Shown here: piece after piece, positions 1 through 64,000 of the stretch | Numbering within the stretch: the first letter of the stretch is position 1 | Layout: each line of letters opens with the position of its first letter | NCBI RefSeq assembly: GCF_900104525.1 | Contig: NZ_LT629711.1 | Location: forward strand, 2,790,001-2,854,000 | DNA length: 64,000 nt | From: Pedococcus dokdonensis | GTDB taxonomy: Bacteria; Actinomycetota; Actinomycetes; Actinomycetales; Dermatophilaceae | Direction of reading: 5' to 3' | Notes under the pieces: model-generated | The model's database searches: none | What the model saw: the letters and a program-made list of their open reading frames with translations, nothing else | Told to the model about the DNA's origin: nothing | Translations under genes and position numbers: made by a program

Positions 1-895
1 CTGACCGCGTCGGTCGCCTCGACGCCGTGGGTGCGGGCCAGCTCGAGGATCGCCTCCTCGCCCGCGAGCCGCTGGAAGGCGCCCTTGTCGCGGCGGCTGA
101 TGTGGTGGGGCAGCTCGACCCCGGGGACGGGCAGGTAGCCGAGCTCGCCGGCCGCTCCGGACGCCCCGCGGTGCACCTCGCCGCTGAGGACGATGGCCGA
201 GCCGATACCGCGCCCGACCCACAGCAGCACGAAGTCCTGCACGTCACGCGCCGCACCGGCGCGGTGCTCGGCGACCGCGGCGAGGTTGACGTCGTTGTCG
301 ATGCGCACGTCGACGCCGAGGGCCTGCTCGAGCGGCGCGTGGACGTTGCTCTGCCACCTCGGCAGGTCGAACGAGAAGCCGACGTCGCCGGTCTCCGGCA
401 GGACCAGTCCCGGCAGCCCGATCGCCACGCCGCGCAGGCGGTCACGACCCACCCCGGCGGCCGACAGAGCGGCGTCGACAGCGGCCTGGACGGCGACCAC
501 GGGGTCGCTCTTCGGACCCCGGGCAGGCACGGACACCCGCACCCGGGGACCCTCGGTGCCGACGAGGTCGCAGGCCGACGCGACGAGCTGCCTGGGACCG
601 ACGTCGACCCGACGACGTAGGCGGCGGAGGCGATCACCCCGTGCACCTCGGCGTTGGGGCCACGGGCCCCGGAACGCGTGCCGACGATCTCGGCCAGGCC
701 GAGCTCACCCAGTCGTCCGAGCAGCTGGCCGGTGGTGACCTTGGACAGCCCGGTGAGGGTCGCGAGCTCCGCCCGCGAGAGGGGACCGTGCTCGACGAGG
801 AGGCCCAGCGCGGCCCGGACGTTCATCTCGCGCATCAGGCTGGGGGTGCCGGTCAGGGCCGGGTGGCGGGTCGGGGCGCTGGTCACGGGCCTCAC
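1..895 (-). pseudogene. ROK-family transcriptional regulator, frameshifted and truncated by the window edge
   Basis: Read on the minus strand from GTG 895, the first about 95 codons give a winged-helix DNA-binding domain (LTGLSKVTTGQLLGRLGELG). The ROK sugar-kinase-like domain follows in a different frame: VDVGPRQLVASACDLVG, then GLPGLVLPETG, DNDVNLAAVAEHRAG and GASGAAGELGYLPVPG. The two frames join at the GGG near 608-610, where restoring one base would read AYVVGVDVG; as written the first frame runs on into meaningless sequence. The C-terminus lies beyond base 1. ROK repressors bind sugar or amino-sugar effectors and usually control the neighbouring uptake operon, here the divergent ABC importer at 1018. 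This may be a real disabling mutation or a sequencing error. Confidence 0.75.
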
Positions 896-904
896 TGTTC
901 CAGT

Positions 905-944
905 CGGAAACAATTTGGGCAAGACTCTTTCCGGAAACTTTATT
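905..944 (+). promoter_or_regulatory. Candidate promoter and ROK operator upstream of the sugar ABC operon
   Basis: The divergent spacer is unusually A+T-rich. A possible -35 TTGGGC (915-920) and -10 TTTATT (939-944) flank a perfect palindrome TTTCCGGAAA (928-937). CGGAAAC also occurs twice as a direct repeat (905-911 and 932-938). A repressor bound in the spacer would block the promoter. That the ROK protein at 1-895 binds here is inferred from position only. Confidence 0.4.
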
Positions 945-1017
945 GCCTGTTACGGTGGCGCCAGCGGAGGACCTGCCCAGTGGCGACGATGCCCTGGCCT
1001 GTCTCTAGGAGGACGTA

Positions 1018-2301
1018 GTGAAGCAGCGGTGGACAGCGCCTGCGCTGGCGGCGGCGGTGGGTCTGACCCTCGCGCTCAGTGCCTGCGGCGGCGACGCCAA
1101 GTCGGGTTCGGGCGACAAGGCCGAGAAGAACGCACTCACGGTGTGGCTCATGAACGGATCCGTGCCGGACAAGGTGGTCCAGGAGGTCAACGCCGACCTG
1201 GCCAAGCAGCACCCCGGCGCGACCGTCACGGTCGAGGTCCAGGAGTGGAACGGCATCCAGGACAAGCTCACGACCGCACTGGCCGGCAACAACCCGCCGG
1301 ACGTCATCGAGATGGGCAACACCCAGAACGCCAAGTTCAGCCAGTCGGGCGCGCTGCTCGACCTCGACGCCGACAAGGCCAAGCTGGGGATCGACTCCTG
1401 GTCCAAGGGCATGGCGTCCTCGGGCGTCTGGGACGGCAAGACCTACGGCGCCCCGCTGCTCGCGGCGAACCGCGTCGTCATCTACCGCACCGACCTCTTC
1501 GAGAAGGCCGGCGTCGCCGTGCCCAAGACGTTCGACGAGTGGGTGGCCGCGACCAAGAAGCTCAACCAGGCGAACGCCTCCACCAAGAACTTCCAGGGCA
1601 TCTACCTGCCCGGCCAGAGCTGGTACGTCTTCGCGGGCCTGCTCTGGGATGCCGGCGGCGACCTGGCCGTCAAGGACGGCGACGCATGGAAGGGCGGGCT
1701 CGACACCCCGGCCGCCGCAGAGGCGATGAGCAAGTACGCCCAGCTCCAGTCCCTCTCCAAGGCACCGAAGGACGTCGACGAGGCCACCCCACAGCAGTTC
1801 GAGGTCTTCGCCGAGGGCAACGTCGCGCAGATGATCGGCCTGCCCTGGGAGATGGGCTCGGCGGTCGGCGCCAACAAGAAGCTGGACGGCAAGGTCGCGG
1901 TCTTCCCGATCCCCAGCAGCAGCGCGGACAAGTCCGGCTCGGTCTTCCTCGGTGGCTCCAACGTCGGCATCTCGGCCGGGTCGGACTCACCGAAGCTCGC
2001 CGCCGACTGGCTGGCGCTGATGACCGGCGAGAAGTACCAGACCGAGCTCGCCCTCGCCTCCAACGTCGTCCCGAACCGGACCGCCCTGCTGTCCAAGCTC
2101 ACCGACCCGACCGCCAAGACCATGGCCGCCGCAGCAGCGAACGGCAAGGTCACCCCGGTCGACCCGCGGTGGGCCGGCGTCGAGGCCGGGGCCAACCCCG
2201 TCAAGGACTACATGACCGCGGTCCTCACCGGCACCGATCCCGCGACCGCCGGAGCCAAGGCGAGCGCCGAGATCACCAAGCGCATGAGCGGAGCGCTCTG
2301 A
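1018..2301 (+). CDS. Sugar ABC transporter, substrate-binding lipoprotein
   Basis: The 427-residue product starts at GTG 1018 behind a clear AGGAGG. It opens with a lipoprotein signal peptide ending in the lipobox LSAC (Cys about residue 24) and continues as a family-1 extracellular solute-binding protein (NPPDVIEMGNTQ, GKTYGAPLLAANRVVIYRTD). It should be anchored outside the membrane and deliver a carbohydrate to the two permeases that follow. No ATPase is encoded here, so a shared MsiK-type ATPase elsewhere probably energises it. Substrate is inferred only from context: a ROK regulator and a GH3 hexosaminidase point to an amino sugar or chito-/muro-disaccharide. Confidence 0.9.
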   Translation: MKQRWTAPALAAAVGLTLALSACGGDAKSGSGDKAEKNALTVWLMNGSVPDKVVQEVNADLAKQHPGATVTVEVQEWNGIQDKLTTALAGNNPPDVIEMGNTQNAKFSQSGALLDLDADKAKLGIDSWSKGMASSGVWDGKTYGAPLLAANRVVIYRTDLFEKAGVAVPKTFDEWVAATKKLNQANASTKNFQGIYLPGQSWYVFAGLLWDAGGDLAVKDGDAWKGGLDTPAAAEAMSKYAQLQSLSKAPKDVDEATPQQFEVFAEGNVAQMIGLPWEMGSAVGANKKLDGKVAVFPIPSSSADKSGSVFLGGSNVGISAGSDSPKLAADWLALMTGEKYQTELALASNVVPNRTALLSKLTDPTAKTMAAAAANGKVTPVDPRWAGVEAGANPVKDYMTAVLTGTDPATAGAKASAEITKRMSGAL

Positions 2302-3278
2302 CCAGCCCCACCGCGGTCCGTCCCCCGACGGCCGCGCCGCCCCCGGCACACCTCCGCCGTCGGGGGCGGCGCGGCACCACCCAGGGAGGCGGTCCCGCGG
2401 GCCGCTTCCTGCCGCTGCTGCTGATCGCACCGACAGTCCTCACCCTCATCGCGCTGATGGGCTGGCCGTTGGTCAACAACGTCCTGCTCTCACTGCGCAA
2501 GGTCACCCTCCGCGAGCTGATCAGCCGTGAGGTCGTGTGGGTCGGGTTCGACAACTACCGCGTGATCCTGGCCGATCCCGACTTCTGGCACGCGGTGGTC
2601 CGTTCGGTGCTGTTCACCGCAGCCTGCGCCGCCACCACGATGCTGGTCGGCGTCCTGATGGCGATGCTGCTGGTGCGACTGCCGCGCGTCCCCAAGGTGC
2701 TGCTGTCGATCAGCCTGGTGCTGGCGTGGGCGACTCCGGTCCTGGCCGCGACCACGGTCTTCCAGTGGCTGTTCGACACCGACTTCGGGGTGGTCAACTG
2801 GCTGCTGGCCAAGGTCGGCTTCGACACCGAGGGCCACTCGTGGTTCTCCACCGGGCCCTCGACCTTCCTCGTCGCCGGTCTGCTCGTCGTCTGGCAGGCC
2901 GTCCCGCTCGTCGTCTTCAGCATCTCCGCGGCCCTCCAGACCGTGCCGGTCGAGCTCGACGAGGCTGCCGTCATCGACGGCGCCAGCGCGAGCCAGCGGT
3001 GGTGGTCGATCACGTTCCCGTTGGTGCGCCCCATGATCGGCGTCCTCGCGTTCCTCCAGGTGATCTGGGACTTCAAGGCGTTCACCCAGGTCTACGCGCT
3101 GCGCAAGGGCGGCCCGGACTCCTCGACGACCACCCTGCCGATCCTGATCTACCAGCAGGGCATCGCGCGCAGCCAGTTCGGTCTCGCAGCCGCCGCGTCG
3201 GTCATCACCGTCGCGATCCTGCTGGTCCTGCTCGCCCTCTACGTCCGCTCTGCCGTCCGCGCCGAGGAGGTGCGATGA
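2298..3278 (+). CDS. Sugar ABC transporter permease 1, probable CTG start
   Basis: This MalF-type permease of about 326 residues has six predicted membrane segments and the EAA loop ELDEAAVIDGASASQRWW followed by FPLVRP. No ATG, GTG or TTG occurs in frame between the upstream gene and ATG 2457, which lies after the first membrane helix. CTG 2298, inside the overlap CTCTGA with the preceding stop, would give MTSPTAVRPP and complete the first helix, so I take it as the start. It works with the permease at 3275 and the lipoprotein at 1018. Confidence 0.85.
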   Translation: MTSPTAVRPPTAAPPPAHLRRRGRRGTTQGGGPAGRFLPLLLIAPTVLTLIALMGWPLVNNVLLSLRKVTLRELISREVVWVGFDNYRVILADPDFWHAVVRSVLFTAACAATTMLVGVLMAMLLVRLPRVPKVLLSISLVLAWATPVLAATTVFQWLFDTDFGVVNWLLAKVGFDTEGHSWFSTGPSTFLVAGLLVVWQAVPLVVFSISAALQTVPVELDEAAVIDGASASQRWWSITFPLVRPMIGVLAFLQVIWDFKAFTQVYALRKGGPDSSTTTLPILIYQQGIARSQFGLAAAASVITVAILLVLLALYVRSAVRAEEVR

Positions 3279-4105
3279 GAGCCAGCCGCCGCACCCGCGG
3301 CATACAGTCCGGCGTCGCGCTGGTGCTCGCCGCGCTCTGGGCGTTCCCCGTCTACTGGATGGCGGTCACCGCCATCAAGCCGCGCTCGGACGTCATCTCG
3401 CGCACCCCGGTCTTCGTCCCCACCGCGCCCACCCTCGAGCACCTGCGGACCGCCATCGACGCCCCCGGCTTCTGGCACTTCGCCCGCAACAGCCTCGTGC
3501 TCACGGTCGGAGCCGTCGTCATCGCGCTGCTCATCGCACTCGCGTCCGCCTGGGCCAGCGCGCGCTACTTCTTCAAGGGGCGCAAGGCGTTCCTCATCAC
3601 GATCATGGCCGCCCAGCTCGCGCCGTGGGAGGCCATGCTCATCCCGATCTTCATCGTCTACCGCGACACCGGCGGGCTCGACGTGCTGCTCGCCCTCATC
3701 CCGCTCTACATGGTGATGGTGCTGCCCTTCACGGTCTGGACCATGCGTGGCTTCATCGCGGCGGTGCCGGTCGAGCTGGAGGAGGCGGCGCTGGTCGACG
3801 GGTGCTCGCGCGGTCAGGCGTTCCGCCGCATCGTGTTCCCCCTGTTGGCGCCGGGGGTGATGGCCACCTCGCTGTTCGGGTTCATCACCATCTGGAACGA
3901 GTTCGTGTTCGTCAACGCCCTCATGCAGTCAGAGCCCAATTCCACGCTCCCACTGTGGATCTCGGCCTTCCAGACGGTGTTCGGCACCGACTGGGGCGCC
4001 ACCATGGCGGCGTCGACGTTGTTCACCCTGCCCGTGATCGCGTTGTTCGCGGTCCTGCAGCGCCGGGCCGTGGGTGGCCTGGCCGCGGGGGCGGTGAAGG
4101 GATGA
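3275..4105 (+). CDS. Sugar ABC transporter permease 2
   Basis: A 276-residue MalG-type inner-membrane permease. Membrane segments start near residues 12, 75, 107 and 140. The EAA motif is ELEEAALVDGCSRGQAF followed by FPLLAP, and NEFVFVNALM and LPLWISAFQ are typical of this subunit. Its ATG overlaps the previous stop (ATGA), indicating translational coupling with permease 1. Confidence 0.92.
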   Translation: MRASRRTRGIQSGVALVLAALWAFPVYWMAVTAIKPRSDVISRTPVFVPTAPTLEHLRTAIDAPGFWHFARNSLVLTVGAVVIALLIALASAWASARYFFKGRKAFLITIMAAQLAPWEAMLIPIFIVYRDTGGLDVLLALIPLYMVMVLPFTVWTMRGFIAAVPVELEEAALVDGCSRGQAFRRIVFPLLAPGVMATSLFGFITIWNEFVFVNALMQSEPNSTLPLWISAFQTVFGTDWGATMAASTLFTLPVIALFAVLQRRAVGGLAAGAVKG

Positions 4106-5619
4106 GCGACATCCAGGAGCTCGGGTATGCCGCCGGGGCCGGGTCGGCGGACCTGCGCCGCCTCGCGCTCGCCGTGATCCAGCCCGGCTTCACCGGGCTG
4201 ACGGCTCCGTCGTGGCTGCTGGAGCGGCTGGCCGACGGCCTGGGTGGGGTGGCGCTCTTCGCCCGCAACATCCAGACACCGGCGCAGGTCGCGGCGCTCA
4301 CCGCGCAGATCCACGGGGCCAACCCCGCTGCCCTGGTGGCGATCGACGAGGAGGGCGGCGACGTCACCCGGCTCGAGCACTCGACCGGCTCGTCGTGGCC
4401 CGGCAACCTCGCCCTCGGCGCGGTCGACGACGTCGCACTGACCGAGGCGGTCGCCGCCGAGATCGGCGCCGCCCTGGCCGAGATCGGCATTGACCTCGAC
4501 TACGCGCCGGACGCCGACGTCAACGTCGAGGCCGCCAACCCGGTGATCGGGGTGCGCAGCTTCGGCGCCGACCCCGAGCTGGTGGCGCGGCACACGGCCG
4601 CGTGGGTGAGCGGGCTCCAGTCGGCGGGCGTGCTGGCCTGCGCCAAGCACTTCCCCGGGCACGGCGACACCGGCGTCGACAGCCACCACGACCTCCCCGA
4701 GGTCGAGCTCGGCGACCCGGCGACCAGCCCGTGGCTGGTGCCGTTCCGAGCCGCCGCGGCGGCCGGCGCGGCGGCGATCATGAGCGCCCATGTGCGGGTG
4801 CCCGGCATCGACGACCGGCCCGCCACCCTGGCCCCCTCGATCATGGGTGAGCTGCTGCGTGACGGGCTCGGGTTCACCGGCCTGGCCCTGTCGGACGGGC
4901 TCGAGATGGGCGCCGTCGCGGGGCCGCTCGGCGTGGCCGAGGGGGCCGTGCAGGCGGTCCTGGCCGGGGTCGACGCGCTGTGCATCGGTGGCGGGCTGGC
5001 CGACGCCGAGACCGTCGACACCGTGGCCGCCGCCCTGGTGTCCGCCGTCGAGTCCGGACGGCTGCCCCTGGCGCGGCTCGTGGAGGCCGGCGACCGGGTG
5101 GCTGCGGCCGCCCGGCTGCGGGACCGGCTGCAGGCCTCAGCCGCGCGACGCCCGGGACGTCCCGCCTCCGGTGCCGCCCGCGCCGGTCGATCCGCCGCGG
5201 CGCGGGCCCTGCGCGTGCGCGGTGCGGTCCCCGCCCCGGACCCGTCGACCCGCCCCTGCCTCCTCGAGCTCGTCGCCCCCAGCAACATCGCCGTCGGTGA
5301 CGACACCCCGTCCGGCATCACGACCGCCGTCGCCCGCCGGTGGCCGGGCCTGGTGCCGCTGCGGGTGACCGACCGGTCCGGGGTGCGGGCCGGCCTCGAG
5401 GGTGCACGGGGACGCCCGGTGTGGGTGGTGGTGCGCGACCCGCACCGCCACCAGTGGATGGACGCCCTGGTCGCCGAGGTCGTGCGGACCCGACCGGACG
5501 CCGTCGTCGTCGACACGGGGTGGCCGGGGTGGCACCCACCGGCCGGGGCGACCCACGTGGTCACCCATGGTGCGTCGTGGGCCAGCGGTGAGGCCGTGGT
5601 GGAGCTGCTCGCCCCCTGA
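4102..5619 (+). CDS. GH3 beta-N-acetylhexosaminidase, NagZ-like
   Basis: The 505-residue product starts at an ATGA overlap with permease 2. The N-terminal two-thirds is a GH3 TIM barrel: IDEEGG (81-86), the NagZ signature KHFPGHGDT (182-190, with the family's catalytic His) and the nucleophile Asp in LSDGLEMG (about 265). NagZ enzymes release terminal beta-N-acetylglucosamine from peptidoglycan or chitin fragments. I see no signal peptide, so it likely acts in the cytoplasm on sugars brought in by the adjacent importer. The last roughly 150 residues form a second domain absent from short NagZ proteins and resembling the alpha/beta C-terminal domain of larger GH3 enzymes. Confidence 0.88.
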   Translation: MSDIQELGYAAGAGSADLRRLALAVIQPGFTGLTAPSWLLERLADGLGGVALFARNIQTPAQVAALTAQIHGANPAALVAIDEEGGDVTRLEHSTGSSWPGNLALGAVDDVALTEAVAAEIGAALAEIGIDLDYAPDADVNVEAANPVIGVRSFGADPELVARHTAAWVSGLQSAGVLACAKHFPGHGDTGVDSHHDLPEVELGDPATSPWLVPFRAAAAAGAAAIMSAHVRVPGIDDRPATLAPSIMGELLRDGLGFTGLALSDGLEMGAVAGPLGVAEGAVQAVLAGVDALCIGGGLADAETVDTVAAALVSAVESGRLPLARLVEAGDRVAAAARLRDRLQASAARRPGRPASGAARAGRSAAARALRVRGAVPAPDPSTRPCLLELVAPSNIAVGDDTPSGITTAVARRWPGLVPLRVTDRSGVRAGLEGARGRPVWVVVRDPHRHQWMDALVAEVVRTRPDAVVVDTGWPGWHPPAGATHVVTHGASWASGEAVVELLAP

Positions 5620-5620
5620 G

Positions 5621-5636
5621 CCGACGCGGGCGTCGG
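5621..5636. terminator. Hairpin between convergent genes
   Basis: CCGACGC and GCGTCGG pair as a perfect 7-bp stem around a 2-nt loop, directly after the GH3 stop and before the converging RraB-like gene. There is no T-tract, so terminator function is inferred from position. Confidence 0.45.
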
Positions 5637-5662
5637 TCGGTGTCGGGGTCAGGCGGGCGGGG

Positions 5663-5926
5663 TCAGGCGGGGTCGGGGTCGTACCAGCCCCCGCGCTCCT
5701 CGGCCAACGCGCTGAACCGGTCACGCAGCCCGGACTCGACCGGACCGGACTCGTCGGCCACCATCTCCTCGACCACGTGCACGGCCCACTCGTGGTCCTC
5801 GGAGTCGTCCTCGCCGGCCAGCGCCTCGCGCACGACCCGCACCTCCGAGAACCCCTCGTGCGTCAGCTCGGCGGCGACGTCGTCGGCGGTCTCCCGATCA
5901 GGGAAGACCAGCAGATGCTCACTCAC
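5663..5926 (-). CDS. Small RraB-like (ribonuclease E inhibitor-type) domain protein
   Basis: The 87-residue acidic protein MSEHLLVFPDRETADDVAAE has the ferredoxin-like pattern of the RraB family: a strand, a helix that aligns residues for adding or removing, then GFSEVRVVREAL and WAVHV. In gammaproteobacteria RraB binds RNase E; whether this homologue does is unknown. GTG 5926 lies 6 nt after a -10-like CATACT, supporting a leaderless start. It converges with the GH3 gene and does not appear to be in an operon. Confidence 0.65.
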   Translation of the reverse strand: MSEHLLVFPDRETADDVAAELTHEGFSEVRVVREALAGEDDSEDHEWAVHVVEEMVADESGPVESGLRDRFSALAEERGGWYDPDPA

Positions 5927-5932
5927 AGGCCG

Positions 5933-5938
5933 AGTATG
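5933..5938 (-). promoter_or_regulatory. -10 box for a leaderless transcript of the RraB-like gene
   Basis: CATACT on the minus strand ends exactly 6 nt before GTG 5926, the same geometry seen before several other genes here. No Shine-Dalgarno sequence is present. Confidence 0.5.
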
Positions 5939-5951
5939 CCGCGCGGCCGGG

Positions 5952-6389
5952 TCAGCCCGTCCAGCGACAGGCTCGCTCGAGCCTGGCTCGCTCGGCGGCG
6001 TGGGTGAGGGTCAGCCGGAAGCGCACCCAGCGGTCGGGCACCTTCATGTGCCAGACGAAGTCGTCCCAGTCGCTGGCCACGGCGAGCCGGCGCTCCATCA
6101 CCGCGAGGGGCATGGCGCGACGGGCGGCCTCGCGCTCCACCCAGCGCTCGGTCGCGGACGCGACCCAGCCGGTGCAGACGGTGTCGCCCCGCTCGGCGTG
6201 CACGAGCTCGTGCCAGAGCGAACAGCGCTCCTCCTCGAGGCTGCGCCCGGAGCGCAGGACGATCGCCCGCCGCGAGTGGTAGTAGCGACCCGGCTCGACG
6301 ATCGGTTGACGCAGCAACACGACGTCGCGCATCTCGCCCAGCACCGACCAGGGGTCAGGCACCCCTGATGCGTCGCTCGATGGCGTCAA
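5952..6389 (-). CDS. ImmA/IrrE-like putative zinc metallopeptidase
   Basis: The 145-residue product contains a HExxH zinc-protease motif, HELVH, in the context CSLWHELVHAERGD, followed by a helix rich in Glu and Arg (WVEREAARRA), as in small ImmA/IrrE proteins that cleave an XRE-type repressor. Its start overlaps the end of the XRE gene at 6355, so the two are co-transcribed and translationally coupled; a GTG eight codons in is an alternative start. Proteolysis of the partner is an inference from this arrangement. Confidence 0.65.
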   Translation of the reverse strand: MTPSSDASGVPDPWSVLGEMRDVVLLRQPIVEPGRYYHSRRAIVLRSGRSLEEERCSLWHELVHAERGDTVCTGWVASATERWVEREAARRAMPLAVMERRLAVASDWDDFVWHMKVPDRWVRFRLTLTHAAERARLERACRWTG

Positions 6390-6723
6390 GCCGGCTCCTC
6401 ACGTCGTCGATCAGCGCGAGGACCTCCTCGTCGCTGATCCCTGACCGGGTCCGCGGGCCCGGCGCGGTCACGAAGCCCCCATCCTGCGACTCGGCACTGA
6501 CAGGGTCGCCCCGGTCGTCCAGCTCCAGCACCTCGAGCACCTTGGCACGCTTGACGTCCTGGACCCCGAGGCCGTCCTCGACGCGCTTCCAGGTGATGGA
6601 GGAGATGCGGGCCTCGCGGGCCGCCTGCTCCTTGCTCCAACCCTGGGACATCCGCGCCTTCGCGACCTTTTGTCCCAACCGTGCCAGCTGCTCCGGATTC
6701 ATGCCTCGTATCTTGCCAGTCAC
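6355..6723 (-). CDS. XRE-family helix-turn-helix regulator
   Basis: A 122-residue protein whose N-terminal half (about residues 8-65) is a Cro/CI-type helix-turn-helix: LGQKVAKARMSQGWSKEQAA then EARISSITWKRVEDG. The C-terminal part is charged and ends in a helix, DDVRSRLDAIERRIRG, possibly for dimerisation. It precedes and overlaps the ImmA-like gene. GTG 6723 is used here; ATG at 6702 (MNPEQLARLG) would remove only the tail and may be the true start. The likely operator is the A+T-richer spacer 6724-6892. Confidence 0.75.
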   Translation of the reverse strand: MTGKIRGMNPEQLARLGQKVAKARMSQGWSKEQAAREARISSITWKRVEDGLGVQDVKRAKVLEVLELDDRGDPVSAESQDGGFVTAPGPRTRSGISDEEVLALIDDVRSRLDAIERRIRGA

Positions 6724-6803
6724 GCACAGTCACCTCTAGTCCTGCTCAGTCACGCCTTGCGCCGTTCCAGCACCGGCGTCTCGCGAACGGCAGTCGGGCG
6801 AAG

Positions 6804-6821
6804 TCCTGTCAAGGTACAGGA
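6804..6821. promoter_or_regulatory. Inverted repeat in the divergent XRE spacer, candidate operator
   Basis: TCCTGT and ACAGGA form 6-bp arms around CAAGGT in the 169-bp spacer between two divergently transcribed XRE genes. The size and location suit an XRE dimer site; binding is inferred. Confidence 0.4.
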
Positions 6822-6856
6822 TTTCCATCCTTTCTGAGGTGACTCCGCTAGAAGTC

Positions 6857-6885
6857 TTGCCTATCGGGCGCGCCTTGGCTAGTTT
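6857..6885 (+). promoter_or_regulatory. Promoter of the 6893 XRE gene
   Basis: TTGCCT (6857-6862) and TAGTTT (6880-6885) are separated by 17 bp, a good sigma-70-like promoter. The -10 ends 7 nt before ATG 6893, so the transcript would be leaderless. Confidence 0.6.
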
Positions 6886-6892
6886 TTTTGTC

Positions 6893-7180
6893 ATGTCTGG
6901 GGGAGCTGCGTCCAACTCTGTCGTCGAAGTGCACGGATACGCGCTGCGGGTGATCCGCCAAGCGCGCGGCCGGTCGGTGGTCGACCTCGCCAGCTCGCTG
7001 GCGGTGGACCGGTCCTACATCCGGCACCTCGAGAACGGCAGCAAGCGCCGGGTGAGCCACGAGGTCTACGCCGGGCTGCTGCGGGAGCTGCTGATCGACG
7101 ACTACCGCGCGCTCCTGGCCACCGCACCCGCGCGGGGCGCCACCCCGGAGCTGCACATGCGCTCGATGACCGCCCTCTGA
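6893..7180 (+). CDS. Small XRE-family DNA-binding protein
   Basis: A 95-residue protein with a compact helix-turn-helix: YALRVIRQARGRSVVDLASS then LAVDRSYIRHLENGSKRRVS. It resembles single-domain XRE proteins that recognise mobile-element or excision functions, but nothing around it confirms that. ATG 6893 is chosen because a promoter ends 7 nt upstream and there is no ribosome-binding site. It ends 13 bp from the converging hspR gene. Confidence 0.7.
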   Translation: MSGGAASNSVVEVHGYALRVIRQARGRSVVDLASSLAVDRSYIRHLENGSKRRVSHEVYAGLLRELLIDDYRALLATAPARGATPELHMRSMTAL

Positions 7181-7193
7181 GGCCGGCCGACGC

Positions 7194-7658
7194 TCAGTGC
7201 GACGTGGGGCGCCAGACGACGAGGGCCTGCGACCGCCGCATCCGCGGTCGTTCGCCGGCGCGGACGGCGATCACGTCGCCGGTCGGTCCGACCGCGAAGA
7301 CCCGTGACTGCGCCCGGCTGCCGGAGGAGACCCGGTTGCGCTCCAGCTCGTCGGTGAGTTCCAGGACGCGGTTGCGCAGCGCCGACACCTCGTTCTCGAG
7401 CTCGAGGATGCGCTGGATGCCGGCGAGGCTGACGCCCTCTTCCTGCGAGAGCCGCTGCACCTCGCGGAGCAGGGCGACGTCACGCCGGGAGTAGCGGCGG
7501 CCGCCCCCGCGGGTGCGCGAGGGACTGACCAGGCCGAGCCGGTCGTACTGCCGCAGCGTCTGCGCGTGCATGCCGGCCAGCGTCGCCGCCACGGAGATGA
7601 CGAAGATCGCGGCGTCGTCGTCGGCCGAGAAGGACTGGGGGTCAGCCACCGCGGTCAC
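7194..7658 (-). CDS. hspR: HspR, MerR-family repressor of the dnaK operon
   Basis: The 154-residue protein has a MerR-type winged helix (IFVISVAATLAGMHAQTLRQ, then DRLGLVSPSRTRGGGRRYS) followed by a coiled-coil helix, LELENEVSALRNRVLELTDE. HspR binds HAIR inverted repeats and, with DnaK as co-repressor, shuts off the chaperone operon. Two HAIR-like sites lie upstream of dnaK (11298-11379). It is last in the operon and its GTG overlaps the dnaJ stop (GTGA). The 50-residue C-terminal tail beyond the coiled coil is of unknown role. Confidence 0.93.
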   Translation of the reverse strand: MTAVADPQSFSADDDAAIFVISVAATLAGMHAQTLRQYDRLGLVSPSRTRGGGRRYSRRDVALLREVQRLSQEEGVSLAGIQRILELENEVSALRNRVLELTDELERNRVSSGSRAQSRVFAVGPTGDVIAVRAGERPRMRRSQALVVWRPTSH

Positions 7659-8665
7659 CGCCTCGCGTTCTCGAAGAGCTCGGCCCGGGGGTCGTGGCCC
7701 TCGTCGAGCCCCTGCAGGGTCTCGACTGCGGCGAGCGCCTCGTCGGACAACCGCTGCGGCACGACGATGCTCACCTTGGCCATCAGGTCGCCCGGTCGGT
7801 CCTTCACGGGGACGCCCCGGCCCTTGATGCGCAGGACACGGCCGCTGGGCGTGCCCGGCGCAACCCGCACCTTCACGCTCGACCCGTCGAGGGTCGGCAC
7901 GGCGATGGTGGCTCCGAGGGCAGCCTCGGCGAAGGTCACCGGCAGGTCGATGGTGAGGTTGTCCCCTTCGCGGCCGAAGACCGGGTGCTTCTCGACCGCG
8001 ACCGTGAGGATCAGGTCGCCGGCCGGGGCCCCGGCCTCGCCGGGCTGGCCCTTGCCACGCAGCCGGATCTTCTGCCCGTCCTTCACGCCCGCGGGGATGC
8101 GGGTGGTGATCTGACCACCACCGGTGGTGCCCAGTGTGACGGTGGAACCCTCCACGGCGTCCCGGAACGAGAGGCTCGTGCGGGCAGTCAGGTCCGCGCC
8201 CTTGCGCGGTCCCTGCGGCGCCCGGAAGCCGGCTCCTCCGTAGGCCGGGCCGCCACCACCGCCGAACATCCCGCCGAGGATGTCCTCGAGGCTCGGCTCA
8301 CCGCCGCCACCGCCGGTGGAGTGGCGGACGCGGGTGCCACCGCCACCGCCACCGAACATCGAGGAGAAGACGTCGTCGAAGCCACCGGACGCGCCGCCGG
8401 GGCCACCCGCGGTGAAGCGGGCTCCGCCCCGAGCCATCTGGCGGACCGCGTCGTACTCGCGCCGCTTCTCGGGGTCGGAGAGCACGGAGTTCGCCTCACC
8501 GACGTCCTTGAACCGCTGCTCGGCCGCGGCGTCGCCCGGGTTCTTGTCGGGATGGTGGGTGCGGGCGAGCTTGCGGTACGCCTTCTTGATCGCCGCGTCG
8601 TCAGCGTCCTGGGGGACGCCGAGGATGGCGTAGAAGTCCTTCTCGAACCAGTCCTGGCTAGCCAC
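7655..8665 (-). CDS. dnaJ: DnaJ/CbpA-type co-chaperone without zinc finger
   Basis: The 336-residue protein has an N-terminal J domain (YAILGVPQDADDAAIKKAYR, with the HPD motif in ARTHHPDKNPGD) that stimulates DnaK ATPase, a long Gly/Phe/Ser-rich linker (about 75-155) and two C-terminal substrate-binding domains ending in a dimerisation segment. There is no cysteine-rich CxxCxGxG region, so this is a type II (CbpA-like) DnaJ although it occupies the dnaJ position of the operon. GTG 8665 follows GAGGAGG. Confidence 0.9.
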   Translation of the reverse strand: MASQDWFEKDFYAILGVPQDADDAAIKKAYRKLARTHHPDKNPGDAAAEQRFKDVGEANSVLSDPEKRREYDAVRQMARGGARFTAGGPGGASGGFDDVFSSMFGGGGGGTRVRHSTGGGGGEPSLEDILGGMFGGGGGPAYGGAGFRAPQGPRKGADLTARTSLSFRDAVEGSTVTLGTTGGGQITTRIPAGVKDGQKIRLRGKGQPGEAGAPAGDLILTVAVEKHPVFGREGDNLTIDLPVTFAEAALGATIAVPTLDGSSVKVRVAPGTPSGRVLRIKGRGVPVKDRPGDLMAKVSIVVPQRLSDEALAAVETLQGLDEGHDPRAELFENARR

Positions 8666-8758
8666 GTCGGCGTCCTCCTCTCGGTGTCGGGGTGCAGGTC
8701 TCGTTCCGGGGTGGAGAACCTGCGGTCGGGGTGCTGTCCTCGCTGCTCGCGCTCAGTG

Positions 8759-9363
8759 TCACTCAGGATCGGCCACGGCGACGCGGGCGGCACGCAGGAC
8801 CTGCTCGCCGGCTCGGTAGCCGGGCTGGAGCACCTGGACCACGGTGGTCGAGTCGGCCGGCTGCACCGAGCCGTCCTGCGGCCACGCGGTGTGCATCAGG
8901 GCCTCGTGCAGGTTGGGGTCGAACTGCTCGCCCGCGGCGCCGTAGCGCTCCAGCCCGAACTTGCCGAGCGTGGACTCGAGCTTGTCGGCGATGGCCGCGA
9001 ACGGCCCGTCGACGAGGTCGCCGTGCTCGCGGGCGGCATGGATGTCGTCGAGCACCGGGAGCAGCGCCTCGATCACCGACTGGGCGGCGCGCTCCTGCAC
9101 CACGGCCCGGTCGCGGTCGACCCGACGCTTGTAGTTGACGTACTCCGCCTGGAGCCGCTGGAGGTCGGCCAGCCGTTCCCCCGCCAGCACCGTGTCGGGG
9201 TGCAGGTCGGCAGCAGCGGCAGGACCGTCGGCGGCCTGCGGGTCGGCGCCCTCGTCGAGGATGTCGCCCTGCAGGGCCGCCTCGGCGGTGGTGGGCTCGA
9301 CGGTCTCGTCGGCGCCCACCACCTCCTCGGCACCGTCAGGCTGGTCAGCCCTCGGGGTGTCGG

Positions 9364-9367
<4 letters not shown>
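8759..9367 (-). CDS. grpE: GrpE nucleotide exchange factor
   Basis: The 202-residue protein has an acidic disordered N-terminus (about 1-60), the long GrpE dimerisation helix ([20 protein letters not shown]) and the C-terminal beta domain signature NLHEALMH and [19 protein letters not shown]. It releases ADP from DnaK. Its GTG overlaps the dnaK stop (GTGA), coupling the two genes. Confidence 0.95.
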
Positions 9368-11262
<1,895 letters not shown>

Positions 11263-11297
11263 GGTGAATCTCCTGTTGCCTTGGGGACTGGGCCCGG

Positions 11298-11318
11298 GTT
11301 GAGTTGCCTGCACTCAAG
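11298..11318. promoter_or_regulatory. HAIR operator 1 (HspR site), proximal to dnaK
   Basis: GTTGAGT, seven bases, ACTCAAG matches the HspR-associated inverted repeat CTTGAGT-N7-ACTCAAG with one mismatch, 36 bp upstream of the dnaK ATG. Confidence 0.85.
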
Positions 11319-11358
11319 TTAGGAGCCGGTATGCCGCGTGGCAAATCCGGGCGCCAAA

Positions 11359-11379
11359 CTTGCGTTCACTCGACTCAAC
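11359..11379. promoter_or_regulatory. HAIR operator 2 (HspR site), distal
   Basis: CTTGCGT, seven bases, ACTCAAC is a second HAIR-like repeat with two mismatches, centred about 61 bp from the first. Two such sites upstream of dnaK are usual in actinobacteria. Confidence 0.75.
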
Positions 11380-11431
11380 TTCGTGCGCGCGGAGTGTGTT
11401 CCCGGTTCGGCAGACTTTCTTCGGCCGGGCC

Positions 11432-11493
11432 GCCTCCAGTCTTTGAAGGGTTGACCACACCAGGGCGTGGTCGACCCTTCAAAGACTGGAGGC
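11432..11493. terminator. Long palindrome with 27-bp stem
   Basis: A left arm (11432-11458, starting GCCTCCAGTCTTTGAAGGG) pairs with a right arm (11467-11493) around an 8-nt loop; only one position is not Watson-Crick, and it is a G-T type pair. It sits immediately after the stop of the minus-strand gene at 11494 and before the dnaK control region, so it probably insulates dnaK from upstream transcription. The stem is far longer than a normal terminator and lacks a T-run. Confidence 0.7.
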
Positions 11494-12021
11494 TCACTCC
11501 TCGCCGCGGGCGACGGCGTGCCACTCGGCTGCCGTCTCGCTGCCCTCGCGCAGGACCGCGTCGGGAGCCTGCGGGGCCGGCCAGAGCTGGAGCAGGTAGC
11601 GGTCGGGGGCGGTCTCGCCGTCCTCGAGGGTGTCGAGCTCCTGCCCCTCGTCCATCGCGCTGGCGCAGTAACGGGCCCGGTGCCACCCGGCCTGGGGGAC
11701 CTCGCAGCCGTAGGCGTGGTCGAACGTCGCGATCGTCAGCTCGGGGGTGGTCAGCTCGACCGACACCTCGACGACGTCCTGCCACTCGTCCTCGACCTCC
11801 GGGGCGGTCTCGCTCCAGGTCACGACGAGCGGCAGCCCGCCGGTGTGCAGCCCGGTGACCATGCCGAGCTGGTGCGGGACCTGCGCGCCGGCCAGCCCGT
11901 TGGCCTGACCTCGGCGCGCGGCGACCAGGTCGTCGGCCTCGTCGGCGCTGCCGTCCGGGTCGGAGTAAAGATCGATGAAGCCGTAGTGCACCTCGACGAC
12001 ACCCGCGAACACCTCGGTCAT
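11494..12021 (-). CDS. Hypothetical protein, 175 residues
   Basis: I do not recognise this acidic soluble protein. It begins MTEVFAGVVEVHYGFIDLYS, contains GQANGLAGAQVPHQLGMVTG and a Trp-rich acidic section, and ends in EGSETAAEWHAVARGEE. There is no signal peptide or membrane segment. ATG 12021 is chosen because a GGGAGG sits 9 nt upstream; the longer open frame is just the repeat array. It lies between that array and a 27-bp-stem palindrome, apparently as a single gene. Confidence 0.6.
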   Translation of the reverse strand: MTEVFAGVVEVHYGFIDLYSDPDGSADEADDLVAARRGQANGLAGAQVPHQLGMVTGLHTGGLPLVVTWSETAPEVEDEWQDVVEVSVELTTPELTIATFDHAYGCEVPQAGWHRARYCASAMDEGQELDTLEDGETAPDRYLLQLWPAPQAPDAVLREGSETAAEWHAVARGEE

Positions 12022-12035
12022 GCGGCTCAGCCTCC

Positions 12036-12446
12036 CACTTCTGGCCAGGGGTGCGGCACGGCGGGGCGGTTCGTCCCCCCACACCCCGCACCGCTGGCCA
12101 GAAGTCGCCTGCCCTCACCACTTCTGGCCAGGGGTGCGGCACGGCGGGGCGGTTCGTCCCCCCACACCCAGCACGACTGGCCAGAAGTCGCCTGCTCTCA
12201 GCACTTCTGGCCAGGGGTGCGGCACGGCGGGGCCGTTCGTCCCCCCACACCCAGCACCACTGGCCAGAGGTCGCCCGGTCTCAGCACTTCTGGCCAGGGG
12301 TGCGGCACGGCGGGGCGATTCGTCCCCCCACACCCAGCACCACTGGCCAGAAGTCGCCTGCCCTCACCACTTCTGGCCAGGGGTGCGGCACGGCGGGGCC
12401 GTTCGTCCCCCCACACCCAGCACCACTGGCCAGAAGTCGCCTGGCG
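12036..12446. repeat. Five tandem 83-bp repeats, each able to form a hairpin
   Basis: Five units start (at ACTTCTGGCCAG) at 12037, 12120, 12203, 12286 and 12369, a strict 83-bp period. Each is bounded by a perfect 12-bp inverted repeat, ACTTCTGGCCAG and CTGGCCAGAAGT (one arm altered in unit 3), around a conserved G-run/C-run core. Units differ at only a few bases. The period is not a multiple of three and the frames carry no domain, so it is non-coding. It fills the whole spacer between the SGNH hydrolase stop and the gene at 12021. Confidence 0.92.
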
Positions 12447-13361
12447 TCAGGGGGTCTTGCCGGCGAGGAAGGCGGTCAGCGAGTCGCCCCACGCGGCCCA
12501 GCCGGCCGGGTTGGGGTGGTAGACCTCGGCCTGCCGGGCGCCCTTGGTGCCGAACCCGACGAAGAACGGGTCGGCCTTCGCCCCGGCGGCAGGCCTGGCG
12601 CCCAGCTCGTGGCCGGCGAACACCGTCGCGGCCGAGCGGTCGAGGTAGGTGCGCTCGCGTCCCGGACCCGACGCCCTCACCGCGTCGACGACCTCCTGCT
12701 GCATCCTGGTGCCGGCCGACCCCAGCGCACGAACCGCACGGTTGGCGTCGTAGCCACCGGGCTCGACCAGGGGCCGGTCAGGCGCCAGCAGGGGGTAGGT
12801 GCGCAGGACGAGCACGGCATCCGGCCGCATCCGCGAGCGCACCTCCACCAGCGCCGCGGTGAGGTCGGTGCGCAGCCGCGGCAGCTCGGCGCGGGCCCGC
12901 GAGACTCCGTCGGCACAGCCCCGGTCGTCGGTCCCGGTCCGGAACAGGAAGCACTGCAGGACCAAGCTCCCGAACCCGACGTCGTTGCCGCCCATGGTCA
13001 GCACCACGACGTCGGCCGTCCGGTCCACGGCGTCGACCTGGGCCGGCACCGTCGGGCCTCGCGGCTGGGTCAGGTCCGCGACGACCGCCCCGCTGCAGGC
13101 GACGTCGACGACGGCAGCCCGCACCGCCGCGGCATACCGGCGTCCCGCGCTGTCAGGAGTGCGGAAGCACGAGTCGACGTAGCCACCCGCTCCGTTGCCT
13201 GCGGAGTAGGAGTCGCCGAGCAGCACCACCTTGTCGAGCCGCTCCGGAGGTGTCCCGGTCAGCCGGTCGGCGCCGCCGCGAGAGACCGCGACCGCCAGCC
13301 CGGTGGCCGTCGCGACCACGACGACGAGCAGCGGCACCGCCCACCGCGCCCAGCGCCTCAC
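12447..13361 (-). CDS. Secreted or membrane-anchored SGNH/GDSL-family hydrolase
   Basis: The 304-residue product opens with a short basic stretch and one hydrophobic helix (about 8-26: WAVPLLVVVVATATGLAVAV), so it is exported. SGNH blocks follow: GDSYSAGNG with the nucleophile Ser at about 51, the Gly block, the Asn block in MGGNDVGFG, and the C-terminal YHPNPAGW with the catalytic His. The cysteines near CFRTPDS, VACSGA and QCFLFRTGTDDRGC could form disulfides. The family contains esterases and lipases; the substrate is unknown. GTG 13361 is preferred over longer frames because GAGGAGG precedes it and the extension is low-complexity. Confidence 0.85.
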   Translation of the reverse strand: MRRWARWAVPLLVVVVATATGLAVAVSRGGADRLTGTPPERLDKVVLLGDSYSAGNGAGGYVDSCFRTPDSAGRRYAAAVRAAVVDVACSGAVVADLTQPRGPTVPAQVDAVDRTADVVVLTMGGNDVGFGSLVLQCFLFRTGTDDRGCADGVSRARAELPRLRTDLTAALVEVRSRMRPDAVLVLRTYPLLAPDRPLVEPGGYDANRAVRALGSAGTRMQQEVVDAVRASGPGRERTYLDRSAATVFAGHELGARPAAGAKADPFFVGFGTKGARQAEVYHPNPAGWAAWGDSLTAFLAGKTP

Positions 13362-13471
13362 CTGCCCACCTCCTCGTCGTCGCCGCTCCTGCGCAGACGC
13401 TACGTCGCGTGGCTGGGCGCCACCTGACCGACTCCGCCGGATGACGGATCCGGACGGGCGTGCCGTGCCGT

Positions 13472-13477
13472 CACCAT
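13472..13477 (+). promoter_or_regulatory. -10 box for leaderless ion-channel mRNA
   Basis: CACCAT ends 6 nt before ATG 13484, the recurring leaderless geometry in this window. Confidence 0.45.
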
Positions 13478-13483
13478 GACGGG

Positions 13484-14575
13484 ATGCGCCGGGTCGTGAA
13501 GCGGGTGTTGGCTGCGCCGTTCCAGCCGCTCGTCCAGCTGCCCATCGTGCGACGGGTCGCGTTCCACGGCCGGCGGATGGGGGCGGGGCTCGACCTGCAC
13601 TTCTTCCGGACGCTCGCGCTGTCGCTGCTCGGCTTCGTCGTGCTGGCATCCACGCTCGTCAGCCTGCTCGAGGCGCCCAAGCGGTCGATCCGCGGGTTCG
13701 GCGACTCGCTCTACTGGGCCGTCACCACGGTGATCGGCTCCGGCGACGCGAGCTACGTCGAGAGCCCGGGTGGCCAGGTCATCGGCTGGCTGCTCGCCTT
13801 CTTCGGGGTCGCGATCGTCGCGGCCCTCACCGCCGCGATCGTCGGCTTCGTCATCGACTTCCTCCTGAAGGAGGGCCAGGGCATGGGTGCCGCCGGCTAC
13901 CAGGACCACATCGTCGTCTGCGGGTGGAACCCCACCGCCCGCGAGCTCATCGACGAGCTGAGCGGTGACGAGTTCCCCTCGAAGATCGTGCTGCTGCACG
14001 AGGCCGAGCACAACCCGGGCGGCATGGGCGTCTACTTCGTGCGGGGCGACGTGACCAGCGCGGAGGACCTCAAGCGGGCCGGGATCGAGGAGGCCGCGGC
14101 GGCGATCGTCTTCCCCGCCGACACCTCCAACGACTCCGACATGCGCTCGATCCTCACCGTCCTCGCCATCGAGTCGCTCGCGCCGCAGGTGCGCACCGTG
14201 GTCGAGGTCAACAACCCCCGCCACGTCGAGCACTTCGAGCGGGCCAAGGCCGACGAGATCCTGGTGACCTCGCGACTCGCGTCGCGACTGCTGGCCCGAT
14301 CGGCGCTCTACCCCGGGCTCGCCTCGCTGGTCACCGACATCGTCTCCGGCGGCGAGGGGTCCGAGCTCTACCGGGTCGCGCTGCCCGACGACTACGCCGA
14401 CCTCACTCCCGACGAGGTCTCCGCCCGGTTGCGCAGCGAGCACCGCGCGACGCTGCTCGCGGTCACGCGTGGCGGGATGCGGGTGACCAACCCGGCGGCC
14501 GACTTCCGCCTCGCGGCGGGCGACGGCGCGGTGGTCATCGCGGAGTCGCTCGACGGGCTCGTCCCCGACTCCTGA
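13484..14575 (+). CDS. Two-TM ion channel with RCK/TrkA domains and an atypical selectivity filter
   Basis: The 363-residue protein has membrane helices at about 42-64 and 97-127 separated by a pore loop, TTVIGSGDASYVE (81-93). Next comes an RCK NAD-binding domain beginning HIVVCGWNPTARELIDEL (about 142) and a C-terminal TrkA-C-like region. This is the fold of ligand-gated K+ channels in the cytoplasmic membrane. The filter reads T-V-I-G-S-G-D instead of the canonical TVGYGD, so potassium selectivity cannot be assumed. ATG 13484 follows a -10 box by 6 nt. It is divergent from the SGNH hydrolase. Confidence 0.85.
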   Translation: MRRVVKRVLAAPFQPLVQLPIVRRVAFHGRRMGAGLDLHFFRTLALSLLGFVVLASTLVSLLEAPKRSIRGFGDSLYWAVTTVIGSGDASYVESPGGQVIGWLLAFFGVAIVAALTAAIVGFVIDFLLKEGQGMGAAGYQDHIVVCGWNPTARELIDELSGDEFPSKIVLLHEAEHNPGGMGVYFVRGDVTSAEDLKRAGIEEAAAAIVFPADTSNDSDMRSILTVLAIESLAPQVRTVVEVNNPRHVEHFERAKADEILVTSRLASRLLARSALYPGLASLVTDIVSGGEGSELYRVALPDDYADLTPDEVSARLRSEHRATLLAVTRGGMRVTNPAADFRLAAGDGAVVIAESLDGLVPDS

Positions 14576-14621
14576 CCACCCGGTATGCCGCGGGGCTCGG
14601 CCCGTGAGTGCGCCTCCGCGA

Positions 14622-14683
14622 GTCGAGAGTGCACGACACGCGGACAGGTGACCTCGTCGGTCAGCGTGTCGCGCACTCTCGAC
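14622..14683. repeat. Intergenic palindrome with 20-bp arms
   Basis: Arms at 14622-14641 (GTCGAGAGTGCACGACACGC) and 14664-14683 are inverted copies differing at one base, around a 22-nt loop. It follows the ion-channel stop and precedes the small gene at 14725. It could terminate the channel transcript; the sequence is unrelated to the other palindromes here. Confidence 0.7.
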
Positions 14684-14711
14684 CTGACGGTGCGCTGTCG
14701 GTGGCGGGTTC

Positions 14712-14717
14712 TACCGT
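14712..14717 (+). promoter_or_regulatory. -10 box for leaderless small gene
   Basis: TACCGT ends 7 nt before ATG 14725. Confidence 0.45.
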
Positions 14718-14724
14718 GTGCGCC

Positions 14725-14913
14725 ATGGCCGAGAAGCGTTCGTCCCACCTGCGGGTGGTTCCCTCCCCCGTCGCTCCCGCGCGCCCGGCGGAGGCCGCAG
14801 CGGCGGACACCGACCCAATCGCCGGCACGGGGACCACCGTGAGCTACTGGGCCGAGCTCCAGGCGCTGCGCGACGAGCGGCGTCGGCTGCGGACCGGTCG
14901 GGTGGCCGGGTGA
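14725..14913 (+). CDS. Small hypothetical protein, 62 residues
   Basis: MAEKRSSHLRVVPSPVAPAR leads an Ala/Pro-rich stretch and then a helix, YWAELQALRDERRRLRTG. The end looks like a short protein-protein interaction helix. It has a -10 box 7 nt upstream and ends 26 bp before the AlkA-like gene, so it may lie on the same transcript. Function unknown. Confidence 0.55.
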   Translation: MAEKRSSHLRVVPSPVAPARPAEAAAADTDPIAGTGTTVSYWAELQALRDERRRLRTGRVAG

Positions 14914-14927
14914 CCCGACCGCTCGGA

Positions 14928-14933
14928 TAGCGT
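14928..14933 (+). promoter_or_regulatory. -10 box for leaderless AlkA-like gene
   Basis: TAGCGT ends 6 nt before GTG 14940; there is no ribosome-binding site. Confidence 0.5.
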
Positions 14934-14939
14934 CGCCGC

Positions 14940-15581
14940 GTGGACGACCGGCTCTTCGCGCGCACCGTCGCGGACCTGACCGCCCACGACCCCGACCTCG
15001 CCGCGCTGGTGGCGGCGCACGGCATACCTCCGCTGTGGTTGCGGCCACCCGGCTTTCCCAGCCTGGTGCTGTTCATCCTCGAGCAGCAGGTGTCACTGGC
15101 GTCCGCCGCAGCCGCCTACCGCAAGGTGCTCGAACGGCTTGGCGCGATGGAGCCGGCCGCGCTCCTGGCGGCCACCCCCGAGGAGCTGCGCGCGGACGGG
15201 GTGTCGCGCCAGAAGGACCGCTACCTGCGCGCGCTGGCGTCCGCGGTCGTGGGCGGCGAGCTCGACCTGCCCGGGCTGGCCGACCTGTCCGACGACGAGG
15301 TGCGGCGCGCGCTCACCGCGCTGCCGGGCATCGGGCGCTGGACCGCCGACGTCTACCTCCTCGCCTGCCTCGGACGACCCGATCTCTGGCCGGTCGGCGA
15401 CCGCGCCCTCCAGGTCGCCGCCGCCGAGGCCCTCGGCCTCGACGAGGTGCCCGACCAGGCCGGGCTGGAGCTGCTCGGCGAGCGTTGGCGACCGCACCGT
15501 TCGACGGCCTCGCGCCTGCTCTGGCACGGCTACCTCGTGCGCCGTGGCCGCACCGAGACGCCCTTGATCACCCTCGACTGA
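14940..15581 (+). CDS. DNA-3-methyladenine glycosylase II family (AlkA-like)
   Basis: The 213-residue protein has the HhH-GPD superfamily core: FILEQQVS (about 45-52), the helix-hairpin-helix LPGIGRWTADVYLLACLG (128-145) and the catalytic Asp in WPVGDRAL (about 154). It should remove alkylated purines such as 3-methyladenine from DNA. It lacks the N-terminal AlkA domain and the FeS cluster of Nth/MutY, so it is a minimal glycosylase. GTG 14940 has a leaderless-type -10. Confidence 0.9.
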   Translation: MDDRLFARTVADLTAHDPDLAALVAAHGIPPLWLRPPGFPSLVLFILEQQVSLASAAAAYRKVLERLGAMEPAALLAATPEELRADGVSRQKDRYLRALASAVVGGELDLPGLADLSDDEVRRALTALPGIGRWTADVYLLACLGRPDLWPVGDRALQVAAAEALGLDEVPDQAGLELLGERWRPHRSTASRLLWHGYLVRRGRTETPLITLD

Positions 15582-15590
15582 CTGGGCCGC

Positions 15591-15660
15591 GCAAAACGGC
15601 GATTGCGTGGACTTCCGCCCGGCAATTGCTGGGCGGACGGGGACGCAACTGCCGTATTGC
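15591..15660. repeat. Convergent-junction palindrome, copy A
   Basis: Outer arms GCAAAACGGCGATTGCGT (15591-15608) and the mirrored 15643-15660 enclose an inner palindrome TCCGCCCGGCAATTGC...GGGCGGA (15614-15637). It lies between convergent genes ending at 15581 (+) and 15680 (-). It has diverged more than copies B (38741) and C (59438). Likely a bidirectional terminator and/or small mobile palindromic element. Confidence 0.85.
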
Positions 15661-15679
15661 GGGGAAAGACCGGAGGGGG

Positions 15680-17773
15680 TCAGGGGGCCGTGAGCTCGCG
15701 GGCCAGGGCGGGTGGCATGTAGTCGTAGCGGACGAAGCTGCGGGTGAAGCTGCCGGTGCCGTGCGAGACCGACCGCAGGTCGACCGGGTAGCGAGCCAGC
15801 TCGTGAGCGGGGACCTCGGCGTGGATCACGGTGCGGCCGGCGACCTCGGCCGGCTCGGTGCCGTGCACCTGACCACGACGCCCTCGCAGGTCAGCCAGGA
15901 CCCCGCCGACGGCGTCGTCGCCGACCTCGATGTGCACCTCGTCGACCGGTTCGAGCATCGCCACCGTCGAGTCGTTGGCCGCCTCGCGCAAGGCCATCCC
16001 GGCGGCGGTCTGGAAGGCCATGTCCGAGGAGTCGACCGAGTGGGCCTTGCCGTCGACGAGCGTGATCCGCACGTCCACGACCGGGTAGCCGGCCAGCACC
16101 CCCTTCTCGAGCTGGTGCCGTGCGCCCTTCTCCACCGACGGGATGAAGTTGCGGGGCACTGCGCCACCCACGACCTTGTCGACGAACTCGATCCCGGCGC
16201 CACGCTCGAGCGGCTCGATCTCGAGGTGGCAGACCGCGTACTGGCCGTGCCCCCCGGACTGCTTCACGAGCCGGCCCTGCACCTTGGTCGGCCGCACGAA
16301 CGTCTCACGCAACGAGGTGCGGACCGGTTCGACCTCGACAGCCACGTGGTAGCGGGAGTCGAGCGTGCCGATCAGCTGGTCGACGTGCGCCGGACCCATG
16401 GCCCACAGCACCAGCTGGTGGGTCTCGGCGTTGTGCTCGAGGCGCATCGTCACGTCCTCGGCGACGAGGCGCTGGAGTGCGCTGGCGAGCTTGTCCTCGT
16501 CACCCTTGGACTTGGCGTGGATCGCCACCGGCAGCAGCGGGTTGGGCAGCAGCCAGGGCTCCACCAGGGCCGGCTTCTCCTTGCGGGACAGGGTGTCCGA
16601 GGTCTCCGCGCCCGCCAGCTTGGCGACCACGACCACGTCGCCGGCGATGCCCGCGGAGCGGGGTCGGGTCTCGTCACCGACCGGGGCGGCGAGCGGGCCG
16701 ATCCGTTCGTCGTCGGTGTCGTGGTCGGCGTGCTCGTCGACGAGGTGGCTCGCGAAGTGCTGGAGGTGACCCGAGATGTGCACCGGCTCGTCAGGTCGCA
16801 AGGTCCCCGAGAAGACCCGCACCAGCGACTGCCGACCGACGAACGGATCGGTCGTCGTGTGGACCACCTCGGCCACGAGCGGCCCGGCCGGGTCGCACGT
16901 CACGGCGCCGAAGTCGCCGCCCGCGGGGGTGTAGACGGTCGGCACCGCGGCGCCGACCGGTGAGGGAAAGCCCTTCTCGCACAGCTCCAGGAGCGCCTCG
17001 ACCCCGACGCCGTTCGGTGCGTGGGTGGGCAGGACCGGGAAGAACCGTGCGGTCGCGATCGCCAGTCGCAGGTCGGCGGAGACCGCCTCGGTGTCCACCT
17101 CCTCACCCCCCAGATAGCGCTCGAGGAGCCCTTCGTCCTCGGACTCCTCGATCACCGACTCGATCAGCTCGCCGCGCTGGGCGTCGATCAGCTCGCCCTC
17201 GTCGGTGGTGGGCTCGCGGTCGACGTCACCACCTCCCGACCGCTCGGTGACGGTGCGCCGCAACAGGTTCAACAGACCGGTGACCGTTCCGTCGACGATG
17301 AGTGGCAGCGCCAGCGGCTCCGCGTCGCCGAACGCGCGTTGGCACCCGTCAACGGTCGACTCGAAGTCCGCCCGCGCCTGCTCGAGCCGCGTGACGGCGA
17401 CCGCCCGCGGCATACCGAGCACATCGCACTCGCGCCACAGCAGCCGGGTCGGTTCGTCGACCCCGTCCGCGGCGGACACGACGAAGACCGCGGCGTCGGC
17501 GGCCCGCAGGCCGGCGCGCACCTCGCCCATGAAGTCGGGGTGGCCTGGGGTGTCGAGCAGGTTGAGGGTCACCTCCCCGCTCGGGATCGAGGCGGCGGTG
17601 AGCGACAGCGTCGCCGCGAGATCGCCTCCTTCACGAGCGCGGCGGCCCGGGATCCGGGCCGCCACGAGTTGCTCGAACAGTGCCGTCTTGCCGGCCCCGC
17701 TCGCTCCCACCAGGACCACGTTGCGGATCTGCTCCGGTGCGGAGGGCCCCGCGGCGTCGCTGACACGGTTCAT
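15680..17773 (-). CDS. Elongation factor G-like protein (EF-G2 type)
   Basis: The 697-residue translational GTPase has EF-G domain order: GTPase domain with P-loop GASGAGKT (23-30) and DTPGHPDFMGEV, then domain II, and domains IV-V ending in RSFVRYDYMPPALARELTAP. The G4 motif, normally NKxD, reads TRLEQA, so guanine recognition is altered. This pattern fits actinobacterial EF-G2 paralogues, which bind GTP but are reported not to replace EF-G in translocation. It stands alone rather than with str-operon genes. ATG 17773. Confidence 0.9.
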   Translation of the reverse strand: MNRVSDAAGPSAPEQIRNVVLVGASGAGKTALFEQLVAARIPGRRAREGGDLAATLSLTAASIPSGEVTLNLLDTPGHPDFMGEVRAGLRAADAAVFVVSAADGVDEPTRLLWRECDVLGMPRAVAVTRLEQARADFESTVDGCQRAFGDAEPLALPLIVDGTVTGLLNLLRRTVTERSGGGDVDREPTTDEGELIDAQRGELIESVIEESEDEGLLERYLGGEEVDTEAVSADLRLAIATARFFPVLPTHAPNGVGVEALLELCEKGFPSPVGAAVPTVYTPAGGDFGAVTCDPAGPLVAEVVHTTTDPFVGRQSLVRVFSGTLRPDEPVHISGHLQHFASHLVDEHADHDTDDERIGPLAAPVGDETRPRSAGIAGDVVVVAKLAGAETSDTLSRKEKPALVEPWLLPNPLLPVAIHAKSKGDEDKLASALQRLVAEDVTMRLEHNAETHQLVLWAMGPAHVDQLIGTLDSRYHVAVEVEPVRTSLRETFVRPTKVQGRLVKQSGGHGQYAVCHLEIEPLERGAGIEFVDKVVGGAVPRNFIPSVEKGARHQLEKGVLAGYPVVDVRITLVDGKAHSVDSSDMAFQTAAGMALREAANDSTVAMLEPVDEVHIEVGDDAVGGVLADLRGRRGQVHGTEPAEVAGRTVIHAEVPAHELARYPVDLRSVSHGTGSFTRSFVRYDYMPPALARELTAP

Positions 17774-17812
17774 GGGCTCACCCTGCTCCCGTCGCCAGCG
17801 CGCCGCAAGGGG

Positions 17813-17860
17813 TCTCGTCGGGGCCTGAGCCTGCCGCGAAGTTCGACAGTCCCGATGAGA
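17813..17860 (-). terminator. Hairpin after the ECF importer gene
   Basis: TCTCGTCGGG (17813-17822) and CCCGATGAGA (17851-17860) form a 10-bp stem with one mismatch, 6 bp beyond the stop of the ECF gene. Terminator role inferred. Confidence 0.45.
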
Positions 17861-17866
17861 CAGAGA

Positions 17867-20125
17867 TCAGCGGACGAACAGCGCGACAGCCAGGGGCACC
17901 AGGCTGGCGACGACGACCAGCCCGTCCGCCGGTCGCCACGGCGCGGTGGCCGCCCACGTGCGTCGGTATGCCGTGGCGAAGCCCCTCGCGTCCATGGCCA
18001 CCGCGAGCGCGGCGGCGGCTTGCAGGGACCGGACGAGCATGCCGATGGTGAGCGCCCACGCCTCGCGGGCCAACGACACCGCAGACCTGCGCGAGGGGCC
18101 GATGCCGCGCACCCGACGGGCGCGGGCGATCTCCGACCAGATCTCGCCGAACGTGTGGATCCGTTGCAGCGCAGCGGAGAGCGCGACGACCGGTCGGGCC
18201 GGGAGGTGCAGCCGCTGGGCCAGGTGGTCGCCCAGAGCATCCGCGTCGATGTGGGGCACCAGCACCGCGGACGGGAAGACGATGATGAGGACGCGCAGGG
18301 CCGCGGTGGCTGCGAGGCCGACGTCGTGACCCCCGAGCAGCCAGGTCGACCAGGCGACCGAGACCGACGCGACCAGCCCGGGTGAGAGCCTCAGCAGGAC
18401 CGCCCGCAGCCGTCCGCGTGGGCGCGGCCCGCTCCCGGTCGAGGTCAGGCCGACCAGGGCCAGGAGCACCTGCGTGCCGAGGACGGCGAGGCTGACCTGC
18501 CAGTGCGGCGAGACGATCCCGGCCGGCACCGCGAGCATGGCGCCCAGCAGCAGCGACAACGGACCTGCGTGCGCGACCAGTGGGCGGCGCGCCGCGGGCT
18601 CGGTGGGCGGCTGCGCCGGCCGGGTGAGGGTCGTCACCCGGTCGGCCGCGGCGACCACCGCATCGTCATGGGTGGACACGACCACGGCCGAGCCGGCGTC
18701 GCGCAGCGTGTCGAGGATCCCCGTCACCGCCGCCCAGGTGAGGCGGTCCTGCCCGACGGTGGGTTCGTCGGCCAGCAGGACGGCGGGCTGGTGCACCACT
18801 GCGGAGGCCATCGCGAGACGACGCTGCTCACCTCCGGAGAGGTGGCGCGGGTCGGCGTTCTCGAGGTGGGCGAGGCCGAGGAGGTCCAGCAGCGCCCGGG
18901 CGCGGGACAGCGCCTCGGACTCGACCAGCCCGACCGCACGCGAGGTCGTCATGACCTCGTCGAGGACGGTGTGGGCGACGATCGTCGAGCTGGCCCACTG
19001 CGGCACCCACGCCAGCCGTTCGGCGAGGTCGGTGGTCGACCAGCGGCGCGGGTCCCGCACGTCGTCGACGGCGAGGTCGGGGTGTGCTCGCACCTGGCCG
19101 CCGTCGACGGCCAGGAGCCCACCCAGGGCGAGCAGGAGGGTCGACTTGCCCGAGCCGCTCGGACCGACCAGCGCCTGCAGCTGCCCGGCCCGGGCGTCGA
19201 GGTCCTGATCCTGCACGGCGACCGTGGTACGGCTCGACCCGTCGAGCCGTCGAACGGTCCTGGTCACGGTGACCGAGCGCCCCTGGTCGGCGACGATGTT
19301 GGCGCCGAGCACCGCTGCCCCGAACGTCCCGACCGGCACCCTCCGCGGTGTCGGGTCCGGTCGCCCGGGCACCCAGATCCCCTGCGCCACCAGCTCGTCC
19401 CCGCGTTCGTCGAGCACCCGCTGAGGCGGGCCGTCTGCCGTGACCCGACCCACCGTGTCGAGCACGACGAGACGGTCGGCGAAGTCCAGCCACGGACCGA
19501 GCCGGTGCTCCACCACCACCGTGGTGAGGCGTCGGGCCCGGACGGCCACCTCGACGCTGGCCCGGACCGAGGCAGCACTCTCGGGGTCGAGCATGGCGGT
19601 GGGCTCGTCGAGCAGCAGCAGGGTCGGCTCGAGCGCCAGCGCACCGGCCAGCGCGAGCCGCTGTTGCTCCCCGCCCGACAGCGCGCTGGTCGGGGTGTCC
19701 GTCGGCATCCCGAGCCGCACGGCGGCCAGCGCCGCGGCGACGCGCGCGGGCATTTCCGCCCGCGGCACACCGATGTTCTCCAGGCCGAACGCGACGTCCC
19801 GGCCGATCGTCGCGGACACCACGCCGGCACCCGGTTCCTGGAGCACCAGGCCCACGGCGCCGGCCCGGTCGCCCGGGGGCGCGCCGTCGAGGCGCACCGT
19901 CCCCGCGAGCTCGCCGGCGTCGGCGGTCCCGAGGACACCGGCGAGCCCACGCAGGAGCGTGGACTTGCCGGCGCCGCTCGGGCCCACGAGCAGGACGCGC
20001 TGACCCGGCGGCAGGTCCAGTGACAGGTCGGCCAGGACCGGCGACCGCCGACCGTACGGTCGCCAGGTCAGCCCGTCGACGACGACGTGACCCGGCCGCT
20101 CCGGGACGGGTGGCGCGTCAGACAG
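17867..20125 (-). CDS. ECF transporter: two ATPases fused to the T (CbiQ-like) permease, YkoDC-type
   Basis: The roughly 752-residue protein fuses all energising parts of an ECF importer. ATPase 1 has Walker A GPSGAGKST, signature LSGGEQQR and LLLDEPTAMLD; ATPase 2 has GPSGSGKST, LSGGEQRR and LLADEPTVGQD; a T component of several membrane helices follows from about residue 540 and ends in LVVVASLVPLAVALFVR. It should power uptake by the S component at 20118. No ATG, GTG or TTG lies in frame between the S-gene end and GTG 19987, which is already inside Walker A. CTG 20125, overlapping that gene's stop, gives MSDAPPVPERPGHVVVDGLT and is the probable start. Confidence 0.9.
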   Translation of the reverse strand: MSDAPPVPERPGHVVVDGLTWRPYGRRSPVLADLSLDLPPGQRVLLVGPSGAGKSTLLRGLAGVLGTADAGELAGTVRLDGAPPGDRAGAVGLVLQEPGAGVVSATIGRDVAFGLENIGVPRAEMPARVAAALAAVRLGMPTDTPTSALSGGEQQRLALAGALALEPTLLLLDEPTAMLDPESAASVRASVEVAVRARRLTTVVVEHRLGPWLDFADRLVVLDTVGRVTADGPPQRVLDERGDELVAQGIWVPGRPDPTPRRVPVGTFGAAVLGANIVADQGRSVTVTRTVRRLDGSSRTTVAVQDQDLDARAGQLQALVGPSGSGKSTLLLALGGLLAVDGGQVRAHPDLAVDDVRDPRRWSTTDLAERLAWVPQWASSTIVAHTVLDEVMTTSRAVGLVESEALSRARALLDLLGLAHLENADPRHLSGGEQRRLAMASAVVHQPAVLLADEPTVGQDRLTWAAVTGILDTLRDAGSAVVVSTHDDAVVAAADRVTTLTRPAQPPTEPAARRPLVAHAGPLSLLLGAMLAVPAGIVSPHWQVSLAVLGTQVLLALVGLTSTGSGPRPRGRLRAVLLRLSPGLVASVSVAWSTWLLGGHDVGLAATAALRVLIIVFPSAVLVPHIDADALGDHLAQRLHLPARPVVALSAALQRIHTFGEIWSEIARARRVRGIGPSRRSAVSLAREAWALTIGMLVRSLQAAAALAVAMDARGFATAYRRTWAATAPWRPADGLVVVASLVPLAVALFVR

Positions 20126-20834
20126 CGCCGCGCTCCCTGACTTCCTGCCCGGCGGGGAAGGCGCCCAGACCGCCAGCCCGGGCGAGCGCCTTGGTCAGGG
20201 CCCAACCACCCGCGCCGGCGACGACGGCACCCGAGACGACCATGATCGCGCCGTACGCGAGCTTCCAGCCGAACGACCAGTCCTTGGTCCAGGTGAACCA
20301 CTCGTAGACGGCTTCGAGCGGTGCGGCGAGCGCACCGGCGAACACGGCGGCCCCGAGCCCGAAGGCGCCGTAGCCGAAGACCAGGAAGGCGGCCTCCGCG
20401 CCCAGCCCCTGGAGCAGGCCGCTCAGCAGCCCGCTGGCACCGTAGGTGTTGCCGATCAGCATGGCCACGAGCGCGGCGACGAACTCGCAGAACAGCGCGG
20501 CGCCGGGCCGCCGGATGACCAGGCCGCCGACCACACCGGCCAGGAACCACGGCCCGGCGAAGAGCCCCCACAGGGGCTGGAACCCGAAGCTGAGCCCGCT
20601 CACGAACGGGCTGTTGTAGAACGCGTCGTAGCCCCAGTAGGCGACGCCGAACGCGACGGCGAGGAAGGTCACCGTCAGCAGGTCGACGGTGCGCCAGCCG
20701 AACAGCGGTGCGGTCGCCCGGATGCTCCCGCGCCGGGCGGGCGCCGAGGGGACGCCGGCCGAGGCGGCCGGGTCGGCCGGGGTGGTCGGGGTGGTGGTCT
20801 CGGCCGAGCCGGCCGGGGTGTTGGTGGTGCTCAT
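20118..20834 (-). CDS. ECF transporter S component, YkoE family (thiamine/HMP precursor)
   Basis: The 238-residue protein has a Thr/Pro/Ala-rich N-terminus (about 1-45) and then six hydrophobic segments beginning GWRTVDLLTVTFLAVAFGVA and including FCEFVAALVAMLIGNTYGAS. YkoE proteins bind hydroxymethylpyrimidine or related thiamine precursors in the membrane. The TPP riboswitch just upstream strongly supports this assignment. ATG 20834 has GGGAGAAG upstream and is preferred to a longer frame that enters the leader. Confidence 0.9.
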   Translation of the reverse strand: MSTTNTPAGSAETTTPTTPADPAASAGVPSAPARRGSIRATAPLFGWRTVDLLTVTFLAVAFGVAYWGYDAFYNSPFVSGLSFGFQPLWGLFAGPWFLAGVVGGLVIRRPGAALFCEFVAALVAMLIGNTYGASGLLSGLLQGLGAEAAFLVFGYGAFGLGAAVFAGALAAPLEAVYEWFTWTKDWSFGWKLAYGAIMVVSGAVVAGAGGWALTKALARAGGLGAFPAGQEVRERGAV

Positions 20835-20894
20835 GTGTTCTTCTCCCGTGGAATCCGGTGGATACCTCGGGGAGACAGCTGCCGGGACGAGGGG

Positions 20895-20925
20895 CACCTG
20901 TGGTGGCGCACTCGCCCGACAGGTG
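20895..20925 (-). terminator. Expression-platform hairpin of the TPP riboswitch
   Basis: CACCTGT and ACAGGTG form a 7-bp stem between the aptamer and the YkoE start. It could act as terminator or sequester translation signals when thiamine pyrophosphate is bound; which one cannot be told from sequence alone. Confidence 0.5.
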
Positions 20926-20937
20926 TCTGAGATCTCG

Positions 20938-21018
20938 ACTCCCTACGCCGGTGCGAACCGGATCAGGTGTGAGGGTCTGCGGTCTCCCGCACTCTCAGCG
21001 CTCGCGCGCTCCCCTGTC
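20938..21018 (-). ncRNA. TPP (THI-box) riboswitch
   Basis: On the minus strand the leader has the conserved blocks in order: AGGGGAGC (about 21016-21009), GCTGAGAG (20999-20992), AGACCCTC, ACCTGATCCGG (about 20968-20958) and CGGCGTAGGGA (20950-20940). These match the thiamine-pyrophosphate aptamer P2/P4 core. It should switch off the YkoE/YkoDC importer when TPP is abundant. Confidence 0.93.
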
Positions 21019-21148
21019 GTTACGCGTCGAAGACTACTCCCTCGTGTGACAGGGTGGAGCCGCAGGTGAGTGGGAGTTTGGCGCGCCCCGCCCGTGGGCA
21101 GGACGTCACCAGCCCCGATCAGCAGCCGACAGGACGGAGACGGACGAC

Positions 21149-21427
21149 ATGGGACCACTGGTGTGGAGAGTGCTCGGGACCGGGTCCGCGATCCTCGCGG
21201 GTGTCGTCGCCAACAAGCTCGTCACGACGGCGTGGAAGAAGGCCGGGCGCGACGCGGTGGTCGACCCGCGTGACCCCCGCACCCCGTGGAAGGACGCCAT
21301 CGCCTTCGCCGCCCTCACCGGCCTGGCCGCGGGCGCAGCCAAGGTCATCGCCACCCGCAAGGCGGCCGAGTACTACCAGAAGTCGGCCGGCCACCTGCCT
21401 AAGGCCATGCAGGAGGGCGACGCCTGA
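21149..21427 (+). CDS. DUF4235 family small membrane protein
   Basis: The 92-residue protein starts MGPLVWRVLGTGSAILAGVV, has two hydrophobic helices (about 4-24 and 50-66) and the family-typical KLVTTAWKKAGRDAV and DPRTPWKDAIAFAALTG, and ends in a charged tail. A GGAGACGG precedes ATG 21149. Function unknown. It is divergent from the TPP-regulated importer and converges on hutI. Confidence 0.8.
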   Translation: MGPLVWRVLGTGSAILAGVVANKLVTTAWKKAGRDAVVDPRDPRTPWKDAIAFAALTGLAAGAAKVIATRKAAEYYQKSAGHLPKAMQEGDA

Positions 21428-21445
21428 TTCGGCCCCTCCGCCGTG

Positions 21446-21463
21446 AGGGCCGGTCCCGGCCCT
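21446..21463. terminator. Hairpin between DUF4235 and hutI
   Basis: AGGGCCG and CGGCCCT pair around a 4-nt loop, at the convergent junction. Confidence 0.5.
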
Positions 21464-22652
21464 ACAGGTCGAGAGCGCGCGCGATCGGCACACCTGCCCG
21501 GTAGGACAGGTGCACGTGCGAGGGCGCGTCGAGCATCGTCAGGTCGGCCCGCGCGCCGACCTCGATGCGCCCGATGTCGTTGCGCCGCAGCGATTTCGCC
21601 GAACCGACGGTGGCCGCCAGGACTGCCTCACCGGGCGTCAGACCCATCTCCCGCACGGCGAGCGCGATGACGAACGGCATCGACGACGAGTAGCAGGTGC
21701 CCGGGTTGCAGTCGGTCGCGAGCGCGATCGAGACCCCTGCCCGGAGCAGCCCCGCGGCATCGGGGTAGGGCGAACGGGTCGAGAACTCCACGCCCGGCAG
21801 CAGGGTGGCCACCGTGGTGTCGGAGGCGCCGACCAGTGCCTCGATGTCGGCGGCGGACAGGAAGGTGCAGTGGTCGACACTGGCCGCGCCGAGCTCGACG
21901 GCGAGCCGCACCCCCGGCCCGTGCCCGAGCTGGTTGCCGTGCACCCGCAGCCCGAGGCCGGCCTGCCGCCCGGCCACCAGCACGGAGCGCGCCTCGTCCT
22001 CGGTGAAGGCGTGCTGCGAGTGCGGCTCGCAGAAGACGTCGACCCACTTCGCGTGCGGAGCGGCCGCGGCCAGCATCGGCCCGGTGACCAGCTCGAGGTA
22101 TGCCGCGCGGTCGCCCGCGTGCTCGGGGGGCACCACGTGCGCGCCGAGGAAGGTCGTCTCGGGGGTGTGCTCCCGGGCGATGCGCAGGGCTCGCGCCTCG
22201 TCCGCCACGGTGAGTCCGTAGCCGCTCTTGATCTCGACGGTAGTGGTGCCCTGCGCTCGCATCTCCGCGACCCGGGCAGCCACCAGCGCACGCAGCTGGT
22301 CGTCTGACGCCGCGCGCGTCGCCGCGACGGAGACCCCGATCCCGCCACCGTCGTAGGGGGTGCCGGCCATCCGGGCAGCGAACTCGTCACCACGGTCACC
22401 GGCGAAGACGAGGTGGGCGTGGGAGTCGACGAAACCCGGGAGCACCGCGCGACCGTCGACGTCGACGACGCGGTCGGCGGCCGGAGCCTGCGCCGCCGGC
22501 CCCACCCAGGCGATCAGACCGGCCTCGACGACGACCGCGGCGTCATGCCGCAGGCCCAGGCCGTCAGGGGTGCTGCCGTCGCAGGTCACCAGCTCGCCGA
22601 TGCCGGTGACGAGGGTGCTGCCGAGCTCCTGGGAGTCGGTGGTCGCGCTCAC
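21462..22652 (-). CDS. hutI: HutI, imidazolonepropionase
   Basis: The 396-residue amidohydrolase opens 4-imidazolone-5-propanoate to N-formimidoyl-L-glutamate, step three of histidine breakdown. Metal-site motifs are visible: [48 protein letters not shown] and the Asp in [16 protein letters not shown]. The GTG start overlaps the hutF stop (GTGA), so it is the last gene of a coupled hut module. Confidence 0.95.
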
Positions 22653-23986
22653 TGGTGGTCCCGCACGTCGGCGAGTGCCCTGCCGAGCAGGGCCGCCACG
22701 TCGCCCAGGCGGTGCCGCCCCGACTCCACGACGGCCTGCCCACCGACCACGACCGTGTCGACGTCGGATCGCGTTGCGCTGTAGAGGATCTGGCCGGCCT
22801 TGGCGCCCGTGGTGTTGACCGTGTCGGTGCGGACGACGACGAAGTCGGCCGCCGAGCCGTCCGCGATCGTTCCGGCGTCGGACCAGCCGAGGCTGCGGTA
22901 GCCGTCGACGGAGGCGGCGGTCATCAGCTCGTCGGGGGTGAACCGGCCGCGCTCGTTGCTCGCGAGCCGCTCGTGCATCTCCAGCCCCCGGACCTCCTCG
23001 AACGGGTCGATGACCGCGTGCTGGTCGGAGCCGAGCGAGATCCGCGCACCGGCCTCCACGAGGGCACGGGCCGGGCCGATCCCGTCGGCGAGGTCGCGCT
23101 CCGTGGTGGGGCAGAAGCACGCCGTCGAGGCGGACCCACCGAGCAGCTCGATGTCGTGGTCGCTCAGGTGCGTGGCGTGCACCGCGCTGAACCGCTCGCC
23201 GAGCAGGCCCGCCTCGTCGAGCAGCTCGGTGGGAGTGGCGCCGTAGTACATCTGGGTGGCGAGGTTCTCGGCCGGTTGCTCGCTGACGTGGGCGTGCACG
23301 GTCCGGCCCCGGGTGACCTCGGCCATCGCCCGCAGCGCGTCGCGGGGGACCGCCCGGACCGAGTGCACGGCCGACCCGATGCGGGTCGTCGCGTCGGGGC
23401 TGAGCGCGGCGACGCGCGCCGCCCAGCGGTCGACGTCGCCGTCGGTGAAGCGGCGCTGCACCTCGTCGAGCGGGAGGTGCCCGTCACCCGACAGACCGCC
23501 CGCGAGGTAGCAGGTGTCGAGCAGGGTAAGCCGCAGGCCGGCCTCCTTCGCCGCCTCGACGAGAGCGGTGCCCATCGCGTTGGGGTCGGCGTACGGCCGC
23601 CCGGAGACGTCGTGGTGCAGGTAGTGGAACTCGCCCACGACCGTCGTGCCCGACAGCACCATCTCGGCGAACACCGCACGGGCGAGCGCGAAGTAGGTGT
23701 CGGGCGTGAGGTGCCGCGTCACGGCATACATCTGCTGGCGCCAGGTCCAGAAGTTGCCGCCGTCACCGTGGGTGCGGCCGCGCAGCGCGCGGTGGAAGGC
23801 ATGGCTGTGCGCGTTGGCGAGGCCGGGCAGGACCACGCCGTGCAGGCGCACGTCGCCGGCCTCGGCCCGGGCGTGCCGGTGCACGGCGGCGAAGTGGCCG
23901 TCGGTCACGTCGAACCGCACCCCGGTGGCCAGGCCCGTGGGGAGCCAGGCGTGCTCGGCCCAGTAGGTGGTCGGGCCGGCGGTCAC
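22649..23986 (-). CDS. hutF: HutF, formimidoylglutamate deiminase
   Basis: The 445-residue amidohydrolase converts formimidoylglutamate to N-formylglutamate plus ammonia. It has the zinc-site HSHAFH-type motif ([18 protein letters not shown]), [35 protein letters not shown] and [13 protein letters not shown]. Its presence means histidine is degraded by the five-step route through N-formylglutamate. GTG 23986 overlaps the stop of the amidohydrolase gene upstream (GTGA). Confidence 0.93.
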
Positions 23987-25191
23987 GCGGGATCCCCGGC
24001 GAGGTCCTCGAGCACGGCGGTCAACGCGGCGACGCCCTCGAGGCAGTCGGACGTCTCGGCGAACTCCTCCGGGGAGTGCGAGACGCCGGTGGGGTTGCGG
24101 ACGAAGAGCATGGCGGTCGGGATGCCGGCGTTGGCGAGGATGCCGGCGTCGTGACCGGCCCCCGTGCCCAGGACGGGTATGCCGCCGAGCCGGGTGCCCA
24201 GCCGCGCGCTCAGCGAGGCGTCGAACGGGGTGGACGGCGTCCACGACTCCTGGGTGATCTTGCCGCCGGACTGCTCGACCATGGCGGTGATGTCGGAGAC
24301 CGCTCGGCGGACGGCGCGCGGGCTCGCACCCCGCGCGTCGAGCCAGCCGGTGACCGCGCTGGGGATCGCGTTGACCCCGCCCGGCGTGACGGCGACCTTG
24401 CCGATGGTGGCGACGCAACCGTGCGTGATGGCGGCCTCGCGGGCGGCCAGCACCGCCGCGGCATACCCGAGCATCGCGTCGTGGCGGTCCTCGAGCCTGG
24501 TGGTGCCCGCGTGGTTCGCCTCGCCGACGAAGTCGAGGCGCCACCGGCCGTGCGGCCAGATGTCGCTGCCCACCGCGACGGGGTGGTCGAGGTCGACCAG
24601 GCCGCGGCCCTGCTCGACGTGCAGCTCGACGAAGCTGCCGACCCGGCGCAGGGCGTCGTCGTCACGCCCGATCTGGTGGGGGTCGCGGCCGGCCCTCTTG
24701 AGCGCCTCGGCCATCGTCGTGCCGTCGGCGTCGGTCAGGCTGCGCGCACGCCGCGCGGTCATGGCTCCGGTGATGACGCGGGAGCCCGCGCAGGCGACAC
24801 CGAAGCGGGCCCCCTCCTCGTCGACGAAGTTGACGACACCGATCGGCTTGGCCGGCTCGAAACCGTTGCTGCGCAACGAGTCCACCGCGGCCAGGGCGCT
24901 CACGACCCCCAACGGCCCGTCGAACGCCCCGCCGTCGGGGACGCTGTCGAGGTGGGAACCGGTGACCACGCCCTTCGCACCGCGGGATGCCGCCGCGTCG
25001 GGGTCACCCCACCAGGCCCACTGGTTGCCCATCCGGTCCTCGGTGAGGTCCAGCCCGCGCGCAGCGCACTCGGCGGCGAACCACTCGCGCAGGTCGTGGT
25101 CCTCGCGCGTCCACGCGAACCGCCGGTAGCCGCCGCTCTGGGCGCTGCGTCCGACCGGCTGCAGGTCGGACCACATCGACTCGAAGCTCAC
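23983..25191 (-). CDS. M20-family amidohydrolase in the hut module (annotated-as-allantoate type)
   Basis: The roughly 402-residue M20 metallopeptidase-like enzyme has GSHLDSVPDGGAFDGPLGVV, VNFVDEEGARFG, ELHVEQGRGLVD and GAGHDAGILA, typical of N-carbamoyl-L-amino-acid hydrolases and allantoate amidohydrolases. It is fused by overlap to hutF-hutI, and no HutG is visible. I infer that it removes the formyl group of N-formylglutamate, finishing the pathway, rather than acting on allantoate. GTG 25191 is chosen for the GGAGAGG upstream; a longer frame to 25266 is possible. Confidence 0.85.
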   Translation of the reverse strand: MSFESMWSDLQPVGRSAQSGGYRRFAWTREDHDLREWFAAECAARGLDLTEDRMGNQWAWWGDPDAAASRGAKGVVTGSHLDSVPDGGAFDGPLGVVSALAAVDSLRSNGFEPAKPIGVVNFVDEEGARFGVACAGSRVITGAMTARRARSLTDADGTTMAEALKRAGRDPHQIGRDDDALRRVGSFVELHVEQGRGLVDLDHPVAVGSDIWPHGRWRLDFVGEANHAGTTRLEDRHDAMLGYAAAVLAAREAAITHGCVATIGKVAVTPGGVNAIPSAVTGWLDARGASPRAVRRAVSDITAMVEQSGGKITQESWTPSTPFDASLSARLGTRLGGIPVLGTGAGHDAGILANAGIPTAMLFVRNPTGVSHSPEEFAETSDCLEGVAALTAVLEDLAGDPA

Positions 25192-25341
25192 GGCGTCCTC
25201 TCCAGCTCTGCGCACCACCGACGGCGACGCCCACGCGACGCACTGCTCAACCGGCACCGAGACCATTCCACACCAGGGTGGGCCGGCGCACGGCAGGAGT
25301 CAGGTCAATGCGTCTCGGATCCCAGACCGAGCAGGGGTGGG

Positions 25342-27213
25342 TCAGCCGACGAACTTCACCCCCGAGAAGGTCTTGGCGTAGTCGGGGTACGACGTCTTGG
25401 TCCACGGCGCGTAGATCCGGGTCGAGATGGTGCCGGCGGCCGGGTCGATGTCGAGCAGTCGCACCGGGTTGCTCGTCTTGTCGTGGAAGCACTGCAGGAA
25501 CGAGTAGACGGTGTTCCCGTGGACGCCGACGTCGGTGCGGGTCGCCTGCACCCCGACGTGTCCGGAGAAGACCATCTTGATGTTCGGGTACTGCGAGACG
25601 AGGTTGTCCCACAGGTACTTCGGTGAGGTGGAGCCGTAACCGCCGTTGTCACCCATGATGCTTCCGTCGCCGCTGAGGTAGGCGTGGGTCTGGATGATCA
25701 CGTTGTGCTGCGGGTGCTCCTCGACCACGGTGCGAGCCCACGACACGACGTCGGGGCGGGCCCACAGCTCGAGGGTCAGCACCAACCAGCGGTGCCCACC
25801 GGCGGAGAAGGTCGAGAAGATGTTGTCGACCTTGCCGGGCTCGTAGGCGCCGCCGACCGAGCCGTAGCGCCCGGCGGTGAAGGTGCCGTTGAACTCCTCG
25901 GTGTGCCGCACCAGGTAGTCGGACCGGCACTCGCTCGCGGGGAAGCGGGTCTTGCACTCCGGGTTGTACATGTAGGCGGAGCCGCCGTAGCCGGTGCTGC
26001 CCTGGACGCCGTTCCAGCCCACCGCCCGGGTGTCGTGGTTGCCGATCGCCATGGCGTAGGGGAGCCCAGCGTCCTGGATGGTCTGCATCGCGGTGCTCGC
26101 GACCTGGAACTGCGACGGCACCAGCCAGCCCCAGTTGGTGACGTCGCCGGAGCTGCCGACGAACTTCAGGTCGAGGTCGTCCTTGTTCTCGGCGAGCCAG
26201 CGGGTGCGCTGCTCGAACCGGTCGTAGTAGGGACCGGCGGAGGTCTCGTCCTGGGTGTCGGGGAGCCAGGCGAGGCCGAAGCTGCCGTCCGGGGTCGGGT
26301 CGGGCGGCAGCGGTGGGGTCGTGGTGGTGGTCGTCGTCGGCGGCGTGGTCGTCGTGGTGGTGGTCGTGGGCTGCGTGGTCGTCGTCGACGTGGTCGTGGT
26401 GGTGGGCTGCGTGGTGGTGGTCGGCGGGACCGTGGTGGTGGTCGTCGTCGACGTGGTCGTGGTGGTGGGCTGCGTGGTCGGGGTCAGTGTCGTCGTGGTG
26501 GTGGGGTCGGTGATCGTCGTCGTGGGGACCGTCGTCGTGCTGGTCGAGCTCGAGCTGCTGGTCGTGCTGGTGCTGCTCGTGGGGGTGGAGGGTGTCGCGG
26601 TCGGCAGCGTGGAGGTGCTGGTGGGCGGGGTCACCGGGTCGGGGGCCGCCGCCCAGTAGCTCGGACCGAGGTCCTTCCAGCCCTGCGCCACGAGCGCGGC
26701 CTTGCCCTCCGCGGTCGCCGCAGTGCGGTGCCGGATGCCGTTGACGAAGGTGTGCACCGCGACGCACCCGAGCCGCCGTCCGGCCGAGGCGTAGAACCAG
26801 GTGCCCTGGTCGCGGTAGCCGGACGCCACGACGGCGTCCAGCTCGGGCCCGGCGGGCAGCATGCGGAAGTCGGCACCACCGGGCTTGTAGAGCCGGTGGA
26901 TGCCGACGAGACCGCGGCGCGAGTCCCACGCGGCCTTGTAGACGACCCCCGGGTCGACGGTGTAGCCGTACCGCTGCGCGGCGTTGTCGGCCTCCTGCTT
27001 CCAGGTGGTGTCGATCGACAGGGAGGTCTCCGGGTTGACCCGCTGCAGCACGGGGACGGTCATCGCCCCACAGCTCACCGAGTCGGCCCAGGCCGGTGCC
27101 GTCAGCCCCGCCAGCAGCGACGCTCCGACCAGTCCCAGGGCCATCCCGCGGCGGATGCGGCGGAGACGACGGACCCTGCGGGCACGGTGGATCCGGCTGA
27201 CGTGACGACCCAT
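25342..27213 (-). CDS. Secreted metallophosphoesterase 1 with N-terminal repeat-like domain and Thr-rich linker
   Basis: The 623-residue product begins with a very Arg-rich n-region and a signal peptide ending near APAWA. An N-terminal domain (about 45-200; RLYKPGGADFRM and GYRDQGTWFYASAGRR) resembles DUF5648-like lectin-type modules. A low-complexity Thr/Ser/Pro linker follows (about 210-320), then a calcineurin-like phosphoesterase: LPDTQDE, GSSGDVTNWG, AIGNHDTRA, QTHAYLSGDG and FSGHVGVQ. It is extracellular; its substrate is unknown. Two shorter paralogues lie at 27826 and 29069. ATG 27213 follows AGAGG. Confidence 0.87.
   Translation of the reverse strand: MGRHVSRIHRARRVRRLRRIRRGMALGLVGASLLAGLTAPAWADSVSCGAMTVPVLQRVNPETSLSIDTTWKQEADNAAQRYGYTVDPGVVYKAAWDSRRGLVGIHRLYKPGGADFRMLPAGPELDAVVASGYRDQGTWFYASAGRRLGCVAVHTFVNGIRHRTAATAEGKAALVAQGWKDLGPSYWAAAPDPVTPPTSTSTLPTATPSTPTSSTSTTSSSSSTSTTTVPTTTITDPTTTTTLTPTTQPTTTTTSTTTTTTVPPTTTTQPTTTTTSTTTTQPTTTTTTTTPPTTTTTTTPPLPPDPTPDGSFGLAWLPDTQDETSAGPYYDRFEQRTRWLAENKDDLDLKFVGSSGDVTNWGWLVPSQFQVASTAMQTIQDAGLPYAMAIGNHDTRAVGWNGVQGSTGYGGSAYMYNPECKTRFPASECRSDYLVRHTEEFNGTFTAGRYGSVGGAYEPGKVDNIFSTFSAGGHRWLVLTLELWARPDVVSWARTVVEEHPQHNVIIQTHAYLSGDGSIMGDNGGYGSTSPKYLWDNLVSQYPNIKMVFSGHVGVQATRTDVGVHGNTVYSFLQCFHDKTSNPVRLLDIDPAAGTISTRIYAPWTKTSYPDYAKTFSGVKFVG
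26290..26630. repeat. Low-complexity Thr-codon repeat inside metallophosphoesterase 1
   Basis: On the plus strand this reads as GTG/GTC runs; on the coding strand they are ACC/ACG codons of the Thr-rich linker, with near-duplicate blocks such as TTTTSTTTTTTVPP and TTTTTSTTTTQP. Such tracts change length easily by slippage. Confidence 0.8.
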
Positions 27214-27300
27214 TTCACACACCTCTCGGAGCACAAGTTTTCGAGGAGTATCACGAAATGGTCACGATGGGGACCCCCACAAGGGTGATTTCCCGGGACC

Positions 27301-27306
27301 TACCAT
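27301..27306 (+). promoter_or_regulatory. -10 box for leaderless YbaK-like gene
   Basis: TACCAT ends 6 nt before ATG 27313. Confidence 0.5.
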
Positions 27307-27312
27307 GACGAC

Positions 27313-27822
27313 ATGACCGACGAGGCCACACCCACCGAAGGCGAACAGCGGGCTTCGGCAGCACTCGCAGCAAGCGGCATCGAGCACCGGATCACCCGGC
27401 ACGGTCGGGTCGGCTCGCTGGAGGAAGCCGCCGCCGCCCGGGGTGTCGAGCCCCGCGACATCATCAAGACCCTCGTGGTGCGCCGGGCCGAGGACGACTA
27501 CCTGTTCGTGCTGGTGCCGGGCGGCAGGGAGATCTCCTGGCCCAAGCTGCGCGCCCTGCTCGGCGTGAACCGGATGTCGATGCCCGATGCGACCGTGGCC
27601 AGGCAGGTGACGGGCTACGAGCGGGGCACGATCACGCCGTTCGGCTCGACCACCCCCCTCCCCGTGGTGGCCGACGCCACCGTCACGGGCCGCCTGGTGT
27701 CGATCGGGGCCGGGGCACACGGCGTGGCCGCGACCGCCCAGGCCGACGACGTGGTGCGCGCCCTCGGCGCCGAGGTCGCCGACGTCACGGACCTCACCGA
27801 GGTCAGCGGGTCTGGAGGCTGA
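27313..27822 (+). CDS. YbaK/ProX-type aminoacyl-tRNA deacylase domain protein
   Basis: A 169-residue single-domain protein: SGIEHRITRHGRVGSLEEAA, the conserved Lys in DIIKTLVVR, then YLFVLVPGGREISWPKLRAL and GYERGTITPFGS. The family hydrolyses mischarged tRNA such as Cys-tRNA(Pro). It is the only plus-strand gene within the 21.4-38 kb minus-strand block, is divergent from metallophosphoesterase 1, and ends 3 bp from the stop of metallophosphoesterase 2. Confidence 0.88.
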   Translation: MTDEATPTEGEQRASAALAASGIEHRITRHGRVGSLEEAAAARGVEPRDIIKTLVVRRAEDDYLFVLVPGGREISWPKLRALLGVNRMSMPDATVARQVTGYERGTITPFGSTTPLPVVADATVTGRLVSIGAGAHGVAATAQADDVVRALGAEVADVTDLTEVSGSGG

Positions 27823-27825
27823 CGC

Positions 27826-28950
27826 CTAGGGGCGCGCCCACCGCATGCCGGTGATCGTCGCCGAGTACGGGTAGACCTCCTCGACGTCCTGCTGCCCCAC
27901 CGGTCTCGAGCGGTCGAAGCTCGACCGCACCTGGGTCGTGATGGTGCCCTTCGCGGTGTCGACGGTGACGATGCGGACCGGGTTGGTGTCGGGCGCGTGC
28001 ATGGCCTGGAGGAACATCGCGACCGGGTGCCCGTCCGCCGCGGGGGTGGAGCCGGAGACGACCTGACCGGTGTGCCCCGAGAAGGTCATGACGACGTTGG
28101 GGTAGCCCTTGAGCGCGTCCCACAGCTGCGTCGGGGTGGTCGCCCCGTAGCCGCCGTTGGTCGTCGAGATCGACCCGTCGCCTTCGAGGAACATGTGGGT
28201 CAGGACGATGACGTTGTGGTGCGGGTGCGAGGCCACGACCTGCTTCGCCCAGTCGACGATGCCCGGCCTGGGCCAGATCTCGAGGCTGAGGACCAGCCAG
28301 TCGTCCCCACCGGCCCGGAAGGTGCGGAAGCCGTTGTCGGAGCGGCCGGGCTCCGCCAGCCCTTCGAAGCCGAAGTAGGACGGCGGGTAGTAGGTGTTCC
28401 AGAGCGTGGTGTCGCGCACCGTCACCGCGGTGTCCGCGCCGGGACAGGCCGACCCGCCCTCGCAGACCGCCGCGGTGTCGTGGTTGCCGGGGGCGGCGAT
28501 GAACGGGATCCCGGCAGCCGCGAGCGCCCTGAACCGCGTGCTCATGCTGACCCACTGCTGGTGGTCGGGGGTGTCCCAGTCCTGCACGTCCCCGCTGTGC
28601 AGCACCCACTGCAGGTTGAGCTGCCCACGGTGCGCGACCAGCCACGCGTTGCGCTTGTCGGTGCGCGGGTCGTCGGCCCGCACCTCGGGCTGGGTGTCGG
28701 GGATGACCGCGAACGAGAACGTCGTCGCCGGGTCCTCGACCGCGGGCAGCGGCTCCGCGGTCGGCTCCGTCGTCGGCTCCGGCGTCGGGGCGGCACCCGT
28801 GGTCGGTGTGATCGCCGTGCTCGCCGGTGGTGGGCTGCTGGCCGGGGCGGGCGAGCGGGTCGGCGTCGTGCAACCGGCCAGCGACCCGACGAGGGCGCAC
28901 ACCACGGCACCGCGAGCGAGAAGCCCTCGCCCCACCGCCCTGCGCCCCAT
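27826..28950 (-). CDS. Lipoprotein metallophosphoesterase 2
   Basis: The 374-residue product has a lipoprotein signal ending in the lipobox LAGC (Cys about 27), a Pro/Thr-rich spacer (about 30-72) and a calcineurin-like phosphoesterase domain: FAVIPDTQPEVRADDPRTDK, VLHSGDVQDWDTPDH, APGNHDTAAVCEGG, LTHMFLEGDGSI and TFSGHTGQVVSG. The paired cysteines in AVCEGGSACPGAD probably form a disulfide and are shared with the gene at 29069. It is surface-anchored with unknown substrate. It ends 3 bp from the convergent YbaK gene. Confidence 0.87.
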   Translation of the reverse strand: MGRRAVGRGLLARGAVVCALVGSLAGCTTPTRSPAPASSPPPASTAITPTTGAAPTPEPTTEPTAEPLPAVEDPATTFSFAVIPDTQPEVRADDPRTDKRNAWLVAHRGQLNLQWVLHSGDVQDWDTPDHQQWVSMSTRFRALAAAGIPFIAAPGNHDTAAVCEGGSACPGADTAVTVRDTTLWNTYYPPSYFGFEGLAEPGRSDNGFRTFRAGGDDWLVLSLEIWPRPGIVDWAKQVVASHPHHNVIVLTHMFLEGDGSISTTNGGYGATTPTQLWDALKGYPNVVMTFSGHTGQVVSGSTPAADGHPVAMFLQAMHAPDTNPVRIVTVDTAKGTITTQVRSSFDRSRPVGQQDVEEVYPYSATITGMRWARP

Positions 28951-28992
28951 CGACAGTCACCTCACGCCGTCGCACCGCCCCGTGCCTCGAGC

Positions 28993-29021
28993 GTATGCCG
29001 GGTGGCCACCACCCGGCATAC
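28993..29021 (-). terminator. Perfect 13-bp-stem hairpin downstream of metallophosphoesterase 3
   Basis: GTATGCCGGGTGG and CCACCCGGCATAC pair perfectly around a 3-nt loop in the spacer between the 29069 gene and the start of the 28950 gene. This gives each paralogue its own transcript end. The arms are built on the recurrent GTATGCCG word. Confidence 0.75.
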
Positions 29022-29068
29022 GTCGTCCGGTGGAGGACCGGATCTCCCGCGACGGGGAGGCGACGCGG

Positions 29069-30178
29069 TCAGCGCACCCAGCGCATGTTCGTGATGGTGG
29101 AGGTGTAGGGGTGGATCGTGACCACGTCCTGCCGGCCGACCGGCTTCGAGGCGTCGTAGTTGGACCTGATCTGGGTGCGAAGGGTGCGCTTGACGACGTC
29201 GACCGTGACGATCCGCACCGGGTTGGTGTAGCGGGCGTGCATGGCCTGCAGGAAGGTCGCCACCTTGTGCCCGTCGACCCCGCGGGCGGCGATCGAGGAG
29301 TTGATGACCTGGCCGACGTGACCACTGAAGACCATGACCACGTTGGGGTAGTCGTCGAGGGCAGCCCACAGGACCTTGGGCGAGGTCGCGCCGTAGCCCC
29401 CGGTGCTGGTGGAGACCGTGCCGGTGGAGGTGAGGAAGGCGTGCGTCACGACGATGACGTTGTGGTGCGGGTGCGTGGCGACGACGCTGCGCGCCCAGGA
29501 GACCACCCCGGCGCGCGGCCACAGCTCGAGGTCGAGCACCAGCCACCTCAGTCCACCCGCGGAGAAGGTGCGCCAGCCGTTGTCGGACTTGCCGGCCTCG
29601 TACACCCCCTGCATCCCGAAGCGGGATGGTGGGTAGTACGCGTTCCAGGTGGTGGTGTCGCGGAGCGTGACGCTGGTCGGGGCCCCCGGGCACGCGGAGC
29701 CGCCGGGGCACACCGCGGCGGTGTCGTGGTTCCCGGGTGCGGCGAGGAACGGCAGCCCGGCCGTCGTGAGAGCGCTCAGCCGCGTGCTCGTGGTGGCGAA
29801 CTGCTCGTGCCCCGGGGTGTCCCAGTTCTGCAGGTCGCCACTGTGCAGCACCCAGCGCAGGTCGAGCCTGGCGCGGTTCTGCACCAGCCACGAGATCCGC
29901 TTGGCCATGCGCGGGTCGCTGCTCACCACCTCGTCCTGGGTGTCCGGCATGACGGCGAAGGAGAAGACGGTGTCGACGGAAGCCGCCCGGGCCGGGGCCG
30001 GCGGGACCAGCGCGCCCGGTCTGAGCACGGCCGGGTCACCCGGGGGCGGGACCACCGCGGCCGGGGCCAGGACCGCCCCGGCCGGTGCGCCGGCAGCCGA
30101 GCCCTCGACCGTCATGGGCGAGAGGCCGACGGCGACCAGGGCACCCAGCACGAATCTTGTCTTCCGGCCCGGTTGCAC
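29069..30178 (-). CDS. Secreted metallophosphoesterase 3
   Basis: The 369-residue product starts at GTG 30178 behind GGGAGGAC, has a hydrophobic signal segment (RFVLGALVAVGLSPMTV, about 6-25) and a Pro/Ala-rich spacer. Its catalytic domain is closely similar to its neighbour: FAVMPDTQDEVVSSDPRM, VLHSGDLQNWDTPGHEQ, APGNHDTAAVCPGGSACPG, THAFLTSTGTVS and FSGHVGQVINS. No lipobox cysteine is apparent, so it is probably secreted. It lies 79 bp downstream of hutU on the same strand. Confidence 0.87.
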   Translation of the reverse strand: MQPGRKTRFVLGALVAVGLSPMTVEGSAAGAPAGAVLAPAAVVPPPGDPAVLRPGALVPPAPARAASVDTVFSFAVMPDTQDEVVSSDPRMAKRISWLVQNRARLDLRWVLHSGDLQNWDTPGHEQFATTSTRLSALTTAGLPFLAAPGNHDTAAVCPGGSACPGAPTSVTLRDTTTWNAYYPPSRFGMQGVYEAGKSDNGWRTFSAGGLRWLVLDLELWPRAGVVSWARSVVATHPHHNVIVVTHAFLTSTGTVSTSTGGYGATSPKVLWAALDDYPNVVMVFSGHVGQVINSSIAARGVDGHKVATFLQAMHARYTNPVRIVTVDVVKRTLRTQIRSNYDASKPVGRQDVVTIHPYTSTITNMRWVR

Positions 30179-30257
30179 ACGTCCTCCCACCGTTGCCCCT
30201 GTTTGTTCGTTGTACTCCTCTGGGGGGCGTGGCGGCAACCGGTCCTGCCGGGGTGGG

Positions 30258-31916
30258 TCAGCCCTCGCGCATCGGGATGCGGACGCCCTGCTCCTGCGCG
30301 GTTCGCTCGGCGATCTCGTAGCCGGCGTCCACGTGCCGGATGACACCCATCGCCGGGTCGTTGGTGAGCACCCGCGCGAGCTTCTGGGCGGCGAGCTCGG
30401 TGCCGTCGGCGAGCGAGACCTGACCAGCGTGCAGCGACCGCCCGATGCCGACGCCGCCGCCGTGGTGGATCGAGACCCAGCTGGCGCCCGAGCTGGTGTT
30501 GACGAGCGCGTTCAGCAGCGGCCAGTCGGCGATCGCGTCCGAGCCGTCGAGCATGGCCTCGGTCTCGCGGTAGGGGCTCGCGACGGACCCCGTGTCGAGG
30601 TGGTCGCGACCGATCACGATCGGGGCGCTCACCTCGCCGGTGCGGACCAGCTCGTTGAAGGCGAGGCCGGCCTTGTCGCGCTCGCCCTGACCGAGCCAGC
30701 AGATCCGGGCGGGCAGGCCCTGGAAGGCGATCCGCTCCTGGGCGCCCTTGATCCACTTGTGCAGTCGCTCGTTGTCCGGGAAGAGGTCGAGCACGGCGCG
30801 GTCGGTCGCGGCGATGTCCTTCGGGTCACCGGACAGGGCGGCCCAGCGGAACGGGCCCTTGCCCTCGCAGAACAGGGGGCGGATGTAGGCCGGGACGAAC
30901 CCCGGGAACTCGAAGGCACGGTCATACCCACCCTGGCGGGCCTCGTCACGGATCGAGTTGCCGTAGTCGAACACCTCGGCACCGGCGTCCTGGAACTCGA
31001 CCATCGCCTGCACGTGCTTGGCCATCGACTCGCGGGCCCGGTCGGTGAACTCCTCCGGCTTCTTCTCCGCGTACTCGTGCCAGTCCCCCAGCTCGATCCC
31101 CTCGGGCAGGTAGGACAGCGGGTCGTGGGCGCTGGTCTGGTCGGTGACGATGTCGATCGGCACCCCGCGGCGCAGCAGCTCGGGGAAGAGCTCGGCCGCG
31201 TTGCCGACCACGCCGACCGACCACGCGCGACGCTCGTTCTTGGCGGCGACGGCCTTCTCGATGGCGTCGTCCAGGGAGTCGGCGACCTCGTCGAGGTAGC
31301 GGTGCTCGACCCGGCGGCGCAACCGGCTCTCGTCGACGTCGACGATGAGGCAGGCCCCCTCGTTGAGGGTGACGGCGAGCGGCTGCGCGCCACCCATGCC
31401 ACCACACCCGCCGGTGAGGGTGAGGGTGCCGGCGAGGGTGCCGCCGAACTTCTTCTCGGCGATCGCCGCGAACGTCTCGTAGGTGCCCTGGACGATGCCC
31501 TGGGTGCCGATGTAGATCCACGAACCGGCCGTCATCTGCCCGTACATCGTCAGGCCGAGGTGCTCGAGCCGGCGGAACTCCGGCCAGGTCGCCCAGTCAC
31601 CGACCAGGTTGGAGTTGGCGATGAGGACCCGCGGCGCCCACTCGTGGGTCTGCATGACGCCGACCGGGCGACCGCTCTGCACCAACATGGTCTCGTCCTG
31701 CTTGAGGGTGCCGAGGGTGCGCACCATCGCGTCGAACGACTTCCAGTCGCGGGCCGCGCGTCCGGTGCCGCCGTAGACGACCAGGTCGTCGGGTCGCTCG
31801 GCGTTCTCGGGGTCGAGGTTGTTCATCAGCATCCGCAGCGGCGCCTCGGCACCCCAGTGGGTGGTGGAGCTCAGCGAGGTGCCGCGAGGGGCGCGGACGG
31901 GGCGGGCGCCTTCCAT
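30258..31916 (-). CDS. hutU: HutU, urocanate hydratase
   Basis: The 552-residue enzyme is the normal length for urocanase and adds water to urocanate to give imidazolonepropionate, using tightly bound NAD. Characteristic stretches include [68 protein letters not shown] and [22 protein letters not shown] 31916 follows AGGAGA. It is 80 bp behind hutH, with a hairpin in between. Its pathway partners hutF and hutI are about 6 kb further on, beyond the phosphoesterase genes. Confidence 0.96.
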
Positions 31917-31937
31917 GTCGTTCTCCTATCGAGGTTG

Positions 31938-31975
31938 TGTGCCCCAGCGCGGGCAATAGACCGCGCTCAGGCACA
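31938..31975 (-). terminator. Hairpin between hutH and hutU
   Basis: TGTGCC with GGCACA and AGCGCGG with CCGCGCT form a two-part stem around an 8-nt loop in the 80-bp spacer. It may attenuate or process the hutHU transcript. Confidence 0.5.
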
Positions 31976-31996
31976 CGACTGGGGTATGGGGTGGGG

Positions 31997-33562
31997 TCAG
32001 TTGAGGGGGCCGGTGACGGACTCCGCGGCGGCCACTGCCGCACCGCTGGCGACGAGCTGCACGGCCGTCTCGATCTCGGGGGCGAGGAACCGGTCGGTGC
32101 CGGGCTCGGGGGCGCCGGCGGCGCGCAGCGCCGAGACCACGGCCGCGGTGGCGGGAGCCGGGGTGAGCGGGGCCCGCAGGTCGAGCGCCCGCGCCGCCGT
32201 CAGAAGCTCGACGGCCAGCACCCGGGTCAGGCCGTCGACCGAGCGACGCAGCTTGCGCGCCGCCGACCAGCCCATCGACACGTGGTCCTCCTGCATGGCA
32301 CTCGAGGGGATCGAGTCGACCGAGGCCGGGGCGGCGAGCCGCTTCAGCTCGGACACGATCGCGGCCTGGGTGTACTGCGCGATCATGTGGCCGCTGTCGA
32401 CGCCCGGGTCGTCGGCGAGGAACGCGTGCAGGCCGTGGTTGCGCGAGACGTCGAGGAACCGGTCGGTGCGGCGCTCCGAGATCGAGGCCAGGTCGGCGGC
32501 CACGATGGCGAGGAAGTCGAGCACGTAGGCGACCGGGGCCCCGTGGAAGTTGCCGTTGGACTCGACGCGGCCATCGGGGGTGACGACCGGGTTGTCCACG
32601 GCCGACGCGAGCTCGAAACCGGCCACCCGGGCAGCGTGGTCGACGGTGTCGCGCACGCCACCGGCCACCTGCGGCGAGCACCGCAGTGAGTAGGCATCCT
32701 GGACCCGCGTGCAGGCCTCGGGGTCGCGATGGCTGTCGCGGATCGCACTGTCCTGCATGAGCTTTCGCAGGTTCGCTGCAGACAGGGCTTGCCCCGGCTG
32801 GGGGCGGAGGGCGTGCAGGTCTGCCGCGAACACGTCGTCAGTCCCCAGCTGGCCCTCGACGCTCATCGCGGCGGTGATGTCGGCGACCTTGAGGAGCATC
32901 CGGAGGTCGGTGATCGCGAGGACGAGCATCCCGAGCATGCCGTCGGTGCCGTTGATGAGGGCCAGGCCCTCCTTCTCCCGCAGCTCGACGGGCGTGATCC
33001 CGGCCGCGGCGAACGCGTCAGCCGTCTGCATCCGCTCGCCCGCCGCGTCGCGGACGACGCCCTCGCCCATCAGCGCGAGCGCGCAGTGCGACAGCGGGGC
33101 GAGGTCGCCCGAGCAGCCGAGCGAACCGTACTCGTGGACCACCGGGGTGATGCCGGCGTTGAGCACGGCGACGTAGGTCGTCAGCGTCTCCTCGCGGATC
33201 CCCGTCCGGCCGGTCGCGAGGGTCGAGATGCGAAGCAGCATGAGCGCGCGCACCACTTCGCGCTCGATCTCCGCCCCGGACCCGGCCGCGTGGGACCGCA
33301 CCAACGAGCGCTGCAGCTGGGCCCGCAGCTCCACGGGGATGTGTCGGGTGGCGAGCGCGCCGAAGCCGGTCGAGACGCCGTAGTGCGCCACCGTGTCGTC
33401 GGCCAGCGCCTCGATGACCTTGCGGGTCCGGCGCACCTCGGCCAGCGACTCGGCGGAGAGCTCGATGCGGGCGTCGTGACGGGCGACCGCCACGACGTCC
33501 TCGAACGACAGAGGGCCCGTGCCGACGGTGACCGGGGGCGCGGAGGTGGCAGTGGTCGTCAT
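31997..33562 (-). CDS. hutH: HutH, histidine ammonia-lyase
   Basis: The 521-residue enzyme removes ammonia from histidine to give urocanate, the first step of the pathway. The self-forming MIO cofactor comes from the tripeptide at 150-152 in GSLGCSGDLAPLSH; here it is Cys-Ser-Gly where most enzymes have Ala-Ser-Gly, a variation the family signature allows. The catalytic Tyr is in HYGVSTGFG (about 61). ATG 33562 has GGAGG close upstream and also a -10-like TGCAAT 6 nt away. Confidence 0.95.
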   Translation of the reverse strand: MTTTATSAPPVTVGTGPLSFEDVVAVARHDARIELSAESLAEVRRTRKVIEALADDTVAHYGVSTGFGALATRHIPVELRAQLQRSLVRSHAAGSGAEIEREVVRALMLLRISTLATGRTGIREETLTTYVAVLNAGITPVVHEYGSLGCSGDLAPLSHCALALMGEGVVRDAAGERMQTADAFAAAGITPVELREKEGLALINGTDGMLGMLVLAITDLRMLLKVADITAAMSVEGQLGTDDVFAADLHALRPQPGQALSAANLRKLMQDSAIRDSHRDPEACTRVQDAYSLRCSPQVAGGVRDTVDHAARVAGFELASAVDNPVVTPDGRVESNGNFHGAPVAYVLDFLAIVAADLASISERRTDRFLDVSRNHGLHAFLADDPGVDSGHMIAQYTQAAIVSELKRLAAPASVDSIPSSAMQEDHVSMGWSAARKLRRSVDGLTRVLAVELLTAARALDLRAPLTPAPATAAVVSALRAAGAPEPGTDRFLAPEIETAVQLVASGAAVAAAESVTGPLN

Positions 33563-33580
33563 GCCTCCATTGCAGCGGAG

Positions 33581-33615
33581 GTATGCCGCGTGCGCAGCGT
33601 GCGCACCCGGCATAC
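33581..33615 (-). terminator. Hairpin between the aldehyde dehydrogenase operon and hutH
   Basis: Arms of 16 bp at 33581-33596 (GTATGCCGCGTGCGCA) and 33600-33615 pair with one mismatch around GCG. It ends the five-gene operon and separates it from hutH, and again uses GTATGCCG arms. Confidence 0.75.
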
Positions 33616-33659
33616 CGTCTCGGATGCGAGACGTCGCGCGGGCCGACTGGTCGTGCGGG

Positions 33660-35069
33660 TCAGGCCTGCACCCAGTAGGTGCGCTGGTTGGTGAACTCGA
33701 GGATGCCCGCCTGGGCGAGCTCCCGGCCGTAGCCGCTGCGCTTGGTGCCACCGAACGGCACCCGTGGGTCCGAGGCGACGACCGCGTTGACGAAGGCAGC
33801 TCCCGAGGTGATGCGGCGCGCGACGCCGAGGGCGCGCTCGGTCGAGCGGCTCCACACACTCAGTCCGAGCCCGTAGGCCGTCGCGTTGGCCAGCCGCACC
33901 GCGTCCCCTTCGTCGGCGGCCACCGCGATCGCCGCCACCGGTCCGAAGGTCTCCTCGTCGAAGGCCGGCATCCCGGGTCCGGTGTCGAGCAGCACGGTCG
34001 GCTCGTAGAACGACCCGGGACCGGGCACGCTGCGCCCGCCCGCTGCCAGCGTCGCCCCGGCCGCCACGGACTCGTCGACCTGCCGCTGGAGCGCATCACG
34101 CAGGTCGGCCCGCGCCAACGGGCCGACCGCGGTGCCCGGGTCGGTGGGGTCCCCCACGGTGAGGTCCCGGACGCCGGCCAGGAACAGCTCGATGAACTCC
34201 TGCGCCACCGGCGCCTCGACGACGAACCGCTTGGCGCAGACGCAGCTCTGGCCGGAGTTGGTGAAGCGGGCGCCGACCGCCGCTGCTGCCGCGGCAGGGA
34301 CGTCGGCGTCCGAGAGCACCACGAACGCGTCAGAGCCACCCAGCTCGAGCACCGACCGCTTGGACGCCCGGCCGGCGGCTGCGCCGACCATCTCCCCCGC
34401 CCGGTTGCTGCCGGTGAGGGTGACCGCGGCCACGCGGTCGTCGGCGATCAACCGTGCCACCGTGTCGGGCACCTCCGGCTCCGCGAGCACCAGGGCCGTC
34501 ACGAGGTGCTGCGGGAACCCGGCCTGCTCGAAGGCGTCGGCGATGGCCAGGGCGGTTCCGGTGACGTTCGGCGAGTGCTTGAGGAGCACGCCGTTGCCCG
34601 CCGCCAGGGTGGGGATGGCGAAGCGCATCACCTGCCAGACCGGGAAGTTCCACGGCATGACAGCGAGCACGAGCCCCAACGGCTCGGGACTCACGAAGGC
34701 GGAAACGCCTGCAGGAGAGTCGATCTCGACCGGCCGGGCGGCCTGGATCGCCTCGGCGTTGGCCGCGTAGTAGTCGGCGGTGACCGCGGACTTCTCCACC
34801 TCCCCCCTGGCCTGCGCGAGCGGCTTGCCCATCTCGGCAGTGACCAGCGCGGCATACCGCTCCACGTCGGCGCGCAGGTGCACGGCGAGGCGGGCGAGCA
34901 GGGCCACGCGCTCGGTGACGGGCAGGCCGCCCCAGCTGCGGGCCGCCTCGGCTCCGCGCGCCACCGCCGCCTCGACCTCCGCGGCACCCATGGCCGGGTA
35001 GGTCGCGAGCGTGGTGCCGTCCGCCGGGTTGGCGGTGATGACCGTGGCAGTGGTGTCGGCGGCGGTCAT
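33660..35069 (-). CDS. NAD(P)-dependent aldehyde dehydrogenase, succinate-semialdehyde type
   Basis: The 469-residue enzyme has the ALDH landmarks: MPWNFPVWQVMRFA, the NAD-site TGSNRAGEMVGAAA, the general base in VLELGGSDAF, the nucleophilic Cys in NSGQSCVCAKRF, EETFGPVAA and PFGGTKRSGYGREL. It oxidises an aldehyde to the acid; succinate semialdehyde or a related short semialdehyde is the best family guess. It is the last gene of a coupled operon and its ATG overlaps the cupin stop (ATGA). Confidence 0.92.
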   Translation of the reverse strand: MTAADTTATVITANPADGTTLATYPAMGAAEVEAAVARGAEAARSWGGLPVTERVALLARLAVHLRADVERYAALVTAEMGKPLAQARGEVEKSAVTADYYAANAEAIQAARPVEIDSPAGVSAFVSPEPLGLVLAVMPWNFPVWQVMRFAIPTLAAGNGVLLKHSPNVTGTALAIADAFEQAGFPQHLVTALVLAEPEVPDTVARLIADDRVAAVTLTGSNRAGEMVGAAAGRASKRSVLELGGSDAFVVLSDADVPAAAAAAVGARFTNSGQSCVCAKRFVVEAPVAQEFIELFLAGVRDLTVGDPTDPGTAVGPLARADLRDALQRQVDESVAAGATLAAGGRSVPGPGSFYEPTVLLDTGPGMPAFDEETFGPVAAIAVAADEGDAVRLANATAYGLGLSVWSRSTERALGVARRITSGAAFVNAVVASDPRVPFGGTKRSGYGRELAQAGILEFTNQRTYWVQA

Positions 35070-35500
35070 GGCGCGCTCAGCCCGCCCCGGTCGCTCTCCG
35101 ACAGGTGCTCGAAGGTCTCGCCGGTGGCCGTGATGGTGCGGGTGACGTCACGCCCGCCGTAGACCCAGTAGATCCGCATGACCCCGTCGCCACGGTTGAG
35201 GAACCGGTGCGGGATGCCGGCCGGCACCCAGGTCGCCTCCCCTGCGACGAGGTCGAACCGCTCGTTCCCGATCTCGGCGACGGCCTCGCCCTCGAGGACC
35301 AGCACCGACTCCTCCACGTTGTGGCTGTGCAGGGGGAGACCCGTCCCGGGCTGGAACTGCGTCTGCCCGGTGGTGACCCGGTTGGTCCCGCAGTTCCACT
35401 TGCCCACGTAGGGGACGGTCACGACGCCGTTGCCACGGTCGAAGGGGACGACGTCGTCGGGACGGATCAGCAGGCTGGGGGCGAGCGGCTGGTCAGGCAC
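35066..35500 (-). CDS. Cupin-domain protein
   Basis: A 144-residue single cupin with both metal-site motifs: LPLHSHNVEESVLVLEGEAV and VPAGIPHRFLNRGDG. Such proteins are small oxygenases, isomerases or sensors; which one is not decidable here. It overlaps the dehydrogenase gene upstream by 8 bp and the aldehyde dehydrogenase downstream by 4 bp, so it is a stoichiometric partner in the pathway. Confidence 0.85.
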   Translation of the reverse strand: MPDQPLAPSLLIRPDDVVPFDRGNGVVTVPYVGKWNCGTNRVTTGQTQFQPGTGLPLHSHNVEESVLVLEGEAVAEIGNERFDLVAGEATWVPAGIPHRFLNRGDGVMRIYWVYGGRDVTRTITATGETFEHLSESDRGGLSAP

Positions 35501-36569
35501 GGGCGGGCTCCTTGGTCAGGGCGGCGATGAGGGCTTCGGTGAAGTCGGCGGTGCCGAGGCTGCCGCCGAGGTCGCGGGTCCGTGTGGCGGGCTCGGCGAT
35601 GACGGAGGTGACGACGCGGTCGAGGTGCTGCCAGGCCTGTCGCAGCTCCGGGCGGTCGGCGCGGGCACCGTGCCAGTCGAGCAGCAGGCCCGCCGAGAGG
35701 ATGAGCGAGACCGGGTTGGCGATCCCCCGACCGGCGATGTCGGGAGCCGAGCCGTGCTGCGCCTGTGCGACACAGAGGTCGTCGCCCGCGTTGACCGCCC
35801 CGCCGAGGCCGAGGCTCCCGCAGAGCTCGGACGCCTCGTCGCTGAGGATGTCGCCGAACATGTTGGTGGTGACCAGGACGTCGAAGGACGCCGGGTCGCG
35901 GATCAGCCGGGCTGCGGCGGCATCGACGATCAGCTCGCGCAGCTCGACGTCCGGGTAGTCGGCAGCGACCGCGCGCACCGAGTCGAGGAAGAGCCCATCC
36001 GACAGCTTGAGCACGTTGGCCTTGTGCACCGCGGTGACGTGCGAGCGTCGGGTGCGGGCCAGCTCGAACGCGGTCCTGGCCACCCGCCTCGAAGCGCGGG
36101 CGGTGATCTTGCGGATGGAGAACGCCGACTCGGGGTCGGGCATGAACTCGCCACCTCCGGCGTGCATGCTGCGGTCGGAGTAGAAGCCCTCGGTGTTCTC
36201 GCGGACGATCACCAGGTCCATCGGGGTGCGCAGCACGGTCAGGCCGTCGACCGAGCGACATGGCCGCACGTTGGCGTAGAGCTCGAACCGGGTGCGCAGC
36301 TCGGCGGACGGGTTGATCCCGCCCTCGGCGCGCGGCGGGTAGTCGTAGTGGGATACCGGTCCGAGGATGGTGCCGTCGACCTGGGGCACCCGGGCGAGCA
36401 CGTCGTCAGGGAGGGTCGACCCGCTGGCCGCCAACGCGGCCAGGCCGATGTCGCGCCGCTCCAGCTCGAGGCCCAGCCCAGCCTGCTGGTCGAGGGCGTG
36501 CAGCACCTCCACCGTCGCCTCGGTGATCTCGGGACCGATGCCGTCGCCCGGCAGGACCAGGATCTTCAC
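35493..36569 (-). CDS. Isocitrate/isopropylmalate/tartrate dehydrogenase-family enzyme
   Basis: The 358-residue beta-decarboxylating dehydrogenase begins VKILVLPGDGIGPEITEATV and has VIVRENTEGFYSDRS, the catalytic Lys in TAVHKANVLKLSDGLF, TTNMFGDILSDEASEL and HGSAPDIAGRGIANP. It oxidises and decarboxylates a 2-hydroxy acid of malate, tartrate or isopropylmalate type. Its operon contains no leucine-synthesis gene, so LeuB is unlikely. GTG 36569 overlaps the ABM gene's stop (GTGA). Confidence 0.9.
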   Translation of the reverse strand: MKILVLPGDGIGPEITEATVEVLHALDQQAGLGLELERRDIGLAALAASGSTLPDDVLARVPQVDGTILGPVSHYDYPPRAEGGINPSAELRTRFELYANVRPCRSVDGLTVLRTPMDLVIVRENTEGFYSDRSMHAGGGEFMPDPESAFSIRKITARASRRVARTAFELARTRRSHVTAVHKANVLKLSDGLFLDSVRAVAADYPDVELRELIVDAAAARLIRDPASFDVLVTTNMFGDILSDEASELCGSLGLGGAVNAGDDLCVAQAQHGSAPDIAGRGIANPVSLILSAGLLLDWHGARADRPELRQAWQHLDRVVTSVIAEPATRTRDLGGSLGTADFTEALIAALTKEPARA

Positions 36570-36880
36570 GACTGCGCCTGGGAGTGGTGTAAGCGTTGCG
36601 TGGCAAGGGTGTTCACCTGGCTGCCCGGCACGACGCAGCGGTCGGCCGCGGCTCGCCAGTGCGCGAAGTGCGGCGCGGCGCGGTGGGCCGCCACGGCATC
36701 CTCGTCGGCGTACAGCTCGTAGAAGACGAAGTGGTGGTCGTCCGAGAGGTCCTGGACGACGTCGAAGTAGAGGCATCCCGGCTCGTCCGTGAACGAGCGC
36801 TCGGCGTTCGTGGCGATGGCCGCGGTGAACTCCTCGAGACGTCCGGGGACGACGTCGAGGGAGACGACGAGGGCGATCAT
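36566..36880 (-). CDS. ABM-domain putative quinol monooxygenase
   Basis: A 104-residue protein with the antibiotic-biosynthesis-monooxygenase fold: MIALVVSLDVVPGRLEEFTA, EPGCLYFDVVQD and FVFYELYADEDAVAAHRAAP, then HFAHW. These ferredoxin-like dimers include YgiN-type quinol monooxygenases and LsrG-type isomerases. It is wedged between two dehydrogenases with 4-bp overlaps on both sides, so a pathway role is likely though undefined. Confidence 0.85.
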   Translation of the reverse strand: MIALVVSLDVVPGRLEEFTAAIATNAERSFTDEPGCLYFDVVQDLSDDHHFVFYELYADEDAVAAHRAAPHFAHWRAAADRCVVPGSQVNTLATQRLHHSQAQS

Positions 36881-37995
36881 GCGGGGACCTCCGGTCCGGT
36901 GGTGGTGTCGCTGAGCGGGGCGGGCGGTGCGACGTCGGTCTCGCGCGCGAGAGTCGCCAACGCCTCGAGCGTGGTGGCGGCGAGCGGTATGCCGTCGACG
37001 GCCAGCCGCTGCCGGTTGCGGTCCTCGAGCTCGCCGGGGACGAGGATCTCGTCGGCCCAGGCGGAGAGCTCGCCGCCGCGGGTCTGGTCGACGAGCGCCT
37101 CGACGCGGGCAGAGAAGTCCGCCCGGTCCGACACCGCCGCGACGTCGATCGTGATGAGGAAGTGGCCGGCGCCGCTGCGGCGGCTCGGGTCGTAGGGACC
37201 GGCGACGGCGTCGCCGAAGGCGCTGCCGGTGAGGACCCCGGCGAGGACGTCCATCATGAACGAGATGACGTAGCCCTTGGGGCCGGCCATCGGCAGGATC
37301 AGTCCGGCGATGGCCTCGGCGGGGTCGGTCGTCGGGGTGCCGTCGGCGGCGGCCGCCCAGCCGTCGGGCACCTGCTCGCCGCGTTCGGCCGCGAGGTAGA
37401 CCTTGCCGCGCGCGACCGCCGTGTTGGCGAGGTCCATGACCACCACGCCGTGGCGGCCTGCGGGAGCAGCGATGGACCACGGGTTGGTCCCGATCGCCTT
37501 GGCCCGCCCACCCCACGGAGCCATGGCGGGGCTGGCGTTGGTCACCAGCAGGGCGACACAGCCCGCCCCCGCGGCCTGGCGGGTGAAGTACGCGGCGGTG
37601 CCGAAGTGCCCTGAAGCCCGCACGGCCACCCCGCTGATCCCGTGGCTGCGGGCTCGCTCGATGCCGAGCTCGACGGCTCGCTGGGCCACGACCTGGCCGA
37701 CCCCGTGGTGACCGTCCAGCACCACGACGGCGCCTCCGTCACGGACGACCTCCACGGCCGTCACGGCCTCGGTCGCCCCGGAACGCAGGCGCGCGACGTA
37801 CCAGGGCAGTCGCAGGAGGCCGTGCGACGCGTGTCCCCAGAGCTCGGCCGTGACCAGCGTGTCGGCCAGCAGGGCCGCATCCGTCGCCGGCACGCCTTCG
37901 GCGACGAGCGCGTCCGTGGCGAACCGGGCCAGCTCCGCTGCTGCGAAGGGTCCATGGCGCGGATTCTCGTGCGCGGGACTCCCGGTCGGGTCCAC
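36877..37995 (-). CDS. Ldh_2 (malate/L-lactate/sulfolactate dehydrogenase) family oxidoreductase
   Basis: The 372-residue NAD(P)-dependent enzyme has family marks HASHGLLRLPWYVARLRSG, GHFGTAAYFTRQAA, NASPAMAPWGGRAKAIGTNP and MAGPKGYVISFMMDVLAGVL. Members oxidise malate, sulfolactate, ureidoglycolate or diketogulonate. It is first in the five-gene operon and divergent from the GntR regulator. GTG 37995 follows GAGGAGGAG; an in-frame ATG at 38076 would overlap the operator and is rejected. Confidence 0.9.
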   Translation of the reverse strand: MDPTGSPAHENPRHGPFAAAELARFATDALVAEGVPATDAALLADTLVTAELWGHASHGLLRLPWYVARLRSGATEAVTAVEVVRDGGAVVVLDGHHGVGQVVAQRAVELGIERARSHGISGVAVRASGHFGTAAYFTRQAAGAGCVALLVTNASPAMAPWGGRAKAIGTNPWSIAAPAGRHGVVVMDLANTAVARGKVYLAAERGEQVPDGWAAAADGTPTTDPAEAIAGLILPMAGPKGYVISFMMDVLAGVLTGSAFGDAVAGPYDPSRRSGAGHFLITIDVAAVSDRADFSARVEALVDQTRGGELSAWADEILVPGELEDRNRQRLAVDGIPLAATTLEALATLARETDVAPPAPLSDTTTGPEVPA

Positions 37996-38037
37996 TCGCT
38001 CCTCCTCCGTCGGCTGTGCAAGACTGGATGCAGAGAA

Positions 38038-38059
38038 GCATACTTGTATACAAGTATGC
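38038..38059. promoter_or_regulatory. Perfect 22-bp GntR-type operator
   Basis: GCATACTTGTA followed immediately by its exact inverse TACAAGTATGC forms a gapless palindrome. It lies 42 bp upstream of the Ldh_2 GTG and 15 bp upstream of the GntR ATG. The core TTGTATACAA fits FadR/FCD-subfamily operators. It probably controls both divergent transcripts. Confidence 0.85.
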
Positions 38060-38074
38060 AAGAAGGGAGGTCGC

Positions 38075-38740
38075 ATGGTGGACCGTCCGCGGCGCGCGTC
38101 GGGTGGTCAGCTCGTCTACACCGAGCTGCGCCGGCAGATCCTCGACCTCGAGCTCGCCCCGGGGCAGCGGCTGTTCGAGCCCGAGCTCGCGACCAGGCTG
38201 CAGGTGAGCCGGACCCCGCTGCGCGAGGCCCTGCGGCTGCTGCTCGCCGAGGACCTGCTGGACCAGCTGCCCACCGGGGGGATGGTGGTCCGTCCGCTGA
38301 GCGCCCGCGAGATCGAGGAGCTCTACACGGTGCGCGCCTCGCTCGAGGGGTTGCTGACGGCCGAGGCGGCGAGACGGGTCGACGACGCCGGCCTGGCCAC
38401 CCTGCGTGGGCTGGTCGAGCGCAACGCCGCCCTCGTCGACCTGCCCACCGATGCCATGAACGCCGGGCACGAGTTCCACCTCGCCATCGGCGAGCTCGCG
38501 GGGCACGAGTGGGCCTCCCGGCTGCACGCGCAGGTCGACGGGCAGATGGCTCGCTACCGAGCGTTCACCAACCAGACGCAGGAACGGCGCACCCTCGCCC
38601 TCGCGGAGCACCGGCAGATCCTCAAGGCGATCGAGGCCCGCGACCCCGACCGCGCGAGGACGCTCGCCGAGAGACACGTCCTCGCGGCCCGCGACACGGC
38701 CCTCGCCGCCATCGGCGACCGCCTCGACCCACCCGGCTGA
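38075..38740 (+). CDS. GntR-family regulator, FCD subfamily
   Basis: The 221-residue protein has an N-terminal winged helix (about 8-75: LVYTELRRQILDLELAPGQR, EPELATRLQVSRTPLREALR) and an all-helical FCD ligand domain with metal-site residues in DAMNAGHEFHLAIGELAG, ALAEHRQILKAI and AERHV. Such proteins bind organic acids. Its gene is divergent from the five-gene catabolic operon across a perfect palindrome, so it is almost certainly the local and self-regulator. ATG 38075 follows GGGAGG. Confidence 0.93.
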   Translation: MVDRPRRASGGQLVYTELRRQILDLELAPGQRLFEPELATRLQVSRTPLREALRLLLAEDLLDQLPTGGMVVRPLSAREIEELYTVRASLEGLLTAEAARRVDDAGLATLRGLVERNAALVDLPTDAMNAGHEFHLAIGELAGHEWASRLHAQVDGQMARYRAFTNQTQERRTLALAEHRQILKAIEARDPDRARTLAERHVLAARDTALAAIGDRLDPPG

Positions 38741-38820
38741 CCCCCGCAAAACGGCAGTTGCGTCGCCTTCCGCCCAGCAATTGCTGGGCGGAAGTGGCCG
38801 CAACTGCCGTTTTGCGGGGG
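38741..38820. repeat. Convergent-junction palindrome, copy B (perfect)
   Basis: The element occupies every base between the GntR stop (38740) and the response-regulator stop (38821). The outer 22-bp arms (starting CCCCCGCAAAACGGCAG) are exact inverses, as are the inner 14-bp arms CTTCCGCCCAGCAA and TTGCTGGGCGGAAG. It is the best-conserved of three copies (also 15591 and 59438). Confidence 0.93.
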
Positions 38821-39498
38821 TCAGCGCATCCGGTAGCGGCGCTCGGGACGGCCCGCGGCGCCGTAGCGCGGCCGCATCTCGGCCCTGCCCACCGACACAA
38901 GGTGCTCGAGGTAGCGCCGAGTGCTGCTGCGCGACAGCCCGGTCGACTCCGCGCACTCGGTCGCGGACAGGCCGTCCTCGTCCGCCGCCTCGAGCGCCCG
39001 GAGCACCAGCTCGATGGTCTCGGGGCTGATCCCCTTGGGCAGCCCACCCCCGGACCGCGACACCGCCCCCGCCCGGAACACCCGGTCGACGTCGTCCTGC
39101 CCCACCTCGGTGAGGTCGTCGAGCTCGGCCCGGTGCACGGCATACTCCCGCAGCCGCTGCTGGAGCGACTCGATCTCGAACGGCTTCACGAGGTAGTGGA
39201 ACACCCCGCCGCGCAGGGCGGTCCGCAACGTGTCGAGGTCGCGCGCGGCGCTGATGACGATGACGTCGAGGTCCTCGTTGCCGCCCTCACGCAGTCCTCG
39301 GAGCACCTCCAGCCCGGTCATGTCGGGCAGGTAGATGTCGAGCAGGACGAGGTCGGGGCGGGTGGCCTCGACCGCACGCAGCGCGTCGGTGCCGGTGCTC
39401 GCGATGCCCGCGACCTCGAAGCCCTCCTCGCGTGCCACGACGCTGGAGTGCAGCCGCGCCACCATGAAGTCGTCGTCGACGACGAGCACCGAGATCAC
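38821..39498 (-). CDS. CitB/DpiA-type response regulator
   Basis: The 225-residue protein has a receiver domain with the acidic pair in VLVVDDDFM, phospho-acceptor Asp in LVLLDIYLPDMTG (about 54) and Lys in HYLVKPFE, followed by a C-terminal helix-turn-helix ending GLSRSSTRRYLEHLVSVGRA. It is translated from GTG overlapping the kinase stop (GTGA). In this family the regulator activates transport or catabolism of di- and tricarboxylates, which fits the divergent transporter at 41285. Confidence 0.92.
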   Translation of the reverse strand: MISVLVVDDDFMVARLHSSVVAREEGFEVAGIASTGTDALRAVEATRPDLVLLDIYLPDMTGLEVLRGLREGGNEDLDVIVISAARDLDTLRTALRGGVFHYLVKPFEIESLQQRLREYAVHRAELDDLTEVGQDDVDRVFRAGAVSRSGGGLPKGISPETIELVLRALEAADEDGLSATECAESTGLSRSSTRRYLEHLVSVGRAEMRPRYGAAGRPERRYRMR

Positions 39499-41129
39499 GA
39501 CACGCCCTGACCCAGCAGCACCGGCAGGGTGGCCACGAAGACCGCGCCGTCGTCGTTGCCCACCACGATGTCGCCTCCTCGGTTGCGGCAGATCACCCGC
39601 ACGATGGCCAGCCCGATCCCACGCTCCTGCGCGGTCGCCGTCGACTTGGTGGTGAAGCCACGGGTGAACACCATCTCGCCGATCGTCGAGTCGACCCCCG
39701 GCCCGCTGTCATGCACCGTCACGGTCACGGCGTCCCCGCTGTGCGCCAGGGCGACTCGCACGGTGGGCGAGTCCCCGCCCGCGGCGGCGTCGAAGGCGTT
39801 GTCGATCAGGTTGCCCATCACGGTGTTGACGTCGGCGGCGAGGGCGTCATCGAGCTGTGGCACGTCGCTGGACTGGTCGACCACGAGGTCCACCCCGCGC
39901 TCGGCGGCCTGGCTGGCCTTGGCGATGAGCAGCGCCGCGACCGCCGGGTCCTGCACTCGCGACACGACATTCGTCGTCAGGGTGCTCGAGTCGTCGGTGA
40001 TCTGGCGGACATACTTGCGCACGCCGTCGTACTCCTCCAACGCGATCAGACCACTGACGACGTGCATCCGGTTGCTGAACTCGTGGGCCTGCGCGCGCAA
40101 CGTGTCGGTCGTGCTCTTGGTGAGGTCGAGCTCGCGCTGGAGCTCGAGCATCTCGGTGCGGTCGCGCATCGTGGCAACCCACCCGATGTGCCTGCCGCGG
40201 CTGCGCACCGGCATCCGGTTCACCGTCAGGACCCTGCCTCGCACCGGCATGACGTGGTCGACGAGCTCGACCGCTTCGTCGAAGATCTGCGCGGCCCGGC
40301 CGGTTGCGTCCACCTCCGGCAGCGTGCGGCCGGCCGACGTCAGCGGTATGCCGAGCAGGTGCGCCGCCTCGTCGTTGACCATGGTGATCCGGTGGTCGAG
40401 GTCGACGGCCAGGACACCCTCCTTGATGCCGTGCAGCAGAGCCTCGCGCTGCTCGACCAGCCCCGCGATCTCGCGCGGCTCCAGGCCGAGCGTCTGGCGC
40501 TTGACCCGGCGAGCCAGCAGCAGCGACCCCACGACGCCGAGGAGACTGGCGATCCCGAGGTAGGTCAACAGGTTCGGGACCGCTGCAGCAAGGTTGTCGA
40601 GGACCGACGGGTAGGCCCGCGCGACCGCGATCACCCCGTCGGTCTCGCGGTTGTCGACGTTGATGATCGGCGCCATCGCGAGGGCCGCCCCGGTGCCCTG
40701 CTCCGTGCCCACCCACGACCTGCCCTCGAACGCGTCGGTCTGCTGGAGGTAGAGCGGCGCCCTCGGCAGGGCGTCGCTCGAGGCGATCACCCGGCGGTCC
40801 CGCAGCGCCAGGACGACGGTGGTCGAGCTGGAGAACGTCCGCCCGGACTCGACGACCGACTGGGCCTGACCGAGGAAGTCGCGCCCCCCTGACGCGGCCG
40901 CCTCGCGCACCCCGGCGGTCACGGCCAGCCGCTCGGCGACCGCGAGCGCGCGCCGACCTTCGGTGTCGCGCGCCGAGGCGTTCGACTGGGCCAGCGAGAC
41001 CGCCGCGACGCCCACGAGCACGACGAGCACGATGCCGAGCTGCATGGCCAGCATGCGACTGGCCAGCGTCCAGCGGCGCTGCCAGGGCCAGCGCCGGGCC
41101 GCCAGCCGAGCTCCCCATCGAACGTCCAC
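39495..41129 (-). CDS. CitA/DcuS-type sensor histidine kinase
   Basis: The 544-residue kinase has a membrane helix (about 24-46), an extracytoplasmic PAS-like sensor domain, a second helix (about 178-200), a cytoplasmic PAS domain (KEGVLAVDLDHRITMVNDEA) and a Spo0B-type phospho-acceptor helix (RAQAHEFSNRMHVVSGLIAL). The ATPase domain follows with NLIDNAFDAA and GIGLAIVRVICRNRGG. It senses extracellular carboxylates in well-studied relatives. GTG 41129 is 6 nt after a -10-like CACAAT, supporting this start over a longer frame. Confidence 0.9.
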   Translation of the reverse strand: MDVRWGARLAARRWPWQRRWTLASRMLAMQLGIVLVVLVGVAAVSLAQSNASARDTEGRRALAVAERLAVTAGVREAAASGGRDFLGQAQSVVESGRTFSSSTTVVLALRDRRVIASSDALPRAPLYLQQTDAFEGRSWVGTEQGTGAALAMAPIINVDNRETDGVIAVARAYPSVLDNLAAAVPNLLTYLGIASLLGVVGSLLLARRVKRQTLGLEPREIAGLVEQREALLHGIKEGVLAVDLDHRITMVNDEAAHLLGIPLTSAGRTLPEVDATGRAAQIFDEAVELVDHVMPVRGRVLTVNRMPVRSRGRHIGWVATMRDRTEMLELQRELDLTKSTTDTLRAQAHEFSNRMHVVSGLIALEEYDGVRKYVRQITDDSSTLTTNVVSRVQDPAVAALLIAKASQAAERGVDLVVDQSSDVPQLDDALAADVNTVMGNLIDNAFDAAAGGDSPTVRVALAHSGDAVTVTVHDSGPGVDSTIGEMVFTRGFTTKSTATAQERGIGLAIVRVICRNRGGDIVVGNDDGAVFVATLPVLLGQGVS

Positions 41130-41135
41130 ATGCTG

Positions 41136-41141
41136 ATTGTG
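41136..41141 (-). promoter_or_regulatory. -10 box for leaderless kinase mRNA
   Basis: CACAAT on the minus strand ends 6 nt before GTG 41129. Confidence 0.45.
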
Positions 41142-41197
41142 TCGGGGGGCCACCCCGGGTGCCAGCCACCCGTGAGCACAAAGAGCGAAACAGAGTT

Positions 41198-41227
41198 TGC
41201 GCACCAAACCGTGACAGCCTGCGCACC
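41198..41227. promoter_or_regulatory. Direct repeats in the kinase/transporter spacer, candidate CitB-type site
   Basis: TGCGCACC occurs at 41198-41205 and again at 41220-41227, spaced 22 bp (two helical turns), in the 155-bp divergent spacer. The arrangement suits tandem response-regulator binding upstream of the transporter. Confidence 0.4.
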
Positions 41228-41284
41228 GCGCGGCACGGTGTGCGTCGACCCCCTCACACAGCACCCCAGACAAAGGAGTCTCCC

Positions 41285-42289
41285 GTGCGCGTTCGCACTC
41301 CCCTCAAGGTCGTGGCCGCCGCCACGGTCGCCGGCCTCGCCCTCAGCGCCTGTGGCGTCAGTGGCGACGACGAGCCCGGCAGTTCGAGCAGCTCCTCGGG
41401 TCCGGTCAAGGGCCTGCGGATCCTGGTCCCCAACTCCCCCGGCAGCGGCTACGACGTCACGGCCCGCCTGGCGGCCAAGGACATGCAGGAGGCCAAGCTC
41501 GCCGAGAGCATCGAGGTCTTCAACTCGGCCGGTGCCGGTGGCACCGTCGGTCTGCAGCGCCTGGTCAACGAGAAGGGCAACGACGACATCCTCATGCAGA
41601 TGGGGCTCGGCGTCGTCGGCGCCGTCTACACGAACAAGTCGAAGGCCACCCTCAACGACACCGTCCCGATCGCCAAACTGATCGAGGAGTCCGAGGCCAT
41701 CGTCGTGCCCAAGGGCTCGCCCTACGACACGCTCGACAAGCTCGTCGCCGCCTGGAAGGCCGACCCGGGCAAGGTGCCCGTGGGTGGCGCCTCAAACCCC
41801 GGTGGCCCCGACCACCTCACCCCGATGCTCCTGGCCAAGGCGGTCGGCGTCACCCCCAAGGACGTCAACTACGTCGCCTACGACGGCGGCGGCGAGCTGC
41901 TCACCGGCGTGCTGGGCAAGAAGGTCGCCTTTGCCGCCACCGGCATCGGCGAGGTGGCCGAGCAGGCCAAGAACGGCGACGTGAAGATCCTCGCCGTGAC
42001 CAGCGCGGAGCCGGTCGAGGGCGTCGACGCCCCCACGCTCAAGAGCCTCGGCGTCGACCTCGAGTTCACCAACTGGCGCGGCATCGTCGGTCCCCCCGGG
42101 CTCTCGGATGCCAAGAAGAAGGAGTACGTCGACCTCTACACGGCGATGCACGGCACCGAGCAGTGGAAGAAGACCCTGGCCGACCAGGGCTGGACCGACT
42201 CTTTCCAGACCGGTGACGAGTTCGGCGGCTTCCTCAAGTCGGAGAACGACCGGGTCGCCGGGATCCTCAAGGAACTGGGCCTGGCCTGA
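41285..42289 (+). CDS. tctC: Tripartite tricarboxylate transporter, substrate-binding lipoprotein (TctC/Bug family)
   Basis: The 334-residue product has a lipoprotein signal with lipobox LSAC (Cys about 21), a Ser-rich spacer, then a Bug-type binding fold: LVPNSPGSGYDVTARLAAKD, GGTVGLQRL, VPVGGASNPGGPDHLTPML and VGPPGLSDAKK. It captures a carboxylate outside the membrane for TctAB. GTG 41285 has AAAGGAG upstream. It is divergent from the two-component system. Confidence 0.92.
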   Translation: MRVRTPLKVVAAATVAGLALSACGVSGDDEPGSSSSSSGPVKGLRILVPNSPGSGYDVTARLAAKDMQEAKLAESIEVFNSAGAGGTVGLQRLVNEKGNDDILMQMGLGVVGAVYTNKSKATLNDTVPIAKLIEESEAIVVPKGSPYDTLDKLVAAWKADPGKVPVGGASNPGGPDHLTPMLLAKAVGVTPKDVNYVAYDGGGELLTGVLGKKVAFAATGIGEVAEQAKNGDVKILAVTSAEPVEGVDAPTLKSLGVDLEFTNWRGIVGPPGLSDAKKKEYVDLYTAMHGTEQWKKTLADQGWTDSFQTGDEFGGFLKSENDRVAGILKELGLA

Positions 42290-42798
42290 TGTCCACGCCA
42301 ACGGCAACGGCCACGCGGAAGGAGGGCCGCTCCGAGTACGGGGTGGCCCTCCTCCTGCTGGTCCTGGGCGCCTGGGCCGTCATCGACGGCCTCAGCCTGA
42401 CCGACACGTCCTCGCGCGGACCGGTCAGCGCCAAGACCATGCCGGTCGCGGTGGGGCTGCTCCTGGTCGCGATGGCTGTCCTGCTCGTCGTCGACCTCCT
42501 CCGCGGTGGTCGCGGTGAGGCCGAGGGAGGCGAGGACGTCGACCTCAGCCACGGCAGCGACTGGCGCACCATCGGGTTGCTCGTCGCCTCGTTCGTCGCC
42601 AACGCCCTGCTCATCGAGCGGGTCGGCTGGCCGATCTCCGGGGCGATCCTGTTCTTCGGCACCACCTACGCACTGGGCGCCCGGCACTACGTCCGGATGG
42701 CCGTGATCGCCATCGTCCTGTCCGTGGGGTCCTGGTACCTCTTCTACCTCGGGCTCGACATCAAGCTCCCCGTCGGCCTGCTGAAGGGAATCCTCTGA
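42289..42798 (+). CDS. tctB: Tripartite tricarboxylate transporter small subunit (TctB)
   Basis: A 169-residue membrane protein with four hydrophobic segments ([40 protein letters not shown] and two near the C-terminus) separated by an acidic loop. TctB is the small permease subunit. TGATG overlaps couple it to genes on both sides. Confidence 0.9.
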
Positions 42799-44357
42799 TG
42801 GATGGCATCAACGCCCTGATCGACGGTTTCGGCACCGCCCTGACCCCGGCCAACCTGCTCTACGCCGTCATCGGCGTCGTGCTCGGCACGGCCATCGGCG
42901 TGTTGCCCGGCATCGGTCCGGCCATGACCATCGCCCTGCTGCTGCCGCTGACCTTCACGCTCGAGCCGACCCAGGCCTTCATCATGTTCGCCGGGATCTA
43001 CTACGGCGGCATGTACGGCGGCTCGACCACCTCGATCCTGCTCAACACACCCGGCGAGAGTGCGTCGGTGATCACCGCCATCGAGGGCAACAAGATGGCC
43101 AAGCGCGGTCGCGGGGCGGCTGCCCTGGCGACGGCTGCCGTCGGCTCCTTCATCGCCGGCACCATCGGCACGCTCGGCCTGGCCCTGCTGGCGCCGCAGA
43201 TCGTCAAGCTGGCGATCAAGCTCGGCGCCCCCGACAAGTTCGCCATCATGCTGCTGGCCTTCATCGCCGTGACCACGGTCCTCGGATCGTCCAAGATCCG
43301 CGGGCTGGCGTCCCTCGGCATCGGTCTGCTCATCGGCACCATCGGCATCGACAAGTCCGCCGGTGGTCAGCAGCGGCTCACCCTGGGCATCCCCCAGCTG
43401 GCGGACGGCATCGACGTCGTCGTCGTCGCCGTCGGGCTGTTCGCCGTCGGCGAGGCACTCTGGGTCGCGGCGCACCTGCGCCGCACGAACGCGGAGATCG
43501 TCAAGGTCGACGGCGCCCGGATGAACAGGGAGGACTGGGGTCGCTCGTGGAAGCCGTGGCTCCGCGGCACGGTGATCGGCTTCCCGTTCGGCGCCATCCC
43601 GGCCGGCGGGGCGGAGATCCCCACCTTCCTCTCTTACGCCCTGGAGCGAAAGCTCAGCAAGCACCCCGAGGAGTTCGGCCACGGGGCCATCGAGGGCGTC
43701 GCCGGACCCGAGGCGACCAACAACGCCTCGGCGGCCGGCGGTCTGGTACCCCTTCTGACGCTCGGCATCCCGACCACGGCCACCGCCGCGGTGATGCTCG
43801 GCGCCTTCCAGAGCTACGGGATCGACCCGGGCCCACGCCTGCTCACCGACCACGCCGACCTGGTCTGGGCGCTGATCGCGTCCCTGTTCATCGGCAACAC
43901 CATCCTCCTCGCGCTCAACCTGCCCCTGGCCACGGTCTGGGCCAAGCTGCTGAACATCCCGCGCCCCTACCTCTACTCGGGCATCCTGTTCTTCGCCAGC
44001 ATCGGTGCGTACGCCACGAACACGTCGGCCTTCGACCTCTGGCTGCTCCTCATCATCGGCGTCCTCGGGTTCTTCATGCGCCGCTACGGGCTGCCCGTCG
44101 TCCCTGCGATCATCGGGATCATCCTGGGGCCGGTGGCGGAGTACCAGCTTCGCCAGGCCCTGCAGATCAGCGATGGTCAACTCTCCGGACTCGTCGACAC
44201 ACCGTTCTCCAAGGTGGTCTACGCCATCGCCATCATCCTGATCGTCGCGCCGATCGTCATCGACCGCACGCGCTCCCGCCGGGCGGGACCCGACGGCGGC
44301 GACGGTGACGGCACGCACCACGTCCCGCACCTGACCCCCAACACCGAAGGGAGCTGA
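42798..44357 (+). CDS. tctA: Tripartite tricarboxylate transporter large permease (TctA)
   Basis: The 519-residue protein, with about a dozen membrane segments, has the TctA signatures [39 protein letters not shown] and [20 protein letters not shown], and a second half-repeat, [20 protein letters not shown]. It carries out secondary transport of citrate-like acids with TctB and TctC. Which acid is moved cannot be read from sequence. Confidence 0.94.
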
Positions 44358-44359
44358 CC

Positions 44360-44755
44360 ATGGCGATCGTCGTGGGCTACGTGCCCCGTCCCGAGGGCCG
44401 GGCCGCACTCGACCGGGCGATCGAGGAGGCGGCCCTGCGGGGCAGCCGCCTCGTCGTCCTCAACGTCAGCCGTGGCGACGCGCTGGTCGACCCGCGCTAT
44501 GCCGGTGCGGACGACTGGGACGCGGTCAAGGCGCAGCTCGAGGCGTCGGGGGTGGAGCACGAGGTCGCCCAGGCGATCGAGGCACGGGACCCGGCCGACC
44601 AGCTGCTCAAGGTGGCCGAGGAGACCAACGCCGAGCTCATCGTCATCGGCCTGCGCCGCCGCACCCCGGTCGGCAAGCTGATCATGGGCAGCGCGGCCCA
44701 GACGGTGCTCCTCGAGGCCGATGCGCCGGTGCTCGCGGTCAAGGCTCCGAAGTGA
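44360..44755 (+). CDS. Universal stress protein (UspA family)
   Basis: A 131-residue single Usp domain: [40 protein letters not shown] and [16 protein letters not shown]. The glycine-rich loop, normally G-2x-G-9x-G-S/T, is partly kept, so ATP binding is possible. It starts 2 bp after tctA. Usp genes often end TctCBA-type operons, but a role there is not established. Confidence 0.88.
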
Positions 44756-44765
44756 CGGGGCGCTG

Positions 44766-45242
44766 ATGGGCACGGTGTCGACGGCCGACCTCTACGACGA
44801 GCACGGTGACGCCCTCCAGTCCTGCTCCGTGCAGTTCCGGCACTACGGCGGCAAGCCGTCCTTCGAGGGCACCATCACGACGATCCGCTGCCACCGCGAC
44901 AACGCGCTGGTCAAGGCGGCCCTGGCCGAGGACGGCGCTGGCAAGGTGCTGGTCGTCGACGGCGGCGGCTCGCTCGAGTCGGCGCTGATGGGTGACCTCA
45001 TCGCGGGCAGCGCGGTCGACCACGGGTGGGAGGGCGTCGTGGTCCACGGCGCCGTGCGGGACGTCGCCGCCCTGCGCGAGCTCGCCCTGGGGGCACTGGC
45101 CCTGGGCTCCAACCCGCGCAAGAGCGCCAAGGACGGGGTCGGCGAGCGGGACGTGGTGGTCAGCTTCGGCGGCGTCGACTTCGCCCCGGGACAACACCTC
45201 TACGCCGACGAGGACGGCATCCTGGTCACCCGCGCGGACTGA
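44766..45242 (+). CDS. RraA/HMG-aldolase family protein
   Basis: The 158-residue protein has the family core [40 protein letters not shown] and [20 protein letters not shown]. Residues matching the metal/phosphate site of 4-hydroxy-4-methyl-2-oxoglutarate/oxaloacetate aldolases (Asp of GDL, Arg-Asp of VRD) are present. Next to a tricarboxylate transporter, a class II aldolase/decarboxylase acting on a C4-C7 oxo-acid is more plausible than RNase E inhibition. ATG 44766. Confidence 0.85.
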
Positions 45243-45292
45243 ACCGCCCCGCCCTGGTGAGCCCACGGCCTACCAAGGCGTCTCGCACCTGA

Positions 45293-45298
45293 GACACT
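45293..45298 (+). promoter_or_regulatory. -10 box for leaderless IclR-gene mRNA
   Basis: GACACT ends 6 nt before GTG 45305; no ribosome-binding site is present. Confidence 0.45.
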
Positions 45299-45304
45299 GC
45301 GGCC

Positions 45305-46066
45305 GTGGCCAACGCACCCGCCGCCAAGCACGCCCTCACGCTCCTCACCCTGCTGGCGCGGCACACCGAACCGCTCCCGGCCGGCTCGATCGCGCGCGAG
45401 CTGGGGCTCCCCCGGTCCACGACCTACCACCTGCTGGCCGTCCTGAGGGATGCCGGCTTCGTGACCCACCTGGAGGAGGAGCGCCGGTACGGGCTCGGCG
45501 TCGCGGCGTTCGAGCTCGGCTCGGCCTACCAGCGCCAGGCCCCCCTCCAGCGCATCGCGCGCCCGCTGCTCGGGCGGCTGGTCGACCAGACCACCCACAA
45601 CGCCCACCTCGCGGTGCTGCACGGACGTGACGTCCTCTACGTCATCGAGGAGCGCGCGCCCGGGCGGCCGCTGCTGGTCACCGACGTGGGAGTGCGGCTG
45701 CCTGCCACGCTCACCGCCAGCGGGCTCGCCATGCTGGCGCGACTCCCTGCCGCCCAGGTGCGGGCGCTCTTCCCGCACCGTGACACGCTCGTGCAGCGAG
45801 ACGGGCACGGACCGACCTCCGTCAGCGAGCTGCGGCGCGAGCTGAGCACGGTGCGCACCCGCGGCTACGCGACCGAGGACGACTCGGTGAGCGCCGGGCT
45901 GTCGTCGGTCGCCCAGGCCGTGCTCGACCACACCGGCCACCCCGTCGCAGGGGTGGCGCTGACCTTCCCGCGCGACGAGGTGGACGACCCCGAGCGCGCC
46001 AGGCTCGTCACCGCCGTCTCCAGGGCCGCCGCCACGCTGACGGCACGCATCGGCGGGGTCCACTGA
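45305..46066 (+). CDS. IclR-family transcriptional regulator
   Basis: The 253-residue protein has an N-terminal winged helix (about 5-65: KHALTLLTLLARHTEPLPAG, ELGLPRSTTYHLLAVLRDAG) and a C-terminal effector domain with TLTASGLAMLARLP, RGYATEDDSVSAGLSSVAQA and HPVAGVALTFP. IclR proteins sense organic acids and regulate their catabolism. It is downstream of the transporter-aldolase genes but has its own promoter. Confidence 0.9.
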   Translation: MANAPAAKHALTLLTLLARHTEPLPAGSIARELGLPRSTTYHLLAVLRDAGFVTHLEEERRYGLGVAAFELGSAYQRQAPLQRIARPLLGRLVDQTTHNAHLAVLHGRDVLYVIEERAPGRPLLVTDVGVRLPATLTASGLAMLARLPAAQVRALFPHRDTLVQRDGHGPTSVSELRRELSTVRTRGYATEDDSVSAGLSSVAQAVLDHTGHPVAGVALTFPRDEVDDPERARLVTAVSRAAATLTARIGGVH

Positions 46067-46115
46067 CCCGGGCGGTCCGGCTGCCACACTCGAGGCGGTC
46101 ACGAGGGGTGAGGTC

Positions 46116-46817
46116 ATGGTCACGACGACGCACGTGTCGGCCGGTCGGCGACGCCGACAGCGGCTGCGCCGCACCCTGGTGGTGACCGCGCTGCTCGTGG
46201 CGGCCGCGGGCACCGCCGGGTATGCCGCGTGGCACGACGACGCGACCACCCCCACCGCCGCGGCCGGTCAGGCTGTGGGCGACCAGGTGCGTGGGGCGCC
46301 GACCCAGGGCTCGCCGAAGACTTCCAAGCCCAAGGTGGCGTCGACCAGAGCGAGCCCGAAACCCAAGGGCCGCAACGGTTTCGCCCCCGTGATGACCGAC
46401 CGCATCCCTGCCCCGACGACGTCGCTGGCGCTGTCGGCGGCCGTCCCGGGCACGACCAACATGCAGCCCTCGGCGGCTGGGGCGTTCGAGCGGGCGTTCG
46501 CGGACGCCCGCGTCGAGGGGCTGGATCCGGAGATCCGCTCCGCGTGGCGCAGCGAGCAGTGGCAGCAGGTCCTCTTCGACCGGGCCGTCGCGAAGTACGG
46601 CTCCGAGGTCGAGGCCGGCAAGTGGGTGCTCTCGCCCGGACGGTCGGCGCACGTCAAGGGCTACGCGATCGACGTGCACCCGCGGGCGATGGCGGCCTGG
46701 CTCGAGACGCGCGGCACGGCCTACGGGATCTGTCGCACCTACGACAACGAGTGGTGGCACTTCGAGTACCTCGCCACCTCGACCTGCCCGGCTCGCCAGC
46801 CCACCGCCGCCGGCTGA
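46116..46817 (+). CDS. Secreted D,D-carboxypeptidase-like protein (VanY/peptidase M15)
   Basis: The 233-residue product has an Arg-rich n-region and one hydrophobic helix (about 20-38) for export or anchoring, a Lys/Pro/Ser-rich spacer and a VanY domain. Zinc ligands are visible in SAHVKGYAIDVHP (His 179, Asp 186) and EWWHFEY (catalytic Glu 212, His 215). It should trim D-alanyl peptides of peptidoglycan. GAGGGGTGAGG lies upstream of ATG 46116. Confidence 0.88.
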   Translation: MVTTTHVSAGRRRRQRLRRTLVVTALLVAAAGTAGYAAWHDDATTPTAAAGQAVGDQVRGAPTQGSPKTSKPKVASTRASPKPKGRNGFAPVMTDRIPAPTTSLALSAAVPGTTNMQPSAAGAFERAFADARVEGLDPEIRSAWRSEQWQQVLFDRAVAKYGSEVEAGKWVLSPGRSAHVKGYAIDVHPRAMAAWLETRGTAYGICRTYDNEWWHFEYLATSTCPARQPTAAG

Positions 46818-46845
46818 CCCGCACGGGGCCAGCCGACGGCAGGGC

Positions 46846-48309
46846 TCAGACGCCGATCTTGTGCCACGGCCCCCAGATCGCGAAGGTGAGGCCGGCACTG
46901 GCCTGGATGTTGACGAACAACGTCCGCTTGTCCGGGCTGAAGGTCGAGCCGGCGAACTCGTCGTCGAACCGCGGCGTGCCGTTGGCGTTGGCCGCCCGGT
47001 TGAGCGCGATGTCCCAGAGCTGGCCGCCCTTGTTGAGCCCGCGGATGTAGTTGTCCTCGTTGCTGTCCTCACACACGACCAGGGTGCCGCGGTTGCTGAC
47101 CGTGATGTTGTCGGGGAAGTCGAACGTCTGCTTGCCGGGCGACTGGTAGACGAGGCGCAGCTTCTCCGACCGGGTGTCGTAGGCCCACACCTGGCCGAAG
47201 CCGTTGCCGTAGCCGTTGACCAGCTCGGCCCCCGTCTCGGCATCGCCCCCACCCTGGGTCGAGGTGAAGTAGACGACCCCGTTGTCGTAGATCTGGCCCT
47301 CGAGCCGGGAGAAGCCGGCTGCGCCCAGGGCCCGACCCTGGTCGCCGACAGCCACGAGAGCGGAGTCGTTGCTCGGCAGGACGCCGCCCGGCCCCGGCGT
47401 GAAGGTCGGGTCGGGGTCGGCGATGTCCACCCACTCCACGGAGTAGACCGCACCCTTGGCCTGGCGGGCCTCGAGGTGGGCGTTGGGCTTTCCCTTCACG
47501 GCGAGCATCTGCAGGTGGCCGTCGTTGTCGAGGTGTCCGCTCTGCATCGGGTTGGTGCCCGGCGTGTAGCGGTAGAAGCCCGACGGGAACGCGAAGTTGT
47601 CCTCGGTGAGGTAGAGCCGGCCCTCACGCGGGTCGAAGGACACCGCCTCGTGCGCGAACCGTCCCGCCCTGGTGATCGGCATCGCCGCCGAGCGCCCGCT
47701 GACCGGGACCTCGAAGACGTAGCCGTGCTTCTTCATGAAGCCCGCGTTGGAGGCCCCGGTGAAGTCCGGGCCGACGTCGGGGCCGTTGACGGTCTCCTCG
47801 CAGGTCACCCACGCACCCCAGGGCATCTGGCCGCCGGAGCAGTTGTTCGCGGTGCCGTTGATGGCGGTGTGCTCGCCGAGCACCTCGCCCTCACCGGTCA
47901 CGTCGATGTGCACGCAGCCGCCGCGGGCACCGGTGTCGTAGGTCCACGACCCCACCGCCCCGAACGGAGCCCCGCTGCCGGCGACCTCGTGGTTGCGGAT
48001 CAGGGTGACGGCCCCATCCGGCCCCTCGAAGGCACCCATGCCGTCGTGGCGTCCGGGCATGGTCTTGCCGTCGACCAGGGGCGGCGGCACCGACTGGGTG
48101 TCGTGGAACGAGCGATAGCTGAACCCTTCGGGCAGGTGCAGCCGCACCTTGCCGTCACGCAGGTCGGGCGTCGGGCGCAGACCACGGAAGGGCGCTGCGC
48201 CGATCGCCGAGGCAGGCCCTGCCACCAGCCCGGCGAAGGGTCCGGCCATCGCCACTCCCCCTGCCACTGCTGCGCTCCCCTTCAGGAACGTCCTTCTCTC
48301 GAGCGTCAT
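46846..48309 (-). CDS. Tat-exported PhoX-like phosphatase (DUF839)
   Basis: The 487-residue product begins MTLERRTFLKGSAAVAGGVA, a twin-arginine signal with RRTFLKG, and continues as a PhoX-type beta-propeller: LIRNHEVAGSGAP, CSGGQMPWGAWVTCEETVNG, FAHEAVSFDPREGRLYLTED, NITVSNRGTLVVCEDSNEDN and AGSTFSPDKRTLFVNIQ. PhoX enzymes are calcium/iron alkaline phosphatases folded before export. The Cys-Glu-Glu (CEE) and CEDS positions match PhoX metal sites. ATG 48309 follows GAAGGAGA. Confidence 0.88.
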   Translation of the reverse strand: MTLERRTFLKGSAAVAGGVAMAGPFAGLVAGPASAIGAAPFRGLRPTPDLRDGKVRLHLPEGFSYRSFHDTQSVPPPLVDGKTMPGRHDGMGAFEGPDGAVTLIRNHEVAGSGAPFGAVGSWTYDTGARGGCVHIDVTGEGEVLGEHTAINGTANNCSGGQMPWGAWVTCEETVNGPDVGPDFTGASNAGFMKKHGYVFEVPVSGRSAAMPITRAGRFAHEAVSFDPREGRLYLTEDNFAFPSGFYRYTPGTNPMQSGHLDNDGHLQMLAVKGKPNAHLEARQAKGAVYSVEWVDIADPDPTFTPGPGGVLPSNDSALVAVGDQGRALGAAGFSRLEGQIYDNGVVYFTSTQGGGDAETGAELVNGYGNGFGQVWAYDTRSEKLRLVYQSPGKQTFDFPDNITVSNRGTLVVCEDSNEDNYIRGLNKGGQLWDIALNRAANANGTPRFDDEFAGSTFSPDKRTLFVNIQASAGLTFAIWGPWHKIGV

Positions 48310-48398
48310 CAGGTTCTCCTTCGAGTGCGGTCGAATCTCGTCAACGTAGCCCCGACCCACACCCCACCGGAACCCCCGCAGCACCCTCCTCGACCCAT

Positions 48399-48404
48399 CA
48401 CAAT
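48399..48404 (+). promoter_or_regulatory. -10 box for leaderless mobA-like mRNA
   Basis: CACAAT ends 6 nt before GTG 48411. Confidence 0.45.
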
Positions 48405-48410
48405 GGGCCG

Positions 48411-48994
48411 GTGACCTCGGACGACACCACCACGACCCCGACGACCGCCGTGGTCCTGTGCGGGGGCGAGGGACGACGGTTCGGGGGCGACAAGACCCGG
48501 GCCGCCCTGGCAGGCGCGACCCTGCTCGACCACCTCCTCGACGGCCTCCCGCACGACTGGCGGGTCATCTGCGTGGGCGGGTCCAGACCCACCCGTCGAC
48601 CCGTCACGTGGTGTCGGGAGGACCCGCCCGGCGGCGGCCCGGTGGCCGCGCTCGCCGCCGCCCTCGACCTGCTCGACGGTCCTGTCGTCGTCCTGCTCGG
48701 TGGCGACATGCCGTATGCCGCGGGGCCGGCTCCCGCGCTCGTCGCCACGCTCCAGCGCTCCCCGAGCTCGACGCGGTGGTCGGACGCGATGGCGACGGCC
48801 GCCTCCAACCGCTGCTCGCGGCATACCGGACCGCGGCGCTGGTGCGCGCCCTCCCCGCCGAGCCGGCCGGCACCCCGCTCATGCGCCTGCTCGACGCACT
48901 GCGCACCGAGGTGGTCGCGGTGGGCGGGGAGGCGACCCTGGACGTCGACACCCCCGACGACCTCGCGCGAGCCCGCCATAGGCTCGACCCGTGA
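48411..48994 (+). pseudogene. mobA: MobA-like molybdenum cofactor guanylyltransferase, one frameshift
   Basis: The first part (48411 to about 48755) reads AVVLCGGEGRRFGGDKTRAA, the nucleotidyltransferase signature, and VVLLGGDMPYAAGPAPALVA. The rest is in the next frame: LPELDAVVGRDGDGRLQPLL, AYRTAALVRALPAE, LMRLLDALRTEVVAVGG and VDTPDDLARARHRLDP, ending at 48994. Restoring one base in CAGCGCTC near 48755 joins them, for a roughly normal 194-residue MobA. MobA attaches GMP to molybdopterin. It is a real mutation or a sequencing error; the 3' end overlaps the next gene normally, which argues the reading frame is otherwise under selection. Confidence 0.8.
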
Positions 48995-49968
48995 AGGCGA
49001 TCACCCTCCCCGAGCCCGGCGACGCGTCCGCGCTCGTCCTGGCCGACGTCCCCGACCCGCAGCCCGCGCCCGGGGAGGTGCGGATCCGGGTCGCCGGCGC
49101 CGGCGTGAACCGGGCCGACGTGATGCAGCGGATGGGGCTCTACCCTCCTCCGCCGGGTGCACCCGACTACCCGGGGCTCGAGGTGAGCGGCACGGTCGAC
49201 GCGCTCGGCGACGGCGTCGACACCTGGTCGGTGGGTGACGAGGTGTGCGCGCTGCTGTCGGGCGGCGGTTACGCCGAGCTGGTCTGCGTGCCGGCCGGAC
49301 AGGTGCTGCCGGTCCCCGCAGGCGTCGACCTGGTGGACGCCGCCGCGCTGCCCGAGGTGGTGAGCACGGTGTGGTCGAACGTCTTCATGACCGCCAACCT
49401 GCTCCCCGGGCAGACCCTCCTCGTGCACGGCGGGTCGTCCGGCATCGGCACGATGGCCATCCAGCTCGCCCGCGAGGTGGGGGCCCGGGTGGCGGTGACC
49501 GCCGGCTCCGCCGAGAAGCTCGAGGCCTGCCGTCGGCTGGGCGCGGAGGTCCTGGTGAACTACCGGGAGCAGGACTTCGTGGACGAGGTCCGCGCGGCGA
49601 CGGGCGGTGCGGGCGTCGACGTCATCCTCGACAACATGGGCGCCAAGTACCTCGCCCGCAATGTCGAGGCGCTCGCCGTCAACGGCCGGCTGGTCGTGAT
49701 CGGGCTGCAGGGTGGCGCCAAGGCCGAGCTCGACCTCGGCCTCATGCTGCGCAAGCGGGTGGCCGTGGTCGCGACCTCGCTGCGCGCCCGCCCCGCCGAC
49801 GAGAAGGCCGCCATCGTCGCGGCGGTCCGCGAGCACGTCTGGCCGCTGGTGGAGTCGGGCCGGGTGGTCCCCGTGGTCCAGGGCCGCCACCCGCTCGCCG
49901 ACGCCGCCGAGGCACACCGCGAGCTCGAGGCCAGCGGCCACGTCGGCAAGCTCCTGCTCGTCCCCTGA
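48991..49968 (+). CDS. Zinc-free NAD(P)H:quinone oxidoreductase family protein
   Basis: A 325-residue medium-chain reductase: AGAGVNRADVMQRMGLYPPP, DYPGLEVSGTV, the nucleotide-binding VHGGSSGIGTMAIQLAREVG and VILDNMGAKYLARNV. The zinc-ligand cysteines of alcohol dehydrogenases are absent, as in QOR/crotonase-type PIG3 reductases. It reduces quinones or enones with NADPH. GTG 48991 overlaps the MobA stop (GTGA). Confidence 0.9.
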   Translation: MKAITLPEPGDASALVLADVPDPQPAPGEVRIRVAGAGVNRADVMQRMGLYPPPPGAPDYPGLEVSGTVDALGDGVDTWSVGDEVCALLSGGGYAELVCVPAGQVLPVPAGVDLVDAAALPEVVSTVWSNVFMTANLLPGQTLLVHGGSSGIGTMAIQLAREVGARVAVTAGSAEKLEACRRLGAEVLVNYREQDFVDEVRAATGGAGVDVILDNMGAKYLARNVEALAVNGRLVVIGLQGGAKAELDLGLMLRKRVAVVATSLRARPADEKAAIVAAVREHVWPLVESGRVVPVVQGRHPLADAAEAHRELEASGHVGKLLLVP

Positions 49969-50004
49969 CCCAGCGAGTCGTCACCCAGCGGCGGCGAGGT
50001 CTGC

Positions 50005-50010
50005 CACCCT
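50005..50010 (+). promoter_or_regulatory. -10 box for leaderless DUF1304 mRNA
   Basis: CACCCT ends 6 nt before ATG 50017. Confidence 0.4.
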
Positions 50011-50016
50011 GAACCC

Positions 50017-50379
50017 ATGAACGCTGTCGCCACCGTGCTCGTGGCCCTGGTCGCCCTCATCCACGTCTACATCGTGGTGCTCGAGATGGTCCTGTGGACC
50101 ACCCCTCGGGGACAGGCGGCCTTCGGGCTGACACCCGAGTTCGCCCAGCAGACCAAGGCGCTGGCCGCCAACCAGGGGCTCTACAACGGGTTCCTCGCTG
50201 CCGGGCTCATCTGGGGCCTGGTCGGGCCCGAGCACCTGCGGTTCGGGTTCCAGGTCTTCTTCACGCTGTGCGTCGTGGTCGCCGGCCTCTACGGTGCCGC
50301 GACCGCCAGCCGCAAGATCCTGTTCGTCCAGGCGCTGCCCGGCGCGCTCGCGCTCGCGGCGGTCCTGGTCGCGCACTGA
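50017..50379 (+). CDS. DUF1304 membrane protein
   Basis: The 120-residue protein has four hydrophobic helices (starting at about 1, 54, 75 and 101) and the family-typical HVYIVVLEMVLW, LAANQGLYNGFLAAGLIWGL and VAGLYGAATASRKIL. Function unknown; members are small inner-membrane proteins. It stands alone. Confidence 0.85.
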   Translation: MNAVATVLVALVALIHVYIVVLEMVLWTTPRGQAAFGLTPEFAQQTKALAANQGLYNGFLAAGLIWGLVGPEHLRFGFQVFFTLCVVVAGLYGAATASRKILFVQALPGALALAAVLVAH

Positions 50380-50401
50380 CCCGCCACCGCCCAGTCCCTG
50401 C

Positions 50402-50431
50402 TTGACGTTCCGGGGTAATACTCGGTATACA
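50402..50431 (+). promoter_or_regulatory. Promoter of the padR-ABC operon
   Basis: TTGACG (50402-50407) and TATACA (50426-50431) are 18 bp apart, close to the sigma-70 consensus, and overlap the first PadR repeat. Confidence 0.6.
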
Positions 50432-50460
50432 TCTCCTCACCAGCAGTAATACTGGGTATG
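50415..50460 (+). promoter_or_regulatory. Two direct repeats, likely PadR operator
   Basis: GTAATACTCGGTATAC (50415-50430) and GTAATACTGGGTATG (50446-50460) are repeated with a 31-bp offset, about three helical turns. The A+T content stands out from the surroundings, and the sites overlap and follow the promoter. Autoregulation by the PadR protein at 50493 is inferred. Confidence 0.65.
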
Positions 50461-50492
50461 TAGGGGACACCACACCGGGGATCGGGGGCCGC

Positions 50493-51158
50493 ATGTCGGT
50501 CAAGCAAGGGTTGCTGGCACTGCTGGCGACCGAACCGATGTACGGCGCGCGGCTGCGTGCCGAGTTCGAGGCCAGGACCGGGGGGACCTGGCCGCTCAAC
50601 GTCGGGCAGGTCTACACGACACTGGCCCGGCTCGAGCGCGACGGGCTGGTCGAGGTCGACGGTGAGGACGCGGAGGGCCGGATCTCCTACCGGTTGACCC
50701 GCACCGGGCGCGCCGAGGTCGCCCAGTGGTGGGTCTCCCCCGTCACGCGCGAGAGCACGCCGCGGGACGAGCTGGTGATCAAGCTCGCGCTGGCGGTCAC
50801 CGTCAAGGGCGTCGACGTCCACCGGGTGGTGCAGACCCAGCGCACCGCGACCCTGCGCCACCTCCAGGACCTGACCCGCCTCAAGCAGCGGGCCACCACC
50901 CACCACGAGGAGGCCGCGGATGGCGACGGCGACGTCGACCTGGCCTGGCTGCTCGTCCTCGAGAACCTCATCTACGCCGGCGAGGCCGAGGTCCGCTGGC
51001 TCGACCACGTCGAGGCTCGGCTGGTGCGCGAGGCGAACCGCCCGCGCCCGGCACGAGCCGACCGCACGACACCCGGCACCACAGCGGGCACCACGTCCGA
51101 CCCTGCGATGGGGGCCATCGCAGACCTGAGCACCACCACCGAGGGGGCAGCACGATGA
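50493..51158 (+). CDS. PadR-family transcriptional regulator
   Basis: The 221-residue protein has the PadR winged helix (about 1-80: VKQGLLALLATEPMYGARLR, NVGQVYTTLARLERDGLVEV, RISYRLTRTGRAEVAQWW), a helical C-terminal (Vir_act_alpha_C-like) dimerisation domain and a disordered Thr/Arg tail. PadR proteins typically repress drug- or envelope-stress exporters; the downstream MacB/FtsX-type pair fits. The 3' end overlaps the ATPase gene (ATGA). Confidence 0.92.
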   Translation: MSVKQGLLALLATEPMYGARLRAEFEARTGGTWPLNVGQVYTTLARLERDGLVEVDGEDAEGRISYRLTRTGRAEVAQWWVSPVTRESTPRDELVIKLALAVTVKGVDVHRVVQTQRTATLRHLQDLTRLKQRATTHHEEAADGDGDVDLAWLLVLENLIYAGEAEVRWLDHVEARLVREANRPRPARADRTTPGTTAGTTSDPAMGAIADLSTTTEGAAR

Positions 51159-51943
51159 GCACCGACCAGACCAGCACCGACCAGGCCAGCACCCACCGGA
51201 CCACGGGCCGGCCGGGCACCGATCGAGAGGTCATCCTCCGGCTCGACAACGTCACCCGGGTGCACGGCACGGACGGCACGGCCGTGCGGGCGCTGGCCGG
51301 CGTCAGCCTCGAGGTCCGCGCCGGCGAGCTCGTCGCCGTGATGGGCCCGAGCGGATCCGGCAAGTCGACCCTGCTCAACCTCGCCGGCGGGCTCGACGCC
51401 GCGACCAGCGGTCAGGTGCTGATCGAGGGCCAGAGCATCGGCACGCTGAAGGGTGACGCCCTGGCCCGGCTGCGCCGCCGTCGCGTCGGGTTCGTCTTCC
51501 AGGACTTCAACCTGATCCCGTCGCTCACCGCGGTCGAGAACGTCGCCCTCCCGCTCGAGCTGGACGGGCAGCGGGTGAGCCGGGCTCGCCGCCGGGCCAT
51601 CGACGCCCTCACCATGGTGGGCGTCCACGAGCTCGCCGACCGCTACCCCGACAAGATGTCCGGGGGCCAGCAGCAGCGCGTCGCGATCGCCCGGGCGCTG
51701 GTCGGCGACCGCCGCCTGGTGCTCGCCGACGAGCCCACCGGCGCGCTCGACTCCCACACCGGCGAGGGGGTGCTCCGCGTCCTGCGCGAGCGCTGCGATG
51801 CCGGTGCGGCCGGCCTGCTCGTCACGCACGAGGCACGGCACGCCGCCTGGGCCGACCGGGTGGTCTTCCTGCGCGACGGCGTGGTCGTCGACAGCACCGG
51901 CACCGTCGAGACGGCCGAGGCGCTCCTCGAGCCGACCGCCTGA
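51155..51943 (+). CDS. MacB/LolD-type ABC ATPase
   Basis: A 262-residue ATPase with a Ser/Thr-rich N-terminal extension, Walker A MGPSGSGKSTLLNLAGGL, Q-loop VFQDFNLIPSL, signature MSGGQQQRVAIARAL and Walker B LVLADEPTGALDS, then the switch His in LLVTHEARHA. It partners the FtsX-like permease at 51953 to drive mechanotransmission or export rather than classical import. Confidence 0.93.
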   Translation: MSTDQTSTDQASTHRTTGRPGTDREVILRLDNVTRVHGTDGTAVRALAGVSLEVRAGELVAVMGPSGSGKSTLLNLAGGLDAATSGQVLIEGQSIGTLKGDALARLRRRRVGFVFQDFNLIPSLTAVENVALPLELDGQRVSRARRRAIDALTMVGVHELADRYPDKMSGGQQQRVAIARALVGDRRLVLADEPTGALDSHTGEGVLRVLRERCDAGAAGLLVTHEARHAAWADRVVFLRDGVVVDSTGTVETAEALLEPTA

Positions 51944-51952
51944 GGGACGACC

Positions 51953-54796
51953 ATGACCACCCTCATGGAACCCCAGGCCCCGGCCGGGCTCCCCGACGAG
52001 TCGGAGCGCGGCGACGTCAAGAGCTCGCGCCTCTCGCGCTGGCGCGCCTCGTGGCGGGTCGCACTCCGGATGGCCAAGCGCGACGCCTGGCGCTACAAGG
52101 GACGCAGCATCCTCGTCCTCGTCATGGTGGCCCTCCCCGTCGGTGTCCTCGTGGCGACGCTGGTCTTCGCGACGACGTCCACCGTGACCCCAGTCGAACG
52201 GATCCCGACCTCACTGGGGGCCGCCCAGGCGATGGTCCAGGGCCCGGACGAGCAGGAGGTCTGGCAGACCGCCGACCCGGACTCCGGCTGGCAGGCCGAG
52301 GCGAACGACCAGCCCGAGAAGGCGACGCCGATCCCGGGCTTCAGCAAGGAGGACAGCCTCGGCTCAGCCGCCAACGTGGCCGCGGTTCGACGAATCACTG
52401 GCGGCACCGTCGTCGCGGCGGGCGACCTCTACATGCGCCGCGTCATCGACGCCAAGCGGAGCCGCGGCCTCCTGGTGACGACGGTCGACGCGACTGCCGT
52501 GGACCTCGGCAGCAAGGCCGAGCTGGTCTCCGGTCGCTGGCCTACCGGCGACCGTGAGATCGTCGCAACCCCCTACGGCGTGAGCCGAGGGCTTGCCGAC
52601 CACGGCACCGTGACGCTGCGCTACGACGGGCGGCCGGTCGAGGTGACCGTCGTCGGGGTCGCCAACTACTTCACCAGCTACGGAGGCCAGCCCGACGCCG
52701 TGTCGGCCCGCCCCCTCGACCAGCAGGCCGTCCTCGACTGGCGCTATCTCGTCGTCCGCGACACCGGAGTCCCCTACTCCGAGGTCACCCAGTGGAACAA
52801 GTACGGCCTTCGCGTCACGAGTGCCGAGGCACTGCGTCACCCGCCCGCCGAGTCCACCCTCCCCAAGCCGCTGCAGGACAGCTACAACAACGATGCCCGT
52901 GACCTCCGGGTCGCCGTCGCCGTCGGTGGTGTGATGCTGCTGCTGGTCACGACGCTGCTGGTCGCCCCCGCCTTCGCGGTGAGCGCGAGCCGCCAGCGCC
53001 GCACCCTGGCCCTTGCAGCCAGCAACGGCGCAGAGACCCGCCAGCTGCGTCGCAAGGTGCTCGCGCAGGCCTTGTTGCTGGGCGCCCTCGCCGCAGTGGC
53101 GTCGGCCGGACTGTCGATCCTCGCCGTGCGCGGCGCGCTGGGGATCCTCCAGTGGAAGCACCCGTGGACGACGATGCGCTACTTCCAGGTGTCGTGGTGG
53201 GCGGTGGCAGCGGTGATCGTGATGGCGGTCGTCAGCGCGCTGGTGGCGGCACTCATCCCGGCCCTGCGCCTGCGTCGCCTCGACATCATCGGCGTGATGA
53301 AGGGCCAGAGCGTCTCGCCCCGGGTCAACCGCGTCCTCCCGGTGATCGGGGCGGTGCTCGCAGTGGGCGGCGGTGTCGGCCTGGTGGCCGCTGTCGCGAC
53401 CAAGCAGCGTGAGATCGCCATCGGCGGGCTCGCCATCGCGCTCACCGTCGGCGCCCTCCTCCTGGTGCCCATGGTCCTGGTGCTGGCCGGCACGCTCGCG
53501 TCGCGGCTTCCGGTGGCCGCGCGGATGGCGACCCGCGACGCGGCCAGGCACCGCACCCGGTCCGTCCCGACCGTCGCCGCGATCATGGCCGGCACCATCG
53601 CCCTCACCATCTTCAGCATTGGGCTGGTCAGCGACACCGAGCAGCAGCGCCGGGAGTACGTCCCCCAGCTGGCCGCGGGTGACGGCATGGTCTACCCGGC
53701 CTACGAGGGCAACGGCACCGAGGACCCAGGCCCGTCGGTCATCGAGCCGACCGAGGACCTCGTGCACTCGCTGACCCCCGCCCTGGTCACCAGCAGGATC
53801 GCGTCGGTCACCGTCAAGTACCCCGACGGGCCCACCGACCCGATGCCGTTCGTGACGGCGGTCAAGCCGGGCTGCACCGTGGCGCGCGCCGTCCAGGACA
53901 ACCAGTTCGACCCGAACGGCGGCCCGCACTGCACCATCGTCGGCACCAACGGGCAGACGTCCATCGCCGTGCTCTCGGCCACGGACCTGGCCCGGCTGGC
54001 GTCGCTGTCCAGCGAGCAGACCGCGGTCCTGCGCAACGGCGGGATCCTGGTCAAGGACGCCGGCCTCGTCGCGGGCGGCAAGGTCACCATGGCCTCGGGC
54101 GCCGCCGTCATCAGCCAGGCCGACGGCACCGTGCAGTCCGTGACGGGCGAGCGCTCCGCGGCCCTGCCGGGCGTGGTTGGCCGGATGACGTTGGGGCAGA
54201 ACCAGTACGGCGCGGCAGTCACCCCCGAGACGGCTGCGCGACTCGGCTGGACGGTGGGCAACTACAGCTTGCTGCTGCACGACCCGGACGGCGCGATCAG
54301 CCAGACCGACGAGCAGACCCTCAGCGACCAGCTCAGTGAGGACGGCGGGTTCTACGTCGAGCGCGGCTTCCAGCGCGACGACATCGTCGTCATGCGGGTC
54401 ATGTTCGGGGCCTTCGGCTTGCTGCTGCTCATCGTCACCCTGATCTCCACGGCCCTGGCGCTGGCAGAGCAGCAGAGCGACATGGGCACGCTGGCTGCGG
54501 TCGGGGCCACCAAGGGCACCCGCCGCAGGCTGGCGGCGGCCCAGTCCGCGACGGTGGCCTTCATCGGGGTGCTGGTCGGGATCGGGGTGGGCCTCGCGCC
54601 CGGCATCGCGGTGACCTACCCGCTGACCGGGTTCTCCTACGACCCCGAGACCGGCCAGTCGACCACGCCGCACCCGATCACGATCATCCCGTGGCTGCCG
54701 CTGTCGCTGCTGCTGGTCGGGGTGCCCCTCGTTGCGGCACTGCTGTCCGCCGTGGCGATCCGACGCGCACCGGCGATGACCCGTCGCGCCGACTAG
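51953..54796 (+). CDS. FtsX-like ABC permease
   Basis: The 947-residue protein has one membrane helix near residue 45, a large extracytoplasmic domain, FtsX-type helices (about 320-345, 368-395 and 415-440), further helices before a second extracytoplasmic domain (about 560-800) and a C-terminal FtsX domain with LALAEQQSDMGTLAAVGATK. This double-FtsX arrangement is common in PadR-controlled exporters of actinobacteria. Substrate unknown. Confidence 0.9.
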   Translation: MTTLMEPQAPAGLPDESERGDVKSSRLSRWRASWRVALRMAKRDAWRYKGRSILVLVMVALPVGVLVATLVFATTSTVTPVERIPTSLGAAQAMVQGPDEQEVWQTADPDSGWQAEANDQPEKATPIPGFSKEDSLGSAANVAAVRRITGGTVVAAGDLYMRRVIDAKRSRGLLVTTVDATAVDLGSKAELVSGRWPTGDREIVATPYGVSRGLADHGTVTLRYDGRPVEVTVVGVANYFTSYGGQPDAVSARPLDQQAVLDWRYLVVRDTGVPYSEVTQWNKYGLRVTSAEALRHPPAESTLPKPLQDSYNNDARDLRVAVAVGGVMLLLVTTLLVAPAFAVSASRQRRTLALAASNGAETRQLRRKVLAQALLLGALAAVASAGLSILAVRGALGILQWKHPWTTMRYFQVSWWAVAAVIVMAVVSALVAALIPALRLRRLDIIGVMKGQSVSPRVNRVLPVIGAVLAVGGGVGLVAAVATKQREIAIGGLAIALTVGALLLVPMVLVLAGTLASRLPVAARMATRDAARHRTRSVPTVAAIMAGTIALTIFSIGLVSDTEQQRREYVPQLAAGDGMVYPAYEGNGTEDPGPSVIEPTEDLVHSLTPALVTSRIASVTVKYPDGPTDPMPFVTAVKPGCTVARAVQDNQFDPNGGPHCTIVGTNGQTSIAVLSATDLARLASLSSEQTAVLRNGGILVKDAGLVAGGKVTMASGAAVISQADGTVQSVTGERSAALPGVVGRMTLGQNQYGAAVTPETAARLGWTVGNYSLLLHDPDGAISQTDEQTLSDQLSEDGGFYVERGFQRDDIVVMRVMFGAFGLLLLIVTLISTALALAEQQSDMGTLAAVGATKGTRRRLAAAQSATVAFIGVLVGIGVGLAPGIAVTYPLTGFSYDPETGQSTTPHPITIIPWLPLSLLLVGVPLVAALLSAVAIRRAPAMTRRAD

Positions 54797-54841
54797 GACG
54801 GATTTCCACCGATGTGGGCCGGTCGGGGGGCCGGTCCACCC

Positions 54842-54877
54842 GGGGCGCTCGGGGCGAATCTCCGCCTCGAGCGCCCC
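54842..54877 (+). terminator. Hairpin after the FtsX-like gene
   Basis: GGGGCGCTC and GAGCGCCCC pair as a perfect 9-bp stem, with a loop that can itself fold. It lies between the exporter operon and the polyamine operon. Confidence 0.55.
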
Positions 54878-54886
54878 GTCACTCCC

Positions 54887-54892
54887 TAGACT
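54887..54892 (+). promoter_or_regulatory. -10 box for leaderless potA mRNA
   Basis: TAGACT ends 6 nt before ATG 54899. Confidence 0.5.
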
Positions 54893-54898
54893 CCGGAC

Positions 54899-55957
54899 AT
54901 GGTGGCCGCGGTCGTCCTGTCCTCGTTGCGCAAGGAGTTCGGTGGCGCGCCACCGGTGGTGGCCGTCGACGACGTCGACCTGACCATCCGCGACGGCGAG
55001 TTCTTCTCGATGCTCGGCCCGTCCGGTTCGGGCAAGACCACGGTGCTCCGGATGATCGCCGGCTTCGAGACGCCCACGTCGGGCACGGTCCAGCTCGGTG
55101 GCGAGGACGTGACGACGCGACCGCCCTACGCACGCGACGTCAACACCGTGTTCCAGGACTACGCGCTGTTCCCCCACATGAGCGTGCTCGAGAACGTCGA
55201 GTACGGCTTGCGGGTCAAGAAGGTCGCCAGGGCCGAGCGCCGCCGTCGCGCCATGGAGTCGCTCGAGCAGGTCCGCCTCCCCGAGCTCGGCAGTCGGCGA
55301 CCGGGTCAGCTCTCGGGCGGCCAGCGCCAACGCGTCGCGCTCGCCCGTGCGCTCGTCAACCAGCCGCGGGTGCTGTTGCTCGACGAGCCGCTCGGCGCCC
55401 TCGACCTCAAGCTGCGCGAGCAGATGCAGGTGGAGCTCAAGGCGATCCAGCGCGACGTCGGCATCACCTTCCTCTTCGTCACCCACGACCAGGAGGAGGC
55501 GCTCACCCTCTCCGACCGGATCGCGGTCTTCAACGCCGGCCGGGTCGAGCAGGTGGGCACCGCCCGCGAGATCTACGAGCAGCCCGCGACGCAGTTCGTG
55601 GCCGGGTTCGTCGGGACGTCGAACCTCCTCACCGGCCCGGGCGCGGTGGCGCTCGTGGGCTCGGAGGGGACCTACGGCATACGCCCCGAGAAGCTCCTGG
55701 TCCACGCGCGCGGGGCGGCGCGCGACAGTGCCGCACGGCGTGCAGCAGGTCGCCTCGTCGAGGTCGTGTATGCCGGGCCGGTGACCCGCTACGTGGTCGA
55801 CCTGGACGCCGGTCCGCGGCTGGTCGCGTTGCAGCAGAACGGATCTGGTGGCCCCGAGCTCGAACGGGGCACCGAGGTGGAGCTCGAGTGGGACCCCTCC
55901 CACGTCATCACAGTCCCGTCGGCCCCGGCCTCCGCAGCCGCCGACGGGTCCCGCTGA
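54899..55957 (+). CDS. potA: Spermidine/putrescine-type ABC importer ATPase
   Basis: A 352-residue ATPase: Walker [19 protein letters not shown]-loop [20 protein letters not shown], signature [15 protein letters not shown], Walker [15 protein letters not shown] and switch [17 protein letters not shown], followed by a C-terminal TOBE domain (about 270-345). It energises uptake by the PotB/PotC permeases that follow. First gene of potADBC, with a leaderless-type start. Confidence 0.93.
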
Positions 55958-55974
55958 AGGAGAAGGAGCACGTC

Positions 55975-57183
55975 ATGCCCCGCACGACACCACTGCGCAC
56001 CGCCGCTCTCGCCGTCATCGCCGTCGCGGCCCTCGCCGCGTGTGGCGACTCCGGCGGTTCGGGCACCACGACCGGGGCGGGAGGCTTCAAGGCGCCGGAC
56101 CTCAAGGCCCTCGAGAAGCTCGGCACCCCCGAGGGCAAGGTCAGCGTGCTCGCCTGGCCCGGCTACGTCGAGGACGGCAGCAACGACCCGGCGGTCGACT
56201 GGGTGAGCGACTTCGAGAAGGAGTCGGGCTGCCAGGTGACGGTGAAGACGTTCGGCACCTCCGACGAGGCGGTCCAGCTGATGCGGACCGGACAGTACGA
56301 CACCGTGTCGGCCTCGGGTGACGCCACGCTGCGCCTCATCGCCGCCGGCGACGTCGAGCCGATGAACACCAGCCTGGTCACCAACTACGCCGACATCTTC
56401 GACAGCCTCAAGATGAAGCCGTGGAACTCGGTGTCGGGCAAGGCCTACGGCATCCCGCACGGCCGGGGCGCCAACCTCCTGATGTACCGCACCGACCTCG
56501 TGAAGCCGGCGCCCGACAGCTGGTCGGCCGTCTTCGACCAGGTCGGCTCGCAGGCGGGCAAGGTGACCGCCTACGACTCGCCCATCTACATCGCCGACGC
56601 GGCGCTCTACCTCATGGCCACCAAGCCGGACCTCAAGATCAAGGACCCCTACGCGCTCGACTCCACCCAGCTGGCGGCCGCCGTCGACCTGCTGAAGAAG
56701 CAGAAGGCCAACGTCGGTGAGTACTGGTCCGACTACCTCAAGGAGGTCCAGGCCTTCAAGAGCGGCTCGTCGACCGTCGGGACGACGTGGCAGGTGATCG
56801 CGAACGTCGCGCAGGGTGAGAAGGCACCGGTCGAGGCGGTCCTGCCCAAGGAGGGCTCGACCGGATGGTCGGACACCTGGATGGTCGGCGCGAAGTCCGA
56901 GCACAAGACCTGTGCCTACAAGTTCATCGACCACATCGTCTCGCCCAAGACGAACGCCGCGATCGCCGAGTACTTCGGTGAGGCCCCCGCCAACAAGAAG
57001 GCCTGCGCGGAGACGGCGGACAAGAACCACTGCACCGTGTTCCACGCCGAGGACGAGGACTACTTCTCCAAGGTGCACTACTGGAACACCCCGATCTCGG
57101 CGTGCCTCGACGGTCGCACCGACGTGAAGTGCACCGACTACGCCGAGTGGACCAAGGCCTGGACCGAGATCCGCAACAGCTGA
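55975..57183 (+). CDS. potD: Polyamine-type ABC importer, substrate-binding lipoprotein
   Basis: The 402-residue product has a lipoprotein signal with lipobox LAAC (Cys about 23), then a PotD-type fold: VSVLAWPGYVEDGSND, YDTVSASGDATLRLIAAGDV, GKAYGIPHGRGANLLMYRTD and VGTTWQVIANVAQGE. Four Cys in the last third (ACAETADKNHCTVF, SACLDG, VKCTDY) could form disulfides. It has AAGGAG before ATG 55975. Polyamine is the family guess; related binders take other cations. Confidence 0.9.
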   Translation: MPRTTPLRTAALAVIAVAALAACGDSGGSGTTTGAGGFKAPDLKALEKLGTPEGKVSVLAWPGYVEDGSNDPAVDWVSDFEKESGCQVTVKTFGTSDEAVQLMRTGQYDTVSASGDATLRLIAAGDVEPMNTSLVTNYADIFDSLKMKPWNSVSGKAYGIPHGRGANLLMYRTDLVKPAPDSWSAVFDQVGSQAGKVTAYDSPIYIADAALYLMATKPDLKIKDPYALDSTQLAAAVDLLKKQKANVGEYWSDYLKEVQAFKSGSSTVGTTWQVIANVAQGEKAPVEAVLPKEGSTGWSDTWMVGAKSEHKTCAYKFIDHIVSPKTNAAIAEYFGEAPANKKACAETADKNHCTVFHAEDEDYFSKVHYWNTPISACLDGRTDVKCTDYAEWTKAWTEIRNS

Positions 57184-57995
57184 TGGGTTCGAGGAAGGCA
57201 CTCGCCGGCCTGCTGGGGCCGCCGATGGTATGGCTCGTCGTGGCCTACCTCGGCGCCCTGGCGACCATCTTCGCGACGGCCTTCTTCACCACGGACTCGT
57301 TCACGAACCAGGTGGTGCACACCTTCAGCCTCGAGAACTTCCGCGAGATCGGGCAGCCGACCTACCTGCGCATCATCGGCCGGACGCTGCTGATCGCAGT
57401 GGTGGTCACGATCCTCTGTGTCGCCATCGCCGTGCCGTTCGCCTGGTTCATGGCGCGGGTTGCGCCACGCCGGGTCAGGGGCCTGCTCGTGGCGGCGGTG
57501 CTCGTCCCGCTGTGGGCGTCCTACCTCGTGAAGGCCTATGCCTGGCGCACGATGGTCCAGCCCGACGGGGTGCTCGAGAGCACCTTCGGCGGCACGCCCG
57601 GTTACGGCTTCGGGGCGGTGGTGCTGACGCTCACCTACCTCTGGCTCCCCTACATGGTGCTGCCCGTGTATGCCGGGTTCGAACGTCTCCCCGAGAGCCA
57701 CCTCGAGGCGGCGGCCGACCTCGGTGGGCGCGGGTGGGACACCTTCCGCCGGGTGGTGCTGCCGTCCCTGCTGCCGTCGATCGCCGCCGGCACCGTGTTC
57801 ACCTTCAGCCTCAGCCTCGGCGACTACATCGCGGTGCAGATCGTCGGCGGCAAGCTCCAGGTGCTGGGCACGGCGGTGCTCCAGAACATCACCCTCGACC
57901 TGCCGTTCGCCGCCGCACTGGGCACGGCGTCGGTGCTGATCATGGTCGCCTACCTCGTCGCGGTGCGCCGGACCGGCGCCCTGGACAACCTGTGA
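57183..57995 (+). CDS. potB: Polyamine-type ABC importer permease PotB
   Basis: A 270-residue permease with six membrane segments and the EAA motif HLEAAADLGGRGWDTFRRVV followed by LPSLLPSI. TGATG overlap with the potD stop shows translational coupling. Confidence 0.92.
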   Translation: MGSRKALAGLLGPPMVWLVVAYLGALATIFATAFFTTDSFTNQVVHTFSLENFREIGQPTYLRIIGRTLLIAVVVTILCVAIAVPFAWFMARVAPRRVRGLLVAAVLVPLWASYLVKAYAWRTMVQPDGVLESTFGGTPGYGFGAVVLTLTYLWLPYMVLPVYAGFERLPESHLEAAADLGGRGWDTFRRVVLPSLLPSIAAGTVFTFSLSLGDYIAVQIVGGKLQVLGTAVLQNITLDLPFAAALGTASVLIMVAYLVAVRRTGALDNL

Positions 57996-58002
57996 GGCCC
58001 TG

Positions 58003-58821
58003 ATGCGCGCCGGACGACCGACCCGACTGGCCTTCGGTGCCTTCGCCGCCCTCGTGCTGCTGTTCATCTACGCCCCGCTGGCCGTCGTGGCGGTCAACTC
58101 GTTCAACAGCGACCGCACCTTCGGCTGGCCGCCGCCGGGCTTCACGACGAAGTGGTGGTCGCTGGCCGCCGACGCCCCCGGCCCGCGGGCTGCCCTGCGG
58201 ACCTCGGTGGAGGCCGGCCTGGGCGCCACCGCCATCGCCCTCGTCCTCGGCAGCCTGCTGGCGCTGGCGCTGACCCGCTACCGGTTCTTCGGCCGCAACG
58301 CCATCTCGCTGCTGGTGGTGCTGCCGATCGCGTTGCCCGGCATCGTCACCGGCATCGCCCTGCAGTCGGTGATCCAGAACGTCCTCGACCCGGTCTTCGG
58401 GGTCAACGCCGGCCTCTTCACGATCATCGTCGGGCACGCGACCTTCTGCATCGTGGTGGTCTTCAACAACGTGACGGCGCGGCTGCGGCGGCTGGGCGGA
58501 TCGCTCGAGGCGGCGTCGTCCGACCTCGGCGCGCGACCGCTGACCACCTTCCGGCTGGTCACCTTCCCGCTGCTGCGCTCCGCCCTGCTGGCTGGTGCCC
58601 TGCTCGCCTTCGCACTCAGCTTCGACGAGATCGTGGTGACGACCTTCACCGCCGGCCCCGGGACCCCGACCCTGCCGATCTGGATCTTCAACAACCTGTT
58701 CCGGCCCAACCAGGCGCCCGTCGTCAACGTGGTCGCGGTCGTCCTGGTGGTCGTCTCGATCATCCCGGTGTGGCTGGCCCAGCGACTGAGCGGCTCCGAG
58801 GCGGCCGAGTCCCGGCTGTAG
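58003..58821 (+). CDS. potC: Polyamine-type ABC importer permease PotC
   Basis: A 272-residue permease with membrane segments from residue 11 on, PotC-type FIYAPLAVVAVNSFNSDRTF, the EAA loop SLEAASSDLGARPLTTFRLV followed by FPLLRSAL, and SFDEIVVTTFTAGPGTPTLP. It completes the importer. Confidence 0.93.
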   Translation: MRAGRPTRLAFGAFAALVLLFIYAPLAVVAVNSFNSDRTFGWPPPGFTTKWWSLAADAPGPRAALRTSVEAGLGATAIALVLGSLLALALTRYRFFGRNAISLLVVLPIALPGIVTGIALQSVIQNVLDPVFGVNAGLFTIIVGHATFCIVVVFNNVTARLRRLGGSLEAASSDLGARPLTTFRLVTFPLLRSALLAGALLAFALSFDEIVVTTFTAGPGTPTLPIWIFNNLFRPNQAPVVNVVAVVLVVVSIIPVWLAQRLSGSEAAESRL

Positions 58822-58824
58822 TGT
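58819..58824 (+). promoter_or_regulatory. -10 box for leaderless bpa mRNA
   Basis: TAGTGT ends 6 nt before ATG 58831; the box begins at the potC stop codon. Confidence 0.5.
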
Positions 58825-58830
58825 CGAAGC

Positions 58831-59427
58831 ATGAGCGAGCAGCACGGCGACGCAGGGCAGGATCAGGGCGAGGCTGCGGGGGGCACGGACGGACAGCAGC
58901 GCGTCGTGGTCGTGACGCAGGACGGCATGGGGGTCGCCCCGCACTCCGAGAACGAGGACGGCCCCACCAACCCCGCCGACCTCGTCGAGCAGCCGGCCAA
59001 GGTGATGCGGATCGGCTCGATGATCAAGCAGCTGCTCGAGGAGGTGCGCAACGCACCCCTCGACGAGGCGGGGCGGGTGCGGCTCGCCGAGATCCACCGC
59101 CGGTCGATCAAGGAGCTCGAGGACGGCCTGGCCCCGGAGCTGATCGACGAGCTCGAGCGGATCGCCTTGCCGTTCAACGAGGACGTGGCTCCGACCGACG
59201 CCGAGCTGCGCATCGCGCAAGCGCAGCTGGTGGGCTGGCTGGAAGGCTTGTTCCACGGCATACAGACGGCGCTGTTCGCGCAGCAGATGGCGGCGCAGCA
59301 ACAGCTGCAGGGGATGCGGCGGGCCCTGCCTCCGGGTCACGCTCCCGAGGACGGTCCGGGCGTCGCCGGGCAGCCCGGGCTGCGACCCGACACCGGGGAC
59401 AGCGGCCCCACCGGCCAGTACCTCTGA
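58831..59427 (+). CDS. bpa: Bacterial proteasome activator Bpa (DUF2587)
   Basis: The 198-residue protein has an acidic disordered N-terminus, the four-helix Bpa core (KVMRIGSMIKQLLEEVRNAP, RLAEIHRRSIKELEDGLAPE, QLVGWLEGLFHGIQTALFAQ) and a flexible tail ending GQYL, the proteasome-docking C-terminus with the penultimate Tyr. Bpa forms a ring that opens the 20S proteasome for ATP-independent degradation of damaged or unfolded proteins. No prcBA genes are in this window. It indicates that the organism has a proteasome. Confidence 0.93.
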   Translation: MSEQHGDAGQDQGEAAGGTDGQQRVVVVTQDGMGVAPHSENEDGPTNPADLVEQPAKVMRIGSMIKQLLEEVRNAPLDEAGRVRLAEIHRRSIKELEDGLAPELIDELERIALPFNEDVAPTDAELRIAQAQLVGWLEGLFHGIQTALFAQQMAAQQQLQGMRRALPPGHAPEDGPGVAGQPGLRPDTGDSGPTGQYL

Positions 59428-59437
59428 CCCACGCCGC

Positions 59438-59507
59438 GCAACACGGCAGTTGCGTCCACTCCCGCCCGGCAACTGCTGGGCGGGAGTGGACGCAACTGCC
59501 GTATTGC
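59438..59507. repeat. Convergent-junction palindrome, copy C
   Basis: Arms of 30 bp at 59438-59467 (starting GCAACACGGCAGTTGCGTCC) and 59478-59507 pair with one mismatch around GGCAACTGCT. It lies between the convergent bpa (+, stop 59427) and MFS (-, stop 59564) genes, like copies A (15591) and B (38741), with the same sequence core. Confidence 0.92.
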
Positions 59508-59563
59508 CCGGCTAACCCTGGGGGCCCGCCGGACCATGATCAGGACGTATGCCGGGTGCTGGG

Positions 59564-60853
59564 TCAGGCCGGGTCGGCCCGCGCGGCGGCGTCGACCCGC
59601 GCGATCCGAGGCAGCGGCGAGAGCCAGGCGTAGGAGGCGGCCACCAGGCCGACGGCCACGATGGTCAGCATGGCCGGGCGGACGCCCACCTGGTCGGCGA
59701 GTGCCCCGGCAGCGAGCGCGCCGATGGTCCAGCCGAGGCCCCAGGAGAGCATCCGGCCCGCGGTGTTGACGCGGCTCAGGAGGCGCTCGGGGGTGACCTG
59801 CTGGCGGTAGTTGAGCGAGTTGATGATGACGAGCTGATAGGCCACGCCCCACCCGATCATGAACAGGACGGCGGCGACCCAGCTCGTCGACAGGGCGACC
59901 AGCACCCCGAAGCCCGCCGACACCGGCATCCACGCCAGGGTCAGCCGCGCGGCGGTGAAGCGGCGCAGCAGCCGGGGTGTCAGGGAGGCCGCGAGGATCC
60001 CACCGATGCCCCACGCGCTGAACACCAGGCCGAACCGCCAGCCCGACGTGCCGACCCGCAGCACCCGGTCGCACCACGGCACCGCGAGCGCCATGAAGCC
60101 GGCACCGGCGATCGACTGGAGCGCCCCGATGATCGAGTTCGAACGCACCCCGTGGTGCCGCCAGAGGAAGCCGACCCCCTCGCGGATGTCGGCGCCCACG
60201 GACGACCGCGCGCCCTCCGCATGCTCCCTCGGCACCGACAGCGCGCGGCCGATCGTGCGGACCAGCATCGCGGAGACCAGGAAGGTCAGTGCGTCGACCG
60301 CCAGCAGGTCGGCCGGGTGCACCACCGCGAGCGCCAGCCCGACCACCGCAGGGACCGTGAGGTCGAGGATGCCGCCCACACCCCACACCGCCGCGTTGGC
60401 GTCACCGACCCGGTCGCGTCCGACGAGCACCGGCAGCGCCCCGAAGTTCGCGCCGTCGAAGAAGGTGAAGAGCGACTGGGCGACGAACCCGGCGACCAGC
60501 ACGTGCGGCACGGTCAGCCCGCCCCACCACCACGCGACCGGCACCGACCCGATCACGACCACGTTCGCGAAGTCGGCGGCCACCATCACCCGCTTGCGGT
60601 CCAGCCGGTCGCCGACCGCACCGGAGAAGAGGCCGAAGAGCAGGTAGGGCAATGCCTCGAGGGTCGTCGTCAGTGCCGTGAGGGTGGTCGAGCCGGTGAG
60701 CCGGTAGACCAGCACCGGCATCGCCACGGCGGTGACGAGCGAGCCGAACAGGCTGGCCATCCGCGCGACCCAGTAGCGCCGGAAGTCGCGGTCGTCGCGG
60801 AGCCGGGCAGGCGGCACACCCGCCTCGCCCACGACGCTGCCCCGCTCACCCAC
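59564..60853 (-). CDS. MFS transporter, EntS/MFS_3-like
   Basis: A 429-residue, 12-segment major facilitator protein with the loop 2-3 motif GAVGDRLDRKRVMVAADF. The halves begin DDRDFRRYWVARMASLFGSL and HHGVRSNSIIGALQSIAGAG. Resembles EntS-type siderophore or drug exporters, but no biosynthetic genes are adjacent. GTG 60853 lies 7 nt after a -10-like CACACT, which supports this start over a longer frame. Confidence 0.88.
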   Translation of the reverse strand: MGERGSVVGEAGVPPARLRDDRDFRRYWVARMASLFGSLVTAVAMPVLVYRLTGSTTLTALTTTLEALPYLLFGLFSGAVGDRLDRKRVMVAADFANVVVIGSVPVAWWWGGLTVPHVLVAGFVAQSLFTFFDGANFGALPVLVGRDRVGDANAAVWGVGGILDLTVPAVVGLALAVVHPADLLAVDALTFLVSAMLVRTIGRALSVPREHAEGARSSVGADIREGVGFLWRHHGVRSNSIIGALQSIAGAGFMALAVPWCDRVLRVGTSGWRFGLVFSAWGIGGILAASLTPRLLRRFTAARLTLAWMPVSAGFGVLVALSTSWVAAVLFMIGWGVAYQLVIINSLNYRQQVTPERLLSRVNTAGRMLSWGLGWTIGALAAGALADQVGVRPAMLTIVAVGLVAASYAWLSPLPRIARVDAAARADPA

Positions 60854-60860
60854 GCCCCCG

Positions 60861-60866
60861 AGTGTG
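60861..60866 (-). promoter_or_regulatory. -10 box for leaderless MFS mRNA
   Basis: CACACT on the minus strand ends 7 nt before GTG 60853. Confidence 0.4.
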
Positions 60867-60940
60867 CAGGGTGAACCGCACTTCACCTCAACCGGGGCGG
60901 CCGCGCGGAGAAAGCGGGGGCGGGTGTCGGCCCGGGCGGG

Positions 60941-60946
60941 TACGTT
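60941..60946 (+). promoter_or_regulatory. -10 box for leaderless DUF885 mRNA
   Basis: TACGTT ends 8 nt before ATG 60955; no ribosome-binding site precedes the ATG. Confidence 0.45.
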
Positions 60947-60954
60947 CTGACGTC

Positions 60955-62607
60955 ATGAGCGACGACGTTCGGCAGCTGGCAGACGACTACCACGACCACT
61001 GGATGCGGACCAGCCCGAGCTGGGCCCACATGGTGGGTGACTACCGGTTCGCCGACCGCTACGAGGACGTCAGCCGGGCGGCCGAGGACGAGCTCATCGC
61101 GGCGGACCGCGCGTTCGCCGCGCGGGCGGCGGCCATTCCCGACGAGGGGCTGAGCCTGCAGGACCGCGCGACCCGTGACGTCGTCGCGTTCCAGGCGACG
61201 AGCGGCGCCGACTGGGCCGAGTGCCGCACCGAGGAGCTCGCGGTCAACCCGATCTTCGGTCCCCAGGTCGACCTGCCCCTCACGGTCGCCAACCTCGCGA
61301 TGCCCACCGCGGAGGTGGCCGAGGCGATGGTGCAGAAGTACCACTCCATCGGCCAGTACCTCCGCGACTCGGCGGAGCGGCACCGCCAAGGGGTGGCCTC
61401 CGGTCGCACCCCCGCGTCGTTCGCGGTCACGCAGACGGTGCCCCAGCTCGACGCCTGGTTGGCCAAGCCGCTGTCCGAGGACCCGCTGCTCCAGACCTCC
61501 GACCTGCCAGCCGACGTCGACGCCGACGCCTGGCGGGCGCGGCTCACCGAGGCGATCGGCGAGGCCGTCCGGCCGGGGTTGCAGGTCTACCGCGACGTCC
61601 TCGCGGACGAGGTCGCCCCGCACACCCGTCCCGATGACCGGTGCGGGCTCTCGTGGTTGCCCGACGGCGAGCAGACCTACGCCCGCGCCCTGGCCGCCAA
61701 CACCACCACCACCCTGTCGGCCCAGGAGATCCACGACCTCGGTCTGCAGCAGATCGCGTCGCTCGAGGAGGAGTACGCGACCCTGGGTGGCGAGGTGCTC
61801 GGCACCTCCGACGTGCCCGCGATCTACGACCGGCTGCGCACCGATCCGGCGCTGCGGCACCACGACGCCGCCGAGATCCTCGCCGAGTGCGAGACGGCGT
61901 TCGCCCGGGCCCGCGCCGAGATGCCCGCGTGGTTCAACCGGCTGCCGGCTGCCGACTGCGCGATCAAGACCACCACGCAGGGGGCGCTCGGCTTCTACTA
62001 CCCGCCGTCCGAGGACGGCTCGCGCGGCGGCGTCTTCTACGTCAACACCTCCGACCCGGCGGCCTGGGGCCGGGTCGAGATCGAGGCCCTCAGCTACCAC
62101 GAGGGGATCCCGGGGCACCACCTCCAGCTCGCCATCGCCTCCGAGCTCACCGACATGCCGGCCCTGCGGCGGCACACCGTCTTCAACGCCTACGCCGAGG
62201 GCTGGGGTCTCTACACCGAGCGCCTCGCCGACGAGATGGGCCTCTACTCCTCGCCGTTGACGCGGCTCGGCATGCTCACGATGGACTCGGTGCGCGCCTG
62301 CCGGCTGGTCGTCGACACCGGTCTGCACGCGCTCGGCTGGAGCCGCCAGCAGGCGATCGACTACATGGTCGCCAACTCACCGATGTCCACGGCCAACGTG
62401 ACCAGCGAGGTCAACCGCTATGCGGTCTACCCGGGCCAGGCGTGCGGCTACATGGTCGGTCGGCTCGAGATCCTGCGGATCCGGCGCGAGGCGCAGGAGC
62501 GCCAGGGCGACGGCTTCGACATCAAGGCCTTCCACGACGCGGTGCTCGACGGCGGCAGCGTGCCGCTGGGCGTGCTCGACACCATCGTCCGCGACCGCCT
62601 CCCCTGA
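60955..62607 (+). CDS. DUF885 family putative metalloprotease
   Basis: The 550-residue protein has the family's HExxH-like zinc motif in EALSYHEGIPGHHLQLAIAS (about 380), preceded by GFYYPPSEDGSRGGVFYVNT and followed by AYAEGWGLYTERLADEMGLY, whose Glu is the likely third ligand. The helical N-terminal region runs to about residue 320. No signal peptide is visible, so it is probably cytoplasmic. Peptidase activity is inferred from the fold. Confidence 0.87.
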   Translation: MSDDVRQLADDYHDHWMRTSPSWAHMVGDYRFADRYEDVSRAAEDELIAADRAFAARAAAIPDEGLSLQDRATRDVVAFQATSGADWAECRTEELAVNPIFGPQVDLPLTVANLAMPTAEVAEAMVQKYHSIGQYLRDSAERHRQGVASGRTPASFAVTQTVPQLDAWLAKPLSEDPLLQTSDLPADVDADAWRARLTEAIGEAVRPGLQVYRDVLADEVAPHTRPDDRCGLSWLPDGEQTYARALAANTTTTLSAQEIHDLGLQQIASLEEEYATLGGEVLGTSDVPAIYDRLRTDPALRHHDAAEILAECETAFARARAEMPAWFNRLPAADCAIKTTTQGALGFYYPPSEDGSRGGVFYVNTSDPAAWGRVEIEALSYHEGIPGHHLQLAIASELTDMPALRRHTVFNAYAEGWGLYTERLADEMGLYSSPLTRLGMLTMDSVRACRLVVDTGLHALGWSRQQAIDYMVANSPMSTANVTSEVNRYAVYPGQACGYMVGRLEILRIRREAQERQGDGFDIKAFHDAVLDGGSVPLGVLDTIVRDRLP

Positions 62608-62618
62608 TCCCTTGCGGG

Positions 62619-64000
62619 TCAGGCGGTGGCGGCTGCCGCGGCCCGGCCCGCGGTGCGTCCCGAGAAGATGCAGCCGCCCAGGAAGGTGCCCTCCAGCGCC
62701 CGGTAACCGTGCACCCCGCCGCCGCCGAACCCGGCCACCTCGCCCGCGGCATACAGGCCCGGCACCGGCTCGCCCGACGCGGACAGGACCCGCGACGACA
62801 GGTCGGTCTCGAGCCCACCGAGGGTCTTGCGGGTGAGGATGTTGAGCCGCACGGCGATCAGCGGCCCGGCCTTCGGGTCGAGGATCCGGTGCGGCGTGGC
62901 GGTGCGGATCAGCTTGTCGCCGCGATAGCTGCGCGCTCCCCTGACCGCCGTGATCTGGGCGTCCTTGCTGAACTCGTTGTCGATCTGCCGGTCGCGGTCG
63001 ACGACCTGGCGCTCGAGATGGGCGTAGTCGAGCGGGGCATCGGGAGTCAGCGCGTTCATCTTGTCGACCAGCTCGCGCAGCGTGTCGGCCGAGACGAAGT
63101 CGGCCCCCTTGTCGAGGAAGGCCCGCACCGGACCGGGCATGTCGGCGCGGGCGCGGCCCAGCACGTCCTTGACCGACTTGCCGGTGAGGTCGGGGTTCTG
63201 TTCCGACCCGGAGAGCGCGAACTCCTTGCCGATGATCTTCTTCGTCAGGACGAACCAGCTGTGGTCGTGCCCGGTCTGCCGCAGGTGGGCCAGGGTCCCG
63301 AGGGTGTCGAACCCGGGGAAGAGCGGCGCCGGCAGCCGGTCGCCGTTCCCGTCGAACCACAACGAGCTCGGGCCGGGCAGGATGCGGATCGCGTGGGAGG
63401 GCCAGATCGGGTCCCAGTTCTCGATGCCCTCGACGTAGTGCCACATCCGGTCCCGGTTGACCAGCCGGCCACCCGCCGCCTCGGTGATCCCGAGCATCCG
63501 GCCGTCGACGTGCGCGGGCACGCCCGTCAGCATGTGCTCGGGCGGCGTCCCGAGCCGCTCGGGCCAGTTGGCGCGGACGAGGTCGTGGTTCGCGCCGATG
63601 CCGCCACTGGTGACGACGACCGCCTGAGCGGCCAGCTCGAACTCGCCCACCGCGTCACGGTTGGTGGGCCGGCCACGGGAGGCGCGGTCGTCGGCGAGCA
63701 GCGTCCCCCGCACGCCGGTGACGGCGCCGTCGCTGGTGACCAGCTCGTCGACCTGGTGGCGGTGGCGCAGCTCGACCCGTCCGGCCGCGACGTGCTCCTG
63801 CACGCGGCGCAGGAACGGCGCCAGCACCCCTGGGCCGGTGCCCCAGACGATGTGGAACCGCGGGACCGAGTTGCCGTGACCGGAGGCCGACCCGTCGCCG
63901 CGCTCGGCCCAGCCCACCACGGGGAAGAACCGCATCCCCTGCTCGTGCAGCCAGGCCCGCTTCTCACCGGCCGCGAAGTCCACGTAGGCGCGGGCCCACT
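62619..64000 (-). CDS. FAD-binding dehydrogenase (fumarate reductase/KstD-type), 5' end outside window
   Basis: About 460 residues are present; the N-terminal FAD motif lies beyond base 64000. Visible parts are FPVVGWAERGDGSASGHGNS, VVVTSGGIGANHDLVRANWP, GIENWDPIWPSHAIRILPGP, AVRLNILTRKTLGGLETDLS and the C-terminal FAD segment GLYAAGEVAGFGGGGVHGYR. The family comprises flavin-dependent dehydrogenases of steroid or carboxylate type; the substrate is unknown. It ends 11 bp from the convergent DUF885 gene. Confidence 0.87.
   Translation of the reverse strand, partial: WARAYVDFAAGEKRAWLHEQGMRFFPVVGWAERGDGSASGHGNSVPRFHIVWGTGPGVLAPFLRRVQEHVAAGRVELRHRHQVDELVTSDGAVTGVRGTLLADDRASRGRPTNRDAVGEFELAAQAVVVTSGGIGANHDLVRANWPERLGTPPEHMLTGVPAHVDGRMLGITEAAGGRLVNRDRMWHYVEGIENWDPIWPSHAIRILPGPSSLWFDGNGDRLPAPLFPGFDTLGTLAHLRQTGHDHSWFVLTKKIIGKEFALSGSEQNPDLTGKSVKDVLGRARADMPGPVRAFLDKGADFVSADTLRELVDKMNALTPDAPLDYAHLERQVVDRDRQIDNEFSKDAQITAVRGARSYRGDKLIRTATPHRILDPKAGPLIAVRLNILTRKTLGGLETDLSSRVLSASGEPVPGLYAAGEVAGFGGGGVHGYRALEGTFLGGCIFSGRTAGRAAAAATA

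What the first reader, a model, noticed from the sequence alone, without database searches (positions are those of the whole stretch)
38741..38820. Family of about 70-80-bp palindromes exactly at convergent gene ends (copies at 15591, 38741, 59438)
Three elements share GCAAAACGGCAGTTGCG...GCCCAGCAATTGCTGGGC and mirror arms, and each sits between two converging genes. Copy B fills the entire intergenic space. Sequence conservation beyond what termination needs suggests a dispersed element (REP- or MITE-like) recruited or selected as a bidirectional terminator, or a protein-binding site.
Basis: seen in the sequence. Interest (0 to 1): 0.8.

Follow-up and report, generated by a model that had tools for sequence, protein, structure and literature searches.

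The report
Palindromes tied to an AbiEi-type nuclease
Three near-identical hairpin sequences between genes in this soil actinobacterium belong to a scattered repeat family that also brackets one gene for a probable DNA-cutting enzyme, an arrangement that resembles the REP repeats and transposases of other bacteria but with an unrelated enzyme.

Summary
Window copies A (15591-15660), B (38746-38815) and C (59438-59507) belong to a gap-free 70-bp palindrome family with 19 copies found in the 3.94-Mb genome. It is enriched at convergent gene ends (9 of 19 copies) but not confined to them. Relatives keep the same junctions without it or with another palindrome, so these look like insertions, not conserved terminators.

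The new point: two of the 19 copies bracket one gene, an AbiEi-type winged-helix protein fused to a Vsr/I-Bth0305I-like nuclease domain. Across Actinomycetes, 46 of 53 homologous loci examined are bracketed by matching elements, mostly inverted and lineage-specific; 0 of 57 control genes are. In the genus, all 7 genomes with the cognate nuclease clade hold this palindrome type; of the 4 without it, one (G008) keeps a few diverged copies. At one shared locus the flanking pair has diverged between species yet stays matched left to right. The layout is that of REPIN/RAYT systems, but no Y1 transposase was detected in this genome; a PD-(D/E)XK-like nuclease holds that place.

Mobilisation by the nuclease is inferred, not shown; termination is plausible and untested. 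Ten searches of an open-access library found no earlier description.

The parts
15590..15661 (.). Copy A: imperfect palindrome CGCAA..TTGCG (70-bp core 15591-15660), between genes ending at 15581 (+) and 15680 (-)
38741..38820 (.). Copy B: 80-bp palindrome (core 38746-38815; 17-nt arms 38746-38762 and 38799-38815; 36-bp inner part) filling the gap between converging genes
59433..59512 (.). Copy C: 80-bp palindrome (core 59438-59507), between genes ending at 59427 (+) and 59564 (-)
14940..15581 (+). HhH-GPD DNA-repair protein, left neighbour of copy A
15680..17773 (-). EF-G-like GTPase, right neighbour of copy A
37850..38740 (+). GntR/FCD regulator, left neighbour of copy B (start uncertain)
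38821..39498 (-). Response regulator, right neighbour of copy B
58831..59427 (+). Bacterial proteasome activator, left neighbour of copy C
59564..60886 (-). MFS transporter, right neighbour of copy C (start uncertain)
12031..12443 (.). Five-copy tandem array (period 83) with the 12-nt arm motif and 58-59-base spacing of the elements that bracket a third nuclease homologue of this genome (G000:2675607). Likely a second palindrome family; only the left of the two bracketing elements scores above the null against the array (19.5, null maximum 14.0; the right one 13.0)
   Evidence: spacing partly counted by hand

Best explanation
The palindromes are short, non-coding, probably mobile repeats tied to a chromosomal nuclease gene: a REPIN/RAYT-like arrangement with an unrelated enzyme. 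SHOWN: the repeats are one gap-free family; two copies bracket an AbiEi-winged-helix + Vsr/I-Bth0305I-like nuclease gene; homologues across Actinomycetes are bracketed in the same way, each lineage by its own element; palindrome type and nuclease clade largely go together in the genus; sites are vacant or differently filled in relatives; flanking pairs at one locus diverge between species while staying matched to each other. INFERRED: the winged-helix domain recognises the conserved arms; the nuclease domain cuts DNA at or near the palindrome (as duplex, cruciform or lagging-strand hairpin); repair or copying of the cut spreads palindromes, mainly tolerated just after stop codons; there they can act as bidirectional terminators and take the place of an earlier terminator hairpin.
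For: 19 copies, each with best-strand E of 2e-12 or better, next hit E 3.5. All 19 align over 70 bp without an indel, with 17-nt arms nearly invariant although inner bases often do not pair; 28 both-side changes against at most 10 in slid controls. The pair at 3768696/3769862 brackets one gene. 22 of 25 genus loci (L218 dropped as a piece of the L204 gene) and 24 of 28 loci outside the genus have flanks that match at score 22 or more; 0 of 57 control genes do, highest 15.5. Orientation: 35 inverted, 11 direct. The clade-I pattern occurs in the same 7 of 11 genomes that carry a clade-I nuclease (Fisher P 0.003). The hemB/YceI site and a second locus are each without the nuclease in other species. 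Left-right flank identity 0.82-0.93 within species against 0.57-0.77 between species at one locus, except G007/G010 at 0.87. Model pLDDT 83.6; PDB fold hits AbiEi 6y8q and I-Bth0305I 3r3p.
Against: No movement was observed. No target-site duplication. The enzyme class is a nuclease, not a transposase; it could be cargo. Nuclease loci are largely syntenic within the genus, so the gene itself moves rarely. GC of the gene (72.5%) is ordinary. 7 of 53 loci lack a bracket, several positives are modest (23.5-29), and many loci are orthologues of one another. The co-occurrence test is partly circular: the pattern was written from the flanking elements, and in G003 and G006 it matched flanking copies only (solo copies there come). 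G008, which lacks a clade-I nuclease, has one exact match to the arm pattern and 76-79% BLAST relics; counted that way P is about 0.02 (my arithmetic). Family 2: G005 and G008 hold 2-3 copies without a family-2 nuclease found. Only 26 of 45 solo copies are closer to their own genome's flanking pair than to another genome's. Two of five shuffle measures show no excess.
Confidence: 0.68

Rival explanations
1. Ordinary conserved bidirectional terminators: the shared sequence is a terminator consensus kept at convergent genes.
For: Very stable hairpins on both strands; 30 of 59 copies at convergent junctions; copy B ends at both stop codons.
Against: The same gene pair lacks the element in G005, G006 and G008 at B; another palindrome fills junction A in G008 and G005; 27 of 59 copies are co-directional and 2 divergent; sequence is conserved beyond pairing and tracks the nuclease clade.
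Confidence: 0.1
2. MITE-type repeats moved by some other transposase; the nuclease is cargo that happened to be captured between two copies.
For: Nucleases do not normally transpose DNA (recalled); no target-site duplication was found to settle the chemistry; some genomes hold copies without the cognate nuclease.
Against: Members of the same gene family are bracketed in 46 of 53 loci by different element sequences, 0 of 57 control genes are; palindrome type largely follows nuclease clade.
Confidence: 0.16
3. Operator sites of the AbiEi-type protein: it only binds palindromes (autoregulation and a regulon), with no mobility.
For: AbiEi antitoxins regulate their own promoters (recalled); fixed arm spacing in all 19 copies suits a bound protein.
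Against: 2 of 59 copies lie in divergent promoter regions, most at gene 3' ends; a copy also lies 3' of the nuclease gene; sites differ between orthologous junctions.
Confidence: 0.06

Closest known systems
REPIN/RAYT systems, including 'TIRtrons' (PMC3116915, abstract and passages; PMC3733652, passages)
   Same: Dispersed extragenic palindromes made of two inverted conserved arms with a spacer; a chromosomal gene flanked by the same repeats or by long inverted repeats; repeat type goes with gene clade; gene mostly vertical within a genus.
   Different: No Y1 (HUH) transposase match in the genome, no GTAG head; enzyme is AbiEi winged helix + Vsr-like nuclease domain; 70-bp palindromes found in 19 copies, where REPs usually exceed 100 per genome (PMC2817692, abstract in the listing).
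Type IV toxin-antitoxin AbiE (AbiEi antitoxin)
   Same: N-terminal part matches AbiEi_4 in 15 of 18 members, AbiEi models of PADLOC in up to 17 of 18 and structure 6y8q by fold.
   Different: Fused to a nuclease domain and bracketed by repeats; I did not test for an AbiEii partner gene.
EDxHD/Vsr-like homing endonuclease I-Bth0305I
   Same: C-terminal domain fold (3r3p, TM-score 0.73 by target length, E 2e-3).
   Different: Here the gene is flanked by its own palindromes with dispersed copies elsewhere; I-Bth0305I is an intron-type homing enzyme (recalled). By sequence profile no nuclease of the PDB is matched.
MITEs
   Same: Short, non-coding, dispersed, inverted arms.
   Different: No target-site duplication; no partner DDE element was looked for beyond the bracketed gene; each unit is a single palindrome like one flank of the gene.

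Membership tests
REP/RAYT | Y1 (HUH) tyrosine transposase related to IS200/IS605 | tested here: not met
   PF01797: 0 matches in own genome at E 0.001, while 5 of 14 control genomes ring; partner is a nuclease-like gene
REP/RAYT | Partner gene flanked by the same repeat type that is dispersed in the genome | tested here: met
   family 1; family 2; genus clade II
REP/RAYT | Repeats organised as inverted pairs with spacer (REPIN) | tested here: met
   17-nt arms, 36-bp spacer, 19 of 19 copies
REP/RAYT | GTAG (or CGTC) tag at one end of the REP | tested here: not met
   By eye: elements begin and end CGCAA/TTGCG; a CGTC lies just inside the arm in most copies, not at an end
Intrinsic terminator | Stable hairpin followed by a U-tract | tested here: inconclusive
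   Hairpin met; no T-run follows the three copies by eye; actinobacterial terminators may lack it (recalled)
Intrinsic terminator | Transcript ends at the element | not testable with these tools
   Needs RNA 3'-end data
MITE | Target-site duplication | tested here: not met
   47 copies, observed mean longest repeat 0.72 against 0.80 shuffled, 366 of 500 shuffles at least as high
Vsr/EDxHD-type endonuclease fold | Fold of the catalytic domain | tested here: met
   3r3p hit, TMt 0.73, probability 1.00, E 2e-3, on a predicted model
Vsr/EDxHD-type endonuclease fold | Exact EDxHD catalytic motif | tested here: inconclusive
   Invariant E, D, E-x-D-G, K and R columns in 18 members, no invariant H; not superposed residue by residue
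AbiE type IV toxin-antitoxin | Adjacent AbiEii nucleotidyltransferase toxin | not tested
   Neighbours of the own-genome gene look HemB- and YceI-like by eye; no family search was run on them

The most novel reading that the evidence does not exclude
A class of bacterial mobile repeats, common in Actinomycetes, in which a PD-(D/E)XK-type nuclease with an AbiEi-type DNA-binding domain, not a transposase, recognises and multiplies palindromes: an independent invention of the REPIN/RAYT way of life, many lineages each with a private palindrome, replacing terminators at gene ends.
Probability: 0.5. Interest if true: 0.9.

Novelty: new variant of a known kind. Interest (0 to 1): 0.8.

Why it matters
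REPIN/RAYT pairs rest on one transposase family. A second, unrelated enzyme family with the same genomic layout would show that dispersed bacterial palindromes can be sustained by a nuclease, would give a candidate function to a common and unexplained actinobacterial gene family (homologue in 106 of 148 Actinomycetes genomes searched), and would explain palindromes that differ between close relatives at the same gene junction.

Tried and rejected
Rejected: vertically conserved terminator as the sole reading (vacant or other-filled orthologous junctions); RAYT (Y1_Tnp not found); target-site duplication (none). Carriage on plasmids or phages: no tblastn match with the second nuclease of this genome at E 1e-15 and 1e-8; only that one protein was tried. 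Among 98 relatives the family-1 arm pattern was found in 5, all of this genus.

One search picked the wrong strand for several loci; corrected, where A1 holds 18 of the 26 genus loci (L198, L201, L202, L204, L205, L216, L218 and L219 left out, three of them for a stop in the matched stretch). In one search five contig-end loci had wrong coordinates; re-measured (4 of 5 positive; L302 at 21.5 not counted; L288 and L299 have short right flanks). Flanks compared were 300 bp in the genus and control sets and 450 bp outside the genus. Two further loci looked at later, L387 and L388, also have matching inverted flanks (30.5 and 30.0) and are not in the 53.

Dropped rows: a 14-bp hit at 509648 (E 3.49); L218 (piece of the L204 gene); 1 of 13 solo family-2 places (2145364) was not fetched for the junction count; G003:2000308, the G006 solos and G008 relics were not in the junction count. 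The hemB/YceI interval of G001, G006, G007 and G010, where the two genes lie 2 kb or more apart, was not examined.

Literature: 10 searches of the open-access library. DUF559+palindrom gave 2 papers and one search gave 2, judged unrelated from the listings; searches gave none; AbiEi+terminal inverted repeats gave one paper, whose AbiEi passages only list toxin-antitoxin genes. MTES_1575 was seen as a listing. One search held 247 papers, 15 listed; two of these were opened. Subscription papers and preprints were not searched.

Change after re-check: confidence lowered from 0.70 to 0.68 because the co-occurrence test is partly circular and G008 is an exception under the pattern.

Full report
OBSERVATION. 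The three palindromes are present at the stated places and far exceed chance. In the whole genome (G000, 3,942,064 bases, one contig) BLAST finds 19 places, each with best-strand E of 2e-12 or better; the next hit is a 14-bp match at E 3.5. More diverged copies were not sought with a profile. All 19 align over 70 bp without an indel: GCAANACGGCRGTTGCG, 36 inner bases, CGCAACYGCCGTNTTGC as consensus. Pair counting gives 89% of cells paired, 28 both-side changes and covariation score 0.130, against at most 10 changes and 0.058 in slid controls; in the shuffle control three of five measures stand out (1, 0 and 0 of 500) and two do not (218 and 217 of 500). The outer arms are nearly invariant, while inner positions 18-24 often do not pair, so both structure and sequence are kept.

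WHERE THE COPIES SIT. By my own codon-usage gene caller, 9 of the 19 copies lie between converging genes, 8 between co-directional and 2 between divergent genes. Adding 28 clade-I copies of five related genomes and 12 of 13 solo copies of a second family in this genome gives 30 convergent, 27 co-directional and 2 divergent of 59. Background is 31, 103 and 27 of 161 junctions (window plus six loci of G008, G005, G006; binomial P 5e-8 for convergent). The copies are not independent and gene calls are approximate. Of the 27 co-directional copies, 23 lie nearer the upstream gene's 3' end (one of them, beside the nuclease gene, uncertain because its start is unknown), 1 is a tie and 3 are nearer the downstream start. 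The element favours gene 3' ends; it is not restricted to convergent ends.

INSERTIONS RATHER THAN ANCIENT TERMINATORS. At copy B the same gene pair is present without a palindrome of this family in G008, G005 and G006; G008 has a 10-base resemblance (GCAAAACGGC) in its short spacer that I cannot interpret. At copy A, G008 and G005 carry a different palindrome in the same gap; at copy C, G005 has none, G006 a cousin palindrome, and in G006 and G008 another gene follows before the transporter (partly by eye). At the hemB/YceI junction own and G003 carry the nuclease with two palindromes, G002 a solo palindrome of its own nuclease's type, G004 one of the type bracketing a G004 nuclease (L220), and G004, G005, G008 and G009 show a GC-rich terminator-like hairpin, by eye, that own, G003 and G002 lack in the printed sequence.

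THE PARTNER GENE. The only two copies close together, 3768696 and 3769862, bracket one gene. Its product matches AbiEi_4 (E 4e-7) and, below the curated cut-offs, DUF559 and MTES_1575; over 18 relatives, AbiEi_4 matches 15 and DUF559 7 at E 0.01. NCBIfam has no model for it. Conserved E, D, E-x-D-G, K and R columns persist. The model (18 sequences, pLDDT 83.6, pTM 0.77, residues 1-58 of low confidence) matches AbiEi antitoxin 6y8q (E 5e-5) and the catalytic domain of homing endonuclease I-Bth0305I 3r3p (E 2e-3, TM-score 0.73 by target); R2 and TnsA endonucleases appear only at E above 0.1. By sequence profile the PDB gives only AbiE-type antitoxins at E 0.17. Y1_Tnp gives no match in the genome.

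GENERALITY. Of 25 homologous loci in 11 genus genomes, 22 have left and right flanks that match each other (score 22 or more). Of 28 loci outside the genus, 24 do. None of 57 control genes of similar size does, highest score 15.5. Cross-locus comparisons have medians 11 (600 pairs) and 12 (756 pairs), with high values among orthologues and, mis-placed contig-end loci. Many positives are orthologues of one another, and the weakest score 23.5-29. Orientation is inverted in 35 and direct in 11 of the 46, with small margins where the element is itself palindromic. The homologue profile matches 106 of 148 Actinomycetes genomes at E 1e-15. This genome has at least three such genes: family 1; family 2 (15 places) bracketing the gene at 86297; and a third at 2675607 with a CACTTCTGGCCA-type element.

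COGNATE PAIRING AND CONCERTED CHANGE. A clade-I pattern (GCAANRCGGNNGTYG, 25-55 bases, inverse) occurs in the same 7 of 11 genomes that carry a clade-I nuclease at 55% identity or more, and in none of the other 4 (P 0.003). The pattern was written from flanking elements, and in G003 and G006 it matched flanking copies only, so the test is partly circular; solo copies in those two come. G008, without a clade-I nuclease, has one exact match to the arm pattern and diverged BLAST relics; counted as a holder, P is about 0.02 (my arithmetic, C(4,3)/C(11,3)). In five species the gene sits at one syntenic locus. There the left and right copies are 0.82-0.93 identical within a species but 0.57-0.77 between species, except the pair G007/G010 at 0.87. 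Over all clade-I elements compared, mean identity is 0.73-0.93 within genomes and 0.52-0.81 between, the highest between-genome values being G000/G003 0.81, G007/G010 0.76 and G006/G002 0.75. Solo copies are closer to their own genome's flanking pair in 26 of 45 cases: 8 of 8 in G002, 6 of 8 in G001, 4 of 6 in G007, 7 of 17 in G000, 1 of 2 in G003, 0 of 4 in G010, the last four groups having a sister genome with the same subtype. The second locus lacks the nuclease in G000, G003, G004, G005, G008 and G009; in G005 and G008 another gene, regulator-like by eye, lies there. Family 2 has 2-3 copies in G005 and G008, where no family-2 nuclease was found.

MECHANISM (inferred). The winged helix binds the arms, the nuclease domain cuts at or near the palindrome, and repair or replication copies it elsewhere; sites just past stop codons survive selection, and hairpins there can serve as terminators. 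No target-site duplication was found in 47 copies, so the chemistry remains open. I put about 0.85 on 'palindromes and nuclease form one system' and about 0.55 on 'the nuclease spreads the palindromes'.

COMPARISON. The layout is that of REPIN/RAYT and TIRtrons as described in PMC3116915 (abstract and passages) and PMC3733652 (passages), but the defining Y1 transposase was not found, so it is not filed as a member. Ten searches of an open-access library found no earlier description; subscription papers and preprints were not searched.

TAXON. 

Noticed in passing
window 12031-12443: Five-copy tandem array (period 83, 93% match) directly downstream of a GDSL-lipase gene; its units carry the CACTTCTGGCCA..TGGCCAGAAGT arms and 58-59-base spacing of the elements that bracket a third nuclease homologue (G000:2675607), whose left element looks duplicated with period 83.
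   Followed up: partly
window 11432-11493: Near-perfect inverted repeat with 30-bp arms (93% complementary, 2-nt loop); possible terminator or another palindrome family.
   Followed up: no
L024 3642-3711 (G000 about 3011574): A further element with the third-family arms and similar spacing, about 600 bp from a family-1 copy.
   Followed up: no
L260 and L261, junction orthologous to copy A: G008 and G005 share another palindrome (TGTTGGAAG..CTTCCAACA) in the same gap; its partner gene, if any, is unknown.
   Followed up: no
L356 (G000:1823935-1823989): A family-2 palindrome lies beside a CCTTTGCTAGCAAAGG palindrome, by eye the same pair of motifs as in the elements that bracket the second nuclease (L212).
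   Followed up: partly
L371 (G008, junction at the second locus): Two direct copies of CCCCGAGAAAGTCGGCCAATTGGCCGG near each other; possibly one more small palindrome family.
   Followed up: no
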